Source: Salinivibrio kushneri
GTDB taxonomy: Bacteria > Pseudomonadota > Gammaproteobacteria > Enterobacterales > Vibrionaceae
Length of the DNA stretch: 64,000 nt
NCBI RefSeq assembly: GCF_027286325.1
Contig: NZ_CP114588.1
Location: 1,178,001-1,242,000, forward strand
Direction: 5' to 3'
Shown here one piece after another: positions 1-64,000 of the stretch. The notes under the pieces were generated by a model that ran no database searches, had not been told where the DNA came from, and was given only the letters and a program-made list of their open reading frames with translations. A program made the translations under genes and the position numbers. The stretch's first letter is position 1. Each line of letters begins with the position of its first letter.

Positions 1-354
1 TACGTAGAAGCGGGAGCGGACATGATTTTCCCCGAAGCCATGCAAACGCTCGAGCAGTATCAAGCCTTTGTCGAGCAAGTAAAGGTGCCGGTGCTGGCGA
101 ATATCACCGAGTTCGGTCAAACCCCACTGTTCACCAGCCAAGAGTTGGCGGGCGTGGGGGTCAGCATGGTGCTGTATCCACTCTCTGCGTTTCGTGCCAT
201 GAACCAAGCCGCTCTCAATGTATATCAACACCTGCTGGATGATGGCCACCAGAAAAACGTGGTCGACACCATGCAAACCCGTGATGCCCTTTATGACTTC
301 TTGGGCTATCACGCCTACGAACAGCAATTGGATCGCCTATTTGGAAAAGAGTGA
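1..354 (+). CDS. prpB: 2-methylisocitrate lyase PrpB (C-terminal part)
   Basis: Last 117 residues of an enzyme that splits 2-methylisocitrate into pyruvate and succinate, the final step of the cytoplasmic 2-methylcitrate cycle for propionate. The window opens inside the gene; reading frame 1 is open from base 1 and ends in TGA. The segment [11 protein letters not shown] matches the conserved barrel region of the isocitrate lyase/PEP mutase superfamily. Family members are about 290-295 residues, so roughly 175 residues including the catalytic cysteine lie upstream of the window. It is followed by prpC, prpD and prpE in the same direction, which fixes the identity. Confidence 0.93.
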
Positions 355-468
355 TCACAGACGCACACCCTCGGTGTGAAAACGTCGGTTACACCACTGG
401 AATTATCGCCACGTTCACGGATTCATGCAGCGGTTGAATCTGATGGCATCAAAGGAAAGGAGCCAATC

Positions 469-1620
469 ATGACAAATGTCGCCGTCGCACCCAAAGACAA
501 AGCCATCTCCGGCGCGGGCCTTCGCGGCCAAAGTGCCGGCACCACCGCCTTGTGTACGGTGGGGCAAACCGGCACCGGATTAACCTATCGCGGTTATGAC
601 ATTACCGATTTAGCCAATCACGCCCAATTTGAGGAAGTGGCTTACCTGCTACTCAAAGGCCAACTCCCCAATCGCCAAGCGCTGGCTGACTACACAGAAA
701 CCTTGGTCGGCAAGCGGGGGTTACCTGACGCCTTAAAGGCCGTGCTGGAGCGAATTCCTGCCAATGCGCACCCCATGGATGTGATGCGTACTGGTTGCTC
801 GATGCTGGGTAATTTGGATCAAGAGACCGACTTTAGTGAGCAAGCGGATAAAACCGATACCCTGCTGGCGATGTTGCCGGCCATTATCTGCTATTGGTAC
901 CGCTACTCGCATGATGGCGTGCGAGTCGATACCTATCAGCCGGAGGTGAAAAGCATTGGCGGTTACTTCCTCAAAATGCTCACTGATGAAACCCCGTCGC
1001 CACTGCATGAATCCGTGATGCATTGCTCGCTGGTGCTGTATGCCGAGCATGAGTTCAATGCCTCGACCTTTACCGCCCGTGTGTGTGCGTCCACTTTGTC
1101 TGATTTGCACTCTTGCATTACCGCGGCCATCGGCAGCTTGCGCGGCCCATTGCATGGCGGTGCCAATGAAGCGGCGATGGCGATGCTAGAACAATGGCGC
1201 ACACCTGACGAAGCCGAAGCAGGGTTAATGCAAATGCTCGCCAATAAAGACAAGGTGATGGGCTTTGGCCATGCGATTTATCGTGAGTCCGACCCCCGCA
1301 ATGCGCTTATCAAACATTGGTCGAAACAGCTGGCGGAAAACGCACCAGACGCTTGGCTGTACGACGTGTCTGAGCGGGTCGAACAAGTGATGAAGCGCGA
1401 GAAAGGCTTGTTTCCCAATGCCGATTTTTATCACGCATCGGCCTATCACTTTATGGGGATCCCAACCAAATTGTTTACTCCGATTTTTGTGATGAGCCGA
1501 GTAACGGGCTGGGCGGCGCATGTGTTTGAGCAGCGCGCCAATAACCGCATTATTCGCCCAAGTGCCGATTACGACGGCCCTGAACACCAAGATTGGCTAC
1601 CTATCGATCAGCGCTCTTAA
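469..1620 (+). CDS. prpC: 2-methylcitrate synthase PrpC
   Basis: Condenses propionyl-CoA with oxaloacetate to 2-methylcitrate. The 383-residue product is close to the usual length (about 385-390). The three citrate-synthase catalytic residues are visible: His229 in GPLHGGAN, His268 in [14 protein letters not shown] and Asp319 in [10 protein letters not shown] chose the ATG at 469 because AAAGGAGCC precedes it at good spacing and homologues start near here. The frame stays open back to 376, but the extra 31 residues look non-coding. It lies 114 bases after prpB and 43 bases before prpD, an operon arrangement. Confidence 0.96.
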
Positions 1621-1663
1621 TCAGCGCGCATTCACCCGATTGAAACCACAGAAGGAATTGACC

Positions 1664-3115
1664 ATGAGCAACAACGTAGAACTGAACCAGCGCCCTGACC
1701 CTGATGCCTTATTGGTGCAAATTGCTGACTATGTCGATAGCACGCCAATTGCCTCGGCAGAGGCCTACAACACCGCACGCAACTGTTTGATGGATACCCT
1801 TGGCTGTGGCTTGCTGGCGCTACGTTTCCCTGAATGTACCAAACACCTGGGGCCACTGGTGCCGGGCACCACAGTACGCCACGGGGCGCGGGTGCCGGGC
1901 ACCTCTCACGAGCTTGATCCGGTCACTGCCGCGTTTAATATCGGCTGTATTATTCGCTGGCTCGATTTTAACGATACTTGGCTCGCCGCCGAGTGGGGCC
2001 ATCCGTCTGATAACTTGGGCGGAATTTTGGCCACCGCCGATTATTTAAGCCGCGTGGCCGTGGCCGAAGGCAAACCACCACTCACCATGCGCGATGTGTT
2101 GACCGCGATGATCAAAGCGCATGAGATCCAAGGCGTGCTCGCCCTTGAGAATAGCTTTAACCGTGTCGGGCTCGATCACGTTTTATTGGTGCGCGTGGCA
2201 TCAACAGCCGTGGTCACCAAAATGCTGGGCGGTAATCGCGATCAGATCATTGATGCCGTCTCACAAGTTTGGGTGGATGGCTGTGCGCTGCGCACCTACC
2301 GCCATGCGCCGAACGCCGGTTCACGCAAATCGTGGGCGGCGGGCGATGCCACCTCCCGCGCGGTGCGGTTGGCGATGATCACCATGAAAGGCGAGATGGG
2401 CTTGCCGTCGGTGCTCAGCGCACCTAAGTGGGGCTATTACGATGTGCTGTTTAACGGCAACGCCTTTAGTATCAAGCAAGACTTTGCCAGCTACGTAATG
2501 GAAAACGTACTGTTTAAGATTTCCTTCCCTGCTGAGTTTCATGCTCAAACCGCGGTGGAAGCGGCGGTGACTTTACATTCACAGGTGAAAGACCGGGTGG
2601 ATGAGATTGAACGTATTGAAATCACCACCCATGAATCGGCCATTCGCATCATTTCCAAAGAAGGGGAGTTGGCTAACCCGGCTGACCGTGACCACTGCCT
2701 GCAATACATGGTGGCAGTACCGCTGCTATACGGCAACCTAGTGGCCGAGCACTATGAAGACGCCTTCCATCACGCCGACCCGCGTATTGACGCGCTACGG
2801 CAAAAAATGGTGATCAAAGAAGACCCACGCTATAGCGCGGAATACCTAGAAGATGACAAGCGCTCGATTGCCAATGCGATCCAAATCTTCTTTACCGATG
2901 GTAGCAGCACCGAACAAGTCGCGGTGGAATACCCGATTGGTCACCGCCGCCGTCGCGAAGAAGGGATCCCTGTGCTGGAGCAAAAATTCCGCACTAACTT
3001 GGCGACTCGGTTCCCGCACGCACAAAGCGAAAGAATCGCCGCTTTGTGTAGCGATCAGGCCGCGCTGGAAAAAACGCCGGTGCACGAATTTATGTCGCTG
3101 TTTGTGATTAACTAA
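1664..3115 (+). CDS. prpD: 2-methylcitrate dehydratase PrpD
   Basis: Dehydrates 2-methylcitrate to 2-methyl-cis-aconitate; member of the MmgE/PrpD family, independent of an iron-sulfur cluster. The product is 483 residues, the length I remember for the E. coli protein. The family stretch [22 protein letters not shown] is well conserved near residues 105-130. The start at 1664 follows GAAGGAATTGACC; the frame is open upstream into prpC, but that part is only overlap. Many Vibrio carry AcnD plus PrpF for this step instead; neither appears next to these genes here. Confidence 0.95.
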
Positions 3116-3180
3116 GCACGTTCTAAACACGTTGCTTGCTAACTCATCGCTCGCTGATAGCGGGCGATAAGGAGCCGCTT

Positions 3181-5064
3181 ATGCAAGAAGCCAGTTACCA
3201 GCACCATGCGGATTGGGCCAGCCGCGATCCTGAAGGGTTTTGGCAGGCGCAGGCCAAACAGCTTGATTGGTTCACCTTTCCACAAACCATTCTTAGTAAA
3301 GACGACAATGGCATTGAGCGCTGGTTTGCCGATGGCACTATGAACACCGCGTACATGGCACTCGATGCGCATGTTGAACAAGGTCGGGGCGAACAAACCG
3401 CGCTTATTTACGACTCACCGGTTACCGATAAAAAAACCACCTACACCTATTCGGCGTTGCGTGACTACGTGGCGAAAGTTGCGGGCATGCTGGCAGGGTT
3501 AGGGGTTGAAAAGGGGGATCGCGTGGTGATTTATATGCCCATGATCCCAGAAGCCACCGTGGCGATGCTCGCGTGTGCGCGGCTTGGGGCGATCCATTCG
3601 GTGGTGTTTGGTGGCTTTGCCCCGAACGAGCTGGCCGTACGGATTGAAGATGCGGAGCCCAAAGTGGTGCTCACCGCTTCGTGCGGCATTGAGGGCGCGA
3701 AAACCTTGGCCTATAAGCCGATGGTTGATCAAGCCATCATGGACAGTCGCTACAAACCCGACCATGTGGTGGTCTATCAGCGTGCGATGTGTCGTGCCAA
3801 TTTAGACAATCCGCGTGATGCTGATTGGGCGGCGCTATTAGCTGAAGCCAACCCTGCGTCGCCGGTGCCCGTCAATGCCACCGATCCTTTATATATCCTT
3901 TATACCTCCGGCACCACGGGCAAACCCAAAGGCGTAGTGCGTGACAATGGCGGCCACGCGGTGGCGATGAAGTACAGCATGAGCGCGATTTACAACGTCA
4001 AACCCGGCGAGGTGTTTTGGGCCGCTTCGGATGTTGGCTGGGTAGTGGGGCACTCGTATATTGTCTATGCCCCTTTGCTACACGGCTGCACCACGGTGAT
4101 GTTTGAAGGTAAGCCAGTCGGTACACCGGATGCGGGGGCGTTTTGGCGCGTATGTGATGAGTATAACGTCAGCATCTTATTCTCGGCGCCTACCGCTTTT
4201 AGGGCGATTAAAAAGCAAGACCCAAACGGTGAACACCTTGCGCGCTATCCGATGACATCTTTACGTACGGTGTTTATGGCCGGCGAACGGCTTGATCCAC
4301 CGACATTGGAATGGGTGGAAGAAAAGACCCAGCGACCCGTGGTCGATCACTGGTGGCAAACCGAAACCGGCTGGGCGATTGCGGGCAATCCATTGGGGTT
4401 AACCTGCTTTGCCACCAAGCCCGGTTCGGCAACCATGCCAAGTCCTGGTTATCAGGTGTGTATTCTCGATGAAATGGGTGATCCTGCCGCACCAAACCAG
4501 CAAGGGTACATTGCCGTGAAGCGTCCCCTACCACCTAGCTGCCTACCGACGGTGTGGCGCAACCACGATCGCTTTGAAGCCGGCTATCTCAGCCAGTTCC
4601 CAGGCTATTATGTCTCTGGTGATGGTGGCTATATGGATGAAGATGGCTACGTATTTGTGATGGGACGGATTGACGATGTGATTAACGTCGCGGGCCACCG
4701 TTTATCGACCGGAGAAATGGAAGAGGTACTAGGCAGTCATGAAGCGGTCGCTGAGTGTGCGGTGGTGGGCATGCACGATGAGCTCAAAGGCCAATTGCCG
4801 CTTGGCTTGGTGGTACTGAAAGACGGTTTTGTCTCAGTGAGTGGCGAGATCGAACAGGAATTGGTGCAGCGTGTGCGGGATCAAATTGGCGCGATTGCTT
4901 GCTTCAAAAAAGCAGTGATCGTCGATAAGTTACCTAAAACACGGTCAGGTAAAATCTTGCGTCGCATTATTCGTCAAATGGCGGATGGCGAGGCTTATCA
5001 CGTGCCCTCGACGATTGATGATCCGAGTAGTTTGGAGACCATTGCCTCGGCGCTTTCACATTAG
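3181..5064 (+). CDS. prpE: propionyl-CoA synthetase PrpE
   Basis: Activates propionate to propionyl-CoA through an acyl-adenylate and so feeds PrpC. The 627-residue protein has the ANL-superfamily layout: AMP-binding motif YTSGTTGKPKG near residues 240-250, the acetyl-CoA-synthetase-type motif WWQTETGW, and the C-terminal PKTRSGKILRR whose lysine is catalytic for adenylation. Start 3181 is preceded by ATAAGGAGCC. It is the last gene of the prp run, followed by a hairpin with a T tract (5094-5123). Confidence 0.95.
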   Translation: MQEASYQHHADWASRDPEGFWQAQAKQLDWFTFPQTILSKDDNGIERWFADGTMNTAYMALDAHVEQGRGEQTALIYDSPVTDKKTTYTYSALRDYVAKVAGMLAGLGVEKGDRVVIYMPMIPEATVAMLACARLGAIHSVVFGGFAPNELAVRIEDAEPKVVLTASCGIEGAKTLAYKPMVDQAIMDSRYKPDHVVVYQRAMCRANLDNPRDADWAALLAEANPASPVPVNATDPLYILYTSGTTGKPKGVVRDNGGHAVAMKYSMSAIYNVKPGEVFWAASDVGWVVGHSYIVYAPLLHGCTTVMFEGKPVGTPDAGAFWRVCDEYNVSILFSAPTAFRAIKKQDPNGEHLARYPMTSLRTVFMAGERLDPPTLEWVEEKTQRPVVDHWWQTETGWAIAGNPLGLTCFATKPGSATMPSPGYQVCILDEMGDPAAPNQQGYIAVKRPLPPSCLPTVWRNHDRFEAGYLSQFPGYYVSGDGGYMDEDGYVFVMGRIDDVINVAGHRLSTGEMEEVLGSHEAVAECAVVGMHDELKGQLPLGLVVLKDGFVSVSGEIEQELVQRVRDQIGAIACFKKAVIVDKLPKTRSGKILRRIIRQMADGEAYHVPSTIDDPSSLETIASALSH

Positions 5065-5093
5065 ATGCAAAGGCTGTGAGCACTATAGAAAGG

Positions 5094-5123
5094 CGTGGCA
5101 CCTCTGTGTGCCGCGTTTTATTT
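5094..5123 (+). terminator. terminator after prpE
   Basis: CGTGGCAC at 5094-5101 can pair with GTGCCGCG at 5108-5115 (one G-U pair), followed by TTTTATTT. It sits between prpE and the convergent GGDEF gene. Confidence 0.6.
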
Positions 5124-5139
5124 GATTCTTCTACACCGC

Positions 5140-6120
5140 TTAGCGCTCATCACCGCTGTTGGCCTTTTTACCCATTTTTTGTTGATACATCTTGGTATCC
5201 GCTTCATCCAACAAGTCATCTAATCCACGGTGCGAGGTGGCCGAGCTGGTCGCAATCCCTTGGCTAAATGAAAGGGGATAGGTATGGCGATTAATCTGGT
5301 TAAACCGCTCAACCACGCCCGCAAAGCGCTCGAGTGCGTTTTCTGCTTCTTGGCGTCCGGCACCATAGAGAAATACCACAAACTCGTCCCCACCAAAGCG
5401 GGCGAACACATCCGATTCGCGCATATTGGCACGCAGCAAGTTCGCTAAGTGAGATAACGCGATATCCCCTTCAGCATGGCCGTAGGTATCATTAATCGCT
5501 TTAAAGTTATTTAAGTCTAAAAAAGCCAATGAATAAGGAGCATTAATCGACTGACAATGCTGCACCGCCCGGCTCGCCAGTTGCATAAAACCGCGTCGAT
5601 TAGAAATGCCAGTAATGTCATCAGTGTAAGCGGTATGGGCTGATGACAACTCACTTTCCGCCAATAGCGCCAGATCTTTCAAAAAGCGCACATCTTCTTG
5701 GCTAAAACGTCTTGGTTGAGTATCAATAACACACAGTGTGCCGATATTGGTGCCATCACTGAGAGACAGCGGGTGCCCGGCATAAAAGCGGATATGCGGG
5801 TCACCTGTCACCAAAGGATTATCGGCAAACCGCGGATCGGCACTGGCGTCTTGCACCACAAACGGCTGATTGCCCAAAATGGCGTGGCCGCAAAAAGAAA
5901 TATCGCGGGAGGTTTCGCGCACAGTCAGGCCAAAGCAGGATTTAAACCACTGACGATCGTTGTCAATCAAGCTAACGAGCGCGATCGGAACGTTGAATAA
6001 ACGTTTCGCTAAGCGGGTGATACGGTCAAAACGTTCTTCGTCTTCGCTATCGAGCAGGCCTGTTTCTTGCAGTTTTTTTAAACGCTGCTCTTCATCTTGT
6101 GGCTTTATGGGACTGAGCAT
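5140..6120 (-). CDS. GAF-GGDEF diguanylate cyclase
   Basis: Predicted cytoplasmic sensor that makes cyclic di-GMP. The 326-residue protein has an N-terminal GAF domain (about residues 25-160) and a GGDEF domain (about 165-320) with an intact FGGDEF active-site motif. An RESD sequence ends five residues before GGDEF, which fits the RxxD inhibitory I-site, so product inhibition is likely. There are no membrane segments and no EAL domain. It points toward prpE (convergent) and starts about 130 bases downstream of rlmI on the same strand. The ligand of the GAF domain is unknown. Confidence 0.92.
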   Translation of the reverse strand: MLSPIKPQDEEQRLKKLQETGLLDSEDEERFDRITRLAKRLFNVPIALVSLIDNDRQWFKSCFGLTVRETSRDISFCGHAILGNQPFVVQDASADPRFADNPLVTGDPHIRFYAGHPLSLSDGTNIGTLCVIDTQPRRFSQEDVRFLKDLALLAESELSSAHTAYTDDITGISNRRGFMQLASRAVQHCQSINAPYSLAFLDLNNFKAINDTYGHAEGDIALSHLANLLRANMRESDVFARFGGDEFVVFLYGAGRQEAENALERFAGVVERFNQINRHTYPLSFSQGIATSSATSHRGLDDLLDEADTKMYQQKMGKKANSGDER

Positions 6121-6177
6121 TCATACACTCCTGTTGCTAGCTCTCTAAATGCTGATTCTCTAAGAACAGTAGAGGGG

Positions 6178-6195
6178 CTAGACAGAAGTGTCTAG
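6178..6195. promoter_or_regulatory. palindrome upstream of the GGDEF gene
   Basis: CTAGACAGAAGTGTCTAG has two perfect 7-base arms about an off-centre GAAG and lies 58 bases upstream of the GGDEF start. It could be an operator. A second, GC-rich hairpin (6198-6205 with 6216-6223) lies beside it and may end rlmI transcripts, though it has no T tract. Confidence 0.3.
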
Positions 6196-6250
6196 GCCAG
6201 CAGGCGATATCTGCGGCCTGCTGACACAATATTGCGATACCGCTTGCGCG

Positions 6251-7438
6251 TTATTGCACCAGGCAAGCAAAGCCTTTCAGGTAGAACCCTTCCGGGTAGG
6301 CACTGTGCGTGGGGTGGTCGGCGGCTTGTGAAAAGCGCTCAATAAACTGCATATTTTTACCCGCATCCAAGGCCGCATCTGCGAGGATCTTCTGGAACAA
6401 TCCCGCGTCCATTAGCCCTGAACATGAATAACTGAGCAGCACACCGCCTGGATTCAGCAGCTGCATGGCGAGCATGTTGATATCTTTATACCCACGGCAC
6501 GCGCCGTTCAGTTGGGATTTCGACTCGGCAAACTTAGGTGGGTCCATCACAATCACGTCAAAGCGCTCGCCTTGTTCGCGATAAGTGCGCAGTAGCTTGA
6601 ACACATCGGCATTGACAAATTCCGCGCGGGTGAGATCAAAGCCGTTTCGCGCCGCATTGGCTTTCGCTTTGTCGAGCGCAGGCTGTGACACATCGACATT
6701 AGTGACATGTTTGGCATTGCCTTTTTGCGCATACAAGCCAAAGCCGCCAGTATAACAAAAGCAGTTTAAGACACGTTTGCCATCCATGTATTTCACCGCT
6801 TGTTCGCGACTATCACGCTGGTCGAGATAAAAACCGGTTTTATGGCCGTTAGCAATATCAACCTCAATCGTCACGCCATTTTCTTCGATGATGACGGACG
6901 CAGGCGGCTCCTCACCGTGCAGTATCCCCACACGAGGCTTGAGGCCTTCTTTTTTACGAATCGCCACATCGGAGCGCTCATAGATATGACAATCTGGAAA
7001 CTCGGTGCGTAGGGCGGTGACCAGATTATCACGCTGGGCATCCGCGCCGGCGCTGAGCAATTGGCACACCAAGTAGTTATCGTACTTGTCGACAGTGATG
7101 CCGGGGACACCGTCTGACTCGGCGGCTAAGAGACGATAACCGGTCAAGCCATCACGCTCGGCGAGCATGGTACGTAGCGGTTTTGCCGCACGAATACGGG
7201 CAAGGAAAAAGTCACTGTCGATGGGGGTTTTTTCAAAGCACCACATGCGTACCCGAATTTGCGATTGTGGCGAGAACGCGCCAAGGCCTAAAAACTCGCC
7301 TTGATGATCACAGACAGTGACAGTGTCACCTAAACCTGGCTTTCCTTCAATACGGGCAATGCCGCGCGAGAAAATCCAGGGGTGGCGGCGTTTGATCGAT
7401 TTATCGCGGCCTTTGGCAAGATACACAGTGGCAGTCAT
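6251..7438 (-). CDS. rlmI: 23S rRNA m5C1962 methyltransferase RlmI
   Basis: SAM-dependent methyltransferase that modifies C1962 of 23S rRNA. The 395-residue product matches the usual ~396. It has an N-terminal PUA-like domain (residues 1-75, with [12 protein letters not shown]), a Rossmann-type SAM site ([15 protein letters not shown] near 225) and the motif [14 protein letters not shown] near 295. The PUA-EEHYL-MTase layout is typical. rlmI next to yccX, tusE and yccA reproduces the E. coli order, although the chemoreceptor gene is inserted here. Confidence 0.94.
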
Positions 7439-7518
7439 GATGGTGTCCTAACGATTGATGATGGATAGGCAAAGCAAAAAAGGGCGGGTATTGTCGAGCA
7501 AGGTCAGGGGGATTGCAA

Positions 7519-7545
7519 TAAAAACGCGCCCAGAGAAGGGCGCGT
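7519..7545 (-). terminator. terminator of the chemoreceptor gene
   Basis: ACGCGCCC (7524-7531) and GGGCGCGT (7538-7545) form a perfect 8-bp stem. On the minus strand it is followed by TTTTTATT, as expected just after the chemoreceptor stop codon. Confidence 0.75.
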
Positions 7546-7577
7546 GATTACAAGCGTGAGGGGGTAGACCTAGGCGT

Positions 7578-8951
7578 TTAGGTACGAAGCCCTGCCACCA
7601 AGGTTTTCAGCTGATGAGCTTGTGCGCCCAGCTCGCTGACTTCGGTGGCAGAATCACGCAGCATTTGTGCCACTTGGGTTGATTGGCTGCGTACTTGTTC
7701 GACGTCTTGCGAAATTGTGCCCGCGACATTGCCTTGCTGTTCGGCAGCGGCCGCAATCTCGGTGCTGCGATCGGCGATGGTGCCACTGCGCTCAGCGATT
7801 TGGCTGATTTCGGTATCAATTTCTTGCACCGCTGCCTCGCTGGCGGACGCATTTTCAACCGTGCCTTCCATCACGCGGCGCAGATCCGCGGTATGCGTTT
7901 GCAGTGATTCAATCATAGACTGAATATCAACCGTTGACTCTTGGGTGCGACTGGCCAGTGTGCGTACTTCATCGGCCACCACGGCAAAGCCGCGGCCTTG
8001 TTCACCGGCACGTGCCGCTTCAATCGCCGCATTCAGCGCCAACAAGTTGGTTTGTTCACTGATGCCATTGATGGTGGTCACCACGGTGCCAATTTGCTCG
8101 GCGTTTTTGCTCAGCTCGCTGACTTTATCCGCCGCTTGGGCAATTTCGCTGGCAAGGCCGTTAATCGCGGCCATGGTTTGCTGGACTTGCTGACGTCCTT
8201 GGTTCGCCGCTTCGGTGGCCTCTTGCGTTTGGGTTGAGGTGTCCGTGGCATGGCTGGCCACTTCGCGAATCGAGCCTGCCATTTCTTCGGTGGCACTGGC
8301 CAGTGAATCAAGATACTGGCGCTGACTCTCACCCAAGGCTTCACTCTCATCGCTACGCTGCTGCAAGCTTGCTGACAAGCCATCCATCATCTCAGCGCTT
8401 TGTTGAATCGCCTTCACCAAGTTTTGCTCGCGCTCAAGCACTTTATCGATAGTGACGGCAATTTGGCTAAACTCATCACGAACAGGAATAAAGTTCATTC
8501 GGTAGCTCAGCTCACCATCTGCTAGCTTTAATAAGGCTTGGTTCATGGTGTACATCGCGCCGCCAATAAAAGTCATGATGTAGTAAATCAGTACTGCAAT
8601 CACCAGAACCATACCGATCAGCAGGCTCCAGTCGGTGGCGCTCATATGGCTAAACAGTGAGCCGTCAAGTTGATAGACAAGCTCATTACCATTGAACGTA
8701 AAACCGGTTTGCTGGTTATTGAGCAGGGTTTGTATCTCACCTTTCGGGAGGTCGTATTTATCAACTATCGCTTGAATGGCTTGGCCTTCCGCTTCCATCT
8801 TGTGTGCCACACGGGTATCCGAGGCGGCATCCAAGGTAAGCGCAATCACAACCATTGCGAGCAAGGGGAGGAAAAAGATAAGGTAAAATTTTTCTTGTAG
8901 CCGAAGGTGGATAAAATATTTATCAATCCATCGAAACGCAACTTCTTTCAT
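7578..8951 (-). CDS. methyl-accepting chemotaxis protein
   Basis: Membrane chemoreceptor that signals through CheA/CheW. The 457-residue protein has a first membrane segment near residues 24-43, a short periplasmic region of about 65 residues, a second segment near 108-130, a HAMP region, and a signalling domain whose tip [20 protein letters not shown] and following [12 protein letters not shown] are intact. The small sensor region gives no clue to the ligand. It has its own terminator and stands between rlmI and yccX, so it is probably transcribed alone. Confidence 0.94.
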
Positions 8952-9032
8952 GACGCCATCCTGTCAAACGACTTGTCTCATGTAGCGTTATACAGGTGTC
9001 GTTTTGCAATGGGAATATAGGAGAGGTGACAG

Positions 9033-9305
9033 ATGTCTCAAAAATGTGTCAAAGCCTATGTCACAGGTCACGTTCAGGGGGTTGGCTTTCGTTATCACAC
9101 CGCCCATGAGGCGTTGAAGCTCTCATTAACCGGATACGCGAAGAACCTGCCGGATGGTCACGTTGAGGTATTGGCTTGTGGACGCGAAGAGTCAGTGGAT
9201 TCGTTAATGGCCTGGTTAGATAAAGGGCCACCGACGGCGGGCGTCGATCAGGTTGATCAAGAGGACGCGGAATGGCGCGCCGTTGATGGCTTTGCCATCT
9301 TGTAG
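9033..9305 (+). CDS. yccX: acylphosphatase
   Basis: Small cytoplasmic enzyme (90 residues, family usual ~90-100) that hydrolyses acyl phosphates. The motif GHVQGVGFRYHT supplies the phosphate-binding loop and catalytic arginine, and AKNLPDGHVEV supplies the conserved asparagine. Start 9033 follows ATAGGAGAGGTGAC. It is divergent from the chemoreceptor gene and convergent with tusE, in the same neighbourhood as in E. coli. Confidence 0.94.
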   Translation: MSQKCVKAYVTGHVQGVGFRYHTAHEALKLSLTGYAKNLPDGHVEVLACGREESVDSLMAWLDKGPPTAGVDQVDQEDAEWRAVDGFAIL

Positions 9306-9356
9306 CGCCTTAGTAACAGGTCTCAATAGAAGAGAGCCTAGATCCAATCGTTACAT

Positions 9357-9379
9357 GCGCCGCGAAGGTGTGGCGGCGC
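9357..9379. terminator. hairpin between convergent yccX and tusE
   Basis: GCGCCGC (9357-9363) and GCGGCGC (9373-9379) form a perfect 7-bp GC stem with a 9-base loop between two convergent genes. There is no clear T tract, so terminator function is inferred from position. Confidence 0.4.
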
Positions 9380-9400
9380 TTGAACTATCGGCCTCGGTGA

Positions 9401-9730
9401 CTAGAGGCATTTCGCGGGCTTGGGTAAGCCTGCCAGCTTGGTGGCCTGTTTTGCCGGGCCTTTAGGGAACAGCTTAAACAAGTATTTGCTGTTACCTTTC
9501 TCCGGGCCGTATTCTTTTTCCATCGATTTAACCAACAAACGCACCGCTGGTGAGGTGTTGTACTCTTGATAGAAATGGCGGACGAAGTGAATCACCTCCC
9601 AATGGGCTTCGGTCAGCGCAATGTTTTCTTGTTCGGCAAGCAGCGGTACCAGGGCTTCGTGCCAATCATCCACATTTTTTAAATACCCTTGCGCATCCGT
9701 CGCAATGGTTTCACCTTCATACACCAGCAT
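9401..9730 (-). CDS. tusE: sulfurtransferase TusE
   Basis: Last carrier of the TusA-TusBCD-TusE sulfur relay. It accepts persulfide sulfur and passes it to MnmA for 2-thiolation of tRNA wobble uridine. The 109-residue protein is DsrC-like and ends PKPAKCL: the penultimate cysteine is the sulfur-carrying residue of the family. I chose the start at 9730 (protein begins MLVYEG) because AAAGGT precedes it and length fits; another in-frame ATG lies 7 codons upstream. Its neighbours yccX and yccA are conserved partners in gene order. Confidence 0.93.
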
Positions 9731-9902
9731 ACTTTTACCTTTGTTCGTCATCTGACCGGACGTTATCGCTTTGATTGAGGCTGCAAAGCATAGCGAGCAG
9801 GGCGGGCGAGTGCAACTGGCGTTCACTGTGCCTGATGTGGCGCGCTTCACTGAGTGGGTGCGCCATTCAATCACACGCTTTTAGGGATAAAAAAGCAGCC
9901 AT

Positions 9903-9926
9903 AAAAAAAGCCGGCGCATGCCGGCT
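9903..9926 (-). terminator. terminator after yccA
   Basis: AGCCGGC (9909-9915) pairs with GCCGGCT (9920-9926). Read on the minus strand it is followed by a run of seven T, directly after the yccA stop. Confidence 0.8.
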
Positions 9927-9956
9927 CTTTGTGACTTACGGTTTAAAGCACGAGGC

Positions 9957-10625
9957 TTAGTCGTCGTTCATAAAGCCAAGAATGCTCAGCATATGAACGA
10001 AGATGTTGAAGATGTTCAAGTACAGCGACACGGTGGCGCGGATGTAGTTAGTCTCGCCGCCATTAATAATGTTGCTGGTGTCATACAGAATAAAGGCTGA
10101 GAAAATCAGTACCGCGATGGTGCTGATTGCCAAGCTCAGCGCTGGGATCTGCAAGAAGATGTTCGCGACCATCGCCACCAGTAGAGCAATCACACCCGCG
10201 ACCAAGAAACCACCCATGAAAGAGAAGTCTTTCTTAGAGGTAATGGCATACGCCGATAGGCCTAAGAACACCATACCTGTGGTCGCCAACGCCTGCATGA
10301 CAATTCCTGGGCCGCTAGACAGGCTCAGGTAGTAGGTCAAGGTTGGACCGAGTGAGGCACCCAGTAAGCCGGTAAACACGAAGGTCCATACAATACCGGC
10401 GGAAGAGTTCATGGTGCGTGGTAGCACAAAGAACACGATCGCCAACGCACCTAGGGTCATACCTAGCGACATCATTGGGCCGATGCCGACAGCGATAGCG
10501 ATAAAGGCCGCGATAGCACTGGTGATCAGTGTCATCGATAGCAGTGCATACGTATTACGTAGCACTTTGTTTGTAGATAACGCACTCTGCTGTGACTGGC
10601 TGTGCGAAACGATACGATCGTTCAT
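9957..10625 (-). CDS. yccA: Bax inhibitor-1 family membrane protein YccA
   Basis: Inner-membrane protein of the Bax inhibitor-1/UPF0005 family. In E. coli YccA binds FtsH and modulates its proteolysis of membrane proteins. The 222-residue product shows seven hydrophobic segments starting near residue 25 and the family-typical end FNIFVHMLSILGFMNDD. The position beside tusE and yccX is the conserved one. Confidence 0.92.
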   Translation of the reverse strand: MNDRIVSHSQSQQSALSTNKVLRNTYALLSMTLITSAIAAFIAIAVGIGPMMSLGMTLGALAIVFFVLPRTMNSSAGIVWTFVFTGLLGASLGPTLTYYLSLSSGPGIVMQALATTGMVFLGLSAYAITSKKDFSFMGGFLVAGVIALLVAMVANIFLQIPALSLAISTIAVLIFSAFILYDTSNIINGGETNYIRATVSLYLNIFNIFVHMLSILGFMNDD

Positions 10626-10832
10626 AACGTTCTCCCGGTTGGGTTAACAATCCATTTTTATATACGACAGTTATGTGGGCAGTCGTTCACTTTTTCAAGC
10701 CGCCCACGTCCTTAACCTAAACCACGACTGGCTTTTATAAGGTCAATAATACCTTATCCGCGCTCAACACCGATGGTGAAGTTGTAAAAGGATGTTAACC
10801 CAGCCCTTTAAGCGCGAACAAGGTAAACTTTG

Positions 10833-12110
10833 TTACATCAACCACTTCCACCAGACGAACACCGCCAAAAAGCCGAATAAATACACTAATCCAGTAATGG
10901 CTAGCGCACGCATCGCTTTGCTCATGGTCACTTCAGGCGGCAAGCGGTGCTTGGTCACCAAAATATAGTTCAAAAGAGCAAAAAAGGGCGTGGTGACAAA
11001 TGCCGCCACCATGGCGAAATCAAGCATGGTCAGCAGTGCGCCGGTCCAAAACGCCACAATCGCCAGTGCCAACACCGAGATCAGCATCATCCAACCTTGT
11101 GCGATGCCCGGGTGCGCCTCGGCTTCTGTTTGTTCACGCAACAAGCGTTGTGATTCTGATACGACCCGCGCATAGCCATCAATCACGGTAATGGTGCTGC
11201 CGAAAATACAGAAAAAGGCGACCACGGCAATCAAATAGCGCGACCATTCACCAATGGTGGCGGCGTACAGGCCCACTAACTGGTGCGAAAAGCCGATACC
11301 CGACTGCTTTAACTCCACCCCGCTGCCGTGCAGAAGCAAGGCACCGAGTGATAAGAACACAATCGCCAACAGCGCGGTACCGATGTAACCGACGTTAAAA
11401 TCAAACAGCGCCGCTTTGGCGTTAATCGGCTCAGATTGCGCTTTACGCTTGAGCCACACCGAGGTGATGCTAGAAATTTCAATCGGAGCGGGCATCCAAC
11501 CCATGGTCACCACAATAAAGCCGATGGCGGCGACAGACCAAATTGAGGGCGCATTGAAGTTGGGTTCAACCGCGACAGGATTCCCCACGGCAATCGTCAC
11601 CGCCACTAAGGTGGCGCAAGTCAGCGTCGCCATGATCACTTTCGATAAGGTATCCAGCGCTTTGTAATGCCCCGCAATCAAGATGACTAAGCAGGTGGCC
11701 ACAATAATGCTCGAGAGCACCGTCAGTGAGAGATCAAACGGCACAAAATAGCTGAGCAAGCTGGCACTAAATAAGGTTAAGGCCGCGGTGTTAATCACCC
11801 CAGAGACCGCACTTAACGCGACAAACAGCCACAAATAAGGCCGACCTAAACGCGCATAGCCTTCGACCAAGGTTTCACCGGTTCCCGCGGTGTATTGTAC
11901 GCCTGCTCGAAAAAAGGGGTATTTAAACAAGTTAACGAGCAGGATCAATGCCGCGAGTTGCCAGCCATAAATGGCTCCGGCTTTGGTCGAGGCAACAAGG
12001 TGAGAGCCGCCTACAGCTGCCGCGGCCATCATGATACCTGGCCCCAATGCGCGTAGACGTTGCATCACAGACAAGCTAGCTCCTGTCTGATGCGAAGAGA
12101 CGGTTTGCAT
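10833..12110 (-). CDS. Nramp-related transporter
   Basis: Integral membrane protein of about 425 residues with eleven or so hydrophobic segments and the overall Nramp-family pattern. The first-helix segment reads GPGIMMAAAAVGGSHLVAST where metal-transporting Nramps have DPGN, and the TM6 region reads MGWMPAPIE where they have an MPH motif. It therefore belongs to a divergent clade, and the substrate cannot be named. The start at 12110 is preceded by AAAGGAAAC; an in-frame ATG at 12239 would add 43 residues of poor coding character. The gene is divergent from nupC. Confidence 0.8.
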   Translation of the reverse strand: MQTVSSHQTGASLSVMQRLRALGPGIMMAAAAVGGSHLVASTKAGAIYGWQLAALILLVNLFKYPFFRAGVQYTAGTGETLVEGYARLGRPYLWLFVALSAVSGVINTAALTLFSASLLSYFVPFDLSLTVLSSIIVATCLVILIAGHYKALDTLSKVIMATLTCATLVAVTIAVGNPVAVEPNFNAPSIWSVAAIGFIVVTMGWMPAPIEISSITSVWLKRKAQSEPINAKAALFDFNVGYIGTALLAIVFLSLGALLLHGSGVELKQSGIGFSHQLVGLYAATIGEWSRYLIAVVAFFCIFGSTITVIDGYARVVSESQRLLREQTEAEAHPGIAQGWMMLISVLALAIVAFWTGALLTMLDFAMVAAFVTTPFFALLNYILVTKHRLPPEVTMSKAMRALAITGLVYLFGFLAVFVWWKWLM

Positions 12111-12429
12111 GTGTGTTTCCTTTATTGTGGTTGCGTTGTTGTGTTTGCTTTGTTTTATGTTTTTTAGCGCTATTGCTTTTGTTTTTCCATTGAGGCTTAT
12201 TTTTATCGCTTTACCTTCAATGATTTTGTCAATAGCCACCCATGAATATCATATGAGCCAAACGTGTCAACCAATCTTGCCAAATTTGTTAAGCGCAGGC
12301 GTGATGCAGGGTGTGAATGATAGACACCACCAAGGTGACACAAAAAGAGAGGGATAAACATCCGACCATTGTCTGAGAGACAAGACACAGCCAAAAAGAC
12401 AGTTTGCAACCCTCTATAACCACTCAATA

Positions 12430-12451
12430 AGTGTGATCGAACGTCAAATTC
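12430..12451. promoter_or_regulatory. possible CRP site in the nupC promoter region
   Basis: AAGTGTGATCGAACGTCAAATT resembles a CRP site (strong left half TGTGATC, weaker right half). A TATAAT box lies about 25 bases downstream, near 12477. CRP/CytR control is known for E. coli nucleoside transporters; here it is inference. The rest of 12111-12429 shows no gene I can support. Confidence 0.35.
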
Positions 12452-12590
12452 TGCTGGAAATGAGAGTTTAATCACACTATAATGCTCGCCCAACATGTGC
12501 TCTTTGCTCAGCGATAGCCAAAGAGTGACTGTGTCGCGATTTGCGGCTGAAGAAAAAGCGTCCAAGGTCGGGCCCACCTTCACCGAACCC

Positions 12591-12658
12591 GCGGTACGAT
12601 GTAACGCATGATGGAACCTCTTGCCACCCCGGCAGCGTGTCGTACTCATCCGTACCGC
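12591..12658 (+). promoter_or_regulatory. structured RNA leader of nupC
   Basis: A long imperfect hairpin lies in the 5' untranslated region. GCGGTACG (12591-12598) pairs perfectly with CGTACCGC (12651-12658), extended by ATG/CAT across one bulged base; then ACGC (12604-12607) with GCGT (12635-12638), and TGCC (12622-12625) with GGCA (12631-12634) closing ACCCC. It ends 31 bases before the nupC ATG. I do not recognise it as a known riboswitch class. Confidence 0.5.
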
Positions 12659-12689
12659 AAGTGCAACACAACGGCAAGGTAATCTATTT

Positions 12690-13898
12690 ATGCAACTCCT
12701 CTATAGTGCGGCAGGTCTGGTCGCTCTGTTTCTATGCGCGTGCGCATTTTCCACCAACCGCAAAGCGATCAACTGGCGAACAGTGCTAGGCGCGTTTGGC
12801 CTGCAAGCTGGGTTTGCTGCCCTGGTGCTCTATATTCCCTTTGGTCAAGCCATGCTAGGGGCAATGAGTAATGGCGCGGCGAAGCTGCTCTCCTTTGCCA
12901 ACGAAGGCATCGAATTTGTGTTTGGACCTCTGGCGAACGATGGGTTTATTTTCGCTGTTAAAGTACTGCCGTTAATCATTTTTATCAGTGCGCTGATTTC
13001 TCTCCTTTATCATCTCGGCATTATGCAGTGGGTTATTAAATTGCTCGGTGGCGGCATACAGCGATTACTCGGCACCAGCCGCGCAGAGTCTCTGGTGGCA
13101 ACCAGCAACATCTTTCTTTCTCAGGGCGAATCTCCTTTGGTAGTTCGCCCTTTTCTTAGCAAAATGACCCGCTCTGAACTCTTCGCCGTAATGGTCGGCG
13201 GCATGGCCTCAGTGGCCGGCAGTGTACTTGGTGGATATGCCGCCATGGGCGTGGATTTGAAATACCTGATTGCCGCGAGCTTTATGGCCGCGCCCGGTGG
13301 ATTATTAATGGCCAAAATCATTGTCCCTGAGACGGAAACACCGGCTGAGCAAAACCAGGTGGAGATCAGCGATAGCGACCAAGCGAACGCGATTGATGCC
13401 TTGGCCAGCGGCGCGATGAACGGCATGAAAGTCGCGGTGGCTGTGGGTACCATGCTGGTGGCCTTTATCAGTGTGATTGCGATGTTAAACGCCGGGCTCG
13501 GGAGCATTGGCGAGCTGCTTGATTTAGAAGGCTTAAGCCTAGAAAGCCTATTCGGCTATTTATTCTCACCCTTGGCATTGCTTACTGGGGTGCCGGTGCA
13601 TGAAGTGTTTGCCGTCGGCAACCTATTAGGGCAGAAAATCGCACTCAATGAGTTTGTCGCCTTCTTATCTTTTGCCGATATCAAAGCGAACTTGTCGGTG
13701 CAAAGCCAGGTGATAGTGACCTTTGCCTTGTGTGGCTTCGCCAACATTGGCTCAATTGCCATTCAACTTGGCTCGATTGGTGCCATGGTGCCCGAGCGCC
13801 GCAAAGATGTGGCAAGCTTAGGCGTGCGCGCAGTGATTGCCGCCACCTTTGCCAACCTAATGAGTGCGGCACTGGCGGGTATTTTTATCGCGCTATAA
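12690..13898 (+). CDS. nupC: NupC-type concentrative nucleoside transporter
   Basis: Inner-membrane symporter that takes up nucleosides (CNT family). The 402-residue protein shows the family gating region ATSNIFLSQGESPLVVRPF, the later GVPVHEVFAVGNLLGQK and the C-terminal GFANIGSIAIQLG, all typical. Start 12690 follows AAGGTAATCTATTT; the frame is open upstream into the leader, but that part forms the strong hairpin. It is divergent from the Nramp-like gene and upstream of tRNA-Ser. Which nucleosides it prefers cannot be read from the sequence. Confidence 0.9.
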   Translation: MQLLYSAAGLVALFLCACAFSTNRKAINWRTVLGAFGLQAGFAALVLYIPFGQAMLGAMSNGAAKLLSFANEGIEFVFGPLANDGFIFAVKVLPLIIFISALISLLYHLGIMQWVIKLLGGGIQRLLGTSRAESLVATSNIFLSQGESPLVVRPFLSKMTRSELFAVMVGGMASVAGSVLGGYAAMGVDLKYLIAASFMAAPGGLLMAKIIVPETETPAEQNQVEISDSDQANAIDALASGAMNGMKVAVAVGTMLVAFISVIAMLNAGLGSIGELLDLEGLSLESLFGYLFSPLALLTGVPVHEVFAVGNLLGQKIALNEFVAFLSFADIKANLSVQSQVIVTFALCGFANIGSIAIQLGSIGAMVPERRKDVASLGVRAVIAATFANLMSAALAGIFIAL

Positions 13899-14078
13899 TT
13901 ACTGCGCGGTAACGAGACTCGGCTAACGTGGCTCAGTAAAAGTAGGGCGATTGGCGGCAAGCTAATCGCCTTTTGCTAGCAATATCGCCAACCTGATCAC
14001 GGCTTGAGCGAACAGACAAAAAGCGGCAAATAAAGGGTTTACAAGCCTCAGCGAACCCAATAATATACGCCGCGTTCC

Positions 14079-14169
14079 GGAGAGATGGCTGAGTGGTTGA
14101 AAGCACCGGTCTTGAAAACCGGCAAGGGTTAATAGCCCTTCTAGGGTTCAAATCCCTATCTCTCCGCCA
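14079..14169 (+). tRNA. tRNA-Ser (anticodon UGA)
   Basis: Complete type-II tRNA of 91 bases including encoded CCA. The acceptor stem GGAGAGA pairs with TCTCTCC, the anticodon arm CACCGGTCTTGAAAACCGG gives anticodon TGA, there is a long variable arm (AAGGGTTAATAGCCCTT), and the T arm is TAGGG-TTCAAAT-CCCTA. Confidence 0.97.
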
Positions 14170-14176
14170 TATACCG

Positions 14177-14206
14177 AAAAGCCGCTGATCAGTCAGCGGC
14201 TTTTTT
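14177..14206 (+). terminator. terminator after tRNA-Ser
   Basis: GCCGCTGA paired with TCAGCGGC (14181-14200) followed by six T. It marks the end of the conserved chromosomal part before the accessory region. Confidence 0.88.
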
Positions 14207-14677
14207 GCGTTTAACCCCTTATAAATCCCCAAATCCTGACCGCGCCAACATTTTAGACCCCTTTGCCTAAACACACTGCCCAGCGTTTGATAATCTAGCC
14301 CACGAAAAACTGCCCTATAAGGCCTTTTGGACGCCGCCAACCAATGGCGGTAGCGTGGGTGTTAAAGCGCATTCCACTAAACTGCCAAGCTATATATTTA
14401 CACAGCTTATCGGCGAGGGAAGCCAGATTGTGTGCACGATTATCCGGCACACATTCACATTATCACCAAACGAAAAAATAGAAATGCTATTTAATCAATG
14501 GGTTGCATTTCACTGGTTGGGGATAATGTGAACGCCTGAACCGTGATAGGCGGCATGCACACTTTCGTAGACGAGATGATTGCTTCAAGCGTTGAAAGTG
14601 GTTTTACTAACAGTAGCTTAGGTGATAAAAGATGCGCATGACGGTTTTGACATATCGAGCGCGCGCACTAATACAAT
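14207..14677. other. non-coding stretch between tRNA-Ser and the cassette array
   Basis: I see no supportable gene here. The notable structure is a long-spaced inverted repeat: TTCACATTATCACCAA (14454-14469) against TTGGGGATAATGTGAA (14517-14532), 15 of 16 bases complementary, 47 bases apart. The stretch ends at the first cassette junction (GTTATGC, 14678). There is no integrase gene or attI that I recognise. Confidence 0.6.
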
Positions 14678-14728
14678 GTTATGCGGCACGGTGTGATTGA
14701 GCTTTTAGGTCTGAACGGAAGGGAATAT

Positions 14729-16555
14729 ATGGCAACCTCTTTAGAAATGACTCGTGAAATATTCATTGAATGTAACTGGAGTTATGACGTATCCCCCGAG
14801 AAACACAATGGATACTCTTCAATTATGAGTTGTCTGCAAAAGTCTGCAAAGGAAATGGATGAAGCGGGAAAGCCAAATCACACTAGAGTCCTTGAGTTGC
14901 TGTCGCGAGTAGCTTCAATGATGCTAAGGCCGAATAGTCTCAATGAGCCGTTCAAAGCGTACTTCCAGGACTTTCAGGCAGGGAGACGGTCCGCTCAACC
15001 GGAAGATTTTACTGCGGAAGAATTGATTTTCTTCGAGACAATTCTGAACGATGTTGATGAGTTATGGCTGAAAGCGAGGCTGGCAGATCTTCTCTGGTTG
15101 TTGAGAAAACCGAAGAATCCAGAGCATGCCAAAATTGCAATAGATTCGTATATTTCCAATCCCATTGATTCAGAAACGTGGCATCGTGATGTGAGAAACG
15201 GATGGGAACGAGCTGCTCGTTTATGCATGCAAATCAGAGACACTGATCGGCTAGATGGTATAAAAAATAATCTATTCTCAGCCTTCTGCGCCGAGCATCC
15301 AAGAAATAAGTTTATGACCCTATGGGTTGCGGACTTACTTGACCAGCTAAAAATTGATCGAGATTTTAAAGAGGATATAGCTTCATCGCTATTCAAAATT
15401 GCACTCGAATTGAAGAATGACGGAGATTTCCATTCGGCGAGATCATATTTTGAATTGGCAGCAAAAAAGTATCAGCAGTGTTCTGAAGAGGAAAGCTGGC
15501 TGGACGCACTGATTGCGATAGCTGATTGTTTTGAACTGGAAGGTGATTCTAGATCTGCGGGCAGTAACATGGCTGCCAACTCTTTCTATGAAAATGCAGT
15601 TCAAGCATATCGTCGAATCCCGAACAAGAATAGAGTCAATTACGATGTCGAGAGCAGAGTTTCAGTAGTACGGGATAAAATAAAGGATTCAGGTCGAGCG
15701 TCACTAGACGAAATGGTTTTGGTTGAAACGCCAGGTGTCGACGTATCCGAGGTTGCAAAGTCATCGATGGCCCATGTCGCAGGCAAAGGCAGTCCAGAAG
15801 AAGCCTTGATGTACTTCATTGGCTTGTTCACTGGTCCGAAATATCAAGAATTAGCGTCCAGCGCAAAAGAAATTATGCAGGAGAGCATGTTTAGCAGTTT
15901 GGCTGGCTCAAGTCATATGAGCAGCGACGGCCGAGTTGTTGCTAAGACCCCTCCCATGAACCTGAAAGCGGGTGAAGATGATCCATCAAATAAGGCTGTT
16001 TTGAAAAGGCAGGTCCAACAGCAATTTTCCTTTGAAGTACAGCTGGTAGTGGAAGGTCAAATACTCCCTGCATTGAGGCAGCTACTCATGGAGCACAGAT
16101 TTACAAGGGAGTTGCTTGTAGCTGCATGTTATCAATCACCCATCGTATCGAAGGGCCGAGAGAAGCTCTTAGGATATGCTTTATGGCTCGGATTCGAATA
16201 CGAATTTGGTGCTGCGATTCACTTGATTTGCCCCCAGGTTGAGCACGTTGTTCGGACACAGCTGAAAGCTTCCGGTTTCCATACAAGCACGATTGATAAA
16301 GATGGAATTGAGAATGAAAATGGATTAAGCACGCTAATGGACTCTCCCGAAGCTATTCAGGTGTTCGGAGAAGATGTAACCTTTGAAATAAAAAGCGTTT
16401 TCACAGAGGTCCTCGGCTTTAACTTGCGAAATGAAACTGCACACGGGCTCCTTGATGATAATGTTTCTGCCTCTTTACCTGCAATTTATGCATGGTGGAT
16501 GGTTCTCAGGTTGGTCCTTCGTTCAATTGTGCTTGGTGGAATCAAAGGTGATTAG
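14729..16555 (+). CDS. DUF4209-like HEPN-type cassette protein
   Basis: 608-residue protein of cassette 1. Its N-terminal two thirds is helical with repeat-like stretches. The C-terminal part (about residues 480-600) resembles DUF4209, with LICPQVEHVVRTQL and then LRNETAHG, an R-N-x-x-x-H signature of HEPN-type ribonuclease or nucleotide-binding folds. Function is unknown; HEPN proteins often act in phage defence or toxin systems, which would suit an integron cassette. I chose the ATG at 14729 after GGAAGGGAATAT; the frame is open 16 codons further up, across the cassette junction. It has no membrane segments. Codon and base use are AT-rich compared with the chromosome around it. Confidence 0.75.
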   Translation: MATSLEMTREIFIECNWSYDVSPEKHNGYSSIMSCLQKSAKEMDEAGKPNHTRVLELLSRVASMMLRPNSLNEPFKAYFQDFQAGRRSAQPEDFTAEELIFFETILNDVDELWLKARLADLLWLLRKPKNPEHAKIAIDSYISNPIDSETWHRDVRNGWERAARLCMQIRDTDRLDGIKNNLFSAFCAEHPRNKFMTLWVADLLDQLKIDRDFKEDIASSLFKIALELKNDGDFHSARSYFELAAKKYQQCSEEESWLDALIAIADCFELEGDSRSAGSNMAANSFYENAVQAYRRIPNKNRVNYDVESRVSVVRDKIKDSGRASLDEMVLVETPGVDVSEVAKSSMAHVAGKGSPEEALMYFIGLFTGPKYQELASSAKEIMQESMFSSLAGSSHMSSDGRVVAKTPPMNLKAGEDDPSNKAVLKRQVQQQFSFEVQLVVEGQILPALRQLLMEHRFTRELLVAACYQSPIVSKGREKLLGYALWLGFEYEFGAAIHLICPQVEHVVRTQLKASGFHTSTIDKDGIENENGLSTLMDSPEAIQVFGEDVTFEIKSVFTEVLGFNLRNETAHGLLDDNVSASLPAIYAWWMVLRLVLRSIVLGGIKGD

Positions 16556-16587
16556 CGTTATTCGGTTGTTTAGAGAATGATAGATCC

Positions 16588-16665
16588 GCATAACCAAGCC
16601 ATGCAACGGATGCCAAAACCTCCGCTTCGCTCCGGTTTTGTCACCGGTGATGGCGCGCGTTAGCT
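16588..16665 (+). repeat. complete attC site between cassettes 1 and 2
   Basis: Begins GCATAAC (16588-16594) and ends GTTAGCT (16659-16665). The arms GCCATGCAACGGATG and CACCGGTGATGGC are imperfectly complementary, and CAAAACC/GGTTTTG enclose the centre. This is the extrahelical-base, hairpin-forming layout of attC. At about 78 bases it is the only uninterrupted attC in the window. Confidence 0.82.
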
Positions 16666-16689
16666 ATCAATCAGAAATTGTGAGTATCT

Positions 16690-17481
16690 ATGAACAATGA
16701 ATATTATTGGTGGGATTTGGAAGATTCTCGCTTCAAAGCGGTCTTATATGATTCGATAAATTGTTATTTTCTCCATGACTTGCCTTACCAAAATTGGCAA
16801 GAGTTTTCTGAAGCTGACCCACACATGGCTTACGCACATTTAACTTATGTTCGGTTTAATATGCTTGAGCAACAGTTCATCGATTTACGGGTAATCCCTC
16901 AAATGCTTGGAGTTGAGACTGTTCCGGTGAAATCTAGTGTTCAAGATATAAACAGATATGACTGGCTTAAATCTGTCGTAGATTTGACGCTATTTCGTTT
17001 CTCCAGCTTGCGAGATATAGCTTTCCACTTTGTGAATGAAGTTTTGGAACTTGGGCTTTCCGATTTTCAGTTGAATATAAAGCAGTTGAAAAAGGCGCTT
17101 AAAACTCAGCATCCAGAAATTCTTGAAGACTTAATAATCTTAGATAAAACGGGTGAAGAACTGAGGACTGATCGCAATGACCGAGCTCATAAAGGTTTTA
17201 GTGAGCTTTATACAGGTGACGACCAGATGTTCAAAAATATGTCATGGATGGAGGGCAAAGTCATCGACAATACTGGTTATGATTTAGTTGGAATTTATGA
17301 AAGTTCCCGTGACAAAATTAGTGAATTAGTTGTGCAAGAGGTACTGGTTGCACTAAAAGCTACAATCAACTTAGTTGATAACTGCTATGCCCATTATCGT
17401 GATACACACCTTAGATTATCACGTGGCTCAGCAATGGGAGTGTCGCAACATTTTCCTCTGCACTGCGAAAAAGATAGCTAA
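16690..17481 (+). CDS. HEPN-like cassette protein
   Basis: 263-residue protein of cassette 2. I do not recognise a named family with certainty; it resembles Cthe_2314-like HEPN proteins. A long helical region is followed by RTDRNDRAHKG near residues 157-167, an RNxxxH signature like that of HEPN ribonucleases. The start has no strong Shine-Dalgarno sequence. The stop TAA overlaps the cassette's own AGCTAAC core site, so the gene fills the cassette completely. A role in defence is inferred only from the motif and the cassette setting. Confidence 0.65.
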   Translation: MNNEYYWWDLEDSRFKAVLYDSINCYFLHDLPYQNWQEFSEADPHMAYAHLTYVRFNMLEQQFIDLRVIPQMLGVETVPVKSSVQDINRYDWLKSVVDLTLFRFSSLRDIAFHFVNEVLELGLSDFQLNIKQLKKALKTQHPEILEDLIILDKTGEELRTDRNDRAHKGFSELYTGDDQMFKNMSWMEGKVIDNTGYDLVGIYESSRDKISELVVQEVLVALKATINLVDNCYAHYRDTHLRLSRGSAMGVSQHFPLHCEKDS

Positions 17482-17489
17482 CAAACGAG
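17476..17489 (+). repeat. left end of the interrupted attC of cassette 2
   Basis: AGCTAACAAACGAG carries the core site AGCTAAC that matches the GTTAGCT at the start of cassette 2. The attC is broken here by the IS110-family element. Its continuation, GCATTTAAGAGGGACA, reappears at about 18670-18685 on the other side of that element. Confidence 0.7.
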
Positions 17490-17502
17490 TATGTCGTCAA
17501 TC

Positions 17503-18459
17503 CTAAATTTTTGCGAGATTTTTATCCCACATCACGCCGTCTCTGAGCATCGAATTTAAGATCACTACCATCTTGCGCACACAGGCAATAATGGCGACTT
17601 TTTTCGGCTTTCCAGCGGCGACTAATCGGGTATACGTGGCTTTAAAAACAGGATTACATTGCATCGCAGACATCATCGCCATATACAACACGGTGCGAAC
17701 TTGAGCACGTCCACCTTGGATCACTCGTTTGCCTTTATATCGCCCACTTTCTTTTGTCACGGGTGCAACACCAATGAGTGATGCCGCTTGTTTGTTAGTT
17801 ATATAGCCCAGCTCAGGGACGTTACTGATGATAGATGCTGCCGCAATGCTACCAATGCCAGGCACGCTTTGTAAGAGCGTATTTTTAGTCTGATATTCAG
17901 GGCATGCTTCAATCAACTTCACGAGTTTTTGTTCGATGTTGGTGATTTGATTTTTCATCGCAGTGAGCATGGGTTTGATGGTTGAATGCAAGGTTTTGGG
18001 CAGTATCTGCAAGCGGTTCTTTTCCATCGTTTGCATAGATAGGAGCTGGTTTCTCCTGGTGACTAAGTCACTCATTAGACGTATATTTTCCGCCTTGATA
18101 ATGGTGATTTCAGGCTTAATGGCGTCGCCATAATGTGCGATTAACTCAGCATCTAAGCGGTCATTTTTCGCTCTGCGCCCAATGGCGCCGGCGAAGCGTT
18201 TAATGTGCACAGGGTTGGCGCGTACGATGGGTAAATTGGCTTCAATACACGCGAGCACAAAGGACATTTCTAATCGGCCAGTGGCTTCAATGATGATGCG
18301 CTCAGGCTGATATGGCTTGATGATTTTCAATGCATCTTTAATGCCTTTATCAGTGTTTGGCACAGAGAAGAAGTGCGCAGTTGGTCTGACGTAGATGTCG
18401 AGTTGCGCTTTGCCGGTATCGACGCCGATGTAGATGTTTTGATTGGATGAAGTATTCAT
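17503..18459 (-). CDS. IS110-family DEDD transposase
   Basis: 318-residue transposase with the N-terminal RuvC-like DEDD domain (IGVDTGKA with the first Asp, IIEATG with the Glu, KNDRLDAELIA with the last two Asp residues) and the C-terminal Tnp20 domain (SVPGIGSIAAASI, then GVAPVTKESGRYKGKRVIQGGR, which includes the conserved serine region). All key residues appear intact, so the protein could be active. The stop lies about 13 bases inside the left end. The last ~110 bases of the gene recur almost unchanged at 21112-21225. Confidence 0.92.
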   Translation of the reverse strand: MNTSSNQNIYIGVDTGKAQLDIYVRPTAHFFSVPNTDKGIKDALKIIKPYQPERIIIEATGRLEMSFVLACIEANLPIVRANPVHIKRFAGAIGRRAKNDRLDAELIAHYGDAIKPEITIIKAENIRLMSDLVTRRNQLLSMQTMEKNRLQILPKTLHSTIKPMLTAMKNQITNIEQKLVKLIEACPEYQTKNTLLQSVPGIGSIAAASIISNVPELGYITNKQAASLIGVAPVTKESGRYKGKRVIQGGRAQVRTVLYMAMMSAMQCNPVFKATYTRLVAAGKPKKVAIIACVRKMVVILNSMLRDGVMWDKNLAKI

Positions 18460-18665
18460 AATAAGCTAACTCTTGTTTGCGTAATACGGGTTCGAGACCC
18501 AGTCGAGTATTCGAGTTTGGTGCTTGGAGTTCTAAGGTGCGTTCATGTTTGTTATCGGTCTCTCGACAGAGGAGCCAGCATTCAATCGAACTGCACATTA
18601 GAAAGCTTTAGTTGCAGCTAAAGCCTGGGTCTCACTTTACCCAAATTCGGGTGAGATTATCCATA
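18460..18665 (-). ncRNA. candidate bridge RNA region of the IS110 element
   Basis: The only long non-coding part of the element lies upstream of its transposase. IS110 elements are known to express from this end a bridge RNA that pairs with donor and target DNA. The stretch holds several short complementary segments (for example GTCGAG/CTCGAC-type pairs, and AAAGCTTTAG/CTAAAGC near 18601-18626). The RNA ends and guide loops cannot be fixed by eye. Confidence 0.35.
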
Positions 18666-18669
18666 CAAA

Positions 18670-18685
18670 GCATTTAAGAGGGACA
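18670..18685 (+). repeat. attC fragment between IS110 and IS3 elements
   Basis: GCATTTAAGAGGGACA resembles the second part of the left arm of Vibrio attC repeats, and would follow TAACAAAC if the IS110 insertion were removed. Confidence 0.5.
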
Positions 18686-18739
18686 AGTTGGACTTGATCC
18701 GTTTTACTGGACACGCATCGACGACCTGAGGAGGTCAGT

Positions 18740-19074
18740 ATGCCAGCCTATAAAACGGGTAAAAAGACAGCGCAATATTCATTAGACTTCAAACTGAAAG
18801 CGGTTGAATGGAGCTATGAAACGCATCGAACAGTGAAGTCGGTTGCAGAGGCGCTTGATATCCATCCATTCATGCTATCGAAATGGCGTAAAGCGTATCG
18901 AGATGGAGAGTTTGGTATGGTCAAGTCCCAAAAAATAAAGTGAAGCCAGACAAGGCGAAGGATGAGTTATCGGCACTCAAGCGACGGATCACAGAGCTTG
19001 AAGAGGAGAACGATATCTTAAAAAAGTGGCAACGCTTTCAAGCAGAACAAAGGCGCAAGCCTACCGATTCGTAA
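18740..19074 (+). pseudogene. IS3 orfA, frameshifted
   Basis: Helix-turn-helix subunit of the IS3 transposase. The frame starting at 18740 ends early at 18943 (67 codons). The proper continuation (QVPKNKVKPDKAK, then the leucine-zipper stretch ALKRRITELEEENDILKKW) is in another frame from about 18916 to 19074. One base missing near 18915 explains this. The A6G slippery sequence for orfA-orfB frameshifting is intact at 19020-19026. The break probably prevents formation of the full OrfAB transposase. Confidence 0.7.
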
Positions 19075-19913
19075 AGCAATATAGTAATGTTTACTCAGTA
19101 AAGAAGCTGTGTAGGCATCTTTCTGTGTCTCGTAGTGGCTATTATGATTGGCTAAGCCGCGGACAGTCAGGACATGCGCGCGCAGATAGTGAGCTAGGCG
19201 TAGAGATAGCGTTCATCTACCGTAAAAGCGAAGGCAGATATGGGAGTCCTAAAATCCATGCGGCGTTGAAGGCAAAAGGTCTCGCAGTGAGTCGTAAGCG
19301 TGTGGCTCGCTTGATGCGAGAAGCCGGTTTAAAGGCGAGAGTGGACCGTGTTTACCGTCGTCAGAAAAAGAGTCGGACGTTCTTTAAAGGACTCGTCAAT
19401 CGACGCTTAGAACAAGAAAAGGCGAGCAAAATCAATCAACAATGGACTGCGGATGTTACCTACATAAAAGTAGGAAACCGATGGGGCTACTTAGCGGTAG
19501 TGATTGATGTTTACTCAAAAAAGGTACTTAGCTGGGCGCTCAGCGACAGACTCGATTCAAACTTGACGATGTTCACTATCGTCAAAGCACTCGCTAGCCG
19601 AAAGCCTAAACGGGGGCTGCTATTTCATACCGACAGAGGGCGCGAGTATTGTGCGGATAGGGTGCGACATTTACTGGCGGAACACGGTATTGAGCAGAGC
19701 ATGAATCGTCCAGGGAAATGCACGGATAATGCAGAAGTCGAGTCGTTCTTTAAATCGCTTAAGGGCGAGTTAATCAAAGATGCACCGATTGCTAACTTAA
19801 GGCACTTACGAGAGAAGCTCAGAAAATATATTCAGTACTTTTATAATCGAACACGGTTACACAGTAGCATTGGCTATATGTCGCCGATAGCGTTTGAAAA
19901 ACAATGTACTTAA
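19026..19913 (+). CDS. IS3-family transposase OrfB (DDE)
   Basis: 295-residue integrase-like catalytic subunit. An HTH_21-type N-terminus (SEGRYGSPKIHAALKAKG) precedes the rve core, with catalytic residues visible in WTADVTYIKVG (Asp), FHTDRGREY (Asp) and NAEVESFFKSLKGEL (Glu). It is normally made as an OrfA-OrfB fusion by -1 frameshifting at the A6G run just before its start, so it is probably not used as such now that orfA is broken. Confidence 0.88.
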   Translation: MATLSSRTKAQAYRFVKQYSNVYSVKKLCRHLSVSRSGYYDWLSRGQSGHARADSELGVEIAFIYRKSEGRYGSPKIHAALKAKGLAVSRKRVARLMREAGLKARVDRVYRRQKKSRTFFKGLVNRRLEQEKASKINQQWTADVTYIKVGNRWGYLAVVIDVYSKKVLSWALSDRLDSNLTMFTIVKALASRKPKRGLLFHTDRGREYCADRVRHLLAEHGIEQSMNRPGKCTDNAEVESFFKSLKGELIKDAPIANLRHLREKLRKYIQYFYNRTRLHSSIGYMSPIAFEKQCT

Positions 19914-19947
19914 CGAAAGACGTGTCCGTTAAAGTGGATCAACATCA

Positions 19948-20208
19948 CGCGCAGCCGACCCTTTATTTAGGTGTTGAGCAACCCCGTTGTTTTATTAAGT
20001 AAATAGCTCGAATACGGATAGGTAAGCACTGCGTCTGGCACTTTTTTAGCGCGAACGCAGTCAATAAAAAAGCAGATACATTGTTATTTAAAAAGTGATG
20101 CTTGGCGAAATAAACACCACAAAAGAATTGAGTAGACATGGTTACCTCCAATATTAAAGGTCGCACATAAGAGTGGCAGTTCTTCAAGAGGGGGAGTCCA
20201 TGTCATTC
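19948..20208. other. attC right arm and IS remnant before cassette 3
   Basis: CGCGCAGCCGACCCTTTATTTAG followed by GTTGAGC (about 19948-19976) looks like the right arm and end of a Vibrio-type attC, the partner of the arm fragment at 18670. The sequence then runs through a damaged small cassette and an IS remnant (20090-20200) to the cassette 3 junction GTTAGCT at 20209. No intact gene is visible. Confidence 0.45.
20090..20139 (-). pseudogene. 5' relic of an IS110/IS1111 transposase
   Basis: Minus-strand codons MSTQFFCGVYFAKHHF resemble the start of IS1111-type transposases (normally GVDLAK, with the first catalytic Asp; here a Tyr). The similarity stops after about 16 codons. The ~60 bases upstream of this start are also shared with the second relic at 21304-21370. 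Confidence 0.6.
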
Positions 20209-20228
20209 GTTAGCTATCAGGAGGTCAT

Positions 20229-21110
20229 ATGTTGGATTTTTTAGAAATCCCCACAGCAAATAGTAGTAATTATCAATCCGATAAATTTGAGTTCTTTGCG
20301 GAAGAATTTTTTAAATCACTAGGTTTTTCTATTGAGTCTTCACCGGGGAGAGGTGCTGACGGAGGACGTGACTTAATAGTCAGTGAAATTATCCCAAGCC
20401 ATATAACACCTTCTCGCAGACTTTGGTTAGTTAGTTGCAAACATTCAGTTCATAGTAATCGAGCTATTTCCAAAAAAGATGAGCTTGAAATACTCGATAG
20501 AGTAAAGAGACATCAATGCGATGGGTTTGTCGGTTTTTACTCCCTTACTCCAACTCAAGACCTAGTTAGTTACTTTGAACAGCTATCTAAGGACGTCCCT
20601 TGTGCATTTTTCACTTATGCACGAATTGAAAAAAAATTAACTGAAACTGATCTTGGAGTAGCCATAGCGAAAAGATATTTTCCTAGATCGTCCACCAACT
20701 TCTATAAGAATATGGTTTTGGAGGAAGACAGTAATCTTAAGAATTGTTCGATAAAGTGTTCAAATTGTGGCTCCTCTATAAATGGTGCTCCTGCAACTGT
20801 AAGTGCATGGGGGTATGACATAGAAAATGGTGGCTCACACACAGAAACGTTTGATTATTTTTGTTCAGACAACTGTGAGACAGAGTTAAACGCTCTTGCT
20901 GAACAGTGCTTTTTAGATGAAGAAAGAGACTTTGTTTTTTGGTCTTCTTCTTTCGGCAATCTTCTCACTCATGAAGGTCTAATTGAGTTCAACCAAAACT
21001 TTGGTGTAAATGGTAAGCTCGTATCAACTTCAACTGAGGTGGCAAGAAAAAATATTAGTCATTTCAACGAGTTCTTAATGACCAAGTACATCTTTGGTAA
21101 AGGTAGCTAA
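20229..21110 (+). CDS. Mrr-like restriction endonuclease cassette protein
   Basis: 293-residue protein of cassette 3. The N-terminal ~110 residues resemble Mrr-type endonucleases of the PD-(D/E)xK fold: FEFFAEEFFKSLGF, then GADGGRDLIV with the catalytic Asp and WLVSCKHS with the lysine (the usual Glu/Gln position is Ser). The C-terminal part has two Cys pairs (KCSNCGSS, FCSDNCETEL), likely a zinc-binding unit. The start is backed by CAGGAGGTCAT. The stop TAA lies in the core site AGCTAAC. Likely role: cleavage of modified or foreign DNA, inferred from the family. Confidence 0.72.
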   Translation: MLDFLEIPTANSSNYQSDKFEFFAEEFFKSLGFSIESSPGRGADGGRDLIVSEIIPSHITPSRRLWLVSCKHSVHSNRAISKKDELEILDRVKRHQCDGFVGFYSLTPTQDLVSYFEQLSKDVPCAFFTYARIEKKLTETDLGVAIAKRYFPRSSTNFYKNMVLEEDSNLKNCSIKCSNCGSSINGAPATVSAWGYDIENGGSHTETFDYFCSDNCETELNALAEQCFLDEERDFVFWSSSFGNLLTHEGLIEFNQNFGVNGKLVSTSTEVARKNISHFNEFLMTKYIFGKGS

Positions 21111-21111
21111 C

Positions 21112-21373
21112 AAACGAGTATGTCGTCAATCCTAAATTTTAGCGAGATTTTTATCCCACATCACGCCGTCTCTGAGCATCGAATTTAAGATCACTACCAT
21201 CTTACTTACACAAGTAATAATGGCGATTTTTTGTAGTTAATCACTGCATAAAGAGAAAAGTGGTGCTTGGCGAGATCAACGCCACAAAAGAATTGACTAG
21301 ACATGTTTACCTCCGATATTAAAGGCCGCACCTAAGTGTGGTAGATCTTCAAGAGGGGGAATCCATGTCATTC
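21112..21373 (-). mobile_element. shrunken IS110-type element inside attC
   Basis: About 260 bases between the core sites AGCTAAC (21105) and GTTAGGT (21374). The left ~110 bases are nearly identical to the 3' end of the IS110 element at 17490 (encoding ...SMLRDGVMWDKNLAKI on the minus strand). The right part carries a transposase start at 21304 (MSSQFFCGVDLAKHHFSLY) and its upstream region. Almost the whole transposase is deleted, and the two remnants are out of frame by one base. Both outer ends remain. Confidence 0.7.
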
Positions 21374-21395
21374 GTTAGGTGAGTCAGGGAGTTCT

Positions 21396-22277
21396 ATGAT
21401 TTTTAAAAATATTAGCGATGCAAAAGAATACGTTGTACAAGTGACTAATAAGGCTAAAACTATAGACCAAATTAACTCTTCACTTGAATATTATCAAAGT
21501 ATGGTTGATTCGGCGAATAGTGATGAATCAAGAGCTCTATGGGAAAGTGAAGTTGAAAAGCTGAAATTGTGGAAAAATAGCGATGGCTTTAAAGATGGTA
21601 GCTATCCCCAAGGGATAGATGAACTTATTCTAGAAGTTATTGAATGGAGGTCTGTTCAAGCCGCATTTCAAGAGATTGAAACTGAGAAGAATCTATTCAA
21701 ACACAGCGGCTTCTTTGCGCAATGATATTTAGGGTCTATTTACGGAGTGTTTACTATTATAGGTAAGTTAATAAGCAAAGACGGTCGTGATAATTCACTG
21801 CGAAAGTTATGGGATGATGTGTCTCCAATTATGCTCAGTGATGGTGCGTGTACACAGGAAGAAATTGACTATATTAACCACGAAATGGATCGCAATAATG
21901 GGCGTTTTACAAACGATAATTCTTCAGTATTGCGTTTTCGAAATAAGCTGATTGCACATAATGAAGCTAACCCAGAAGTAAGATGGGATGAAGTTGACTC
22001 TGAGTTATCATTGCTTATTCGAATGTGGTCTTTGTTAGTAGCATGGAGCTCATTTGGATTATTCCAGCCATTTCGTTCAAATGATGTTGCTTTTATGGGG
22101 TTAGAGTCCTGCTATCAAAAATCAGAACTAGCTGCATTGAAAAATAGTAGAGGGAATTACTTGGATAAAGTGAAAAAATGGAGTGTAAGCTACGCACATT
22201 CAGGGGAAGTAGATCAAGGAAGAGGAGCATTTTCCACTCTTTCAACAAAGGTCACAATCCGAAAAGAACTCACCTAA
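21396..22277 (+). pseudogene. AbiU2/HEPN-like cassette gene split by a TGA
   Basis: Two open frames of cassette 4 (21396-21725 and from about 21726 to 22277) are in the same frame and separated only by TGA at 21723-21725. Read through it, the product is about 293 residues and continuous in character: ...KHSGFFAQ, stop, YLGSIYGVFTIIGKL... A TGG to TGA change would explain it. The second half has FRNKLIAHNE, an RNxxxxH-type signature like AbiU2/HEPN proteins. The first start has GGGAG before it. A GTG at 21747 could start a separate 176-residue protein, so two genes cannot be excluded. The gene runs into the terminal core site ACCTAAC. Confidence 0.6.
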
Positions 22278-22297
22278 CAATCCACTGCAATTGACGC
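22272..22297 (+). repeat. truncated attC at the end of cassette 4
   Basis: ACCTAAC (22272-22278) is the match to GTTAGGT at the cassette 4 start. The following left arm (AATCCACTGCAATTGACGC) has no right arm, because it runs into an IS3 end. Confidence 0.65.
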
Positions 22298-22325
22298 TTG
22301 GACTTGATCCGTTTTACTGGCCACG
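22298..22325 (+). repeat. solo IS3 terminal repeat
   Basis: 28 bases match the left end of the IS3 element at 18688-18715 with one difference (GGCCACG for GGACACG). It is a remnant of a second copy, lying where the cassette array meets the chromosome. Confidence 0.75.
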
Positions 22326-22390
22326 AATATCACTGTTTAGTTAGTGAGCATTTTCTTAATGCTAACTGAATTTTTCAAAAAATAAACTAT

Positions 22391-22666
22391 ATGTCAAAAG
22401 TCACTCTAGAAGGCTTTATTCTCGTGCCAAGCTCTGATCTTCAGGCTGTGACGCGAGAGCTTGTTAATCATAAAAAGTTGACGTTGGAAGAGCCGGGTTG
22501 CTTGGTCTTTAAGGTTCAGCAACATTCGGAGAATCCGCTGCGGTTTGATGTTTATGAAGAGTTTGTCGATCGCTCAGCTTTTGATAGGCACCAAGAGAGA
22601 GTTAAATCATCCTATTGGGGAGCAGTTACGAAAAATGTCACGCGTCACTATCAGATCATCGAGTAA
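22391..22666 (+). CDS. antibiotic biosynthesis monooxygenase-like protein
   Basis: 91-residue protein of the dimeric alpha-beta barrel ABM family (YgiN-like). The typical elements are TREL..HKKLTLEEPGCLVF, the VYEEFVDRSAFDRH segment with the family's conserved W/Y-E and H, and SSYWGAV. Members may oxidise quinones or aromatics without a cofactor, but many are uncharacterised. Such genes are frequent in Vibrio integron cassettes. No attC follows it here, so it may be chromosomal or the rest of a cassette. An imperfect hairpin (22347-22363) lies just upstream. Confidence 0.75.
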   Translation: MSKVTLEGFILVPSSDLQAVTRELVNHKKLTLEEPGCLVFKVQQHSENPLRFDVYEEFVDRSAFDRHQERVKSSYWGAVTKNVTRHYQIIE

Positions 22667-22726
22667 AGCCTAGGTGTATATTATCGTTATGCAGCGCATA
22701 TGGTCGTTAGAGTTTGAGAATACCCC

Positions 22727-23206
22727 ATGCACCTGACTTTCCGTCCCATCAATCTTGAAACCGATTCTGCTTACTGCGTGGCTGCACGTCGGGACGCTTT
22801 TGTCTGTAGCTTTGGCTCCGATGAGGGGTTTGAAGACTTTCTAACTGGCTATTATGAACGGGTGAGTGAACGCATGAATCAGCCCGAGTGGTTTTATCGG
22901 CATATTTTTGTCGATGGAGAATGGGCTGGGCAGCTTGAATTTCGCAGCACGTCGCCGGAGCCTGAGACGGGTTATGTGCATCTCATCTACCTTGCACCTG
23001 CTTTTCGTGGTCGAGGGCTGGCCCCTTTACTGCAGCGCTATATCGAAGCCACCTTAACAAACGCGGGGTGTCGGCGAGCAATGCTTTCTGTGAGCCGTGA
23101 CAACCATCGTGCGTTAACCTTTTATCGCCAGCACGGCTGGGAATTTGTTCGCGCCAACCCCAAACATGCGAAGACCGATTTTTATCAGTGTTGGTTGCCA
23201 GCGTAG
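22727..23206 (+). CDS. GNAT acetyltransferase
   Basis: 159-residue GCN5-related N-acetyltransferase. The acetyl-CoA-binding motif appears as VHLIYLAPAFRGRGLAPLL (about residues 84-102), and the C-terminal fold shows LSVSRDNHRALTFYRQHGWEF. The substrate is unknown. It is single-domain, cytoplasmic, and followed 62 bases later by another GNAT gene. Confidence 0.85.
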   Translation: MHLTFRPINLETDSAYCVAARRDAFVCSFGSDEGFEDFLTGYYERVSERMNQPEWFYRHIFVDGEWAGQLEFRSTSPEPETGYVHLIYLAPAFRGRGLAPLLQRYIEATLTNAGCRRAMLSVSRDNHRALTFYRQHGWEFVRANPKHAKTDFYQCWLPA

Positions 23207-23268
23207 ATACTTATTCGCGCCAATATGCGATTATGGCGCGATAGAAGGTTTCAGTAGGCGAGTGGTTT

Positions 23269-23778
23269 ATGACTCTGATATGCCAGTCAAAAAGGCTCAA
23301 TGTGCGACAGTTTACACTCGACGATGCGCCATTTATTGTTGAGCTGCTTAATGAGGCGTCGTTTATACGCTATATCGCAGATAAAAAGGTGCGTACTGAG
23401 CAAGATGCGATCGAGTATCTCCATCACGAGCCGCTCGCGAGTTATCAAGCACATGGCTTCGGTTTAAATCTGGTGGAACGGCGGGAAGATGGTGAGCCCA
23501 TCGGTATGTGCGGTGTGCTTAAGCGCGATGAGTTGGCATATCCAGATTTAGGCTACGCGTTTTTATCGCGTTATACCGGGCAAGGGTACGCCACAGAAGC
23601 CGCCGAGGCGGTGCTTGAAGCAACCCTGTTAGCGACCGGATTGAGTACTGTTCAGGCCGTTACCTTACCGGACAATCAACCCTCAAACCGCTTGCTTGAA
23701 AAGCTAGGGTTTCGGCTACAAAGCCAAATCATGCTTTATGGGCATCGCAACAATCTGTATCAATATACCCGCGTCTGA
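23269..23778 (+). CDS. RimJ/RimL-type GNAT acetyltransferase
   Basis: 169-residue acetyltransferase of the RimJ/RimL branch. LNVRQFTLDDAPFIVELLNE at the start, the GYAFLSRYTGQGYATEAAEAVLE acetyl-CoA motif (about residues 94-116) and LPDNQPSNRLLEKLGFRLQ near the end are typical. These enzymes acetylate protein N-termini or small amines. The specific target cannot be read. It is convergent with the TauD-type gene. Confidence 0.85.
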   Translation: MTLICQSKRLNVRQFTLDDAPFIVELLNEASFIRYIADKKVRTEQDAIEYLHHEPLASYQAHGFGLNLVERREDGEPIGMCGVLKRDELAYPDLGYAFLSRYTGQGYATEAAEAVLEATLLATGLSTVQAVTLPDNQPSNRLLEKLGFRLQSQIMLYGHRNNLYQYTRV

Positions 23779-23791
23779 GCGCCATGAGATG

Positions 23792-24619
23792 TTACTGAGC
23801 ACTGTCACCCTGAACGGTGACGCGGTGCAATCGTCTGGGCGCGTCGCCATAATCGGTTACCGCGTAGTGCTGGGTGGCGCGATTATCCCAGATTGCCACC
23901 GAGTGTTTTTGCCAGCGAAAGCGAACGTGATATTTTGATTGGCGTGCTTGACTAAACAGTGTCGCGAGCCGTTGTTGGCTAGCCGCCACTGGCCAATCGG
24001 CAATCGCGCGAGTAAATTGCTCGTTAATAAATAGCACCTCTTGGCCGGTTTCAGGGTGGGTTTGCACCATGGCACGGCGAATGGGCGGGTAGTCTTGAGC
24101 GCGTTTCGAGACAACACTCTGGCCGTCGGCGTCTTGATGATCGTAACGGCTGCCTTCAAAGGCGTGTAGCGCGTGAATGGTGTTGAGCTGGCGTAGCTCG
24201 GCTTTTTCTTCGTCGGTTAGATTGGCCCATACTGCTGCCATGTCACACCAAATCGTATCCCCGCCATGTTCTGGTACATATTGCGCGTGTAAAATCGAGC
24301 ACTTGGGCGGCACCGCTTGCCATGTCATGTCGGTGTGCCAATAGCTTTGGCTGGGTGGATTGCCGCGGCTGGTTTCAATTACGACCACTTGGTCGTTGTC
24401 GGACAGATGTGGGAAAAACGGGTGAGGTGGCTCAAGCTCGCCGAAGCGTTTTGCCAGTGCGACATGGTTGTCGGTCGAGAGAGGCTGCTCGCGAAAGAAA
24501 AGCACTTTGTAGCGTAAAAATGCTTGGTACAGCGCCGCAAACTCAGCCTCGGAAAGCTGGGATAGGTCGATATTATCGACTTGCGCCCCGAACGTATCGC
24601 CTAAAGGGGTTATCTTCAT
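23792..24619 (-). CDS. TauD/TfdA-family 2-oxoglutarate dioxygenase
   Basis: Non-heme iron, 2-oxoglutarate-dependent oxygenase of about 275 residues. The metal-binding WHTDMTW (His-x-Asp) is near residue 95, and the distal histidine with the 2-oxoglutarate-binding arginine appears in WDNRATQHYAV...RRLHRV near 240-265. The family oxidises taurine, sulfonates or related compounds; the substrate is not fixed here, and no transporter genes lie beside it. I chose the ATG at 24619, which overlaps the stop of the upstream zinc-ribbon gene (ATGA), suggesting translational coupling. Confidence 0.85.
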   Translation of the reverse strand: MKITPLGDTFGAQVDNIDLSQLSEAEFAALYQAFLRYKVLFFREQPLSTDNHVALAKRFGELEPPHPFFPHLSDNDQVVVIETSRGNPPSQSYWHTDMTWQAVPPKCSILHAQYVPEHGGDTIWCDMAAVWANLTDEEKAELRQLNTIHALHAFEGSRYDHQDADGQSVVSKRAQDYPPIRRAMVQTHPETGQEVLFINEQFTRAIADWPVAASQQRLATLFSQARQSKYHVRFRWQKHSVAIWDNRATQHYAVTDYGDAPRRLHRVTVQGDSAQ

Positions 24620-24867
24620 TTGAACCATACCTTACCGCCAATGAATTTATAGGCTGGTGTGCCTCGCACCAGGGTGTCACGCGCAAAGGGCTGCTCGCAC
24701 TGAGGGCAGTGACACGGCGTGGTGGTGGCATCTTCAACAATCCTTTCTTTAAAGCACTTAACCAATGCACCTTTGCCGCCTTTGCGGTATTTAAACAGTG
24801 GCGCATTACAGCGTTTACAGAAAATATCGATGGTTTTGGTGGGGCCTTTTTTATTCGGTTTTGCCAT
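24616..24867 (-). CDS. zinc-ribbon-containing small protein
   Basis: 83-residue protein with CKRC near residue 17, a further KC at about 37 and CHCPQC near 52, a zinc-ribbon-like arrangement. The rest is rich in Lys and Arg, so nucleic-acid binding is possible. I know similar uncharacterised proteins from Vibrio-like bacteria. It is translationally coupled to the dioxygenase by a 4-base overlap. Confidence 0.7.
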   Translation of the reverse strand: MAKPNKKGPTKTIDIFCKRCNAPLFKYRKGGKGALVKCFKERIVEDATTTPCHCPQCEQPFARDTLVRGTPAYKFIGGKVWFK

Positions 24868-24964
24868 TTTTACTGCTCGAGCGTCATTACATGCCGAAAA
24901 CTTGATAGTGACGAGTCGGGCGTAGGCTGTCAATCAGCTATCGTTTCATGACGCTTTACGTTAT

Positions 24965-24979
24965 TAACGCAATGCGTTA
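24965..24979. promoter_or_regulatory. palindromic operator before higA
   Basis: TAACGCAATGCGTTA is a perfect inverted repeat (6-base arms, 3-base spacer), placed 11 bases before the relic higB start. HigA antitoxins bind such palindromes to repress their own operon, so this is a likely autoregulatory site. Confidence 0.65.
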
Positions 24980-24989
24980 CTACTGAAGG

Positions 24990-25040
24990 ATGATTCGATC
25001 GTTTAAGTGCAAAGATGTCGAAATCGTTGATTATCACTAG
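24990..25040 (+). pseudogene. higB: vestigial higB toxin (17 codons)
   Basis: The reading frame MIRSFKCKDVEIVDYH joins the family's start (MIRSFKxK) directly to its end (a DVEIxDYH-like tail). HigB/RelE-type toxins have about 90 residues, so some 75 codons are missing while the frame, ribosome site (GAAGGA), stop codon and 10-base spacing to higA are kept. The catalytic region is gone, so no toxin activity is expected. Confidence 0.7.
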
Positions 25041-25050
25041 GAGGTCGCTC

Positions 25051-25371
25051 ATGCGTACTGTAGAAGCTGTCACACCGGGCGAGTTGCTAAAAGAGGAATT
25101 CCTGACTCCCATGGGGATTTCGCAATATCGTTTGGCTAAAGAAATCGGAGTGCCCGCACAGCGTATTGGTCAAATTATTGCTGGTAAACGGGCTATAACG
25201 GCTGATACAGACCTGCGTTTATGCCGTTTTTTTGGATTATCGAAGGGCTATTGGCTGCGTGCTCAAATCGCCTATGATACTGAAATTACTGAACATGAGC
25301 TCGAAGATCAGCTGAATAGTATTCGCCCATGGACAGAAGTCTCGACCATAAACAAAAGCCAGCACGTATGA
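25051..25371 (+). CDS. higA: HigA-type antitoxin (orphan)
   Basis: 106-residue XRE-family DNA-binding antitoxin. The typical HigA/VapI start PGELLKEEFLTPMGISQYRLAKEIGV is followed by the HTH AQRIGQIIAGKRAITADTDLRL and FFGLSKGYWL. ATG 25051 has AGGAGG seven bases before it; AGGAGG itself overlaps the end of the higB relic. With the toxin reduced to 17 codons, it survives as an orphan repressor, perhaps protecting against related toxins or only regulating itself through the palindrome at 24965. Confidence 0.9.
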   Translation: MRTVEAVTPGELLKEEFLTPMGISQYRLAKEIGVPAQRIGQIIAGKRAITADTDLRLCRFFGLSKGYWLRAQIAYDTEITEHELEDQLNSIRPWTEVSTINKSQHV

Positions 25372-25428
25372 TCGTGTTGGCTATCGTTCCCGCCCCATAG
25401 CCGATGTAAGTGCAAGGGGGCTTTTTGC

Positions 25429-25665
25429 TTAGTTCGCGATTTTCACGCGGATTTTGCTTTTCGCAACACTGGTGAGGTTTAAGGCGGCCATTGCGGCTTT
25501 GGCTTGTGTCTCGTCAGGCATGGTCACAAAAGCAAAGCCTTTGGATTCGCCAGTCTCTTGGTCCAGCACCAGAGTGCATTCGGTGACATCGCCGTGTTCA
25601 GAAAACAGCTGACGGAGTTCATGTTCCGTGGTGGTGCGTGCAAGGTTGCGAGCTAAAAGTTTCAT
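25429..25665 (-). CDS. single-RRM RNA-binding protein
   Basis: 78-residue protein made of one RNA recognition motif: RNP2-like KLLARNL at the start and RNP1 KGFAFVTM near residue 44. Bacterial proteins of this type are small cold- or stress-linked RNA-binding proteins with unclear targets. I chose the start at 25665 (MKLLARNL), which matches the family's N-terminus; the frame is open nine codons further upstream. Confidence 0.9.
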   Translation of the reverse strand: MKLLARNLARTTTEHELRQLFSEHGDVTECTLVLDQETGESKGFAFVTMPDETQAKAAMAALNLTSVAKSKIRVKIAN

Positions 25666-25782
25666 TGTTGTCCGTTCATATCGAGGTAACAACGCCGATT
25701 GTGTCAGTAAAGGGGGCCACGACCAAGCAATAGTTTGCCTTTGTTGCCGATGCGTCTTGCGCGGGCGCCGTTTTCCGGACGG

Positions 25783-26226
25783 TTATGCGTCACTTTCTCC
25801 TAAGTCGTGATTAATCATATCCAGCAGCGCAATCAGGTGCTGGGCTTGCTCATCATCAATGCTGGGAAACTTGCAGCGGATTTTCTCAGGGATAGCAGCG
25901 GCTTGGTGCTGCAGCTCAATGCCTTTGCCCGTGAGGGTGACCCATCGCTTTCGCTTATCGTCTTGGTCTTTCACGATGGTGAGCAAGCCTTTATCGCTCA
26001 TCTTTTTCAAAATCTGCGTCATCGCACCACCATCGATCCCCGTTTTCTCGACTAACGTGGCGATCGATAGTTGATTTTCTTCCCACAGCGCCATCATCAC
26101 CACATATTGCGGATAGGTGAGATCAAGCTCGCTCAACCAGGTTCGGTAGGCGCGCGAAATCCCATTAGAGGCTTTATACAAGCGGTGGCAAATTTGGCTA
26201 TTGAGCTGTAATTGGGGATAGGTCAT
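25783..26226 (-). CDS. ohrR: OhrR organic peroxide repressor (MarR family)
   Basis: 147-residue winged-helix repressor. The conserved peroxide-sensing cysteine is in LNSQICHRLYKASNG (Cys13 here). The DNA-binding region LSIATLVEKTGIDGGAMTQILKKM and the wing DQDDKRKRWVTLT are typical. It is divergent from ohr, and the space between holds two palindromes, so it probably represses both genes until organic hydroperoxide oxidises the cysteine. Confidence 0.9.
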   Translation of the reverse strand: MTYPQLQLNSQICHRLYKASNGISRAYRTWLSELDLTYPQYVVMMALWEENQLSIATLVEKTGIDGGAMTQILKKMSDKGLLTIVKDQDDKRKRWVTLTGKGIELQHQAAAIPEKIRCKFPSIDDEQAQHLIALLDMINHDLGESDA

Positions 26227-26260
26227 GGCTTGTCATTGTCTGTGTGTCTAATGAGTATTT

Positions 26261-26278
26261 TATTTTGTACGCAAAGTA
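26261..26278. promoter_or_regulatory. OhrR operator, ohrR-proximal
   Basis: TATTTTGTACGCAAAGTA is an imperfect copy of the perfect palindrome 45 bases away. It lies 35 bases upstream of the ohrR start. Confidence 0.6.
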
Positions 26279-26305
26279 TTTGCAATGCTGGGTCATGCGA
26301 TCTAG

Positions 26306-26323
26306 TATTTTGCATGCAAAATA
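26306..26323. promoter_or_regulatory. OhrR operator, ohr-proximal
   Basis: TATTTTGCATGCAAAATA is a perfect 18-base palindrome in the ohrR-ohr intergenic region, the expected operator of a MarR-type dimer. Confidence 0.75.
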
Positions 26324-26405
26324 AATAAACCTGATGCAAGCGGCTTCACCGCACCTGCTGGGCGAAGCAGTGAGCCGCAAGCGGACTGAGACACAGGAGA
26401 GTGAA

Positions 26406-26834
26406 ATGAAAGAGCTACAAAGTGTTGCCTACACAGCAAAAGCGACCGCTACCGGAGGCCGTGAAGGCTCAGCAAAATCCGATGACGGACGTTTAGACGT
26501 TGCGCTCTCAACCCCTAAAGGGCTAGGCGGAAACGATGGTGAAGGCACCAACCCAGAGCAACTCTTTGCTGCCGGTTATGCAGCGTGTTTTATTGGTGCG
26601 CTGCGTTTGGTGGCGGGTAAAGCAGGCGTTACCTTGCCCGAAGACACACATATCAACTCAGAAGTGTCGATTGGCCCGATTGATGGCGGTTTTGGTATTG
26701 CCGTGAAGTTGGCAGTATCGGTTGGCGATCTGGATAAAGAGACCGCGCAGTCATTGGTCGAGCAAGCACACCAAGTATGTCCGTATTCCAATGCCACGCG
26801 TGGCAATATTAAGGTTGAATTGTCAGTGATTTAA
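26406..26834 (+). CDS. ohr: organic hydroperoxide resistance protein Ohr
   Basis: 142-residue peroxidase of the Ohr/OsmC fold that reduces organic hydroperoxides with lipoylated partners. The two catalytic cysteines are visible in GYAACFIGAL (near 60) and HQVCPYSNATRGN (near 125), with the expected Arg in the N-terminal region. I took the ATG at 26406 after CAGGAGAGTGAA; the frame is open upstream to 26334. It is divergent from its repressor gene ohrR and followed by a strong terminator. Confidence 0.94.
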   Translation: MKELQSVAYTAKATATGGREGSAKSDDGRLDVALSTPKGLGGNDGEGTNPEQLFAAGYAACFIGALRLVAGKAGVTLPEDTHINSEVSIGPIDGGFGIAVKLAVSVGDLDKETAQSLVEQAHQVCPYSNATRGNIKVELSVI

Positions 26835-26855
26835 CCTAACGGGCACGCTATGATA

Positions 26856-26886
26856 GGGAGCGCTGTGTAGCAGGGCTCCCTTTTTT
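26856..26886 (+). terminator. terminator after ohr
   Basis: GGGAGC (26856-26861) pairs with GCTCCC (26875-26880), followed by six T. Confidence 0.85.
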
Positions 26887-27007
26887 ATGCCCGCTTTTTA
26901 TGGAAGCAGCACGTTGTTCGGTGCTCCCTAACCTCGAGTGCTCAGCATTGACCGCAAAGGCTATTGATCACGAAGACTAACGCGCGAGCCCTATACCAAT
27001 AACAAGG

Positions 27008-27520
27008 ATGATGAAAGCTAACATGCCAGACGCCACCACCAGTAAGCTTACCGATATAAGTGTCGCCCCGCTAACGAATGAAGACACAGAGGGGGTTCGC
27101 CAGGTATCGTTACCTGACCAACAAGTAAAGTTTGCGGGGACTGCAGACGAATTTCTTGCCGAGGACAGTGAGACCATTCACCGCCATGTGATCAAGCGAG
27201 CGGGCAAGACGGTAGGCTTTTTTAAACTCGATATCGACTATGCGTCTCAGTATGACTTTTGCCCGCCAAAGACGCTGGGTCTGCGCATGTTTGTGGTGGA
27301 TGCGCGGTATCAAGGGCAGGGATTAGGTACCGGTGCGGTTAAGGCCTTGCTGGCGTATTTACCCGTTGCTTATGGTGATTTCAATTGGGTGTATCTGACC
27401 GTTAACTGTCGAAACCCGGCCGCTAAAACCTGTTACCAAAAAGGCGGCTTTACCGATACAGGCGAGCTGTATTGGGGCGGTGCGGCTGGCCCTCAGCATA
27501 TTATGTCGGCCGCACTGTAA
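27008..27520 (+). CDS. GNAT acetyltransferase
   Basis: 170-residue acetyltransferase. The acetyl-CoA motif is LRMFVVDARYQGQGLGTGAVKALL (about residues 97-120), followed by VYLTVNCRNPAAKTCYQKGGFTDTGE. The first of two adjacent ATG codons, after AACAAGG, is taken as start. The substrate is unknown. It is convergent with the DctB-type kinase gene. Confidence 0.82.
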   Translation: MMKANMPDATTSKLTDISVAPLTNEDTEGVRQVSLPDQQVKFAGTADEFLAEDSETIHRHVIKRAGKTVGFFKLDIDYASQYDFCPPKTLGLRMFVVDARYQGQGLGTGAVKALLAYLPVAYGDFNWVYLTVNCRNPAAKTCYQKGGFTDTGELYWGGAAGPQHIMSAAL

Positions 27521-27548
27521 TTGCGCGCGGAGGCGAGCGGCGCGCGGT

Positions 27549-29678
27549 TTAGTGACCAGGGATGACTGACTGAAAAGTAAGTGTGAAGGTCAGTCCATTC
27601 TGGGCATTAGGGGCGACGCTTATCTGTCCATTTATATCTCGCACGTTATTGGCGGTAATCGCGAGCCCCAAACCCAGTCCGTCGCCGATTTTTTTAGAAG
27701 TGACAAACGGCTCGAACATGGTCTCAAGAACGTCTTTTGAGGCACCGCAGCCGTTGTCACTGACTGTCAACTCGACTGTCCTTTCGGCAGGCGTGACCAC
27801 AAACACCAAGGTCGGCGCCGCGGTATTTGCCATCGCATCGCACGCGTTAGACACCAAGTTCCCCAATATTTGTAATAGTCGTTGTCCTTCACCCTCAATC
27901 AGGGGCGTGTCGTGAGGCATCCGCACTCGCACATCAATGTCTGCCAACTGAGCTTGATACACACGCAAGGTCTCATTGAGGGCATCAGCCAGCGACACGG
28001 GATGGAGATGCTGTGGTTTGCTGTAGGCAAAGGTTTTTAATTGGCTGGTCATATTGGTCATACGATCAATCAGCTTTTGCACCAGCTGATTGTTGGCTTT
28101 AACTTTTTCTGTCTCGCCGCGCTCAGCAAGCAAGGTGTTGGTGGTGAGTAAGGTACGAAGGCCGGTAAGTGGCTGATTAAGCTCATGAGTAATGGCGCTC
28201 GACATTCTCCCTAAGGCGGCCATTTTGCTGGTTTCAATCAGTTGCGCTTGTGCTTGTTGCAGCGCTTGGGTGCGCTCTTCTACCCGTTCGGTAAGTGCTT
28301 GGTTCATCTGCTGCAGTGACTGTTCGGCTTTTTTACGTTTGCTAATGTCAATCAACGTCGCTAGGTAGTATTGCTCATCATGCCAAGGAAATCGGGTGAG
28401 CGAGAAAAGCGCTGGAAAGACGCTCCCGTCGCTGCGACGCGCCATGGTTTCAACCGCATTGAGCTCGGCCAGTTCATTGTGCTTATCGAGGTTTTTGAGC
28501 AAGGTGAGGGTGGTGGAATGGGGATTGCCGGTATCAAATAATTCCCAAGCAAAAATGCGGTGATGATTGTTTTCTGGCAAGCCAAATAACCGCTTGGCCA
28601 TCGGGTTGAGATCAAACAGCGCTCCTTGCTGATCAATTAATAGTAACCCGACTTGTGTTTTATCGATCATTTGTTTAAGTCGGCGCTGCGACTCTTGCAA
28701 TAAGCTTTGAATACGCTGCTGGTGACGGTGTTTTTGCCGGCGTTGTTGACCGATAATCAACAGCAGAATGACAACGAGCAGTGCGGCGGCCACTCCCCAT
28801 GCGAACAGGCTTGCCGCGCCTTTGATAGGCTTGTAGGGCGTAAGGTAGCTCACTGACCACTTTAGATCGTCCAGTTTTACCGTGTGGCCGAGAAAGGAGG
28901 TGGCATTCAGCCGCCACTGACTGATGGCGGTACTGTCGTAGAGATAACGCGTTTCCCTGTTAACCGTCTGTGTCTTATCGTGTTCTGGCGTTTGTGTCGC
29001 GTTCAGCTGGGCTGCATTCAGCCAGTCTGCGTTGTACTCGCTGCTACTTGAAAGGAAAAAGCGCTGTTGCCGATTTTGCAGCAGAATGATGTCTTGACTG
29101 GTAATGGGTTGTTCGGTGAGAAAACTCAGGTCAATCTGCACCACCACGATAGCGGCGATGTTAAGCCCCTCAAAAACCGGGGCGGATAAATAGTAGAGTG
29201 GGCCATAGCCTTTGGTTTTATTTACCAATGATACGCCTTCACCTTGGTGCAATACTTGCTCGACGATCGCCAACCGATCGGGGCGGCTAAAGCGTTCATC
29301 AATCAAACTCGACGCCAGCACATCGCCTGATGTGGAGAGCAGTGTCCAGCCTTCGGTATTGGCCGCTTTGTCGAGCTGTGTGAGTTTTGCTTGGAAGGCG
29401 GCGGGGTCATGCTGCTCGCCCTTTACAATCGCCAGTGTGTCAGGATGGTTGGTCAGCAAATAAGGCAGATGATAGAAGCGTCTTAATGCACGGCGGACCT
29501 CACCGATGTAGTCCAAAAGCTTGTTCTGCACCTCAGTATGATGTTGTACGCTTAACCACTGATAAGCCGCTTCACGGCTGATGCCATATGAGAAAATCAC
29601 CAGTATGCCGACGAATACTAATCGAGCCCATGTCGTCTTGATGCTGGTTTCTTGGTGGCTGTGGTGATCCTGATGCAT
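27549..29678 (-). CDS. dctB: DctB-type sensor histidine kinase
   Basis: 709-residue membrane kinase. There is a membrane segment near residues 17-33, a periplasmic sensing region of about 250 residues (RRALRRFYHLPYLLTNHPDTL is DctB-like), a second segment near 290-310, a PAS domain, a coiled stretch, then HisKA with SSAITHELNQPLTGLR (phosphoacceptor His) and an ATPase domain (NLVSNACDAM, DNGCG, GLGLGLAI). It is expected to phosphorylate the DctD-type regulator encoded divergently 144 bases away. The divergent layout is unusual, since dctB and dctD normally form one operon. The ligand is probably the acid carried by the TAXI-TRAP genes downstream. Confidence 0.85.
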   Translation of the reverse strand: MHQDHHSHQETSIKTTWARLVFVGILVIFSYGISREAAYQWLSVQHHTEVQNKLLDYIGEVRRALRRFYHLPYLLTNHPDTLAIVKGEQHDPAAFQAKLTQLDKAANTEGWTLLSTSGDVLASSLIDERFSRPDRLAIVEQVLHQGEGVSLVNKTKGYGPLYYLSAPVFEGLNIAAIVVVQIDLSFLTEQPITSQDIILLQNRQQRFFLSSSSEYNADWLNAAQLNATQTPEHDKTQTVNRETRYLYDSTAISQWRLNATSFLGHTVKLDDLKWSVSYLTPYKPIKGAASLFAWGVAAALLVVILLLIIGQQRRQKHRHQQRIQSLLQESQRRLKQMIDKTQVGLLLIDQQGALFDLNPMAKRLFGLPENNHHRIFAWELFDTGNPHSTTLTLLKNLDKHNELAELNAVETMARRSDGSVFPALFSLTRFPWHDEQYYLATLIDISKRKKAEQSLQQMNQALTERVEERTQALQQAQAQLIETSKMAALGRMSSAITHELNQPLTGLRTLLTTNTLLAERGETEKVKANNQLVQKLIDRMTNMTSQLKTFAYSKPQHLHPVSLADALNETLRVYQAQLADIDVRVRMPHDTPLIEGEGQRLLQILGNLVSNACDAMANTAAPTLVFVVTPAERTVELTVSDNGCGASKDVLETMFEPFVTSKKIGDGLGLGLAITANNVRDINGQISVAPNAQNGLTFTLTFQSVIPGH

Positions 29679-29822
29679 AACACACTCTCATTCTTATTCT
29701 GTTTTAGACTGCGGTGCGCCGAAAAAATGTTAAAGCAGTGTGATGAGAAAGTGAGAGCTAGCTCCTTTTCTGATCGGTGGCTTTTGCTACCGTAATGAAA
29801 AACGTATCACGGATGAACCCTC

Positions 29823-31172
29823 ATGATTGCTGAAACACCCCCACGCATTGCCTTGATTGAAGATGACGATATTGTTCGCCAGACCACCTGCCAGTGGCTA
29901 GAGCTGGCAGGGTTTGAGGTGGCAGCATTTAGTCATGGGAAAGCCGGGTTGGATGCCGTGCTACAGCACCCGTTTGATGCGGTGGTCAGCGACGTCAAAC
30001 TCCCTGATGTTGATGGATTATCGATCCTGAGTGAGCTTGAGCAGCACCAGGTGGCCACGCCTGTGTTGTTTATTACCGGACACGGTGATGTTGATATGGC
30101 CGTGGGGGCGTTGCAAAACGGGGCGTTTGATTTTATCGAAAAACCTTTTGAGCCCGAGCGTTTGTCTCAGCGTGTTACCGAGGCGGTTGATACTTATCGC
30201 CAGCAAGCATCGACGCAAGAGCGGCAAGCGTATTTAGCGCGTATCAGCGGGTTAGAAAAGGTATTGATTGGGCAAAGTCGTGTGATGCAACAGTTACGTG
30301 AGCAAGTGGCAAAACTGGCACGCATTGACACGAATGTGATCATTTATGGGGAAACAGGCTGTGGCAAAGAGCTGGTGGCGACCAGCTTGCATAATGAGAG
30401 TGTACGTCGTGGACAACGCTTGGTGCCGATTAACTGCGGTGCGATCCCAGAAAACTTATTTGAAAGTGAGCTGTTTGGCCATGAAGCGGGGGCGTTTACC
30501 GGTGCCAATCAGCGTCGGATTGGTAAGCTCGAATACGCGCACAAAGGCACCTTGTTTTTCGATGAAGTAGAGAGTATGCCGATGAGCATGCAAGTAAAGG
30601 TTTTACGCGTGCTTCAGGAGCAAAGGGTTGAGCGAGTGGGAGGGAATCAGTCAATAGCGATCGATACGCGGGTGATTGCGGCAGCGAAAGAAGATCTCAG
30701 TGGTCATGAAACCTTTCGGCAAGATTTGTACTACCGCTTAAACGTGGCACAAATTCATATTCCGCCCTTGAGAGAGCGTGACGATGATGCGTTAATCTTG
30801 TTTGAACACTTTACCCGTCAGACCAATCCGGAGACACGCTTGGCCAGTGAAGCCGATCGGCACGCCATTTTGTCTTATTCATGGCCGGGTAATATTCGCG
30901 AGCTGCGCAATGTAGCAGTGCGGTTTGCCTTGGATGACAGTATTTCAGTGATGGAAATCTTATCGAATCGTCCCTCATCGACCATGGAAACCATCCAGTC
31001 GGATGTCCCGCTTTTAATCCAATTGCATAATTTTGAGCGCAAGGTATTGCATGAGTGCTTGGTCGCCCATCGAGGGCGAATTCATGAAGTGATGTTGGCG
31101 CTCGATTTACCTCGCCGTACCTTGAACCAAAAAATGAAGAAATTTGGACTCAACCGCGCAGACTATACCTGA
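29823..31172 (+). CDS. dctD: DctD-type sigma-54 response regulator
   Basis: 449-residue activator. The receiver domain (residues 1-125) has the phosphorylatable Asp in VVSDVKLPDVDG. The AAA+ domain (about 145-370) has Walker A GETGCGKE, the sigma-54-contacting loop EAGAFTGA and Walker B TLFFDEVES. A Fis-type HTH lies at the C-terminus (RIHEVMLALDLPRRTLNQKMKKFGL). All elements needed to activate a sigma-54 promoter are present, and one lies just downstream before the TAXI gene. Confidence 0.9.
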   Translation: MIAETPPRIALIEDDDIVRQTTCQWLELAGFEVAAFSHGKAGLDAVLQHPFDAVVSDVKLPDVDGLSILSELEQHQVATPVLFITGHGDVDMAVGALQNGAFDFIEKPFEPERLSQRVTEAVDTYRQQASTQERQAYLARISGLEKVLIGQSRVMQQLREQVAKLARIDTNVIIYGETGCGKELVATSLHNESVRRGQRLVPINCGAIPENLFESELFGHEAGAFTGANQRRIGKLEYAHKGTLFFDEVESMPMSMQVKVLRVLQEQRVERVGGNQSIAIDTRVIAAAKEDLSGHETFRQDLYYRLNVAQIHIPPLRERDDDALILFEHFTRQTNPETRLASEADRHAILSYSWPGNIRELRNVAVRFALDDSISVMEILSNRPSSTMETIQSDVPLLIQLHNFERKVLHECLVAHRGRIHEVMLALDLPRRTLNQKMKKFGLNRADYT

Positions 31173-31274
31173 TGCGTCGGCAAAAAGTTGCTCAGTACTA
31201 TTTCGCGAGCAAGCGTTCTGTGATCACACTTTGTTTACGTTTTGTGACGGTCAACTGCTTATTGGCGCCGCACC

Positions 31275-31328
31275 ATGAGCAAGATTTTGCTTACTAGCTG
31301 AGCGGGAAATAAGAAAAATCTTGCTCAT
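31275..31328. promoter_or_regulatory. inverted-repeat activator site (probable DctD site)
   Basis: ATGAGCAAGATTTT (31275-31288) and AAAATCTTGCTCAT (31315-31328) are perfect 14-base inverted repeats with centres 40 bases apart. They lie 50-100 bases upstream of the sigma-54 promoter, as activator sites usually do. The layout also allows a hairpin that could end dctD transcripts, but the 26-base loop and lack of a clear T tract make the activator reading better. Confidence 0.6.
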
Positions 31329-31377
31329 TACCGATAAGTCCTCCTAGTAATACCACTAATAACAACGCTTTAGCTGT

Positions 31378-31392
31378 TGGCACTCTCTTTGC
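31378..31392 (+). promoter_or_regulatory. sigma-54 promoter (-24/-12)
   Basis: TGGCACTCTCTTTGC matches the consensus TGGCAC-N5-TTGC exactly in its fixed positions and spacing. It lies 74 bases before the TAXI gene ATG and downstream of a DctD-type activator gene. Confidence 0.85.
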
Positions 31393-31466
31393 TAACCATG
31401 TGTTTGCTGTTAACTAACCGTTTAATTTGTGTAAATCAATAACGCAGCCCTACATGGAGAGTAACA

Positions 31467-32477
31467 ATGAAAATCAATAAGCTGTTTAAAGCACTGACGT
31501 TTGCCGTGGCCTCATTTAGCGTCGCCTCCACCGCCGTCGCAGAAGACAGAAGCTACATCCTCGCAACGGCCTCCACCGGTGGCACTTACTACCCTGTTGG
31601 TGTTGCGCTGGCGACACTGAGTAAGGTCAAGCTGGCGCCTAAGCACCATTTTTCTTTGTCGGCAATTAGCTCTGCTGGCTCCGGCGAGAATGTGAAACTG
31701 CTTAATGAAGACGAAGCGCAATTTGCGATCTTGCAGGGCTTATACGGCGCATGGGCCTGGTCCGGCGAGGGGCCATATGCAGAAAGTGGCCGCCAAGATC
31801 AACTGCGCTCTGTGTCTATGCTTTGGCAGAATGTTGAGCACTTTATTGTGCGCAGTGAGCTGGCAGAAACCGGCACCGTGAGTGATTTGAGTAACCTTGA
31901 AGGTGAAAAATTTTCGATTGGTAAGAAGAATTCAGGTACCGAGAACTCAGGTCGTCAGATTATGAAAGGACTCGGCGTGGATCCGGAATCCTTTAATTTG
32001 GCGTATATGGGTTATGGCGGCAGTGCCAGTGCACTACAAAATGGCACCATTGATGGTATGAACACCCCAGCCGGTGTACCAGTTGGCGCGGTTACCCAAG
32101 CGTTCGCTGCACTGGGGAATGACATTTCCATCTTGTCTTTTACTGACGAGCAAATCAAAGCGGCTAACGGTAAATATAACCTTTGGACCAAGTACGAAAT
32201 TCCTGCCAACACGTACCCTGAGCTAGATAAGCCGGTCACCACTATTGCGCAACCTAACTTCTTGGCCGTGCGCAAAGATCTCTCCGATGAGGATGTGTAT
32301 CAGCTCACCAAGGCTATTTATGAGAATCTGTCTTTCCTTCAGGGCATTCATAAGGCCACTAAAGCCATGGCCATTGAGAAAGCCATCGCCGGTTTGCCTG
32401 TGCCGCTCCATCCAGGTGCAGCACGCTACTATCAAGAAGTGGGTATCGACATCCCGTCTGAACTGGTAATGGAATAA
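31467..32477 (+). CDS. TAXI-family TRAP solute-binding protein
   Basis: 336-residue periplasmic binding protein with a clear signal peptide (cleavage after ASTAVA near residue 25). ILATASTGGTYYPVGVALA is the hallmark opening of the TAXI (TRAP-associated extracytoplasmic immunogenic) family. It hands substrate to the fused permease encoded 83 bases downstream. TAXI systems take up glutamate, 2-oxoglutarate and related acids; the oxidase in the same operon hints at a 2-hydroxy acid. ATG follows TGGAGAGTAACA. Confidence 0.92.
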   Translation: MKINKLFKALTFAVASFSVASTAVAEDRSYILATASTGGTYYPVGVALATLSKVKLAPKHHFSLSAISSAGSGENVKLLNEDEAQFAILQGLYGAWAWSGEGPYAESGRQDQLRSVSMLWQNVEHFIVRSELAETGTVSDLSNLEGEKFSIGKKNSGTENSGRQIMKGLGVDPESFNLAYMGYGGSASALQNGTIDGMNTPAGVPVGAVTQAFAALGNDISILSFTDEQIKAANGKYNLWTKYEIPANTYPELDKPVTTIAQPNFLAVRKDLSDEDVYQLTKAIYENLSFLQGIHKATKAMAIEKAIAGLPVPLHPGAARYYQEVGIDIPSELVME

Positions 32478-32560
32478 CGCAATAGCGCTCCGGGATGGCT
32501 CGGAGCGCTTATCGAGATCAAAGATTGCATGGAAACGCAGACACTGCTTGGAGTAAAGGG

Positions 32561-34714
32561 ATGAGCGAGCCAGTTAAGCATCAGTCAGTTGAGCAAGAGC
32601 CAGATGAAACAGCGTTGGAGAAATTTGAATTACCCACACGCGATGACTTTCCCTGGGTGACCACCACCATCACTGTGCTGGGCGTGGTGTTGTCTGTATT
32701 GCACATTTGGTTTAACACCTTATCAACGCTTCCCGAGTTATGGATTTCGGCGACACACTTTGCGGGGTTTGCGGTGATTTGTGCGCTTTGGTACCCGGCA
32801 CATATCTCTTTGAAGCGGAATAAAATAGCGCTGGCGGTCGATATTTTTATCGCGTTAGGTGCAGTGGCGTGTCTGCTATATATCCCTTATGCCGAAGATG
32901 CGTTATACGCGCGTGGGGTAAAATTTGTTACTGCTGATTGGGTATTCGCCAGCTTAGCCATTGTGATTGTGGTGGAGCTGATTCGTCGTACCATGGGGTG
33001 GTTTATTCCCATTTTGATTATGGTGTGCTTGAGCTATGTCGTGCTGTGGGGCGAGTGGGCGTCGGGGATTTTTCACTTTCCCGGCTTGAGCCTAGAAACC
33101 CTGTTATATCGCAGTTACTACTCCTCGGAGGGGATGTTTGGCGCGATCACCCGAATTAGCTGGACGTTCGTGTTCATGTTCATCTTATTTGGCGCCTTTC
33201 TTGTTCGCTCTGGGGTTGGGGATTACATCATCAATGTGGCGCGTGCGGCCGCGGGCAAAATTATCGGTGGACCGGGCTTTATTGCGGTGATTGGCTCTGG
33301 GTTAATGGGGTCAGTGTCAGGCTCGAGCGTAGCGAATACCGTATCCACCGGGGTGATCAGTATTCCTTTAATGCAAAAAGCCGGTTTTCCGTCGCGCTTT
33401 GCTGCTGGGGTCGAGGCATCGGCTTCAACTGGGGGACAATTAATGCCACCCGTAATGGGGGCGGGGGCGTTTATCATGGCCTCGTACACCCAAATTCCTT
33501 ACGTGGATATTATTGCCGTATCACTGGTTCCTGCGCTGATCTACTTTCTTTCGGTGGGCTTTTTCGTGCGCATCGAAGCAAAGCGCAGCGGCGTGCAAAA
33601 GATTGTTACCACTGAAGACTCCTTATTGATGGTGCTTCTCCGCGGTTGGCATAACCTGATCCCCCTTGCGGTGCTTGTCACCTTGTTGATTAAAGGCTTC
33701 ACGCCCACCTATGCCGCGGGTATTTCGATTATCTCTGTGATTTTCGCTTCCTGGTTTTCTAAAGAGCATCGGATGGGGCCGAAAGCGATCATCGAGGCCT
33801 TGGCGCAAGGGGCAAAAAATATGGCCACTACCGCCATTTTGCTCGTGGGTATTGGTTTGGTGGTGAATGTGATCAGCACCACGGGTATCGGTAATACGTT
33901 CTCGCTGATGATTGATGGTTGGGCGAACGGTGATCTGTTTATGATGCTGGTGCTAATTGCTGTCGCCTCGTTAGTGTTAGGGATGGGCTTACCAGTGACC
34001 GCTGCCTATATCGTACTGGGCACCTTGTCAGCTCCCGCACTGTATAAGCTTATCGCTGAAAACCAATTGTTGGAGCTGCTGGTATCAGGCCAGCTTCCCG
34101 AGCAAGCCAAGGCGATATTTATGTTGGCGGCCCCAGACAAACTCGATCTTTTAAATGCGCCCATGACCATGGAAACCGCTAAGCAAATGGTTGCCTTAGT
34201 GCCGGCTGACTTTATGGAAACTTTGTTAGAGCAAAGCTTAGGGCTGGAGGCGGTCAGTTTGGCTCTGCTTGCTGCGCACTTGATTATTTTTTGGTTATCG
34301 CAAGACAGTAACGTGACGCCACCGTTTTGTTTGACGGCATTTGCGGCGGCCACCATTGCTAAAACGCCGCCGATGCGAACCGGGCTGATGGCGTGGAAAA
34401 TTGCCAAAGGCTTGTATCTCGTGCCTTTGCTCATTGCTTATACCAGCTTGGTCAGCTGGGATATCGCCTCGGTGTTAGAGGTTGGCTTTTTTGCCATTAT
34501 TGGCACGTATGCCTTAATTGGCGCGATTGAAGGGTATCTTGAAGGGCCGATTAACTGGCTAAGCCGCCTTTGTCTATTAATGATTGGTGCCTTATTAGTG
34601 TGGCACGATATTCCGTTGTGGCTTCGCTTAGTGAGCGTCGTTGGGTTTGTGAGCCTGTTTATATACAGTGGGCGCAAGTATCAGTTGCAACAATCTCAGC
34701 TGCCAGTGTCATGA
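32561..34714 (+). CDS. fused TRAP transporter permease (4TM+12TM)
   Basis: 717-residue inner-membrane protein combining the small and large TRAP permease subunits, the usual form for TAXI systems. There are about 18 hydrophobic segments. The large-subunit motif region VIGSGLMGSVSGSSVANTVS and the later GMGLPVTAAYIVLGTL are typical. I chose ATG 32561 after GGAGTAAAGGG rather than 32495. Uptake is expected to be driven by a sodium or proton gradient. Confidence 0.92.
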   Translation: MSEPVKHQSVEQEPDETALEKFELPTRDDFPWVTTTITVLGVVLSVLHIWFNTLSTLPELWISATHFAGFAVICALWYPAHISLKRNKIALAVDIFIALGAVACLLYIPYAEDALYARGVKFVTADWVFASLAIVIVVELIRRTMGWFIPILIMVCLSYVVLWGEWASGIFHFPGLSLETLLYRSYYSSEGMFGAITRISWTFVFMFILFGAFLVRSGVGDYIINVARAAAGKIIGGPGFIAVIGSGLMGSVSGSSVANTVSTGVISIPLMQKAGFPSRFAAGVEASASTGGQLMPPVMGAGAFIMASYTQIPYVDIIAVSLVPALIYFLSVGFFVRIEAKRSGVQKIVTTEDSLLMVLLRGWHNLIPLAVLVTLLIKGFTPTYAAGISIISVIFASWFSKEHRMGPKAIIEALAQGAKNMATTAILLVGIGLVVNVISTTGIGNTFSLMIDGWANGDLFMMLVLIAVASLVLGMGLPVTAAYIVLGTLSAPALYKLIAENQLLELLVSGQLPEQAKAIFMLAAPDKLDLLNAPMTMETAKQMVALVPADFMETLLEQSLGLEAVSLALLAAHLIIFWLSQDSNVTPPFCLTAFAAATIAKTPPMRTGLMAWKIAKGLYLVPLLIAYTSLVSWDIASVLEVGFFAIIGTYALIGAIEGYLEGPINWLSRLCLLMIGALLVWHDIPLWLRLVSVVGFVSLFIYSGRKYQLQQSQLPVS

Positions 34715-34721
34715 GGCGTGT

Positions 34722-35957
34722 ATGAAATCTGTTTATGATTATGTAGTTGTCGGTGGTGGTATTGTTGGCGCGTCCACGGCTTGGCAGTTAAAACAGCGTT
34801 ATCCTGGCTGCTCTGTGCTGCTGGTGGAAAAAGAGGCAAGCGTTGCCCAGCACCAAACCGGGCATAACAGTGGCGTGATCCACGCGGGTGTCTATTATCC
34901 ACCAGGCAGTTTAAAAGCCGACTTCTGTAAACGAGGGGCGGCACTGACCATTGAGTTTTGCGCCAAACACGGTATTGCGGTCGAAAACTGCGGCAAGCTA
35001 TTGGTCGCCACCAACGAGCAAGAGATGGCTCGGATGCAGGCGCTCTATGAACGTTGCTTAACTAATGATATCGACGTGCGCTGGCTGGATGCGGCGGAGC
35101 TTCATGCTGAAGAGCCGAATGTTAAAGGCTTAGGTGCCATTGCGGTTCGCGCGACCAGCATTGTTGACTATCGGCGGGTGACCGAGCAAATGGTGTGTGA
35201 GTTTGAAGCGCTCGGCGGTGTCACCCAACTCAGTACAGGAGTGATTGGAGCCAGCGAAGCGGTTGAACAAGTCACTCTCCATTGCCAAGCAAGCGGGGAG
35301 CGCCTGACGATTCAATGCCAATTTGTGGTGACATGCAGTGGGTTGATGGCAGATAGAATGACCAAAATGATGGGGATCCCAACCGCGTTTCAAATTATCC
35401 CTTACCGCGGTGAGTACTATCAACTTGCGAGCCAGTACCAAGGCTTTGTGAATCACCTTATCTATCCGATTCCCGATCCCGACTTACCTTTTTTAGGTGT
35501 CCATCTCACGCGGATGATAGACGGCTCCATTACGGTGGGACCTAACGCTGTGCAAGGCTGGAAGCGAGAAGGCTATGGCAAGGTCAATCTCAGTCTAAAA
35601 GATACCTGGCAAATGCTAACGTTTGCGGGCTTTTGGAAAGTGACCATCAACAACTTAAAGACTGGCTTGGTCGAGCTGAAAAACTCGTGGTGGAAGCCGG
35701 GCTACGTCAAACAAGTCAATAAATACTGTCCGACAATAAAAGCTAAGGATTTGAAGCCTTATCCTGCGGGGATCCGAGCTCAAGCGGTGCTAAGTGACGG
35801 CACCTTGGTACACGACTTTCTGTTTGCCGAAAGTGCGCGGAGTTTACACGTGTGCAATGCGCCATCGCCAGCCGCGACCTCTGCGATGCCGATTGGTGAA
35901 TACATTTGTGACAAGGTGACGCAAAAACAGCAGTGGCTCAGTAGTGAGGCTGATTAG
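34722..35957 (+). CDS. lhgO: L-2-hydroxyglutarate oxidase LhgO-type
   Basis: 411-residue FAD-dependent oxidase/dehydrogenase. The N-terminal dinucleotide-binding motif VVVGGGIVGASTAWQL, the typical QTGHNSGVIHAGVYYPPGSLK and the C-terminal PYPAGIRAQAV fit LhgO/YgaF. It oxidises L-2-hydroxyglutarate to 2-oxoglutarate and passes electrons to quinones. It starts 7 bases after the TRAP permease stop, so the two are co-transcribed. The csiD and gab genes that accompany lhgO in E. coli are absent here. Confidence 0.88.
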   Translation: MKSVYDYVVVGGGIVGASTAWQLKQRYPGCSVLLVEKEASVAQHQTGHNSGVIHAGVYYPPGSLKADFCKRGAALTIEFCAKHGIAVENCGKLLVATNEQEMARMQALYERCLTNDIDVRWLDAAELHAEEPNVKGLGAIAVRATSIVDYRRVTEQMVCEFEALGGVTQLSTGVIGASEAVEQVTLHCQASGERLTIQCQFVVTCSGLMADRMTKMMGIPTAFQIIPYRGEYYQLASQYQGFVNHLIYPIPDPDLPFLGVHLTRMIDGSITVGPNAVQGWKREGYGKVNLSLKDTWQMLTFAGFWKVTINNLKTGLVELKNSWWKPGYVKQVNKYCPTIKAKDLKPYPAGIRAQAVLSDGTLVHDFLFAESARSLHVCNAPSPAATSAMPIGEYICDKVTQKQQWLSSEAD

Positions 35958-35978
35958 CGTTACATATTGGAAAGCAAA

Positions 35979-36006
35979 AGCCAGCGCCTACACTCGGCCG
36001 CTGGCT
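35979..36006. terminator. terminator between convergent lhgO and SDR gene
   Basis: AGCCAGCG (35979-35986) pairs with CGCTGGCT (35999-36006). A T-rich stretch follows on either strand, so it may act in both directions. Confidence 0.65.
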
Positions 36007-36016
36007 CTTACTTTGA

Positions 36017-36661
36017 TTATTGGTAACCCACAGTAAATGCTTGTTGCAAATGCTTAGGGGTTTCGGCCTCATCAAGCATGGCGACCGCGAAGTCTTCCAT
36101 TGAAATGCGAGACTGTCCGTCACTATCTGTCACTAAGGTGTCTGTCCCCAATGTGTACTGACCGGTGCGTGTGCCAGGTGCGATCATGGCGGCAGGTGAG
36201 AGGTAGCTCCAAATCACATCTTGGCTGGCGAGGCACTGTTCATATTGCACTTGGCACGCGCGTGCAATCTCAACCGCTGAGGCGGGAAGAAAGCCCTCTG
36301 CGTTTAACACGGTTTCACCGTCAGTGCCCGGAATCATCAGTCGAGCGGCACCGCCGACAATCAGAACGCGCATTTGATGATGTGCTGCGCCTTGGACGAC
36401 TGCTTGGGTTAACACGGGTAATTGTGCTTCTTCGCCTGTCGGTGGACGTAACGCCGTAATGGCAAGATCATGACTAGCCATTACCGATGCCACCTTGTCC
36501 GCATCGCTCAAATTGGCGGCGACAGGTTTTACGCCGTCGGGTAGCTTGCTGAATGCCGCCTCGTTACGTGTCACTGCTGTGACCTTATGGCCGCGTTGCA
36601 ACGCTTCCGACACAATTCGACTGCCAATATCGCCCGTGGCACCAAATACGATTATATTCAT
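36017..36661 (-). CDS. NAD(P)-binding SDR-type protein
   Basis: 214-residue atypical short-chain reductase-like protein. MNIIVFGATGDIGSRIVSEAL is the Rossmann nucleotide-binding start, and RVLIVGGAARL and SYLSPAAMIAPGTRTG are typical of the NmrA/YwnB-like group. Such proteins reduce small molecules or act as redox sensors; no substrate can be named. The start at 36661 has GGAG upstream; an in-frame ATG at 36676 also has GGAG. It is divergent from a GNAT gene, with two palindromes between. Confidence 0.8.
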   Translation of the reverse strand: MNIIVFGATGDIGSRIVSEALQRGHKVTAVTRNEAAFSKLPDGVKPVAANLSDADKVASVMASHDLAITALRPPTGEEAQLPVLTQAVVQGAAHHQMRVLIVGGAARLMIPGTDGETVLNAEGFLPASAVEIARACQVQYEQCLASQDVIWSYLSPAAMIAPGTRTGQYTLGTDTLVTDSDGQSRISMEDFAVAMLDEAETPKHLQQAFTVGYQ

Positions 36662-36786
36662 TGTGTTAGTCTCCATGTTATGACTCCTGTGTGTCCTTAT
36701 GCCGCGCAATAGCCAGTAAAAAGGGTGGCTGTTATACGCTTGTGGTTAAACCATGCTGAACTGATTAAGTTGTGATTAATTATTTG

Positions 36787-36828
36787 TCTTGATGTAAAGA
36801 TAATTGCTAAAAATCTTTACGTCAAGAT
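36787..36828. promoter_or_regulatory. paired palindromic operators
   Basis: TCTTGATGTAAAGATA (36787-36802) and ATCTTTACGTCAAGAT (36813-36828) are two near-palindromes of one pattern (ATCTTGACGT-type halves) with centres 26 bases apart, in the divergent space between the SDR and GNAT genes. The shape is what MarR-type repressors bind. The two together could also form a hairpin. Confidence 0.5.
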
Positions 36829-36871
36829 AAGTGTGTGAGTGTTTTTTATTGAAGAAGATTGAGGGGAGCCA

Positions 36872-37459
36872 ATGGATATAGCGATCCGGCAAGGATGGCC
36901 ACTTGAGCAAGCACAAAAAGTGGCTGAGCTCTATGAGCAGGCGTTTGGGATGAAGTTTGCACGGGCAATCCCTAATCAGGCAGCGCGCGTGGCGGTGTTG
37001 TCCCAGTGTTTTGTTCCAGACTTTTCGTTTGCTGCTATGCAAAACGGCAAGGTGGTGGGGTTGGCTGGGTTTCAAACTCAAGCCGGCGCACTGACACAGG
37101 GCATGGGCGCGAAACAGTTGATCGATAGTTTGGGGCCTATCAAAGGCATTTGGGCCTGCGCGATATTGGCGTTGTTTGAGCGTAAAGCGGCACACAATGA
37201 ATTGGTGATGGATGGCATTGCTGTTGATAGCGCGATACGTGGTCAGGGGATTGGCTCCCAATTATTGGATGCCATTCTCGATTATGCCCAAGCACATGGC
37301 TTTGAAAGCGTTCGGTTGGATGTGATTGATAGTAACCCCAGAGCCCGCAAGCTCTATCAAGCCAAAGGTTTTGTCGCCACTAAAGAAGACCGCTTTCCGC
37401 ACCTAAAATGGCTGGTTGGCTTTTCAGGCGCCACCACCATGGTTAAGGCGCTGAACTAA
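36872..37459 (+). CDS. GNAT acetyltransferase
   Basis: 195-residue acetyltransferase with AVDSAIRGQGIGSQLLDAILDYA (acetyl-CoA motif, about residues 117-140) and VIDSNPRARKLYQAKGFVATKED. A hydrophobic LAGFQTQAGAL stretch and a small central insert precede it. The substrate is unknown. It lies directly downstream of the paired palindromes and may be controlled with the divergent SDR gene. GGGGAGCC precedes the start. Confidence 0.82.
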   Translation: MDIAIRQGWPLEQAQKVAELYEQAFGMKFARAIPNQAARVAVLSQCFVPDFSFAAMQNGKVVGLAGFQTQAGALTQGMGAKQLIDSLGPIKGIWACAILALFERKAAHNELVMDGIAVDSAIRGQGIGSQLLDAILDYAQAHGFESVRLDVIDSNPRARKLYQAKGFVATKEDRFPHLKWLVGFSGATTMVKALN

Positions 37460-37539
37460 AACAACAAGAGAGACAAGGATGTTTATTTCTCAATATCAAT
37501 GAGATAGCCTAGCTTTAAGACAGGAATTGGAACAAGCAC

Positions 37540-38061
37540 ATGGAATTAGTCGTCCCCGCACACCATCATCAAGCAGCCTTTACGCGCTTTTATGATGATT
37601 TTGCTCAGTTTGACCCCGAGAATGCCGGTTATTATCGACCGGGGAAAGACGATTTCCCCACTTACGTGACGCGGTTAACGGATGAGTCATTGGGTAAAAA
37701 CCTTCGTAAAGGTTATGTGCCGTGTAGTCATTTTTGGCTGCTTGATGCTGAGCCACAAATCATTGGCGCAATTCGGATCCGCCATCACATTAATACGCCA
37801 TTTCTATCTCAAGAAGCCGGACACATTGGTTACGATATTGCGCCGTCATATCGTGGACGCGGATGCGGCAAGCAAATGTTAGCCTTAGCGCTGCCCAAGG
37901 CAAGAGAACTGGGGATCATTCGCGCCCTCATTACCGCGAATGAAGACAATATGGCATCGCGCAAAGTGATTGAAGCCAATGGCGGCATGTTAGAAAACAT
38001 CATCGATGGTGAAGTGTTCAATGAATCATTGGCGCGGTACTGGGTGGACATTAATGGATGA
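37540..38061 (+). CDS. GNAT acetyltransferase
   Basis: 173-residue acetyltransferase. IGAIRIRHHINTPF, then GHIGYDIAPSYRGRGCGKQMLALAL (acetyl-CoA motif), then ITANEDNMASRKVIEANGG, the standard layout of a predicted YesJ/YkkB-like GNAT. Its last 8 bases overlap the start of the next acetyltransferase gene, so the two are translationally coupled. Confidence 0.85.
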   Translation: MELVVPAHHHQAAFTRFYDDFAQFDPENAGYYRPGKDDFPTYVTRLTDESLGKNLRKGYVPCSHFWLLDAEPQIIGAIRIRHHINTPFLSQEAGHIGYDIAPSYRGRGCGKQMLALALPKARELGIIRALITANEDNMASRKVIEANGGMLENIIDGEVFNESLARYWVDING

Positions 38062-38611
38062 CTCCCCGCGCGTAGACCAACTGGACAGCGATCGTCTGTT
38101 GCTGGTGGCACCCAATATGACCCATCAGCCTTTCATTTTAGAAGCCGTATTGGAAAGCCAGCACACCCTTGCTCCTTTTATGGATTGGCTTCCGCACGCG
38201 CTGACCGAATCGAGCTCAGTTGAAAACACCCAACAAGCGATTGATGACTTCGACATGTTTATTAATGAGCTACGCTACTCGATTTTTGAAAAGTCGACGG
38301 GGCAACTGGTGGGTGTGATCAGCTTAATCATCCGTAATATCGCGATTCCTTATTTTGAAATAGGCTATTGGCTGCGGAGCTCTAAAGAAGGCCTTGGCTA
38401 TATGAGCGAAGCGGTGAGGACGCTAGAGCAGTACGCGTTTGATGGCCTTAATGCCAAGCGAGTTGAAATCAAAACCGCCTACGAAAACACCCGCAGCCGC
38501 GCGGTGGCCGAGCGTTGTGGGTATCACCAAGAGGCGACTCTTACCAATGACCGTATCTTGCCGAGCGGCGCCATTTCTAGCACTGTGGTTTATGCTAAAG
38601 TGGCGGAATGA
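38054..38611 (+). CDS. RimJ/RimL-type GNAT acetyltransferase
   Basis: 185-residue acetyltransferase of the RimJ/RimL branch: DSDRLLLVAPNMTHQPFILEAV at the start, FEIGYWLRSSKEGLGYMSEAVRTLEQYAF near residues 100-128 and KTAYENTRSRAVAERCGYHQEATL near the end. E. coli RimL acetylates ribosomal protein L12; the target here is unproven. The ATG at 38054 lies inside the end of the previous gene. Confidence 0.85.
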   Translation: MDDSPRVDQLDSDRLLLVAPNMTHQPFILEAVLESQHTLAPFMDWLPHALTESSSVENTQQAIDDFDMFINELRYSIFEKSTGQLVGVISLIIRNIAIPYFEIGYWLRSSKEGLGYMSEAVRTLEQYAFDGLNAKRVEIKTAYENTRSRAVAERCGYHQEATLTNDRILPSGAISSTVVYAKVAE

Positions 38612-38711
38612 AATAAGACTGAGTGGATCAGTTGATCTCGCGTTTTGCAATATCGTCACGTAGAGTAGCGCTTTTATTGACGAGCGCGTGCTCGAGTTGC
38701 TGAGAACCCTT

Positions 38712-38927
38712 ATGGATACACAACCTAATAACCCGCTGCACGGGTTAACCCTACAAACGATTTTGACCCGTTTGGTTGAACACTATGGTTGGTCAGGCCT
38801 CTACCAACACATCAATGTGAACTGTTTTTCTAACGATCCTTCGATGAAATCATCGTTGAAATTTTTGCGTAAAACGCAGTGGGCGCGCGATAAGGTCGAA
38901 GCCTTGTATATTGATACCTTTTGCTAA
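38712..38927 (+). CDS. VF530-family (DUF2132) DNA-binding protein
   Basis: 71-residue protein matching the VF530 family, known from an NMR structure of a Vibrio protein with double-stranded-DNA binding. The family signature [22 protein letters not shown] is followed by [20 protein letters not shown] and [17 protein letters not shown] 38712 is chosen because the signature starts right after it. The cellular role is unknown. Confidence 0.88.
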
Positions 38928-38987
38928 GGGTAAAATACGCGGATTGGCTATTGGGTGGTTTTTTGTAAGTGATTGATTTTAAATAAC

Positions 38988-39046
38988 TGTCGTTAAGGTG
39001 TCGGGATGCTGTCGTGGTAATGTCGCCCCCATTTTGCATAGTGTCG
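38988..39046 (+). repeat. phased TGTCG repeats before the XRE-2TM gene
   Basis: TGTCG occurs at 38988, 38999, 39010, 39021 and 39042: steps of 11, 11, 11 and 21 bases, so all five copies face the same side of the helix. The array ends 27 bases before the start codon at 39073 and is probably the binding site of the regulator encoded there. Confidence 0.6.
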
Positions 39047-39072
39047 ATAGGGAAGAGCACAAAGGAGCAAGG

Positions 39073-39546
39073 ATGAACGTGAAAGCACTCAGAGTTCAAA
39101 AAGGGTGGTCGCAAGACCAATTAGCACAATTTAGTGGGTTAAGTGTTCGAACGATTCAACGTATCGAGCGCGGCCACAAACCCGGATTGGAGTCGCTGAA
39201 ATCGTTGGCTGCTGTGTTTGATATCGACATTACTGATTTGCAAAAGGAGACAGACATGCAGGCAGATACTTCAATCAGTTCTGAAGAAAGAGCGATTGCC
39301 AATCGCGTCCGTGCCCTCGGCGGGTTTTATTCTCATTTGACGCGCTATGTGGTCGTGATGGCGATTTTGTTTATTATCAACTGGCAAACTAGCCCCGGCT
39401 ATTACTGGGCTTGGTGGGCTGCAATGGGATGGGGGATTGCAGTGGTCAGCCACGGTGTCAGTGCTCTGGGCATTGTCGATCTCTTTGGTGATAAGTGGGA
39501 AAAACGCCAAATAGAGAAGCGACTGAACGCGCGGTCAAAGCGTTAA
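39073..39546 (+). CDS. membrane-linked XRE regulator with 2TM domain
   Basis: 157-residue protein. The N-terminal XRE helix-turn-helix (residues 1-65: ALRVQKGWSQDQLAQFSGLSVRTIQRIERGHKPGLESLKSLA) is joined to a 2TM domain (about 85-145) with two hydrophobic segments VVVMAILFIINW and WAAMGWGIAVVSHGVSALGI. Such proteins are inner-membrane-anchored transcription factors, often acting on their own promoter. ATG follows AAAGGAGCAAGG. A strong terminator follows, so the gene is transcribed alone. Phased TGTCG repeats lie in its promoter. Confidence 0.88.
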   Translation: MNVKALRVQKGWSQDQLAQFSGLSVRTIQRIERGHKPGLESLKSLAAVFDIDITDLQKETDMQADTSISSEERAIANRVRALGGFYSHLTRYVVVMAILFIINWQTSPGYYWAWWAAMGWGIAVVSHGVSALGIVDLFGDKWEKRQIEKRLNARSKR

Positions 39547-39558
39547 TCGCTACCTGAT

Positions 39559-39595
39559 AACGCCGAGCGAATGTGCCTCGGCGTTTTTGTTTTTC
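39559..39595 (+). terminator. terminator after the XRE-2TM gene
   Basis: AACGCCGAG (39559-39567) pairs with CTCGGCGTT (39577-39585), followed by a T-rich tail TTTGTTTTT. Confidence 0.85.
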
Positions 39596-39613
39596 ACCAA
39601 CTAACAGACATGT

Positions 39614-40312
39614 TTACTGAGAGGCCGCTTGTTGCTGCTGGAAGCGCGTTGCGTGCTCGACTAAGCCTTTGAACAGCGCACGCTGACAGCCAAGATACAG
39701 CAAAAATTCCGGATGCCACTGAACCCCCAGTGTATAGGGGCGGTTGGGCGACTCAATGGCTTGTACAATGCCATCTAAATCACGTGCGCTAACCGTTAAA
39801 TCCTCGCCTAACGCGTTAATCGCTTGGTTGTGCAGGCTGTTTATTTTGCGTCTGCCTTGTCCCAGTCGTTGCTGGATGTGGCCGTTGACATCACGCAATA
39901 TACACAAGGTTTTCATCGGGAATATTGTCCAGCGATGAGAGGTTTTTTTACGTTGCTCGCGCAAGCTTTGGTGCAAGGTGCCGCCTAAGCAAATGTTGAG
40001 AAGTTGCGCACCACGGCAAATCCCCAGCAAGGGCTTTTGGCTTGCTAGCGCGCTTTTGATAACCGCGCTCTCCAGGGCATCGCGTTCAGAATCGTAGTTG
40101 GGTTTGACTTCGGGCTCCGCAGCATACAAAACAGGCTCGACATCATGCCCGCCGGTAATCACTACGCCATGATAGGCGTCTGGATCTAAGGCGGTTCCGG
40201 GGTGCAACTGTAACGGTTTGCCACCGTAAAGTTTAACTGCCGCGGCAACAAAAAAACGTGGCAGCCTTGCGCCTTTACTCGGGCCGGTTATTGCGATGAC
40301 GGGTTTATCCAT
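39614..40312 (-). CDS. class-I glutamine amidotransferase-like hydrolase (PuuD-like)
   Basis: 232-residue protein of the peptidase C26 group that includes PuuD, the gamma-glutamyl-GABA hydrolase. ITGGHDVEPVLY, the nucleophile elbow GICRGAQLLNICLGG (Cys near 98) and GVQWHPEFL (His) give a full Cys-His-Glu triad. It overlaps the end of the amidoligase gene by 25 bases, so the pair is coupled. Pairing of an amidoligase with such a hydrolase is a known conserved theme: one probably makes and the other removes or trims a gamma-glutamyl-type amide. No PuuA or other putrescine genes are nearby. Confidence 0.85.
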   Translation of the reverse strand: MDKPVIAITGPSKGARLPRFFVAAAVKLYGGKPLQLHPGTALDPDAYHGVVITGGHDVEPVLYAAEPEVKPNYDSERDALESAVIKSALASQKPLLGICRGAQLLNICLGGTLHQSLREQRKKTSHRWTIFPMKTLCILRDVNGHIQQRLGQGRRKINSLHNQAINALGEDLTVSARDLDGIVQAIESPNRPYTLGVQWHPEFLLYLGCQRALFKGLVEHATRFQQQQAASQ

Positions 40313-41295
40313 AAATTGTGCACCTTTTCCGCCCAGTTATTGACGATACGCGCTAATGGGTCGTTGAGATAGCCCAAATAGGCTTTGCAACATGCGTCCA
40401 ATCGCGCAGGATCGGCGGCGAGTTTTTCGACTTCCACCCAATCGTTCCATGCTTCGTGAATGCCCCAGTTTGGTTGGCTGACTTTGCTATCCGGCAACCG
40501 ATAATGAAACGTGGGCCGCGCTTGTGTGAGCCCATCATTAATGACTTTATTCACTCGCTCAGCATCAAGGTGAGTGAATAAGGGCAGCATATCTAGCGCA
40601 CGGTTTCGCGTGGGATTATCCGCAAGGTAGTCATCAATCAGGGTATTCAGATCCGGCCAATAATCAGCGGCTAGCACACGTTCAATATATGCTTTCGGGA
40701 AAGGGTCGACGTAGTTGGTTAGACGTCGCGATAGATCAATGTCGGCCCGTTTTAAAAGCCAGTCATACAAACATAAAAATGCTTTTAAATGCGCACAGAT
40801 TGTCTTGGCAGTTAAATCAGGCAGCTCTGGATTGAGCTGCATGCCGAATGCATAAACTGGGCTGTCTTCGGTTCCTTCAGCGCCTTGCTGGCGGAGATGA
40901 GCAATGAGTCGGTCAACCTCTTGCAAGCGGTCAAGCGGGAGAGGTGGGCCGACAATTTCTACGGGGACAAAGGCTTTTGCCGCCCATGCCAAGAGATCTT
41001 CGGCGGATTGATCCAGTCGATTGGTCACGGTGTTTTCACTGCGATCGCTTTGTCCCAAGCGCTTGAGTTTGGCATAGTCGAGCTCAACCACCCAGTCTCC
41101 GGCTTTGTCTCCGTCCAAGCGACGGTCATACCGGCCACCACGTTTAACGCTAAGAGAGAAAAAATCAGCCACTAATTGGGTGATGGTATCCAGTTCTAGG
41201 CCACTGAGCTCTATCTCAACGCCTACGCGACGCGTTTTCCCCTCAGCGTTTGAGGTCTGAGGCGGTGTTTTCAGTGGTGAATGTGGCGCATCCAT
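40288..41295 (-). CDS. amidoligase-family enzyme
   Basis: 335-residue protein of the amidoligase_2 family (glutamine-synthetase-like fold). The start VGVEIELSGLEL carries the ExE metal-binding pattern; DWVVELDYAKLK carries a further acidic residue, and VPVEIVGPPLPLDRL follows. Family members are predicted to form amide bonds with ATP; no substrate is known. AGGCTACACAACC before the ATG gives a usable ribosome site. It is separated from the ATP-grasp/662-residue gene pair by a strong terminator, so it starts its own unit with the amidotransferase-like gene. Confidence 0.82.
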   Translation of the reverse strand: MDAPHSPLKTPPQTSNAEGKTRRVGVEIELSGLELDTITQLVADFFSLSVKRGGRYDRRLDGDKAGDWVVELDYAKLKRLGQSDRSENTVTNRLDQSAEDLLAWAAKAFVPVEIVGPPLPLDRLQEVDRLIAHLRQQGAEGTEDSPVYAFGMQLNPELPDLTAKTICAHLKAFLCLYDWLLKRADIDLSRRLTNYVDPFPKAYIERVLAADYWPDLNTLIDDYLADNPTRNRALDMLPLFTHLDAERVNKVINDGLTQARPTFHYRLPDSKVSQPNWGIHEAWNDWVEVEKLAADPARLDACCKAYLGYLNDPLARIVNNWAEKVHNLWINPSSQ

Positions 41296-41370
41296 GGTTG
41301 TGTAGCCTCATTTTTTATCAACTTACACTAATAGGTGGGGATAAGTCTTTGACACTTAAAGGCCTGGTTG

Positions 41371-41423
41371 AATAAATAATAACCACCTGTTCAGTGGGAT
41401 AGCTAGCACTGAACAGGTTGGTT
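41371..41423 (-). terminator. terminator of the ATP-grasp/662-residue gene pair
   Basis: AACCACCTGTTCAGTG (41381-41396) and CACTGAACAGGTTGGTT (41407-41423) form a long stem with one mismatch/bulge. On the minus strand the T-rich ATTATTTATT follows. Confidence 0.8.
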
Positions 41424-41424
41424 G

Positions 41425-43413
41425 TTAGCCATTAACAGCGATGTCCGGGCTGTTTTCTACGCGATCCTGCGCCCAGCTCTCGAGAGCCATACGCTTTATC
41501 TCATTAATCGCATCGTCCGGCAGTGCGCTTTTAACACCGACCTGGATGGTGTCGTCGTGGTATAGGTATAGACGGGACAAAAATTGCTCAAAGGGCAGGG
41601 AGGCTTCCCCGTACTGTTCTCCTTTCCCTTGCGTTGACACCACGACGCCATGTCCCCAGTCTTGGCCGCTATCATTATTGGGGTTGTAGAAATACACCCG
41701 CATGATGCTGTCTTGATCGAGGGCAATACGTATCAAAGTGATTGCATGCCAGCCGACAAATCGACCCTGGCTGCTGGTGACGGCGATCCCTACCGGTTGG
41801 GGGTGTATAACGGGGATATTGCCGTTATAAAGTGGATGATAACTGCGGTAGAAGCGCTCGATAAAACTATCAAACTCTTTGAGTTGTCCTGTTTTAACGT
41901 CAACCGCAATCATGAACTCTCGTCCCACGTACCAACCATGGAACTCGGGGTTGATCCATTTATGCGGGTCTTGCTCACGATTAACACAAAGCCGACCCAT
42001 TTCAATATAAAGTTTGTCCAGATGTGGGACGAGGACAACTGAAACTGGATCGGTATCAAATGGTAACGCGGTGCTTAGTCCCTGCAAGAGGGTATGAGAG
42101 TCTAACGATTGTCCTTCAAAATGCATGCGGAGGCTTTGGTTACACGCCACTTGCACAATACAGTTGAGTAGGTAATCGGGGTCATTATATGCCCACATGG
42201 ATATCGCGCGTGCCGATTGGCAAGTCGGATTGTTACCTTGAGCCACACCCAGCGGCTGGCCAAGCACTGACATGACACCTGCTAGCAGGTGAACGCGCGC
42301 AGGTAGCTGGTCACCAAAGGCGAGGGTAAGCGTCGCAGCGACGTCTGGATGCAGATTGAGATGAATCTGGCGCCACAGACTCGGGGCGACAGGCGCATCG
42401 AACAGTACACCCCGCTCCAGCATCATTGCCAAACCATACACAGCTTGCGCGGTTTGCGGATAAATGGCTTCCTGGATCAGTGTGTGCACAAGCTGACGAT
42501 AGGTCACTAGGCAGTCTAAACCAGTATTACTTAAACCTAGCGCGGTGGGGAGTGTGTCGCTGCCCTCATTGTCCAGTAACCATCGTAAAAATATGGCGTG
42601 GTAATCAGAGGCTAAACCGACATCGTGCATCGCCCGTGCAAAGCCCATCGCCTCCTGTTGCAAAGCATTGCTGTCCATTGCATTCAAACGCTCGCAGTAA
42701 GCGTCCAACCCCGGATCGTCATAGCAGCCCTGGGTTGGGCCGTATAACGCACTAACAAGGCGATCGATGCCGAGCTTGGCTTCACCTAAGTTAATCTGTT
42801 CTTGCGACACCAAGATAGAAATCTGATTGATCATCGCCTTAATTGGATTGACCTGAATGGGGCGCTGCGCGAGTACACGCCAAACTTCATCAACCAGCTC
42901 GCTGAGAATGGTTTCATAGCCCAAATGGCTGAGAATAAAACGATATAGGGTGCTAATGGCAGGGGCCGTTGCGCCGAGTCGAATACGGCTCGACTCATCG
43001 GTAAGACCCATTACGAGTGCTAAATTGAGGCTTAAGACTTTGGCAAGAAATTGGTGTGCTTCTTGTTGGGAAAAAGGCGGGGAAGAGAGCTTCCCCTCGA
43101 CGATAGCCAGCATTCGAAGCTGGCTGAGACAATCTAGCACCACGGTGGCTTTGTCGGCATGCGCGAGTGTGTCTGGCACGAGATTCGGTACGAGATACTC
43201 GGGCTGCCCCCAATCTGTGCCCTCAAAAAGGCCTGCCTCTGTGAGCGAGACAATGCGAGAGTACAGTTGGTTAATGCCGTCATCCTGCGCCAATACACGC
43301 CCACAAATATCAATCACATGAAATTGGTGGCGTGCTTTGGCGATGGAACTCACTTGACCAAGTTGTTCAACGGCATGATCAAGCTTATTCAGTAAGCTAG
43401 ACATAGAAATCAA
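41425..43413 (-). CDS. unrecognised 662-residue protein, possible Cys-His-Asn enzyme
   Basis: I do not recognise this protein. The first ~400 residues look all-helical and soluble. A possible catalytic part follows: GNNPTCQSARAISMWAYNDP near residue 406, then GWHAITLIRIAL near 565 and YFYNPNNDSGQDWGHG near 590. A Cys in that setting followed by a His and an Asn/Asp on strand-like segments is what papain-like or transglutaminase-like enzymes show. The gene overlaps the ATP-grasp gene by 17 bases and is followed by a terminator, so it works with that ligase. It has no signal peptide or membrane segment. Confidence 0.75.
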   Translation of the reverse strand: MISMSSLLNKLDHAVEQLGQVSSIAKARHQFHVIDICGRVLAQDDGINQLYSRIVSLTEAGLFEGTDWGQPEYLVPNLVPDTLAHADKATVVLDCLSQLRMLAIVEGKLSSPPFSQQEAHQFLAKVLSLNLALVMGLTDESSRIRLGATAPAISTLYRFILSHLGYETILSELVDEVWRVLAQRPIQVNPIKAMINQISILVSQEQINLGEAKLGIDRLVSALYGPTQGCYDDPGLDAYCERLNAMDSNALQQEAMGFARAMHDVGLASDYHAIFLRWLLDNEGSDTLPTALGLSNTGLDCLVTYRQLVHTLIQEAIYPQTAQAVYGLAMMLERGVLFDAPVAPSLWRQIHLNLHPDVAATLTLAFGDQLPARVHLLAGVMSVLGQPLGVAQGNNPTCQSARAISMWAYNDPDYLLNCIVQVACNQSLRMHFEGQSLDSHTLLQGLSTALPFDTDPVSVVLVPHLDKLYIEMGRLCVNREQDPHKWINPEFHGWYVGREFMIAVDVKTGQLKEFDSFIERFYRSYHPLYNGNIPVIHPQPVGIAVTSSQGRFVGWHAITLIRIALDQDSIMRVYFYNPNNDSGQDWGHGVVVSTQGKGEQYGEASLPFEQFLSRLYLYHDDTIQVGVKSALPDDAINEIKRMALESWAQDRVENSPDIAVNG

Positions 43414-44623
43414 GATCTTCCTGTGCTTTTAATAAGTCACGCATAACGTGTGGGTCTTCACCATAAAAGTGTAGCAAGCCCCAGTGTGTGCCAAATGCAC
43501 TGCGTTTAGGCACTTTCCCTTCCATCGGTGATTGTAGTTCATGGAACTCAAAGTACTCGTGATTCTCGGTCTCTTCAGGAATGGCTAATTGACTCACCAC
43601 CCGGCGTCTTGGATAGACCCCAAAGGTACCTGCGACCCCTTTTGCATCTTTGATAGGCGTTGGGAAAAAGGCCTCTAGCTCCTCATCAGTCGTGTGTGGG
43701 TCGAAGGCGACGACCATGCCTTGATAGCAGTTAAAATCGTAGACACGTTCAATAATTTCAAAGCCTTGGAAACCGGGTGGGCGGTAAGCCACTTCACCGA
43801 AGTACATTTGCCCATCGTTGGTCACAAAGTATTCAGGGTGGATAAAGCCAAAATCAATATCAAACGCTTCGATCAGCTTCTCGATTTCCTGGGTCACTTT
43901 TTCCCGATATTTTTCCAACTCGGGGGAGGCAGGAACAAACACTGAGTAGCCGAGAGTGACGTATTCGGAGATGTTTAGAAACTGGATCTTGCGGTTTTTA
44001 ATAAATGCTTCGACCGCGAACTCCCAACCATCGAGGTGGCTTTCCATCAATAGCGGAAACTCTTCATCGGAGACACGGTCGAGATCATCAGGCTCACGCA
44101 CCATCCAATGGCCTTCGCAGCCAGCTTTGTCAAAGGCTTTCAGGTGAATGGGATCGTTGGGGTCGCCATCAAGTTTGAGCAACGCTTGGTTAACTCGACG
44201 TAGAAAACGAACGACATCAGATTTGTCTTGCGCTTCTTCAAAGATCCCAACCCGAATACCGCCGATTTGTGCACGGCGTTTCATCAAAGACTTATCACGG
44301 AAGAGAAGTGACTGTCCCATCAGTTTGGGGTTTTTAAGCAGCACGGCGTTAATAGCGCCGGCCCACTCTACGGTTTCTTCGAACAGTGGAATGGCGACAT
44401 CGACACCCATTTCTTGCAAGGTGGTGGCAATTTCAAATGAGCGATCGTTGAGGCGCTCAAAGTCCCACGGTAAATAGGGGATATCGTGTTCTTTGGCATA
44501 CTCTTCTGCCCATGTTGGGGCAACAACGACATATTTACGATCGAAACGGCTAATCGCATCAATTGCATTTAGGCTCCATCCCAGGATGGCGACGAAGCCT
44601 TTGTTTGGATCATAGTCAGCCAT
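43397..44623 (-). CDS. ATP-grasp ligase
   Basis: 408-residue ATP-grasp protein. The N-terminal domain is FVAILGWSLNAIDAISRF and AIPLFEETVEWAGAIN. The grasp region has LLFRDKSLMKRRAQIGGIRVG, LMESHLDGWEFAVEAFI and the metal-binding end DFGFIHPEYFVTNDGQMYFGEVAYRPPG. Enzymes with this fold join a carboxylate to an amine or thiol via an acyl phosphate. The closest shape is the carboxylate-amine ligase group, but I cannot assign a substrate. It is the first gene of the unit that continues with the 662-residue protein. Confidence 0.85.
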   Translation of the reverse strand: MADYDPNKGFVAILGWSLNAIDAISRFDRKYVVVAPTWAEEYAKEHDIPYLPWDFERLNDRSFEIATTLQEMGVDVAIPLFEETVEWAGAINAVLLKNPKLMGQSLLFRDKSLMKRRAQIGGIRVGIFEEAQDKSDVVRFLRRVNQALLKLDGDPNDPIHLKAFDKAGCEGHWMVREPDDLDRVSDEEFPLLMESHLDGWEFAVEAFIKNRKIQFLNISEYVTLGYSVFVPASPELEKYREKVTQEIEKLIEAFDIDFGFIHPEYFVTNDGQMYFGEVAYRPPGFQGFEIIERVYDFNCYQGMVVAFDPHTTDEELEAFFPTPIKDAKGVAGTFGVYPRRRVVSQLAIPEETENHEYFEFHELQSPMEGKVPKRSAFGTHWGLLHFYGEDPHVMRDLLKAQEDLDFYV

Positions 44624-44950
44624 ATTGCTTCCTTCTACGTCGAATGTGTTCCATCACTCTCACATAGCTAGGTGTAAATAGTAACCACGTGTCCCTGTTT
44701 CTCTGCTGGAAGTGTGCGCTAGTTAGCTGGAATCAGTAAAAACAGTGAATTGTTTCATTGATAGCGATTCGCTTGCTTGAGCGCACATGTCAGGCACTCA
44801 TAGTGGTAGAAAAACTGTGAGATAAATTGTGAAACGCCTCTACCCGCGTGGGTTAAAAGATTGTAACTTATGAGCAAAAAGCAAACACCTGTCATTTATC
44901 AGAGAAAAGTACAATAAACGCATAATTTCAAGTTATTCAGGGAGCGAAGT
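44624..44950. other. divergent promoter region
   Basis: 327 bases between the divergent ATP-grasp and DadA-like genes. I see no gene, strong palindrome or sigma-54 signal. TACAAT near 44910 could be a -10 box for the rightward gene. Shared control of both sides is possible but not shown by the sequence. Confidence 0.5.
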
Positions 44951-46198
44951 ATGGCAAAACGGGTAGTGGTATTAGGTGCAGGCATGGTCGGTGTGTCGGT
45001 GGCGTGGCACCTTTTAAACCGAGGTTACGATGTCACAGTTATTGATAGGGTGAGCCCCGGACAAGAGACCTCGTTTGGCAATGCCGGGATCATTCAGCGC
45101 GAAGCAGTGAGGCCTTATGCCTTTCCGCGTGATCTTGCCACCTTGTTGCGTGTATTGCCGAATCGTTCCGTCGACATCCGCTACCGTCCCACCAGTGTGA
45201 TCCGAGCCGCCCACCCGTTATTACAATATTGGCACTATTCCAGTGAGAGTAAATATAAACAATTGGTGCCAGAGTATGCGGCGCTAATCATGCAATCTTT
45301 AGAGACTCATGAGGAGATGATTACATCGGCTCAAGCGGAGTCATTGATCCGTAAAGAGGGTTACCTAAAGCTATTCCGCACCCAAAAAGCCTTAGACGAA
45401 GAGTGTGCGCGAGCTGCGTCAGATAAGGCGCTCTACGGCGTGGAATACCAGGTGCTAGACGGTGAGCAAGTGGCGCGAATGGAGCCCAGTTTAACTGCCC
45501 CGGTTGCAGGTGCAATCCACTGGAAGCAACCCTGGACTGTCACTGATCCTGGCGCCTTGGTTAAGGCTTATGCCGACGATGTCATCGCTAAGGGCGGTGA
45601 GGTAAAGCTCGCGAACTTGCAATCATTGCAACAAAGTGGCGAACAATGGGTGATTAATACCGATGACGGTCAGTTACATGCTGACCAAGTCGTAATGGCA
45701 ATGGGCCCTTGGTCCTCTTACTGGTTGCGTCAACAAGGTCTGGAAGTGCCTCTGTTTACCAAGCGTGGCTATCATATGCATTACCAAAGCGATGAGAAAA
45801 AGCCGCTTAATCATTGGATCATGGATGCCGAAGTGGGGTACTTATTAGCACCGATGCGCGCAGGTGTCCGTTTAACTACGGGCGCAGAGCTAACCGCCTT
45901 GGATGCGCCCATGGATCAGAGTCAGCTTCTAGCCGCCGAGCAAGAAGCGCGGGCTTTGTATCCGATCGGTGAACGTGTTGATGAAACGCCATGGAAAGGT
46001 GGGCGTCCATGCATGCCCGACATGAAGCCGGTGATAGGTGAGGCACCCGAACGAAAAGGGCTGTGGTTAGCCTTTGGCCACGGACATCAAGGATTTACGC
46101 TAGGCCCAGCCACAGGAAAATTGCTAGGGCAAATGATGGACGGAGAAACCCCGGACGTCGACATGCACCCATATAGCGTTACTCGGTTTGCAAGATAG
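44951..46198 (+). CDS. DadA-like FAD-dependent amino-acid oxidoreductase
   Basis: 415-residue flavoprotein of the DAO/DadA family. VVVLGAGMVGVSVAWHLLNRGYDVTVID is the FAD-binding start, SFGNAGIIQREAVRPYAFP follows as in D-amino-acid dehydrogenases, and GRPCMPDMKPVIGEAP and GHGHQGFTLGPATGKL form the C-terminal flavin region. It would oxidise a D-amino acid or related amine and feed electrons to the membrane. It is divergent from the ATP-grasp cluster and followed by a convergent exporter gene. GGGAGCGAAGT precedes the ATG. Confidence 0.88.
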   Translation: MAKRVVVLGAGMVGVSVAWHLLNRGYDVTVIDRVSPGQETSFGNAGIIQREAVRPYAFPRDLATLLRVLPNRSVDIRYRPTSVIRAAHPLLQYWHYSSESKYKQLVPEYAALIMQSLETHEEMITSAQAESLIRKEGYLKLFRTQKALDEECARAASDKALYGVEYQVLDGEQVARMEPSLTAPVAGAIHWKQPWTVTDPGALVKAYADDVIAKGGEVKLANLQSLQQSGEQWVINTDDGQLHADQVVMAMGPWSSYWLRQQGLEVPLFTKRGYHMHYQSDEKKPLNHWIMDAEVGYLLAPMRAGVRLTTGAELTALDAPMDQSQLLAAEQEARALYPIGERVDETPWKGGRPCMPDMKPVIGEAPERKGLWLAFGHGHQGFTLGPATGKLLGQMMDGETPDVDMHPYSVTRFAR

Positions 46199-46282
46199 TG
46201 CATACCAATAATGGGCAGCGCATTGTGGCCATGACTCCATGGTGCGCCCCCATTAACATTTAATTGTATTACACCAGTACGA

Positions 46283-47212
46283 CTACGCGACGCGAGCAAC
46301 GCGCCAATAGCGTGGGTGAGGGAGGCGTGGCAGCAATAGCCCAGCGATCACAATCACAATGCCCACCACCTGAAGTTGGCTCACGGCTTGTCCCATCAAA
46401 AATGCGGTGAGTACCGCGAACACAGGCACAAAGTTAAAAAAGAGTGCCGCATTGGCTGAACCTAGATGGCGCACACCGTTGAGCCAGAGTAAGTAACCGG
46501 CGACAGTACCCAGCACACCGATATACAGGAGTTCGGAGACGGCCAGCGGACTTGCAGCCCAGACTTCGCCAAATGGATGAACCTTTGGGGTCAGTGCACA
46601 CATGATACCAATGACGGTTGTGCCACTCAGCATGCCCAAAAACGTGTAGGGGATCACCGGCATCCAGCGGCCAATGCCTTGGCTGAAGAAGGTGTATGCA
46701 CTCCATGCAAACATGCCAGTAAAAATCATCTGATCGCCTTGGTTAAAGTTTAATTGGCTGAGCATCTGCCATTGACCATTGGTGATCACCACAAGCACGC
46801 CAGATAAACTCACCACCAAGCTGAAAACTTGCCCTTTACGTGGCAATGCGCGAATCGCGATACAGGCGATAAGTGAAGTGACTAGCGGGTTGAGCGCCAT
46901 GATTAATGACCCATTGGTCGCTTGGGTATACTCGAGCCCAGTGAACAAACAGAGGTTCAGGCCGCCAATGCCTACGGCGCTGACGGTGGTTGCCCACAGC
47001 CATTGTTTAGCGCTGAGTGTGGGGACGCGGGTACGGGTGAGCTTGAGATAAACGCCTAGACACATTGCGGCGACGGCAAAGCGCCAAAAGACCAAGGTGA
47101 GCGCATTCACTTCATTCAGCGCATCTTTACCAATTGGAAACGTGCTGCCCCAAAAAAAGGCACATAAAATGAGAAGGGCAACGGCTTTCCACAGTGAAGC
47201 AGTAGTTGTCAT
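46283..47212 (-). CDS. EamA-type DMT-superfamily transporter
   Basis: 309-residue membrane protein with ten hydrophobic segments in two EamA repeats (FWGSTFPIGKDALNEV opens the first; LLYIGVLGTVAGYLLWLNGVRHLGSANAAL is in the second). These proteins usually export amino acids or other metabolites. It is divergent from a LysR gene, the standard arrangement of an exporter and its regulator. Confidence 0.87.
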   Translation of the reverse strand: MTTTASLWKAVALLILCAFFWGSTFPIGKDALNEVNALTLVFWRFAVAAMCLGVYLKLTRTRVPTLSAKQWLWATTVSAVGIGGLNLCLFTGLEYTQATNGSLIMALNPLVTSLIACIAIRALPRKGQVFSLVVSLSGVLVVITNGQWQMLSQLNFNQGDQMIFTGMFAWSAYTFFSQGIGRWMPVIPYTFLGMLSGTTVIGIMCALTPKVHPFGEVWAASPLAVSELLYIGVLGTVAGYLLWLNGVRHLGSANAALFFNFVPVFAVLTAFLMGQAVSQLQVVGIVIVIAGLLLPRLPHPRYWRVARVA

Positions 47213-47302
47213 AGCAAGACCTGACTTGTTGAGTGATGTGCGCTAGTGTATAAGTTTCAAAATATGAATAAACCGGCAATATCAGAACGGTAGATTCCAA
47301 AT

Positions 47303-48196
47303 ATGAAACCTAACTATTCGTTAGACGATTTGCGCTGTTTTTGTACCGTGGCGCAGCTAGGGAGCTTTAAAGCCGCGGCGCAGCAGCTTGCCATGCCACA
47401 ATCCACCCTAAGTCGTCGTATTCGCCAGCTTGAACAGGATCTTGCTCTGCGTTTACTCAATCGCGATGCACATCGTATCTCGCTGACCCAAATTGGTCAT
47501 CGCTACTTTGATCGTGCCGCAGGATTGTTCGATGAGTTGCAGGCACTCAATGATGATCTCGTCAGTGAGAAACATCACCCCCAAGGCAAAATTCGTATTA
47601 GCGCACCGATCAATGCCGGTAAACAGTTTTTACGCCGGGTCTTTTTCGACTTTATGCGTGAGTACCCCGAGATTCAACTGGATCTTAACTTTTCCAATAG
47701 CTTGATAGATATTGAAGCGGAAGGCATGGATGTGGTGTTTCGGGTTGGGAATCCAGTGGTAGAAAATTGGATTGCACGGCCGCTAACCGATATTCACTTC
47801 ATTTTGTGTGCCAGTCCTGACAGTGACTATCACGACGTGCGCTCACCCAATGATCTGAGTGGTCAGCCGGTGGTGATTTGTCATCCGATGACGGTTTGGG
47901 AGCTCACACACCATCAAACGGGGGAAGCGTTTGATTATCAAGCCACCACGGGCATACGTGCCGAAGTGGATGAAATTGAAATGTTAACCCATGCCGTGCA
48001 GGCCGGATTTGGCATTGGCTATATTCCTGATTATTCCGCGCTACCTTTGATAGAACAGGGCGAATTACAGCGCGTATTGCCGCAATGGTGCAGTCGAGCG
48101 CGTACGCTATTTTTGCTCTATCGAGACCGCGAACAAGTGCCTTTGCGCGTTCGATTGCTGGTGGAATTCGTCCTCGCGCGTTTTACATCCTCTTAG
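47303..48196 (+). CDS. LysR-family regulator
   Basis: 297-residue regulator. The winged HTH at the start (YSLDDLRCFCTVAQLGSFKAAAQQLAMPQSTLSRRIRQLEQ, split here at the turn) is followed by a substrate-binding domain beginning GKIRISAPINAGKQF. It lies 90 bases from the divergent EamA gene and probably controls it. The inducer is unknown. Confidence 0.9.
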   Translation: MKPNYSLDDLRCFCTVAQLGSFKAAAQQLAMPQSTLSRRIRQLEQDLALRLLNRDAHRISLTQIGHRYFDRAAGLFDELQALNDDLVSEKHHPQGKIRISAPINAGKQFLRRVFFDFMREYPEIQLDLNFSNSLIDIEAEGMDVVFRVGNPVVENWIARPLTDIHFILCASPDSDYHDVRSPNDLSGQPVVICHPMTVWELTHHQTGEAFDYQATTGIRAEVDEIEMLTHAVQAGFGIGYIPDYSALPLIEQGELQRVLPQWCSRARTLFLLYRDREQVPLRVRLLVEFVLARFTSS

Positions 48197-48231
48197 CGCG
48201 TAATCAGGCATAAAAGGGCTGATTTCCGATA

Positions 48232-48258
48232 TAAAAGGGGCCACGTTTCAGTGGCCCC
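48232..48258 (-). terminator. terminator of the RND efflux operon
   Basis: GGGGCCAC (48237-48244) pairs with GTGGCCCC (48251-48258). On the minus strand TTTTAT follows, just after the RND gene. It could also serve the LysR gene on the plus strand. Confidence 0.75.
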
Positions 48259-48277
48259 AATAGGTACGATTTTTCGA

Positions 48278-51200
48278 TTAATCACTATGGTGCGTGTGCG
48301 CTGGCGATAACTCGGTGGATGCCGGCGTGATGGTTTTGGCTAAGAACAGATACATGGCAGGCACCACGAACAGGGTGAACAAGGTGCCCAATGTCATCCC
48401 ACTGGCAATCACTAATCCCATCGCAAAACGGGCGCCTGCGCCGGCTCCTGAGGCAATTAAGAGCGGGATCATGGCGAGCACCGTCGCTGCCGTGGTCATC
48501 AAGATCGGGCGCAAACGGATGGCGGTCGCTTCTTCAATCGCCTCACGTTTGGTTCGTCCTTCTTGTTGGAGCTGATTGGCGAACTCGACGATCAGTATCC
48601 CGTGTTTAGCAATCAGGCCAACGAGGGTAAGCAAGCCGACTTGGGTGTATATGTTCAAGGTGGTAAATCCGAGGCTGATAAATATCAGCGCGCCACAGAC
48701 ACTCATTGGCACGGTGACCAAAATAATGATCGCGTTTTTAAACGACTCAAACTGCGCCGCTAAGATCAAGAAAATCACAATCAAAGCAAAGAAGAAGGTC
48801 ACGACCAGTTGCTGGCCTTCGCTCATAAACTGGCGTGACTGTCCGGCATAATCGACACTAAAGCCTGCTGGCAATTCTGTCGCTGCAATCTCTTCGAGTA
48901 CACCCAGCGCTTCCCCCAAAGGCACGCCAGGGCGAGGCACACCGGAAATTTTCACCGCATTCAGCTGCTGAAAACCGCGCAATGCTTGGGGCTGCACACT
49001 TTCCTCTAAGGTCACTAACGTTGATAGCTGAACCAATTCACCGTCTTGGTTGCGGGTATAAAACTGGCGCAATTGTTCTGGCGTGAGACGTTCATTACGC
49101 GCCACTTGGGGGATCACTCGGTAAGAGCGGTTTTCCAGTGAAAAGCGTCCCGCATCAGCCCCAGATAACAATGAGCCCATATCCGCGGCAAGCTGTTGCA
49201 TGCTCACGCCCATCAAAGCCGCCTTTTCACGGTCGATGTTGACCGTTTGTTTGGGGCGGTCAATGCTCAGATCGGTATCGACAAAGATAAAGCGCCCCGT
49301 TTGCATCGCTTTGCCCACGATATTGTTCGCCACTTCATTAATCGCTTCAAAGGGTTGTGTCGAACCGATAATAAATTCAACCGGCGTCCCGCCTCCCGGA
49401 GACGGCAGTGAAGGGGGCACCAAGGCAAAGCTACTTAAGCTTGGTTGGCTGTCCATAAAGGGTTGGATTTCGTTTTCCAAGATCGCTTGGGTACTGCGCT
49501 CTCGCTCATCCCATGGCGCAAGTACAATACCCGCGATTGCGTTATTGGTGCCGCCAGAGCCATTGATAATAAAGACGTTGTCGATTTCTGGTACATCGTC
49601 AATCAGTCGGTTTAATTCGTCAGTACTGGCAGACAACGCATCCAGCGTGGTTTGGCTGTCGGCTTCGAGGATGGAGAACACAAACCCTTGGTCTTCAGCG
49701 GGCTCAAGCTCAGAGGGACTGGTGATAAACAAGAAATAGCAAGACACTAAAACAATCGCGCCAAACGTAAGGATCACCGCATTGGTATTCAACAAGCTAT
49801 GGAGTGTGCGTTGGTAGCGATGATGCAATCGGTCAAACTGCTTATCCAGCCAGTGCTCAAGGGAGCGCTCTTGGGTCGCTTTATCCGCCTGATAGGGCTT
49901 GAGCACATAGGCACACATCATGGGCGAGAGCGTAAGCGCCACCACTCCGGATAAGATCACCGACGCGGCGAGGGTAAAGGCAAATTCAACAAACAGTACC
50001 CCGGTTAAGCCACCAACAAAGCCGATGGGCAGGAATACTGCGACCAAGGTGGTCGACATGGTGATAATCGGCCACGCCAGTTCGCGCGCGCCCTCAAGCG
50101 CGGCTTGTGTTCGGCTTTTGCCTTCTTCGATATGGCGGTGCACGTTTTCAAGCATGATAATCGCATCATCGACCACCACACCGATTGCAAGCACCATGGC
50201 AAGCAGTGTCAGTAGGTTGATGGAAAACCCTAGCAGCCACATTAAAAAGAAGGTGCCGATGAGCGATACGGGGATCGCGACCGCAGGAATAATCACTGAG
50301 CGTAACGACCCCAAAAAGCCATAGATGACAAACACCACGATGGCTAAGGCGAGAATAATCGATATCACCACTTCATCAATGGCGTTATCAATATACTCGG
50401 TTGAGTCATAGGCGATATACGCCGATAGCCCTTGAGGCAATTGGGTGGTAATGTCGGCATCCCACACCTGATTCACCGCCTCAATCACATCCAGCGCGTT
50501 GGCATCTGGCGAGACTTCGATGCCGATAAAGGTGGCATCAAGCCCATTAAAGTTCACCGACGTTTGGTAACTTTCGGCGCCGAGCTCAACGGTTGCCACA
50601 TCACTCAAACGCACAACAGATTGGCCATCACTGCTGATCACCAAATCTTCAAATTGCTTAACGTCATGAATGTCAGTGGCAGCGTTCAAATCAATCGCCA
50701 CGTCTTGGCCTTTGGTGCGCCCCAGCGTAGCAAGCACATTATTGCTGCGCAGGGCGGCAATCACATCCGTGCCTGTGAGATCGTAAGCGGCCATTTTGAC
50801 CGAGTCGAGCCAGATCCGCATCGCAAAGCTACTGGCACCCAACACATCAGCACGCTGGACACCGGGAATCGTCGACAGTTGTGGCTCGACCACCCGGACC
50901 AAGTAATCGGTAATTTGATTGTCAGTGAGGACGTCAGAGTAGAAGGCGAGGTACATTGCCGCGACGGTTTCCCCCACCTGCAGGGTAACGACGGGCTCAC
51001 GGGCATCATCTGGTAGCTCAGAGCGCACCTTATTCACCTGTGCAGCAATTTGCGTGAGTGCTTCATTCGGATCGTAATCGAGACGCAAGTAGGCCTCAAT
51101 GGTGCTCACACCGGCGGTTGAAGTCGAGACTAAGTAATCAATCCCTTCGGAGGCAGCAATTTCACGCTCTAGCGGCGTGGTGATAAACCCTTGAATCAAA

Positions 51201-51370
51201 TCAGCATCTGCACCGATATAAGTGGTAGAGACACTCACCACCGCATTTTTGATCTCGGGGAATTGGCGTACATTCATGTCCGTGATAGCGCGTAAGCCGA
51301 GCAAGATAATGAATAGGCTCACTACGGAGGCCAAAACGGGTTTCTTGATAAAGACGTCGGTAAATCGCAT
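48278..51370 (-). CDS. RND multidrug efflux permease
   Basis: 1030-residue inner-membrane proton/drug antiporter of the AcrB/MexF type. It starts with MRFTDVFIKKPVLASVVSLFI, has GVVVDDAIIMLENVHRH in TM4 with the proton-relay aspartates, two large periplasmic loops and the usual twelve membrane segments. It forms a tripartite pump with the adaptor encoded 10 bases upstream and an outer-membrane channel from elsewhere. The substrate range cannot be read. Confidence 0.93.
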   Translation of the reverse strand: MRFTDVFIKKPVLASVVSLFIILLGLRAITDMNVRQFPEIKNAVVSVSTTYIGADADLIQGFITTPLEREIAASEGIDYLVSTSTAGVSTIEAYLRLDYDPNEALTQIAAQVNKVRSELPDDAREPVVTLQVGETVAAMYLAFYSDVLTDNQITDYLVRVVEPQLSTIPGVQRADVLGASSFAMRIWLDSVKMAAYDLTGTDVIAALRSNNVLATLGRTKGQDVAIDLNAATDIHDVKQFEDLVISSDGQSVVRLSDVATVELGAESYQTSVNFNGLDATFIGIEVSPDANALDVIEAVNQVWDADITTQLPQGLSAYIAYDSTEYIDNAIDEVVISIILALAIVVFVIYGFLGSLRSVIIPAVAIPVSLIGTFFLMWLLGFSINLLTLLAMVLAIGVVVDDAIIMLENVHRHIEEGKSRTQAALEGARELAWPIITMSTTLVAVFLPIGFVGGLTGVLFVEFAFTLAASVILSGVVALTLSPMMCAYVLKPYQADKATQERSLEHWLDKQFDRLHHRYQRTLHSLLNTNAVILTFGAIVLVSCYFLFITSPSELEPAEDQGFVFSILEADSQTTLDALSASTDELNRLIDDVPEIDNVFIINGSGGTNNAIAGIVLAPWDERERSTQAILENEIQPFMDSQPSLSSFALVPPSLPSPGGGTPVEFIIGSTQPFEAINEVANNIVGKAMQTGRFIFVDTDLSIDRPKQTVNIDREKAALMGVSMQQLAADMGSLLSGADAGRFSLENRSYRVIPQVARNERLTPEQLRQFYTRNQDGELVQLSTLVTLEESVQPQALRGFQQLNAVKISGVPRPGVPLGEALGVLEEIAATELPAGFSVDYAGQSRQFMSEGQQLVVTFFFALIVIFLILAAQFESFKNAIIILVTVPMSVCGALIFISLGFTTLNIYTQVGLLTLVGLIAKHGILIVEFANQLQQEGRTKREAIEEATAIRLRPILMTTAATVLAMIPLLIASGAGAGARFAMGLVIASGMTLGTLFTLFVVPAMYLFLAKTITPASTELSPAHTHHSD

Positions 51371-51380
51371 CGAATCGCTC

Positions 51381-52502
51381 CTATTGATTCACAACGTTGG
51401 GATCAAGATCTTCGCTTGGCTGAACTCGTTCGTTGTCACTGATCTTGATGTTGCTGCCATTACGGAGCTTGAGGAGGCCGGAGGTAACGATACGGTCACC
51501 GGGTTGAAGGCCGTCTTTAATCACAATCATGTCACCGCGGCGCGCGCCCGTTTGCACAAAGCGCTGTTGGACCGTCAATGCATCGTCTTGCTCTTGGATC
51601 ACGAATACCGCGTTGCCATACGGGTTAAATTGAATCGCGCTTTGTGGTGCCAGCAAGACATTTTGCGTTTCTTCACCTTGATCAAGACTCACGCGTGCGA
51701 ACATGCCTGACCGTAAAATGGTATCTGGGTTGTCAAAGGTAGCTTGAATGTCGACACTGCGACTCGAGGGCGTGACAACCGGCGAAATCGCAGTCACTGT
51801 GCCGGTAAAGACCTCGTCGGGCTGTGCGCTAATCGTGGCAGAAACGGTTTGGCCATTTCTCAGCGTGCTGAGCTGCTGCTCGGGTAAGGTAAAGTTGAGG
51901 TGGATGGGAGTCACTGACGTGAGTGTCGCAACGGCTGTCCCCGGCGCAATGAGTTGGCCAAGACTGACTTCTCGGATGCCAATGATGCCGTCGAAAGGCG
52001 CGGTTAATGCCTTTTGCTCGATGCGCGCTTTTTGGCTGTCGACGGCGGCGATCGCTTGCTTGGCTTCACTTTCTTTGCGCTTTAGCTCAGATTCAGAGAC
52101 ATTTTTGTCTTTAAACAGCCGTTGATAGCGTCTCAACTCAAGTTGAGCAAGCTCTGCGACGGACTCGAGCCGACGAAGCTCTGCTTCATCAACACTGGCA
52201 TCCAAGGTGACCAGTAATTGTCCCTTTTTCACCGATGTCGCATTGTCGAACAAGATATTGTTGACGATGCCGCTTGCCTCGGTGGTTAGCTGGGTGTCAT
52301 TAATGGCCGCAAAGCTACCAATGGTGGTTTGTTGTTCTCGCCAAGGGTGGGTTGAGACTGTGGTGGCCGTCACGGTGACCGTAGGGGCAGGCATGTTGTC
52401 AAAGAATTGGTTCATAAAATGGTTGCCTACCGCTTTGTAAGCAAAAATTCCCCCAAAAAGGAGACCACATGCGACTAACATAATAATCAAACGTTTTATC
52501 AT
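51381..52502 (-). CDS. RND periplasmic adaptor (membrane fusion protein)
   Basis: 373-residue HlyD/AcrA-like adaptor with an N-terminal membrane anchor (residues 1-24), a lipoyl half-motif (TEASGIVNNILFDNATSVKKGQLLVTLD), a helical hairpin (about 105-160) and the second lipoyl half ALTAPFDGIIGIREVSLGQL. It is the first gene of the efflux operon. No regulator gene is directly attached; the nearest LysR gene lies beyond the permease. Confidence 0.93.
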   Translation of the reverse strand: MIKRLIIMLVACGLLFGGIFAYKAVGNHFMNQFFDNMPAPTVTVTATTVSTHPWREQQTTIGSFAAINDTQLTTEASGIVNNILFDNATSVKKGQLLVTLDASVDEAELRRLESVAELAQLELRRYQRLFKDKNVSESELKRKESEAKQAIAAVDSQKARIEQKALTAPFDGIIGIREVSLGQLIAPGTAVATLTSVTPIHLNFTLPEQQLSTLRNGQTVSATISAQPDEVFTGTVTAISPVVTPSSRSVDIQATFDNPDTILRSGMFARVSLDQGEETQNVLLAPQSAIQFNPYGNAVFVIQEQDDALTVQQRFVQTGARRGDMIVIKDGLQPGDRIVTSGLLKLRNGSNIKISDNERVQPSEDLDPNVVNQ

Positions 52503-52707
52503 AAAAATCCCTGAACAGAGTTGCTATCACCACCCTTGGCTAACAAGTACAGACGAAGGCGCAAAAGGTCGATTAAACCAATAACAAATATCGAATTGAC
52601 CAATACAAACCTTATCACTGTTTGGTTCATTAATTGGGAGTAAATTGATGATCTTGTGGTATGACGCAGCTTAACGTTATCTGTCAGATGGAATAAGGAG
52701 AGAGCGG

Positions 52708-53283
52708 ATGCTATTAAATGCAAACAGTACGGTGAGCGAAGCGGCGCTGCGTGCCATGGCACATATGCCAACGCGCAGTTTGCCGGTGCTGGTGGATAAC
52801 AGCTTCAGCCAAAAACTAACTGATGCGGACTTGATGCGCATTGCGGTGCTGCTAGCCCAAAAAAGCGCTGAAGAAGGAGGATGCCCCATCGGCGCGGTGA
52901 TTATTGACAATGAGACCCGCCAAATTGTGGGTAAAGGACACAACACCTTGGTGCAAGAGAATCACCCCTACAACCACGGTGAAACGGCCGCAATACGTGA
53001 TGCCGGGCGAATTGATTTTAGCCAAACAACCTTGTTTACCAGTTTAAGCCCATGCGATGTGTGTGCGACATTGATCACCATGCGCGGTTTCTCTCGCGTG
53101 GTGGTGGGGGATGTCACCAGTGCGAGCGGTAACGAGACGATGCTGCAAGAGAAAGGGGTGACGGTTGATGTGCTGGAAGATCCGCAGGGCATTGCGTTGT
53201 ATCAGCAATTTAGAGCCGAGCACCCCGAACAAGAGTTGGAAGATTGGCAAGGTGTGAGCGCCGTAAACGCTCGACAAGGATGA
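52708..53283 (+). CDS. cytosine/nucleoside deaminase-family protein
   Basis: 191-residue zinc-dependent deaminase. HGETAAIRDAG (zinc His and catalytic Glu) near residues 92-102 and SPCDVCATLI (two zinc Cys) near 115 are intact. The pattern is nearer to fungal-type cytosine deaminases than to tRNA adenosine deaminase, but the substrate is not proven. An N-terminal extension of ~40 residues precedes the deaminase fold. AAGGAGAGAGC gives a strong ribosome site. Confidence 0.8.
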   Translation: MLLNANSTVSEAALRAMAHMPTRSLPVLVDNSFSQKLTDADLMRIAVLLAQKSAEEGGCPIGAVIIDNETRQIVGKGHNTLVQENHPYNHGETAAIRDAGRIDFSQTTLFTSLSPCDVCATLITMRGFSRVVVGDVTSASGNETMLQEKGVTVDVLEDPQGIALYQQFRAEHPEQELEDWQGVSAVNARQG

Positions 53284-53305
53284 AGCGCCGCCCAAAGGCG
53301 GCGCT
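53284..53305. terminator. hairpin between deaminase and betT genes
   Basis: AGCGCCGCC (53284-53292) pairs perfectly with GGCGGCGCT (53297-53305) with a four-base loop, between convergent genes. There is no strong T tract on either side. Confidence 0.55.
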
Positions 53306-53326
53306 AGTGAGTCGACAAAATAAGAT

Positions 53327-55342
53327 TTAGCTATTGATCACGTGCAGAAAGTGCAGATGCTTTTCGTAGTGATCCAGCATATCTTCAATCACTTGCGCTT
53401 GGTTATAGCCCGCAATATTGTATTGTTGTCCACCTTCTCGCAAGAATACCTCTGCGCGATAATGATGTGGCGTATCCAATGTCTCATTATCCGCTAAGGT
53501 TTTCAGGTTAAATGTGTGGCTCGCGTAGGCACGGGCTCGTACTCCGTAAATAAAATCAGGGTCATTACCGTGGTGAACTCGCAGATAGCAGCGATCGTGT
53601 TCGCGGTTGATACTGACATCCAGCGCCTGTTTCTCAAGCTCTTCAGCGACCGCACGCATCGCGGGCTCAATGGTTTTATCCAACATCACCGCAATTTCCT
53701 GCCACTCAGGTGAAGCAACCAAGGTTTGTAGACGATTTTGCCAGTTTTCTGCGTAATGTGGGCTATGGCGTGTCACATTGCCCGGTATCGTCGCCAGATG
53801 CTGAAGGCTATCACGTTTGAGCGCCTCCATTTTTAAGGCTTTAAGCAAACCAAAGCCAACGGCGAGTAAAATGACTGCAAAAGGCAGTGCCGAAGTCAGA
53901 GAGGCCGCTTGCAGTGCAGATAACACATTGCTACCGCCAGCCACGACTAACGCTGAGGCAACTAAACCTTCAGCGAGTGCCCAGAATATACGCAATTTTA
54001 CCGGCGACTCGCCATTGTCCTTGGACGTTAAGGTATCAATCACCAACGAACCCGAATCGGATGAGGTGACAAAAAAGGTGATCACTAATAAGGTTGCAAT
54101 CACGGAGGATACCCCCGCCAACGGGAAGTTATCCAAAAAATGGAATAACGATGTTGAACTGTTGGCAAACACTTGGTCTACCAAGTTTGGCATAGTGTTG
54201 GTAAGAATACCGTGTAGCGCGGTATCGCCAAACACAGTTAGCCAAATAAAGGTGACACCGACAGGGACAAAAATAACACCTAGAATGAATTCGCGAATTG
54301 TCCGACCGCGAGATATCCTTGCGATAAACATCCCTACAAACGGTGACCAAGCGATAAACCACGCCCAGTAAAAGAGTGTCCAACCCCCTAAGAAGCCATC
54401 TGTACTCTCATCACCCGTGTAGGCGTAAGCATTAAATGTCATATCAACCATTGATGACAAATAGGTGCCAATATTTTGCCCCAACGTTTCGAAAATAAAG
54501 AGGGTAGGCCCCACCGCCACGACAAAAAGTAACAAGGCAACCGCTAGCCAGAGGTTTAAATCAGATAGCCGACGGATGCCGCCATCGAGTCCTAGCACGA
54601 CTGAGATGGTGGCGAGTCCTGTCACACAAGCAATCAACACTAATTGCACACTGGTTGTGGTTGGAATATCAAATAAATAGTTTAAGCCCGCGTTTATTTG
54701 CATCACGCCCAAGCCCAAAGAGGTAGCAATACCAAACATGGTGCCAAAAACTGCAAATACGTCGACGGTATAACCAATAGGGCCATGAATACGTTTGCCA
54801 ATTAGAGGATAAAGCGCCGAGCTAATGCGCAGGGGTAAACGATGGCGAAAACTAAAATAGGCGAGGGCAAGAGCGACAATGGCATAAACGCCCCATGCGT
54901 GTAATCCCCAATGGAAAAAGGTCATGCGCATTGCAGCTTTAGCCGCTTCTGCGGTATTACCCTCGCCAACCACTGGCGTCGCATAGTGAAATACTGGCTC
55001 GGCAACCCCATAGAAAATCAACCCGATTCCCATGCCAGCAGAAAAAAGCATCGCAAACCATGAGTGGTAGCTGAACTCGGGCTCACTGTGATCCGGGCCC
55101 AGCTTAAATTGGCCATAGCGGCTCAGTGCAAAAATCAAGGCCAGGCCAAGGTATAGCCCCATCGCGAGTAAGTAAAACCAGCCAAAGGTGTCGATGATCC
55201 AAGCTTGCGCGCTACCAAACAGCGCGCCGGCGGTATCTGGCATGCTAATGGTAAAAATAACAAAAGCCGCGATTAAAGCGGCGGCAGGATAAAATACCGG
55301 CGGGTTAATGCCCGCGCTTATTGATGATTGTTCGTGACGCAT
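53327..55342 (-). CDS. betT: BCCT-family choline/betaine transporter BetT-type
   Basis: 671-residue inner-membrane transporter, close to the length of E. coli BetT (677). Twelve membrane segments precede a C-terminal cytoplasmic domain of about 170 residues that senses osmolarity in this group. The glycine-rich SAGMGIGLIFYGVAEP and the substrate-site region FYWAWFIAWSPFVGMFIARISRGRT are typical. It probably takes up choline or betaine for osmoprotection. No bet genes lie beside it. A short ORF with a strong ribosome site precedes it in the same direction. Confidence 0.88.
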   Translation of the reverse strand: MRHEQSSISAGINPPVFYPAAALIAAFVIFTISMPDTAGALFGSAQAWIIDTFGWFYLLAMGLYLGLALIFALSRYGQFKLGPDHSEPEFSYHSWFAMLFSAGMGIGLIFYGVAEPVFHYATPVVGEGNTAEAAKAAMRMTFFHWGLHAWGVYAIVALALAYFSFRHRLPLRISSALYPLIGKRIHGPIGYTVDVFAVFGTMFGIATSLGLGVMQINAGLNYLFDIPTTTSVQLVLIACVTGLATISVVLGLDGGIRRLSDLNLWLAVALLLFVVAVGPTLFIFETLGQNIGTYLSSMVDMTFNAYAYTGDESTDGFLGGWTLFYWAWFIAWSPFVGMFIARISRGRTIREFILGVIFVPVGVTFIWLTVFGDTALHGILTNTMPNLVDQVFANSSTSLFHFLDNFPLAGVSSVIATLLVITFFVTSSDSGSLVIDTLTSKDNGESPVKLRIFWALAEGLVASALVVAGGSNVLSALQAASLTSALPFAVILLAVGFGLLKALKMEALKRDSLQHLATIPGNVTRHSPHYAENWQNRLQTLVASPEWQEIAVMLDKTIEPAMRAVAEELEKQALDVSINREHDRCYLRVHHGNDPDFIYGVRARAYASHTFNLKTLADNETLDTPHHYRAEVFLREGGQQYNIAGYNQAQVIEDMLDHYEKHLHFLHVINS

Positions 55343-55379
55343 AATGAGTTTATTTGCCTGTGAGTGATAAATTGTCGGG

Positions 55380-55499
55380 TTAACGTGTTCTTTTTTTCGA
55401 GCGACCGTTAATCCAAGCCATTGGTGGCATCGCAGGCATATACAGTGCGGGAAACGAATCTCGAGATGACTGATATTGAGGCGATTTCTTCTGATTCAT
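55380..55499 (-). CDS. 39-residue small protein upstream of betT
   Basis: Complete short ORF starting MNQKKSPQYQSSRDSF and ending WINGRSKKRTR. The start has a near-ideal ribosome site (AAGGAG, 8 bases before ATG), and the stop is 37 bases before the betT ATG, so both are on one transcript. The centre is rich in Met, Pro and Ala (PALYMPAMPPMAW) and the tail is basic. I do not recognise a family. It could be a real small protein or a leader peptide. Confidence 0.5.
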   Translation of the reverse strand: MNQKKSPQYQSSRDSFPALYMPAMPPMAWINGRSKKRTR

Positions 55500-55601
55500 C
55501 GCGTCTCTCCTTATCTCTGTGTTCAGTGAATGTGTTGGTGTACTTTGGCGAAAACGCTACAATCATGAAAACGAATTTTTATAATAAGGTCATCACAAAT
55601 C

Positions 55602-56504
55602 ATGATGCATGAGTCAAGCACCGTGCGAGAGCTCGATCTCGTGGTTCTTAAAACCTTTGTTACCGTGGTAGAAAAGGGCAGCTTTACCCGAGCAGGAGAG
55701 AGCTTATACCTTGCGCAATCTACCGTGAGTGCACATATGAAACGGCTTGAGGCGCTATTTGAAAAACCGCTGCTGCAACGAGGGCAGACTGCTGTACTGC
55801 CTACTCCTGCAGGTGAGCGGTTATTGGCCCATGCCAGACAGCTACTCAGGCAAAATGCGCTCGCTTGGCAAGAGATGACCGACCAACGGCTAGACGGCGT
55901 CGTTCGTTTAGGGATCCCCGATGACTACTTAATCTATCTTCCTGAGGCACTCTCTATGTTTGAGGCTCGTTATCCAGGGGTAGAGCTTGAGGTGAGCTGT
56001 GGTTTGAGTGTCGAACTGGTACAAGAAGTAAAAGCCGGTGCGCTAGATATCGCGATAACGACACGTCAGCCTAACAGCCCGGGTGGTGAAGTATTGCGCG
56101 CCGAGCCGATGACGTGGGTCACGGGTGTGGGGCACGATACGCATCAGCGCCAACCTCTACCTTTGGCGCTGTCTAAGCAAGGGGTGTGTATTTTTCGAGA
56201 GCGTGCACTGGCGGCCTTAACATCAGCCGGTATTACCCATCGCATTGCGTATTCAAGCGCAAGTTTGTCAGGGCTTTCGTCAGCGGTTCGTGCAGGGCTG
56301 GCGATTACGGTGTTGACGCCATCGATGATGGGGGAAGGGCTTAGGGCACTTGGCGAAGAGGAAGGATTACCGAAACTCCCCAATACTGAAATTACGTTGC
56401 ATCAGCGTCACGGTGATTTATCGGGGGCTGCCATTGCACTCATACAACAGTTGCGTGACAGTGTCATTTTCAAACCACATCAAGATGTGCTCGTCAATAA
56501 ATAG
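55602..56504 (+). CDS. LysR-family regulator
   Basis: 300-residue regulator with the HTH in DLVVLKTFVTVVEKGSFTRA and LYLAQSTVSAHMKRLEALF, and an effector domain beginning VRLGIPDDYL. It is divergent from the betT unit with 102 bases between, so control of betT is a reasonable guess. The start is one of two adjacent ATG codons with no strong ribosome site. Confidence 0.88.
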   Translation: MMHESSTVRELDLVVLKTFVTVVEKGSFTRAGESLYLAQSTVSAHMKRLEALFEKPLLQRGQTAVLPTPAGERLLAHARQLLRQNALAWQEMTDQRLDGVVRLGIPDDYLIYLPEALSMFEARYPGVELEVSCGLSVELVQEVKAGALDIAITTRQPNSPGGEVLRAEPMTWVTGVGHDTHQRQPLPLALSKQGVCIFRERALAALTSAGITHRIAYSSASLSGLSSAVRAGLAITVLTPSMMGEGLRALGEEEGLPKLPNTEITLHQRHGDLSGAAIALIQQLRDSVIFKPHQDVLVNK

Positions 56505-56614
56505 AGGGGCGTGTATTGGTTTGATGGTTGAGGGTATGACGTATCGCAAACATGGACGCTTTACTGCGCTGACACAACAAAACATTCGGTTATACTGATT
56601 GCGAAGTAACCAAC

Positions 56615-57442
56615 GTGAAATGCGACTTAATGACCAACTGGGTACGAAGGCTAACGATCGTTTGGCTGACCATGCTTTCTTTTCAAGTTTGGTCGGCAAC
56701 CTCAGATCCGCTCAATGTTTGTGTGGGTGACGGGAGTCCTTGGCCACCTTACACCTATTGGCAGGGAGAAACGAGGCAGCAAAAAGCGGACACCTTAACG
56801 GGTTATGCGACCGATTTAGTGCTTTCCGCACTAGAGAGTAACGACATTACTTATCAACTTGTATTTATGCCTTGGGCGCGCGTGCAGCATGAGCTGGCAA
56901 GAGAGTCTGGCCGTTGTGACCTTACTTGGGATGCGAGTTATAAACCTGAGCGAGCGCAGTACAGTCGACTGACAACGCCCTTGTATTCTATCTCTCTCGG
57001 ATATCTATATATCGGTGATCCAGCGGCTAATGTGCGGCCAAGATTGCCCGTATCGGACTCTGTGTGTGGTGTGAATGGCTACAACTATGCCGGCTTTGGC
57101 GATAACCCTAAGCCGAGGTTTGAAGCCAATACCTTGCAGCAAGCCTTGCGGATGTTGGAAGCGGGACGGTGCCGCTTTCTTGCCAGCGAAATACAGCCTG
57201 TATTGGGTGGCATTCGCTTGGGGCTTTATCAATTTTCACGCGATCTTGCCTATATCTCTCTACCTAATCCTAAAGCATTTCATGCTCAGATCAGCCGTTA
57301 TGCGCCACAAGCGAATGACTTAGTGGCGCAGATTGACGAATATTTGGACAGTGCGGCTCAACGTGGTGAGTTACAAGCGCTCCGTGCAAAGTACTTTCAG
57401 TCAGTTACCTCGCAGCCCCAGCCGCAATCCACGTCGGAGTAA
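56615..57442 (+). CDS. periplasmic substrate-binding protein (PBP3-like)
   Basis: 275-residue exported protein with a signal peptide (cleavage after VWSA near residue 28) and the bacterial extracellular solute-binding fold 3: CVGDGSPWPPYTYW, LTGYATDLVLSAL and CDLTWDASYKPERAQY. Stand-alone proteins like this, without permease genes, are common in Vibrio and may act in sensing or scavenging. GTG 56615 is the first start; ATG 56630 is equally possible. Confidence 0.8.
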   Translation: MKCDLMTNWVRRLTIVWLTMLSFQVWSATSDPLNVCVGDGSPWPPYTYWQGETRQQKADTLTGYATDLVLSALESNDITYQLVFMPWARVQHELARESGRCDLTWDASYKPERAQYSRLTTPLYSISLGYLYIGDPAANVRPRLPVSDSVCGVNGYNYAGFGDNPKPRFEANTLQQALRMLEAGRCRFLASEIQPVLGGIRLGLYQFSRDLAYISLPNPKAFHAQISRYAPQANDLVAQIDEYLDSAAQRGELQALRAKYFQSVTSQPQPQSTSE

Positions 57443-57446
57443 TGCG

Positions 57447-57590
57447 TTATCGCGTGCTACGCACAGAGGGTAGAGGGTGCTTGGTCCAGCGTGTGGGCAG
57501 TTTGGTCGTCGCTAAATGACTGTGTAGCTTTTTAGCATGTCGATGATAGGTCACTTGACGACCCGAGTGAAAACTCACCTTGAGTACCAT
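57447..57590 (-). CDS. 47-residue basic small protein
   Basis: Complete short ORF beginning MVLKVSFHSGRQVTYHRHAK and ending PLPSVRSTR. AAGGAG lies 7 bases before its ATG, an ideal ribosome site in an otherwise empty 335-base gap. It is very basic (many Lys, Arg and His) with no membrane segment. I recognise no family. It is convergent with the binding-protein gene, 4 bases from its stop. The remaining 57591-57777 holds no other gene I can support. Confidence 0.45.
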   Translation of the reverse strand: MVLKVSFHSGRQVTYHRHAKKLHSHLATTKLPTRWTKHPLPSVRSTR

Positions 57591-57777
57591 GTTTCTCTCC
57601 TTGTGATTAACGTTGCGATAAAGTTACATTTTTATTCTAAATAAGTGTATTTAATTATTCTTAAGTCACATAAGAAAGCCTAATAGTGAATCCGGTCTCT
57701 CTGGGCGTACTATAAATCTAACGGGTCTGTGCCTATAAGGCTCGGATGGAGACGAACTAGCTAAAATAGGGAAGATC

Positions 57778-58290
57778 ATGACAGGGACGCCACCACTTTC
57801 AGGTCAACAGGCTGCGCTGCTTCAAAGCCTCAAAGCGCACGGTATTTCAGTAAATATATACCGCCATCAGCCTGTCTATACGTGTGAACAAGCAGACGCG
57901 CTCGGTTTGCATACTGATGCAAACCCGACTAAGAACTTGCTGTTGAAAGACAGAAAAGGGAAACAGTTTTTCTTGGTGGTATTACCGGGCAAAGCCACCG
58001 TTAATTTAGCCGGATTGAGTAAAGCCTTGGGCACGTCTCGCTTATCGTTTGCCTCGTCGCAGCAACTCGAAACCTATTTGCAGGCGCAATCAGGTGCCGT
58101 ATCGGTATTTGATGTGATGAACGATCCCGAGCATCGCGTTAGTTTGGTGATCGCGAATGCGATATGGCACGTCCAAGCGGTGGAATGCCAGCCTTTTTGT
58201 CATGATCAAACTTGGGTCATAGCCACGCAAGATCTCGCTCTCTGGCTACAAGGTATAGGCCGAAGATATCAAACGGTCGATCATCAGTAA
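57778..58290 (+). CDS. YbaK/ProX-type aminoacyl-tRNA editing protein
   Basis: 170-residue stand-alone editing domain of the YbaK/PrdX group. The family lines are visible: YRHQPVYTCEQADALGLH, TKNLLLKDRKGKQFFLVVLPG (conserved Lys-Asn), RLSFASSQQLETYL and SVFDVMNDPEHRVSLVI. Members hydrolyse mischarged tRNA, ProX acting on Ala-tRNA(Pro). Sequence alone suggests ProXp-ala-like activity. Confidence 0.85.
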   Translation: MTGTPPLSGQQAALLQSLKAHGISVNIYRHQPVYTCEQADALGLHTDANPTKNLLLKDRKGKQFFLVVLPGKATVNLAGLSKALGTSRLSFASSQQLETYLQAQSGAVSVFDVMNDPEHRVSLVIANAIWHVQAVECQPFCHDQTWVIATQDLALWLQGIGRRYQTVDHQ

Positions 58291-58443
58291 GTTGATGAAA
58301 CCTCACAGCTTTGTAACATAATTTATACAATGCTGACGAAAAAAAGCGCAAACAGTTGCGTATGGGTGAAAACAAATAGAAATGAGACTGGTTATTGTTT
58401 ATGTTCCAATGCGTTCAAATAATCGTTAGCTACAGGAAGTCTC

Positions 58444-60531
58444 ATGTTGAAGAAACACCCCCTTGCCGTTTTTGTGGCTGTCGCGCTGTCACCCCTTAAC
58501 AGTACAGCCGCAACCAACCCGACAGAACCCGTTGATGAAGTCTATGTGGTTGAAGGCCATCAGGCACGTTTTAAGGCTAATAGCAATGAAACGGCGATGC
58601 GAATGGATGTCAGCCAACTAGAAACAGCGGGCCAAGTGGCTGTGATGGATCAAACGCTGATTCAAGAGCAAAACGCGACAACATTAGGAGATGTGTTGGT
58701 AAATGACGCCAGCATTGGTGTAGGGGGTACGGACCGCAATCGTGAGATTTTCATGCTCCGTGGTTTTGAACTTGATACCGGAACAGGCTACCTGCGTAAT
58801 GGCCAGCAGCAATGGTCTTATTATCGACATCCTGTTGAGCTGATGGAACGCGTTGAGGTGTTAAAAGGGCCAGCAGGTTTGCTCTATGGCAAGTCCGCAC
58901 CGGGCGGTCTGGTGAATATGGTCACCAAACGACCAACAGCTGCGTTCCAAGCGTCAATCAGCCAGAAAGTCGGTACTAACGATTATCAACACACCGTCGC
59001 TGATGCGTCGGGCTCTCTCAACGAGAGCGGCACCTTACGTGGCCGGATGGTGCTATCGAAACAAAGCGAGGGATCATCACGTCGCTATTTAGATGGCAGT
59101 GAACCTGAGCTCGACCGCCAAATTGCAGGCTTGATGCTAGATTACGACATCACGCCCGATACCCAGCTTTCTCTTCATTATGATCGCGTGATTGATGACA
59201 GTAATAGCGATAACGGCGCCAACATCATCAATGGTAAACCGCAACTGGGTAGCCAATTTATCTGGGAAGCGCCTTGGTCGTTCATGGACATTGATGTCGA
59301 GAACTACGGAGTCGATATTGTCAGCCAATTAACGCCGGATTGGAAAGTCAAATCAGGCTACAATCGCCAAGACTACAAACGTCATTACCATGAAGGATTC
59401 GGACAGCGCGAAACGTACGACGCGAATACCCAATCGTTCAAATACTTTGCCATGGACCGTCACGACAATTGGGTACTGGATACGGCTTATATTGATGTCA
59501 CCGGTGCATTTCAGTTCGGGAATATCGATCACCACGTGCTGATTGGCGCCAATGCGCTGCGTAATGACTATGTCGGTCAGCGTGTAATGAAGAAAAACCA
59601 AACCGCCGTGATTGGTGGTGCGTATCCGGAGCCGGATATTCATTATGGCACAGCAACTGCGCGTGATCCTGAGCCTACTGATTCCATTGGCTTTTATGCG
59701 CAAGACTTAATGACATTGAATCCACAATGGCAGCTGCTTGCAGGGCTTCGCTACGATCGCGAGGATAACGAGACGGATACGTATTATAACGTGTTGCCTA
59801 AAGCCGCGGTAATGTATCATCCGTCACCGGAAAAAACGCTGTACGTGACTTATTCTGAGAGCTTTGAGCCGAAAAATCCGGTTGATAGTGATACCGATAT
59901 TAATGACGGCATGGCGCTAAAGCCGGTGAAAGGTAAGCTTTACGAGTTTGGCTATAAACAATCGTTATTGAACGACCAAGCGTTATTCAGTGCCGCCTTG
60001 TTCCAAATTGAACAGGAAAATAAAGTGGTCAAAGAGGCAATCACCGGACAAGGCAGTCTCACTTCACGCACCACACAATTAGGTAAACAAACGCATAAAG
60101 GGGTTGAGGTCAGCCTTGCCGGTCAAGTGACGGATAGTTGGTCAGTGCATAGCTCAGCGACGTATTTAGATGCACGCACCGAAGACCCGTTCAATCCTGC
60201 GAACGATGGCAAACAGCCTGCCGATACGCCAGAGTGGGGCGCCAGCATTTGGTCTCGCTATGATGTCGATAACCAAACCTATGTGAACGTAGGTGCGCGT
60301 TATGTCGGTGATCGTTATGGCGATATGAAAAATACCTATCATAAGCCAGGTTACACCACCGTGAATGCAGGTGTGGGCCATACCATCAAAGCCGGTGAAC
60401 AAACGGACTTGAAACTGAGTGTGAATGTTGAAAACCTCTTCAACGAAAGCTATCTCGCTGGTGGTGTACAAAATAAAACCACGTTGGGCGAAGAGCGCAA
60501 AGTCGTTCTCGGAGCGTCATTACACTTCTAA
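58444..60531 (+). CDS. TonB-dependent siderophore receptor
   Basis: 695-residue outer-membrane receptor. Signal peptide ~22 residues; plug domain from about 55 to 180 (NREIFMLRGFELDTGTGYLRNG, VEVLKGPAGLLYGKSAPGGLVNMVTKRP); 22-stranded barrel ending in GEERKVVLGASLHF with a terminal Phe. The RGF and PGGL(V)NM(V)TKRP motifs place it with ferrichrome/hydroxamate-type siderophore receptors; the ligand is not determined. No convincing Fur box was found in 58291-58443. A strong terminator follows. Confidence 0.9.
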   Translation: MLKKHPLAVFVAVALSPLNSTAATNPTEPVDEVYVVEGHQARFKANSNETAMRMDVSQLETAGQVAVMDQTLIQEQNATTLGDVLVNDASIGVGGTDRNREIFMLRGFELDTGTGYLRNGQQQWSYYRHPVELMERVEVLKGPAGLLYGKSAPGGLVNMVTKRPTAAFQASISQKVGTNDYQHTVADASGSLNESGTLRGRMVLSKQSEGSSRRYLDGSEPELDRQIAGLMLDYDITPDTQLSLHYDRVIDDSNSDNGANIINGKPQLGSQFIWEAPWSFMDIDVENYGVDIVSQLTPDWKVKSGYNRQDYKRHYHEGFGQRETYDANTQSFKYFAMDRHDNWVLDTAYIDVTGAFQFGNIDHHVLIGANALRNDYVGQRVMKKNQTAVIGGAYPEPDIHYGTATARDPEPTDSIGFYAQDLMTLNPQWQLLAGLRYDREDNETDTYYNVLPKAAVMYHPSPEKTLYVTYSESFEPKNPVDSDTDINDGMALKPVKGKLYEFGYKQSLLNDQALFSAALFQIEQENKVVKEAITGQGSLTSRTTQLGKQTHKGVEVSLAGQVTDSWSVHSSATYLDARTEDPFNPANDGKQPADTPEWGASIWSRYDVDNQTYVNVGARYVGDRYGDMKNTYHKPGYTTVNAGVGHTIKAGEQTDLKLSVNVENLFNESYLAGGVQNKTTLGEERKVVLGASLHF

Positions 60532-60554
60532 CTTCACGCATCATTTATTACCGA

Positions 60555-60579
60555 GGCTCAGCATTGCTGGGCCTTTTTT
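60555..60579 (+). terminator. terminator after the TonB receptor gene
   Basis: GGCTCAGC (60555-60562) pairs with GCTGGGCC (60566-60573), one G-U pair, loop ATT, followed by six T. Confidence 0.88.
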
Positions 60580-60677
60580 GCGTTATCGCCGCCATATCGA
60601 CTTAAGTTGAATAGCGCAAGCTTGATGACATGCTAGGTTGATCTAGTTATCTAGACAAAGTCAGCAAGGAGCGCGTT

Positions 60678-62312
60678 ATGTCAGCCAGTAACATCTATGA
60701 GCTTGGCTTGGACAAAAGTCCAGCCAACTATCAAACATTGAGTCCACTTTCTTTCCTCGAGCGAGCTGCTAGCGTCTATCCAGATTATCCGGCTAGCGTT
60801 CATGGTCATCTATGCTGGAGTTGGCAGCAAGTGGATCAGCGATGCCGTCAATTTGCTTCGGCATTACGTCAAGCCGGCATCGGGCTAGGTGATACGGTAT
60901 CGGTGATGGCCCCCAATCTGCCCGAAGTGTTTGAGTTGCATTTTAGCGTGCCGATGACAGGTGGCGTACTCAATACCATTAATACCCGGCTGGAAGCGGA
61001 AACCGTCGCGTTTATCCTTGAACATGCAGAAAGCAAAGTCTTTATCGTCGACAAAGAGATGACAGCCGTCGCAAAACGGGCGTTAAAAATGATCAAACAC
61101 CGTCCACTGGTGATTGCGATTGATGATCCGCTCTATCCACATGGCGAATGTATCAGTGAGACTACGTACGAAACCTTTTTAGCTCAAGGCGATGGTGATT
61201 ATCAGTACGCATTGCCAGACGATGAATGGCAGGCCATTTCACTTAATTACACCTCAGGCACAACCGGCAACCCCAAAGGGGTAGTGTATCACCATCGCGG
61301 CGCCTATCTGAACGCGGTGAGTAATGTGTTGTCTTGGAATATGGATGCGCATCCTGTTTATCTTTGGACGCTACCCATGTTCCACTGTAATGGTTGGTGT
61401 TTTCCATGGACGGTGGCCGCAACAGCGGGGGTGAGTGTTAGTCTACGGCATGTCAGGGCAGAGCCTATCTTTGATGCGATAAAAACTCACAAAGTGACCC
61501 ATTTTTGTGGTGCGCCGATTGTGCTGAACATGATGAATAACGCGGATCCGGCGCTAAAAGCTGAGATTCATCATACGGTTAAAGCGATGACCGCAGGGGC
61601 GGCACCACCGGCTTCTGTGATTGAAGGGATGGAAGCGATGGGGATTGAAGTGACCCACGTTTATGGCCTCACTGAAACTTACGGCCCTTGTGTGGTGTGT
61701 GACTGGCAACATCACTGGGATCAACTCTCGCAACAAGAAAAAGCACGCATGAAAGCACGCCAAGGTGTACGGGCCCCGATGCAAGGTGGACTGATGGTTG
61801 CCGATCCGGTGACGTTTAAACCAGTGGCAAAAGATGGTGGCACGCTGGGTGAGATTTTTGTTCGCGGTAATATTGTGATGAAAGGCTACCTAAAGAATCC
61901 AAGCGCGACGGAAGACGCCATGAGTAACGGCTGGTTTCGCACTGGCGACTTAGCGGTATGGCATGCCGATAATTACATCGAAATCAAGGACAGACTCAAA
62001 GACATTATCATTAGTGGCGGGGAGAACATTTCCAGTATCGAAGTGGAAGATGTCCTGTACCGTCACCCTGATATTGAAGAAGTGGCGGTGATTGCGATGC
62101 CCGATGAAAAATGGGGTGAGGTCCCCTGTGCGTTTGTTAAAACGACCGAAGCATCCGCCGTGACCGAAGCTGACATTATTGCTTTTTGCCGAGAGCAGAT
62201 GGCGCACTTCAAGGCGCCGAAAAAGGTGATCTTTACTGCGCTCCCGAAAACATCGACAGGCAAAGTGCAAAAGTATGTGCTTCGTCGTAAAGTCACTGAA
62301 AAGTCAGTGTGA
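60678..62312 (+). CDS. AMP-binding acyl-CoA ligase
   Basis: 544-residue ANL-superfamily ligase. P-loop NYTSGTTGNPKGVVYHHRG near residue 190, VYGLTETYGP near 330, GWFRTGDLAVWHADNYIEIKDR near 420 and the C-terminal PKTSTGKVQKYVLR with the catalytic lysine are all intact. The pattern is close to DmdB/medium-chain acyl-CoA synthetases (methylmercaptopropionate or short/medium fatty acids). Substrate unproven; no dmdC/dmdD genes are adjacent. GCAAGGAGCGC precedes the ATG. Confidence 0.88.
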   Translation: MSASNIYELGLDKSPANYQTLSPLSFLERAASVYPDYPASVHGHLCWSWQQVDQRCRQFASALRQAGIGLGDTVSVMAPNLPEVFELHFSVPMTGGVLNTINTRLEAETVAFILEHAESKVFIVDKEMTAVAKRALKMIKHRPLVIAIDDPLYPHGECISETTYETFLAQGDGDYQYALPDDEWQAISLNYTSGTTGNPKGVVYHHRGAYLNAVSNVLSWNMDAHPVYLWTLPMFHCNGWCFPWTVAATAGVSVSLRHVRAEPIFDAIKTHKVTHFCGAPIVLNMMNNADPALKAEIHHTVKAMTAGAAPPASVIEGMEAMGIEVTHVYGLTETYGPCVVCDWQHHWDQLSQQEKARMKARQGVRAPMQGGLMVADPVTFKPVAKDGGTLGEIFVRGNIVMKGYLKNPSATEDAMSNGWFRTGDLAVWHADNYIEIKDRLKDIIISGGENISSIEVEDVLYRHPDIEEVAVIAMPDEKWGEVPCAFVKTTEASAVTEADIIAFCREQMAHFKAPKKVIFTALPKTSTGKVQKYVLRRKVTEKSV

Positions 62313-62320
62313 ATAGCGAA

Positions 62321-62344
62321 GCGGTGGCGAGAAAACGCCACCGC
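62321..62344. terminator. hairpin between convergent ligase and peroxiredoxin genes
   Basis: GCGGTGGCG (62321-62329) pairs perfectly with CGCCACCGC (62336-62344). It lies between two stop codons and probably acts as a two-way terminator; T tracts are weak. Confidence 0.65.
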
Positions 62345-62354
62345 TACTTAACTG

Positions 62355-62828
62355 CTACAGCAGGGCGAGAATCGCCTCGGCACTGGAGACGTCAAAGCTT
62401 TTTGGCGCTTCAACGTTCAAATGCGTGACGATGCCGTTGTCAATCACCATCGCATAGCGCTGCGAGCGAATACCCCCAAACTTCCCTGAGTCCATTTCCA
62501 GGCCTAGCGCTTGGGTAAAGCTGCCATCACCGTCGGCCAGCATATGAATCTGATTGGCGTTTTGTGCTTCGCCCCATGCCTGCATCACAAAGGCATCGTT
62601 GACGGAGACGCAAGCAATCATATCGACGCCTTTTCCTTTAATCTCATCCGCTTTCACCACAAAACCCGGTAAGTGCGACTCGGAACAGGTCGGGGTGAAC
62701 GCGCCAGGAACAGCGAATAGTACTACCTTCTTGTTGGCAAAAAGGGCAGGAATGTCGTGGGTCTGCATTCCTTCAGCGGTGAGTTCACTGAGCGTCGCGC
62801 TAGGTAAAGGTTGTCCTTGCTGAATCAT
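62355..62828 (-). CDS. Prx5-type peroxiredoxin
   Basis: 157-residue thiol peroxidase. The peroxidatic cysteine is in PGAFTPTCSESHLPGF near residue 47, with the usual Thr before it and a distal Arg in GIRSQRYAMVID. It reduces hydrogen peroxide and organic peroxides, probably with glutaredoxin or glutathione. The start at 62828 (MIQQGQPLP) follows AAAGGAGTCATC on the minus strand; the frame is open 21 codons further. Confidence 0.92.
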   Translation of the reverse strand: MIQQGQPLPSATLSELTAEGMQTHDIPALFANKKVVLFAVPGAFTPTCSESHLPGFVVKADEIKGKGVDMIACVSVNDAFVMQAWGEAQNANQIHMLADGDGSFTQALGLEMDSGKFGGIRSQRYAMVIDNGIVTHLNVEAPKSFDVSSAEAILALL

Positions 62829-62996
62829 GATGACTCCTTTAATCGTTGTATGATTGTTCATTCTCAGCATAACATGCGTATTCGTGAGCAAACATATTCG
62901 CCCCCATCCGAGTCTCTTTATCGGTATCGTCTGTTTATCATTGCGTGCTTAGAGTAAACTATTGTTCACTTCATTCTGTTAATTTGCATTGCGTTT

Positions 62997-63359
62997 ATGT
63001 CATCTTCTTACTCTTTTCCCAATGTCCATCAGGCTTACCACGCGCATGTCTACTATGAGGCCGATACCGAAGCGCAGGCGGATACCATCTATCAAGCCGC
63101 GGCGGCATCGTCACTGCCTATCGACCTTGGCCGCTTTCATCGCAAATGCGTTGGCCCACACCCAAAGTGGAGCTTTCAAATCGCTTTTGACAACGCTGCG
63201 TTCGATGAGGTGATGGCATGGCTTGAGGCGCATCGGGGCGATTTAACCGTGTTTTTGCATGGCGTGACGGGCGATGACTACATAGATCACACTGACCATG
63301 TCGGTTGGATGGGCCCGTCTGTTGAACTCAACCTGGCCATGTTTAAGCCCAAGCGATGA
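62997..63359 (+). CDS. DOPA 4,5-dioxygenase-family protein
   Basis: 120-residue protein of the DOPA_dioxygen family. YHAHVYYE supplies an H-x-H metal motif, FHRKCVGPHPKWSFQIAF follows, and the end WMGPSVELNLAMF is typical. Plant and fungal members cleave DOPA in betalain synthesis; bacterial members are mostly uncharacterised. Its last 4 bases overlap the next gene (ATGA), so the two are translated together. Confidence 0.85.
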   Translation: MSSSYSFPNVHQAYHAHVYYEADTEAQADTIYQAAAASSLPIDLGRFHRKCVGPHPKWSFQIAFDNAAFDEVMAWLEAHRGDLTVFLHGVTGDDYIDHTDHVGWMGPSVELNLAMFKPKR

Positions 63360-63682
63360 ATACGTTTCTTGACTATCCGGCGCTCCTGATTTGGCATGGC
63401 GATGACGAACTCTCGTTTGCCTCCGATCCGGCGTCGCTTAAGGCGCTGAGCGAAAATGTGATCACAGAAGATGATCGGCTGGTGGATAGTCAAGGCGTTT
63501 GCTGGCTGAGCCAAGACGGCGGTCAGCACTGGCAGCTAAGTGGGCAGACCATGCCACTTGCTCAGCTCGTGGCACATGTCCAAGCGCACTATGCGCAGCT
63601 GGGTCAATGCTGTGTGGGAAAAATTCAATTTAAAGATAGGACCGCCGCCATCAAAAGTGTGGCGACGGTCCCTGATATTTAA
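63356..63682 (+). CDS. hypothetical protein coupled to the dioxygenase-like gene
   Basis: 108-residue soluble protein without recognised motifs, possibly of the Vibrio DUF4144 type. It begins MNTFLDYPALLIWHGDDEL. The ATG overlaps the previous stop, indicating translational coupling. Its final 14 codons coincide with a strong hairpin (63639-63670), so the coding end doubles as a terminator-like element. Confidence 0.65.
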   Translation: MNTFLDYPALLIWHGDDELSFASDPASLKALSENVITEDDRLVDSQGVCWLSQDGGQHWQLSGQTMPLAQLVAHVQAHYAQLGQCCVGKIQFKDRTAAIKSVATVPDI

Positions 63683-64000
63683 CGACTTTCAGCAATCCGA
63701 GGTGGCACTTTTAACGAAAAGTGCGGGCGAATACGCTTGATGTTCAAGCGCTGCTTGTTACGCAATCGAATGTGGCAGAGCTCAAGTATCAAACCAAATG
63801 CCATCGCAACATACACGTAGCCTTTGTTGATATGAATACCAGCACCTTCGGCTATCAGCAGCAAGCCCAATAGCACCAAGAACAGCAAGGCCAAGGTTTT
63901 AAACCCAGGATAACGACTGACCAGATTATTCACGGGTTCGGCCGCGATCATCATAATGATGGCGGCAGTAATAATGGCGGCGACCATCACGGGTACATCT
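63679..64000 (-). CDS. TerC-family membrane protein (C-terminal part)
   Basis: The frame is open through the window edge, so the N-terminal part is missing. Three hydrophobic segments are visible, and the end KGYVYVAMAFGLILELCHIRLRNK is characteristic of the YgdQ-type TerC family of integral membrane proteins. Members are linked to metal-ion handling at the membrane; the specific role is unknown. About 107 residues are present. Confidence 0.82.
   Translation of the reverse strand, partial: DVPVMVAAIITAAIIMMIAAEPVNNLVSRYPGFKTLALLFLVLLGLLLIAEGAGIHINKGYVYVAMAFGLILELCHIRLRNKQRLNIKRIRPHFSLKVPPRIAESR

Follow-up and report, generated by a model that had tools for sequence, protein, structure and literature searches.

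Four closely spaced genes on the minus strand of a 64,000-nucleotide stretch of the Salinivibrio kushneri genome (hereafter the window) raise the question of whether they encode one amide-forming pathway, as a preliminary description of the DNA had proposed, or two systems that lie side by side. We addressed this with profile searches, predicted structures and a comparison of gene neighborhoods in a class sample of 369 genomes, a phylum sample of 289 genomes and 41 relatives. A scan of genome contigs with the large protein of the locus supplied a further set of named loci (L014 to L093), which are the best 80 of at least 573 relatives.

Organization of the locus

All four open frames lie on the minus strand. 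The first pair comprises the ATP-grasp gene (43397-44623, 408 aa), which encodes a predicted ligase of the L-amino-acid-ligase type, and a large partner gene. The latter spans 41425-43413 (662 aa) if it starts from TTG, and more likely 41425-43404 (659 aa) from ATG, because homologues align from that position and the closest listed homologue has 659 aa. Among the matches listed, the closest homologues of the large protein carry Salinivibrio names. The second pair is an Amidoligase_2 family gene (40288-41295, minus strand, 335 aa; PF12224, E 2.9e-60) and a class-I glutamine amidotransferase of the Peptidase_C26 type (39614-40312, minus strand, 232 aa), which resembles gamma-glutamyl hydrolase. 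The preliminary description of four same-strand genes in two coupled pairs thus holds, as does its 25-base overlap between the amidoligase and amidotransferase genes. Its 17-base overlap between the ATP-grasp and large genes follows from the TTG start, and would shrink to 8 bases with the likelier ATG.

On the plus strand, the four genes are neighbored by a gene for an FAD-dependent oxidoreductase akin to D-amino acid dehydrogenase (44951-46198), scoring under the model's cut-off, and by one for an HTH protein with a 2TM domain (38998-39546). An anti-phage defence system was considered and dropped for want of PADLOC support: the PADLOC models gave no match for three of the four proteins, and the amidotransferase matched only PDC-S22 (E 0.042).

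Predicted structures of the ATP-grasp and large proteins

By sequence, the ATP-grasp assignment is weak (PF13535, 25.4 bits, below the Pfam cut-off of 27), and a search of PDB sequences gave no match at E ≤ 0.01. The fold is clear by predicted structure, which is close to solved members. The best structural matches are the dipeptide-type L-amino acid ligases BL00235, BacD/YwfE and RizA, with which the window protein shares just 12-17% identity. Residues E264, E277 and R281 are invariant across 52 aligned rows; they may correspond to the metal-binding glutamate pair and the arginine of BacD. Together with the Amidoligase_2 protein, the modeled ATP-grasp fold bears out the suggestion that the locus has two different kinds of ATP-dependent amide-forming fold.

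The large protein had been described as an unknown, and in Pfam and NCBIfam it indeed matches no family at E ≤ 0.1. Five of its diverse homologues likewise gave no Pfam match at E ≤ 10, and the PDB sequence search returned a single chance-level row. It is not featureless: the predicted structure is confident and consists of a helical, repeat-like N-terminal part of ~385 residues and a C-terminal domain modeled as papain-like at approximately residues 386-622 (numbered from the TTG, as are the residues below). The fold listing for the model covers residues 1-93 and 359-622, which leaves the central helical stretch with no assigned fold. Gln392, Cys398, His556 and Asn577 are invariant in 118 of 118 homologues. 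They follow the Cys-His-Asn order of papain-like (clan CA) enzymes, with the Gln six residues before the Cys, the spacing of papain. The large protein is a putative papain-like cysteine enzyme with a candidate active site and a predicted activity. This would give a first fold and candidate active site to a family of at least 2807 relatives that has no Pfam or NCBIfam name. One homologue bears the source name "Zorya protein ZorC EH domain-containing", which is without Pfam support at E ≤ 10.

A strict two-gene unit

The ATP-grasp and large genes form a strict two-gene unit. In the class sample both occur in the same 13 of 369 genomes, with ATP-grasp scores of at least 790 bits, and the other seven ATP-grasp matches reach at most 85 bits. 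Among the best 80 of at least 573 loci, a full ATP-grasp gene lies upstream of the large gene on the same strand in 68; the two matches are separated, end to end, by a median of ~80 bases, and by fewer than 300 in 67 of these 68. The remainder of the 80 comprises two loci with a full divergent gene, five with a partial neighbor (L026, L039, L078, L084 and L085) and five with no ATP-grasp gene within the locus (L017, L019, L047, L052 and L081). Genome-wide searches covered eight of these ten, L026 and L085 being the exceptions. A full copy lies elsewhere (792-853 bits) in all seven of the genomes of L019, L039, L047, L052, L078, L081 and L084. The genome of L017 (S. socompensis) has an ATP-grasp gene split in two, with a stop, and a large gene in several pieces. 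Over the named loci (best 80 of at least 573 relatives) the median identity to the window copy is 75% for the ATP-grasp protein and 53% for the large protein.

Copy number and spacing vary. The two genes are 55 kb apart in one class genome (G326), and in two others (G210 and G317) the large gene is duplicated, the second copy having no ATP-grasp gene beside it. The phylum sample has the large gene in 8 of 289 genomes, six of them new and one of these from another class; three genomes of one genus (g315) carry three to four copies each. Of the 41 relatives, all 8 Salinivibrio genomes have the large gene and none of the other 33 does; in two of the Salinivibrio genomes (G003 and G006) it is in pieces, and both keep ectoine synthase. 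A plasmid-borne module was rejected: a search of 72,556 plasmid records gave three matches to the ATP-grasp protein, of which one alone, on a 1.83 Mb Halomonas sp. PA16-9 replicon, spans most of its length.

Several variants of the arrangement were seen. ATP-grasp remnants lie beside an open large gene in Vreelandella arcis, V. subterranea and Halomonas sp. A40-4 (L039, L078 and L084), each with a full copy elsewhere. A second, lower-scoring ATP-grasp type (785-801 bits) occurs at L161:5991-9513, L166:5920-9504 and G403:C1:2421783-2423000; in two of these genomes it points away from an additional copy of the large gene, and in G403 it lacks such a neighbor. At L160:5979-10568 (G612) and L164:5925-11741 (G515) a further large-gene copy precedes two overlapping frames, one of 494 aa and then an unclassified one of 351 aa. 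The 494-aa frame has a weak match to GCS2 glutamate-cysteine ligase in L160 (26.8 bits) and none in L164. Here the hydrolase may have a different amide ligase as its partner. A desuccinylase-like reading of the 351-aa frame was dropped, as the copies scanned had no match in Pfam or NCBIfam.

The preliminary description treated the ATP-grasp and large genes as an apparently new addition to the known type of amidoligase-amidotransferase pair, and a search of the open-licence literature found no description of an ATP-grasp/papain-like pair.

Nesting in ectoine-synthase genomes

Ectoine is one of the main compounds with which bacteria protect themselves against salt, and it is sold commercially. 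The pair is nested in genomes that encode ectoine synthase. In the class sample, 53 of 369 genomes have a match to this enzyme over the cut-off, made up of all 13 pair-bearing genomes and 40 of the 356 others (hypergeometric P 2.8e-12 by genome and 6.2e-9 by genus, related genomes not being independent). Among the named loci (best 80 of at least 573), 52 genomes were searched, leaving out L034, and ectoine synthase was found in 49 (43 of 46 plus 6 of 6); the three misses (L020, L026 and L030) are all MAGs. The six belong to a second set of 19 genomes, all of which have it; the rest of this set is the six new phylum genomes and seven Salinivibrio, some of the same species as named loci. By name, the named loci include Hoyosella (Actinomycetota) and Desulfobulbaceae (Desulfobacterota).

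Physical adjacency of the pair to ect genes is rare and was seen twice. In one class genome (G298) a single 5.1-kb stretch carries, all on the same strand, the large gene, an HDAC gene, the ATP-grasp gene and ectC, and in L034 an ectoine hydroxylase gene (ectD), over its curated cut-off, lies just downstream of the large gene. In the source genome the pair is not adjacent to ectABC, which sits on contig 2.

Mechanosensitive channel genes occur near the pair in Halomonadaceae and some other lineages (e.g. L109:8860-12360, L092:10090-10923 and L113:9492-10937).

An HDAC-like third partner

A histone deacetylase-like (HDAC-like, PF00850) gene is found next to the pair or close by in 6 of the best 80 of at least 573 loci (L020, L021, L023, L024, L055 and L087), and L093 has a weaker match near the pair. 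The same was found in 3 of the 12 class genomes other than the source (G220, G298 and G385) and in one of the five phylum genomes read (G631). A subfamily profile was built from seven of these PF00850 proteins and run against the 369 class genomes, 222 of which have some HDAC match. Eleven reach at least 532 bits, all of them pair-bearing, and the next scores 331; the two pair-bearing genomes without the subfamily are G000 and G199. Of 46 named genomes, 23 score at least 594 bits and one more (L055) is cut by contig ends; those without it include the four Salinivibrio, both Hoyosella and most alphaproteobacterial genomes. The HDAC-like subfamily is accordingly a frequent, not an obligatory, partner of the pair.

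In two members of a single genus, a Sir2 deacetylase gene lies close to the ATP-grasp gene (L120:10774-11634 and L122:3371-4231).

Predicted function of the pair

We tentatively favor a role for the ATP-grasp and papain-like proteins in making and breaking one amide bond as part of ectoine-linked salt adaptation, with the amidoligase pair acting separately. The ligase and hydrolase activities, the shared bond, the diamino substrate from the ectoine route and the role in salt adaptation are all predicted. The ATP-grasp enzyme would activate a carboxylate as an acyl phosphate and join it to an amine, probably a diamino compound of the ectoine route such as 2,4-diaminobutyrate or acetyl-diaminobutyrate. 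The papain-like domain would cleave or transfer the bond so made, and the helical part would hold the substrate or a partner. Where present, the HDAC-like enzyme would deacetylate a compound of this kind. On chemical grounds acetyl-diaminobutyrate would suit the HDAC fold, since it looks like an acetyl-lysine with a shorter side chain. A more specific version of this proposal, which we regard as possible but doubtful, is a new, salt-protective branch of ectoine metabolism in halophiles of several phyla. In it the ligase would build, and the hydrolase recycle, a hitherto undescribed amide of a diamino acid from the ectoine pathway, and a dedicated deacetylase of the HDAC-like type would be the third enzyme. 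Such a branch would have been missed because its central protein is without a family name.

The pair may instead modify a protein under salt stress, the ATP-grasp enzyme attaching a peptide or single amino acid to some conserved protein, the papain-like enzyme taking it off again under the guidance of the helical part, and the HDAC-like enzyme deacetylating the same protein. The higher conservation of the ATP-grasp protein would fit a surface that meets a conserved target, the repeat-like helical part of the large protein would fit protein binding, and the nearest solved relatives of the HDAC profile begin with HDAC6. We nevertheless consider this explanation unlikely, given that the ATP-grasp model most resembles ligases of the dipeptide type, no target gene was seen beside the pair, and the co-occurring ectoine synthase points to small molecules.

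Rather improbable, in our judgement, is that the pair is a marker of habitat, serving some need of salt or sea life unrelated to ectoine, so that it and ectoine synthase merely share salt-dwelling hosts. The scarcity of ect genes next to the pair (one ectC, one ectD) and the 40 class genomes with ectoine synthase and without the pair speak for such a coincidence, and the mechanosensitive channel neighbors common in Halomonadaceae suggest a general salt theme. Against it, the nesting is near complete in each set (13/13, 43/46 and 19/19) and reaches Actinomycetota and Desulfobacterota by name, and a third partner family, the HDAC-like one, is nested in the same set of genomes.

That a pair with no assigned function is nested in ectoine-synthase genomes suggests that salt adaptation has a step, a regulator or a product still missing from the picture, a claim that is testable in genera that can be cultured, among them Halomonas, Marinobacter and Salinivibrio.

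The amidoligase and amidotransferase genes

The remaining two genes appear to form a pair of their own that in Salinivibrio has come to lie next to the other module. The amidoligase is followed by a class-I GATase/C26 gene (Peptidase_C26 PF07722, E 5.6e-46; class-I GATase, E 4.2e-15) with the catalytic Cys-His-Glu present as C99 and H200-x-E202. The amidoligase occurs in 8 of 8 Salinivibrio genomes and in one of 33 other relatives (G038, 39% identity), where it is followed by its own amidotransferase and the ATP-grasp/large pair is absent. It also has 11 plasmid matches; in the seven regions read, the amidotransferase is next door in three and not in four, and no ATP-grasp gene is annotated in the seven, the gene table being incomplete. 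In the two Salinivibrio genomes with a broken large gene (G003 and G006) the amidoligase frame is open.

A gap of 129 bases separates the two pairs and contains a terminator-like hairpin (41371-41417, minus strand) with an 11-bp core stem, a 10-base loop and a T/A-rich tail. Its predicted fold has an energy of -25.4 kcal/mol and a z-score of -4.40, with 0 of 200 shuffles as good. It is this z-score that supports the hairpin, simple scans of the region being at chance level (7 terminator sites against 5.3 expected and 1 promoter site against 5.7 expected). The stem is common to three of five aligned Salinivibrio sequences (the window, L014 and L016; not L015 or L017), and by eye that of L016 has one compensated change, one wobble and one mismatch.

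The gene-neighborhood survey called for in the preliminary description recovered the pairing of ATP-grasp and large genes and failed to recover the four-gene set, and it brought out an ectoine link and a deacetylase partner that had not been foreseen. That description had named rarity of the four genes as neighbors, together with independent expression, as grounds against its pathway, and with both genes of the amidoligase pair beside the large gene in just 4 of the best 80 of at least 573 loci, all Salinivibrio, the survey goes part of the way there. That all four enzymes work on one product is very improbable: the shared strand, the close spacing, the retention of the large gene and amidoligase in all eight Salinivibrio genomes (the large gene broken in two) and the lack of a promoter-like site on the minus strand ahead of the amidoligase in a consensus scan, which argues against a separate transcript, are outweighed by a layout confined to Salinivibrio among these loci, the hairpin between the pairs, an open amidoligase frame in the very genomes whose large gene is broken, and amidoligase-amidotransferase pairs that stand alone elsewhere.

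Comparison with known systems

Pairs of Amidoligase_2 and class-I amidotransferase genes were reportedly predicted by Iyer and others in 2009. The same layout is found in the window, in G038, in Rhodobacteraceae SC52, in Dinoroseobacter shibae and in Qingshengfaniella, and the window pair is an ordinary member of this known type that differs in lying beside the ATP-grasp/large module. The HDAC-like partner is a clear PF00850 member, closest in the PDB to HDAC6 and HDAH, and it differs from these deacetylases in forming a separate high-scoring subfamily found only in pair-bearing genomes of the class sample. Unlike the L-amino acid ligases that it resembles in structure, the ATP-grasp enzyme is always paired with a papain-like partner in the class sample.

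The nearest architectures to the pair are GspSA and the Anbu operon. In GspSA, the glutathionylspermidine synthetase/amidase of E. coli, an ATP-grasp ligase and an amidase act on one amide bond. The amidase part of the enzyme is of the papain fold (CHAP; PMC10318531). The likeness lies in an ATP-grasp ligase combined with a papain-fold enzyme on one bond, which for the window pair is predicted. GSP_synth and CHAP domains gave no Pfam match in the window genes. GspSA is a single chain, whereas the window pair consists of two genes, includes a large helical part and is nested in ectoine-synthase genomes. The Anbu operon, as presented in PMC6376114, comprises an ATP-grasp protein, alphaE, a transglutaminase-like protein and Anbu, its function being unproven; on that account it resembles the pair in that an ATP-grasp ligase adjoins a cysteine-type transferase or hydrolase. 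Anbu, alphaE and transglutaminase domains were absent from the four window genes and from the two flanking genes scanned. The window pair further differs from the Anbu operon in that the helical and papain-like parts share one chain.
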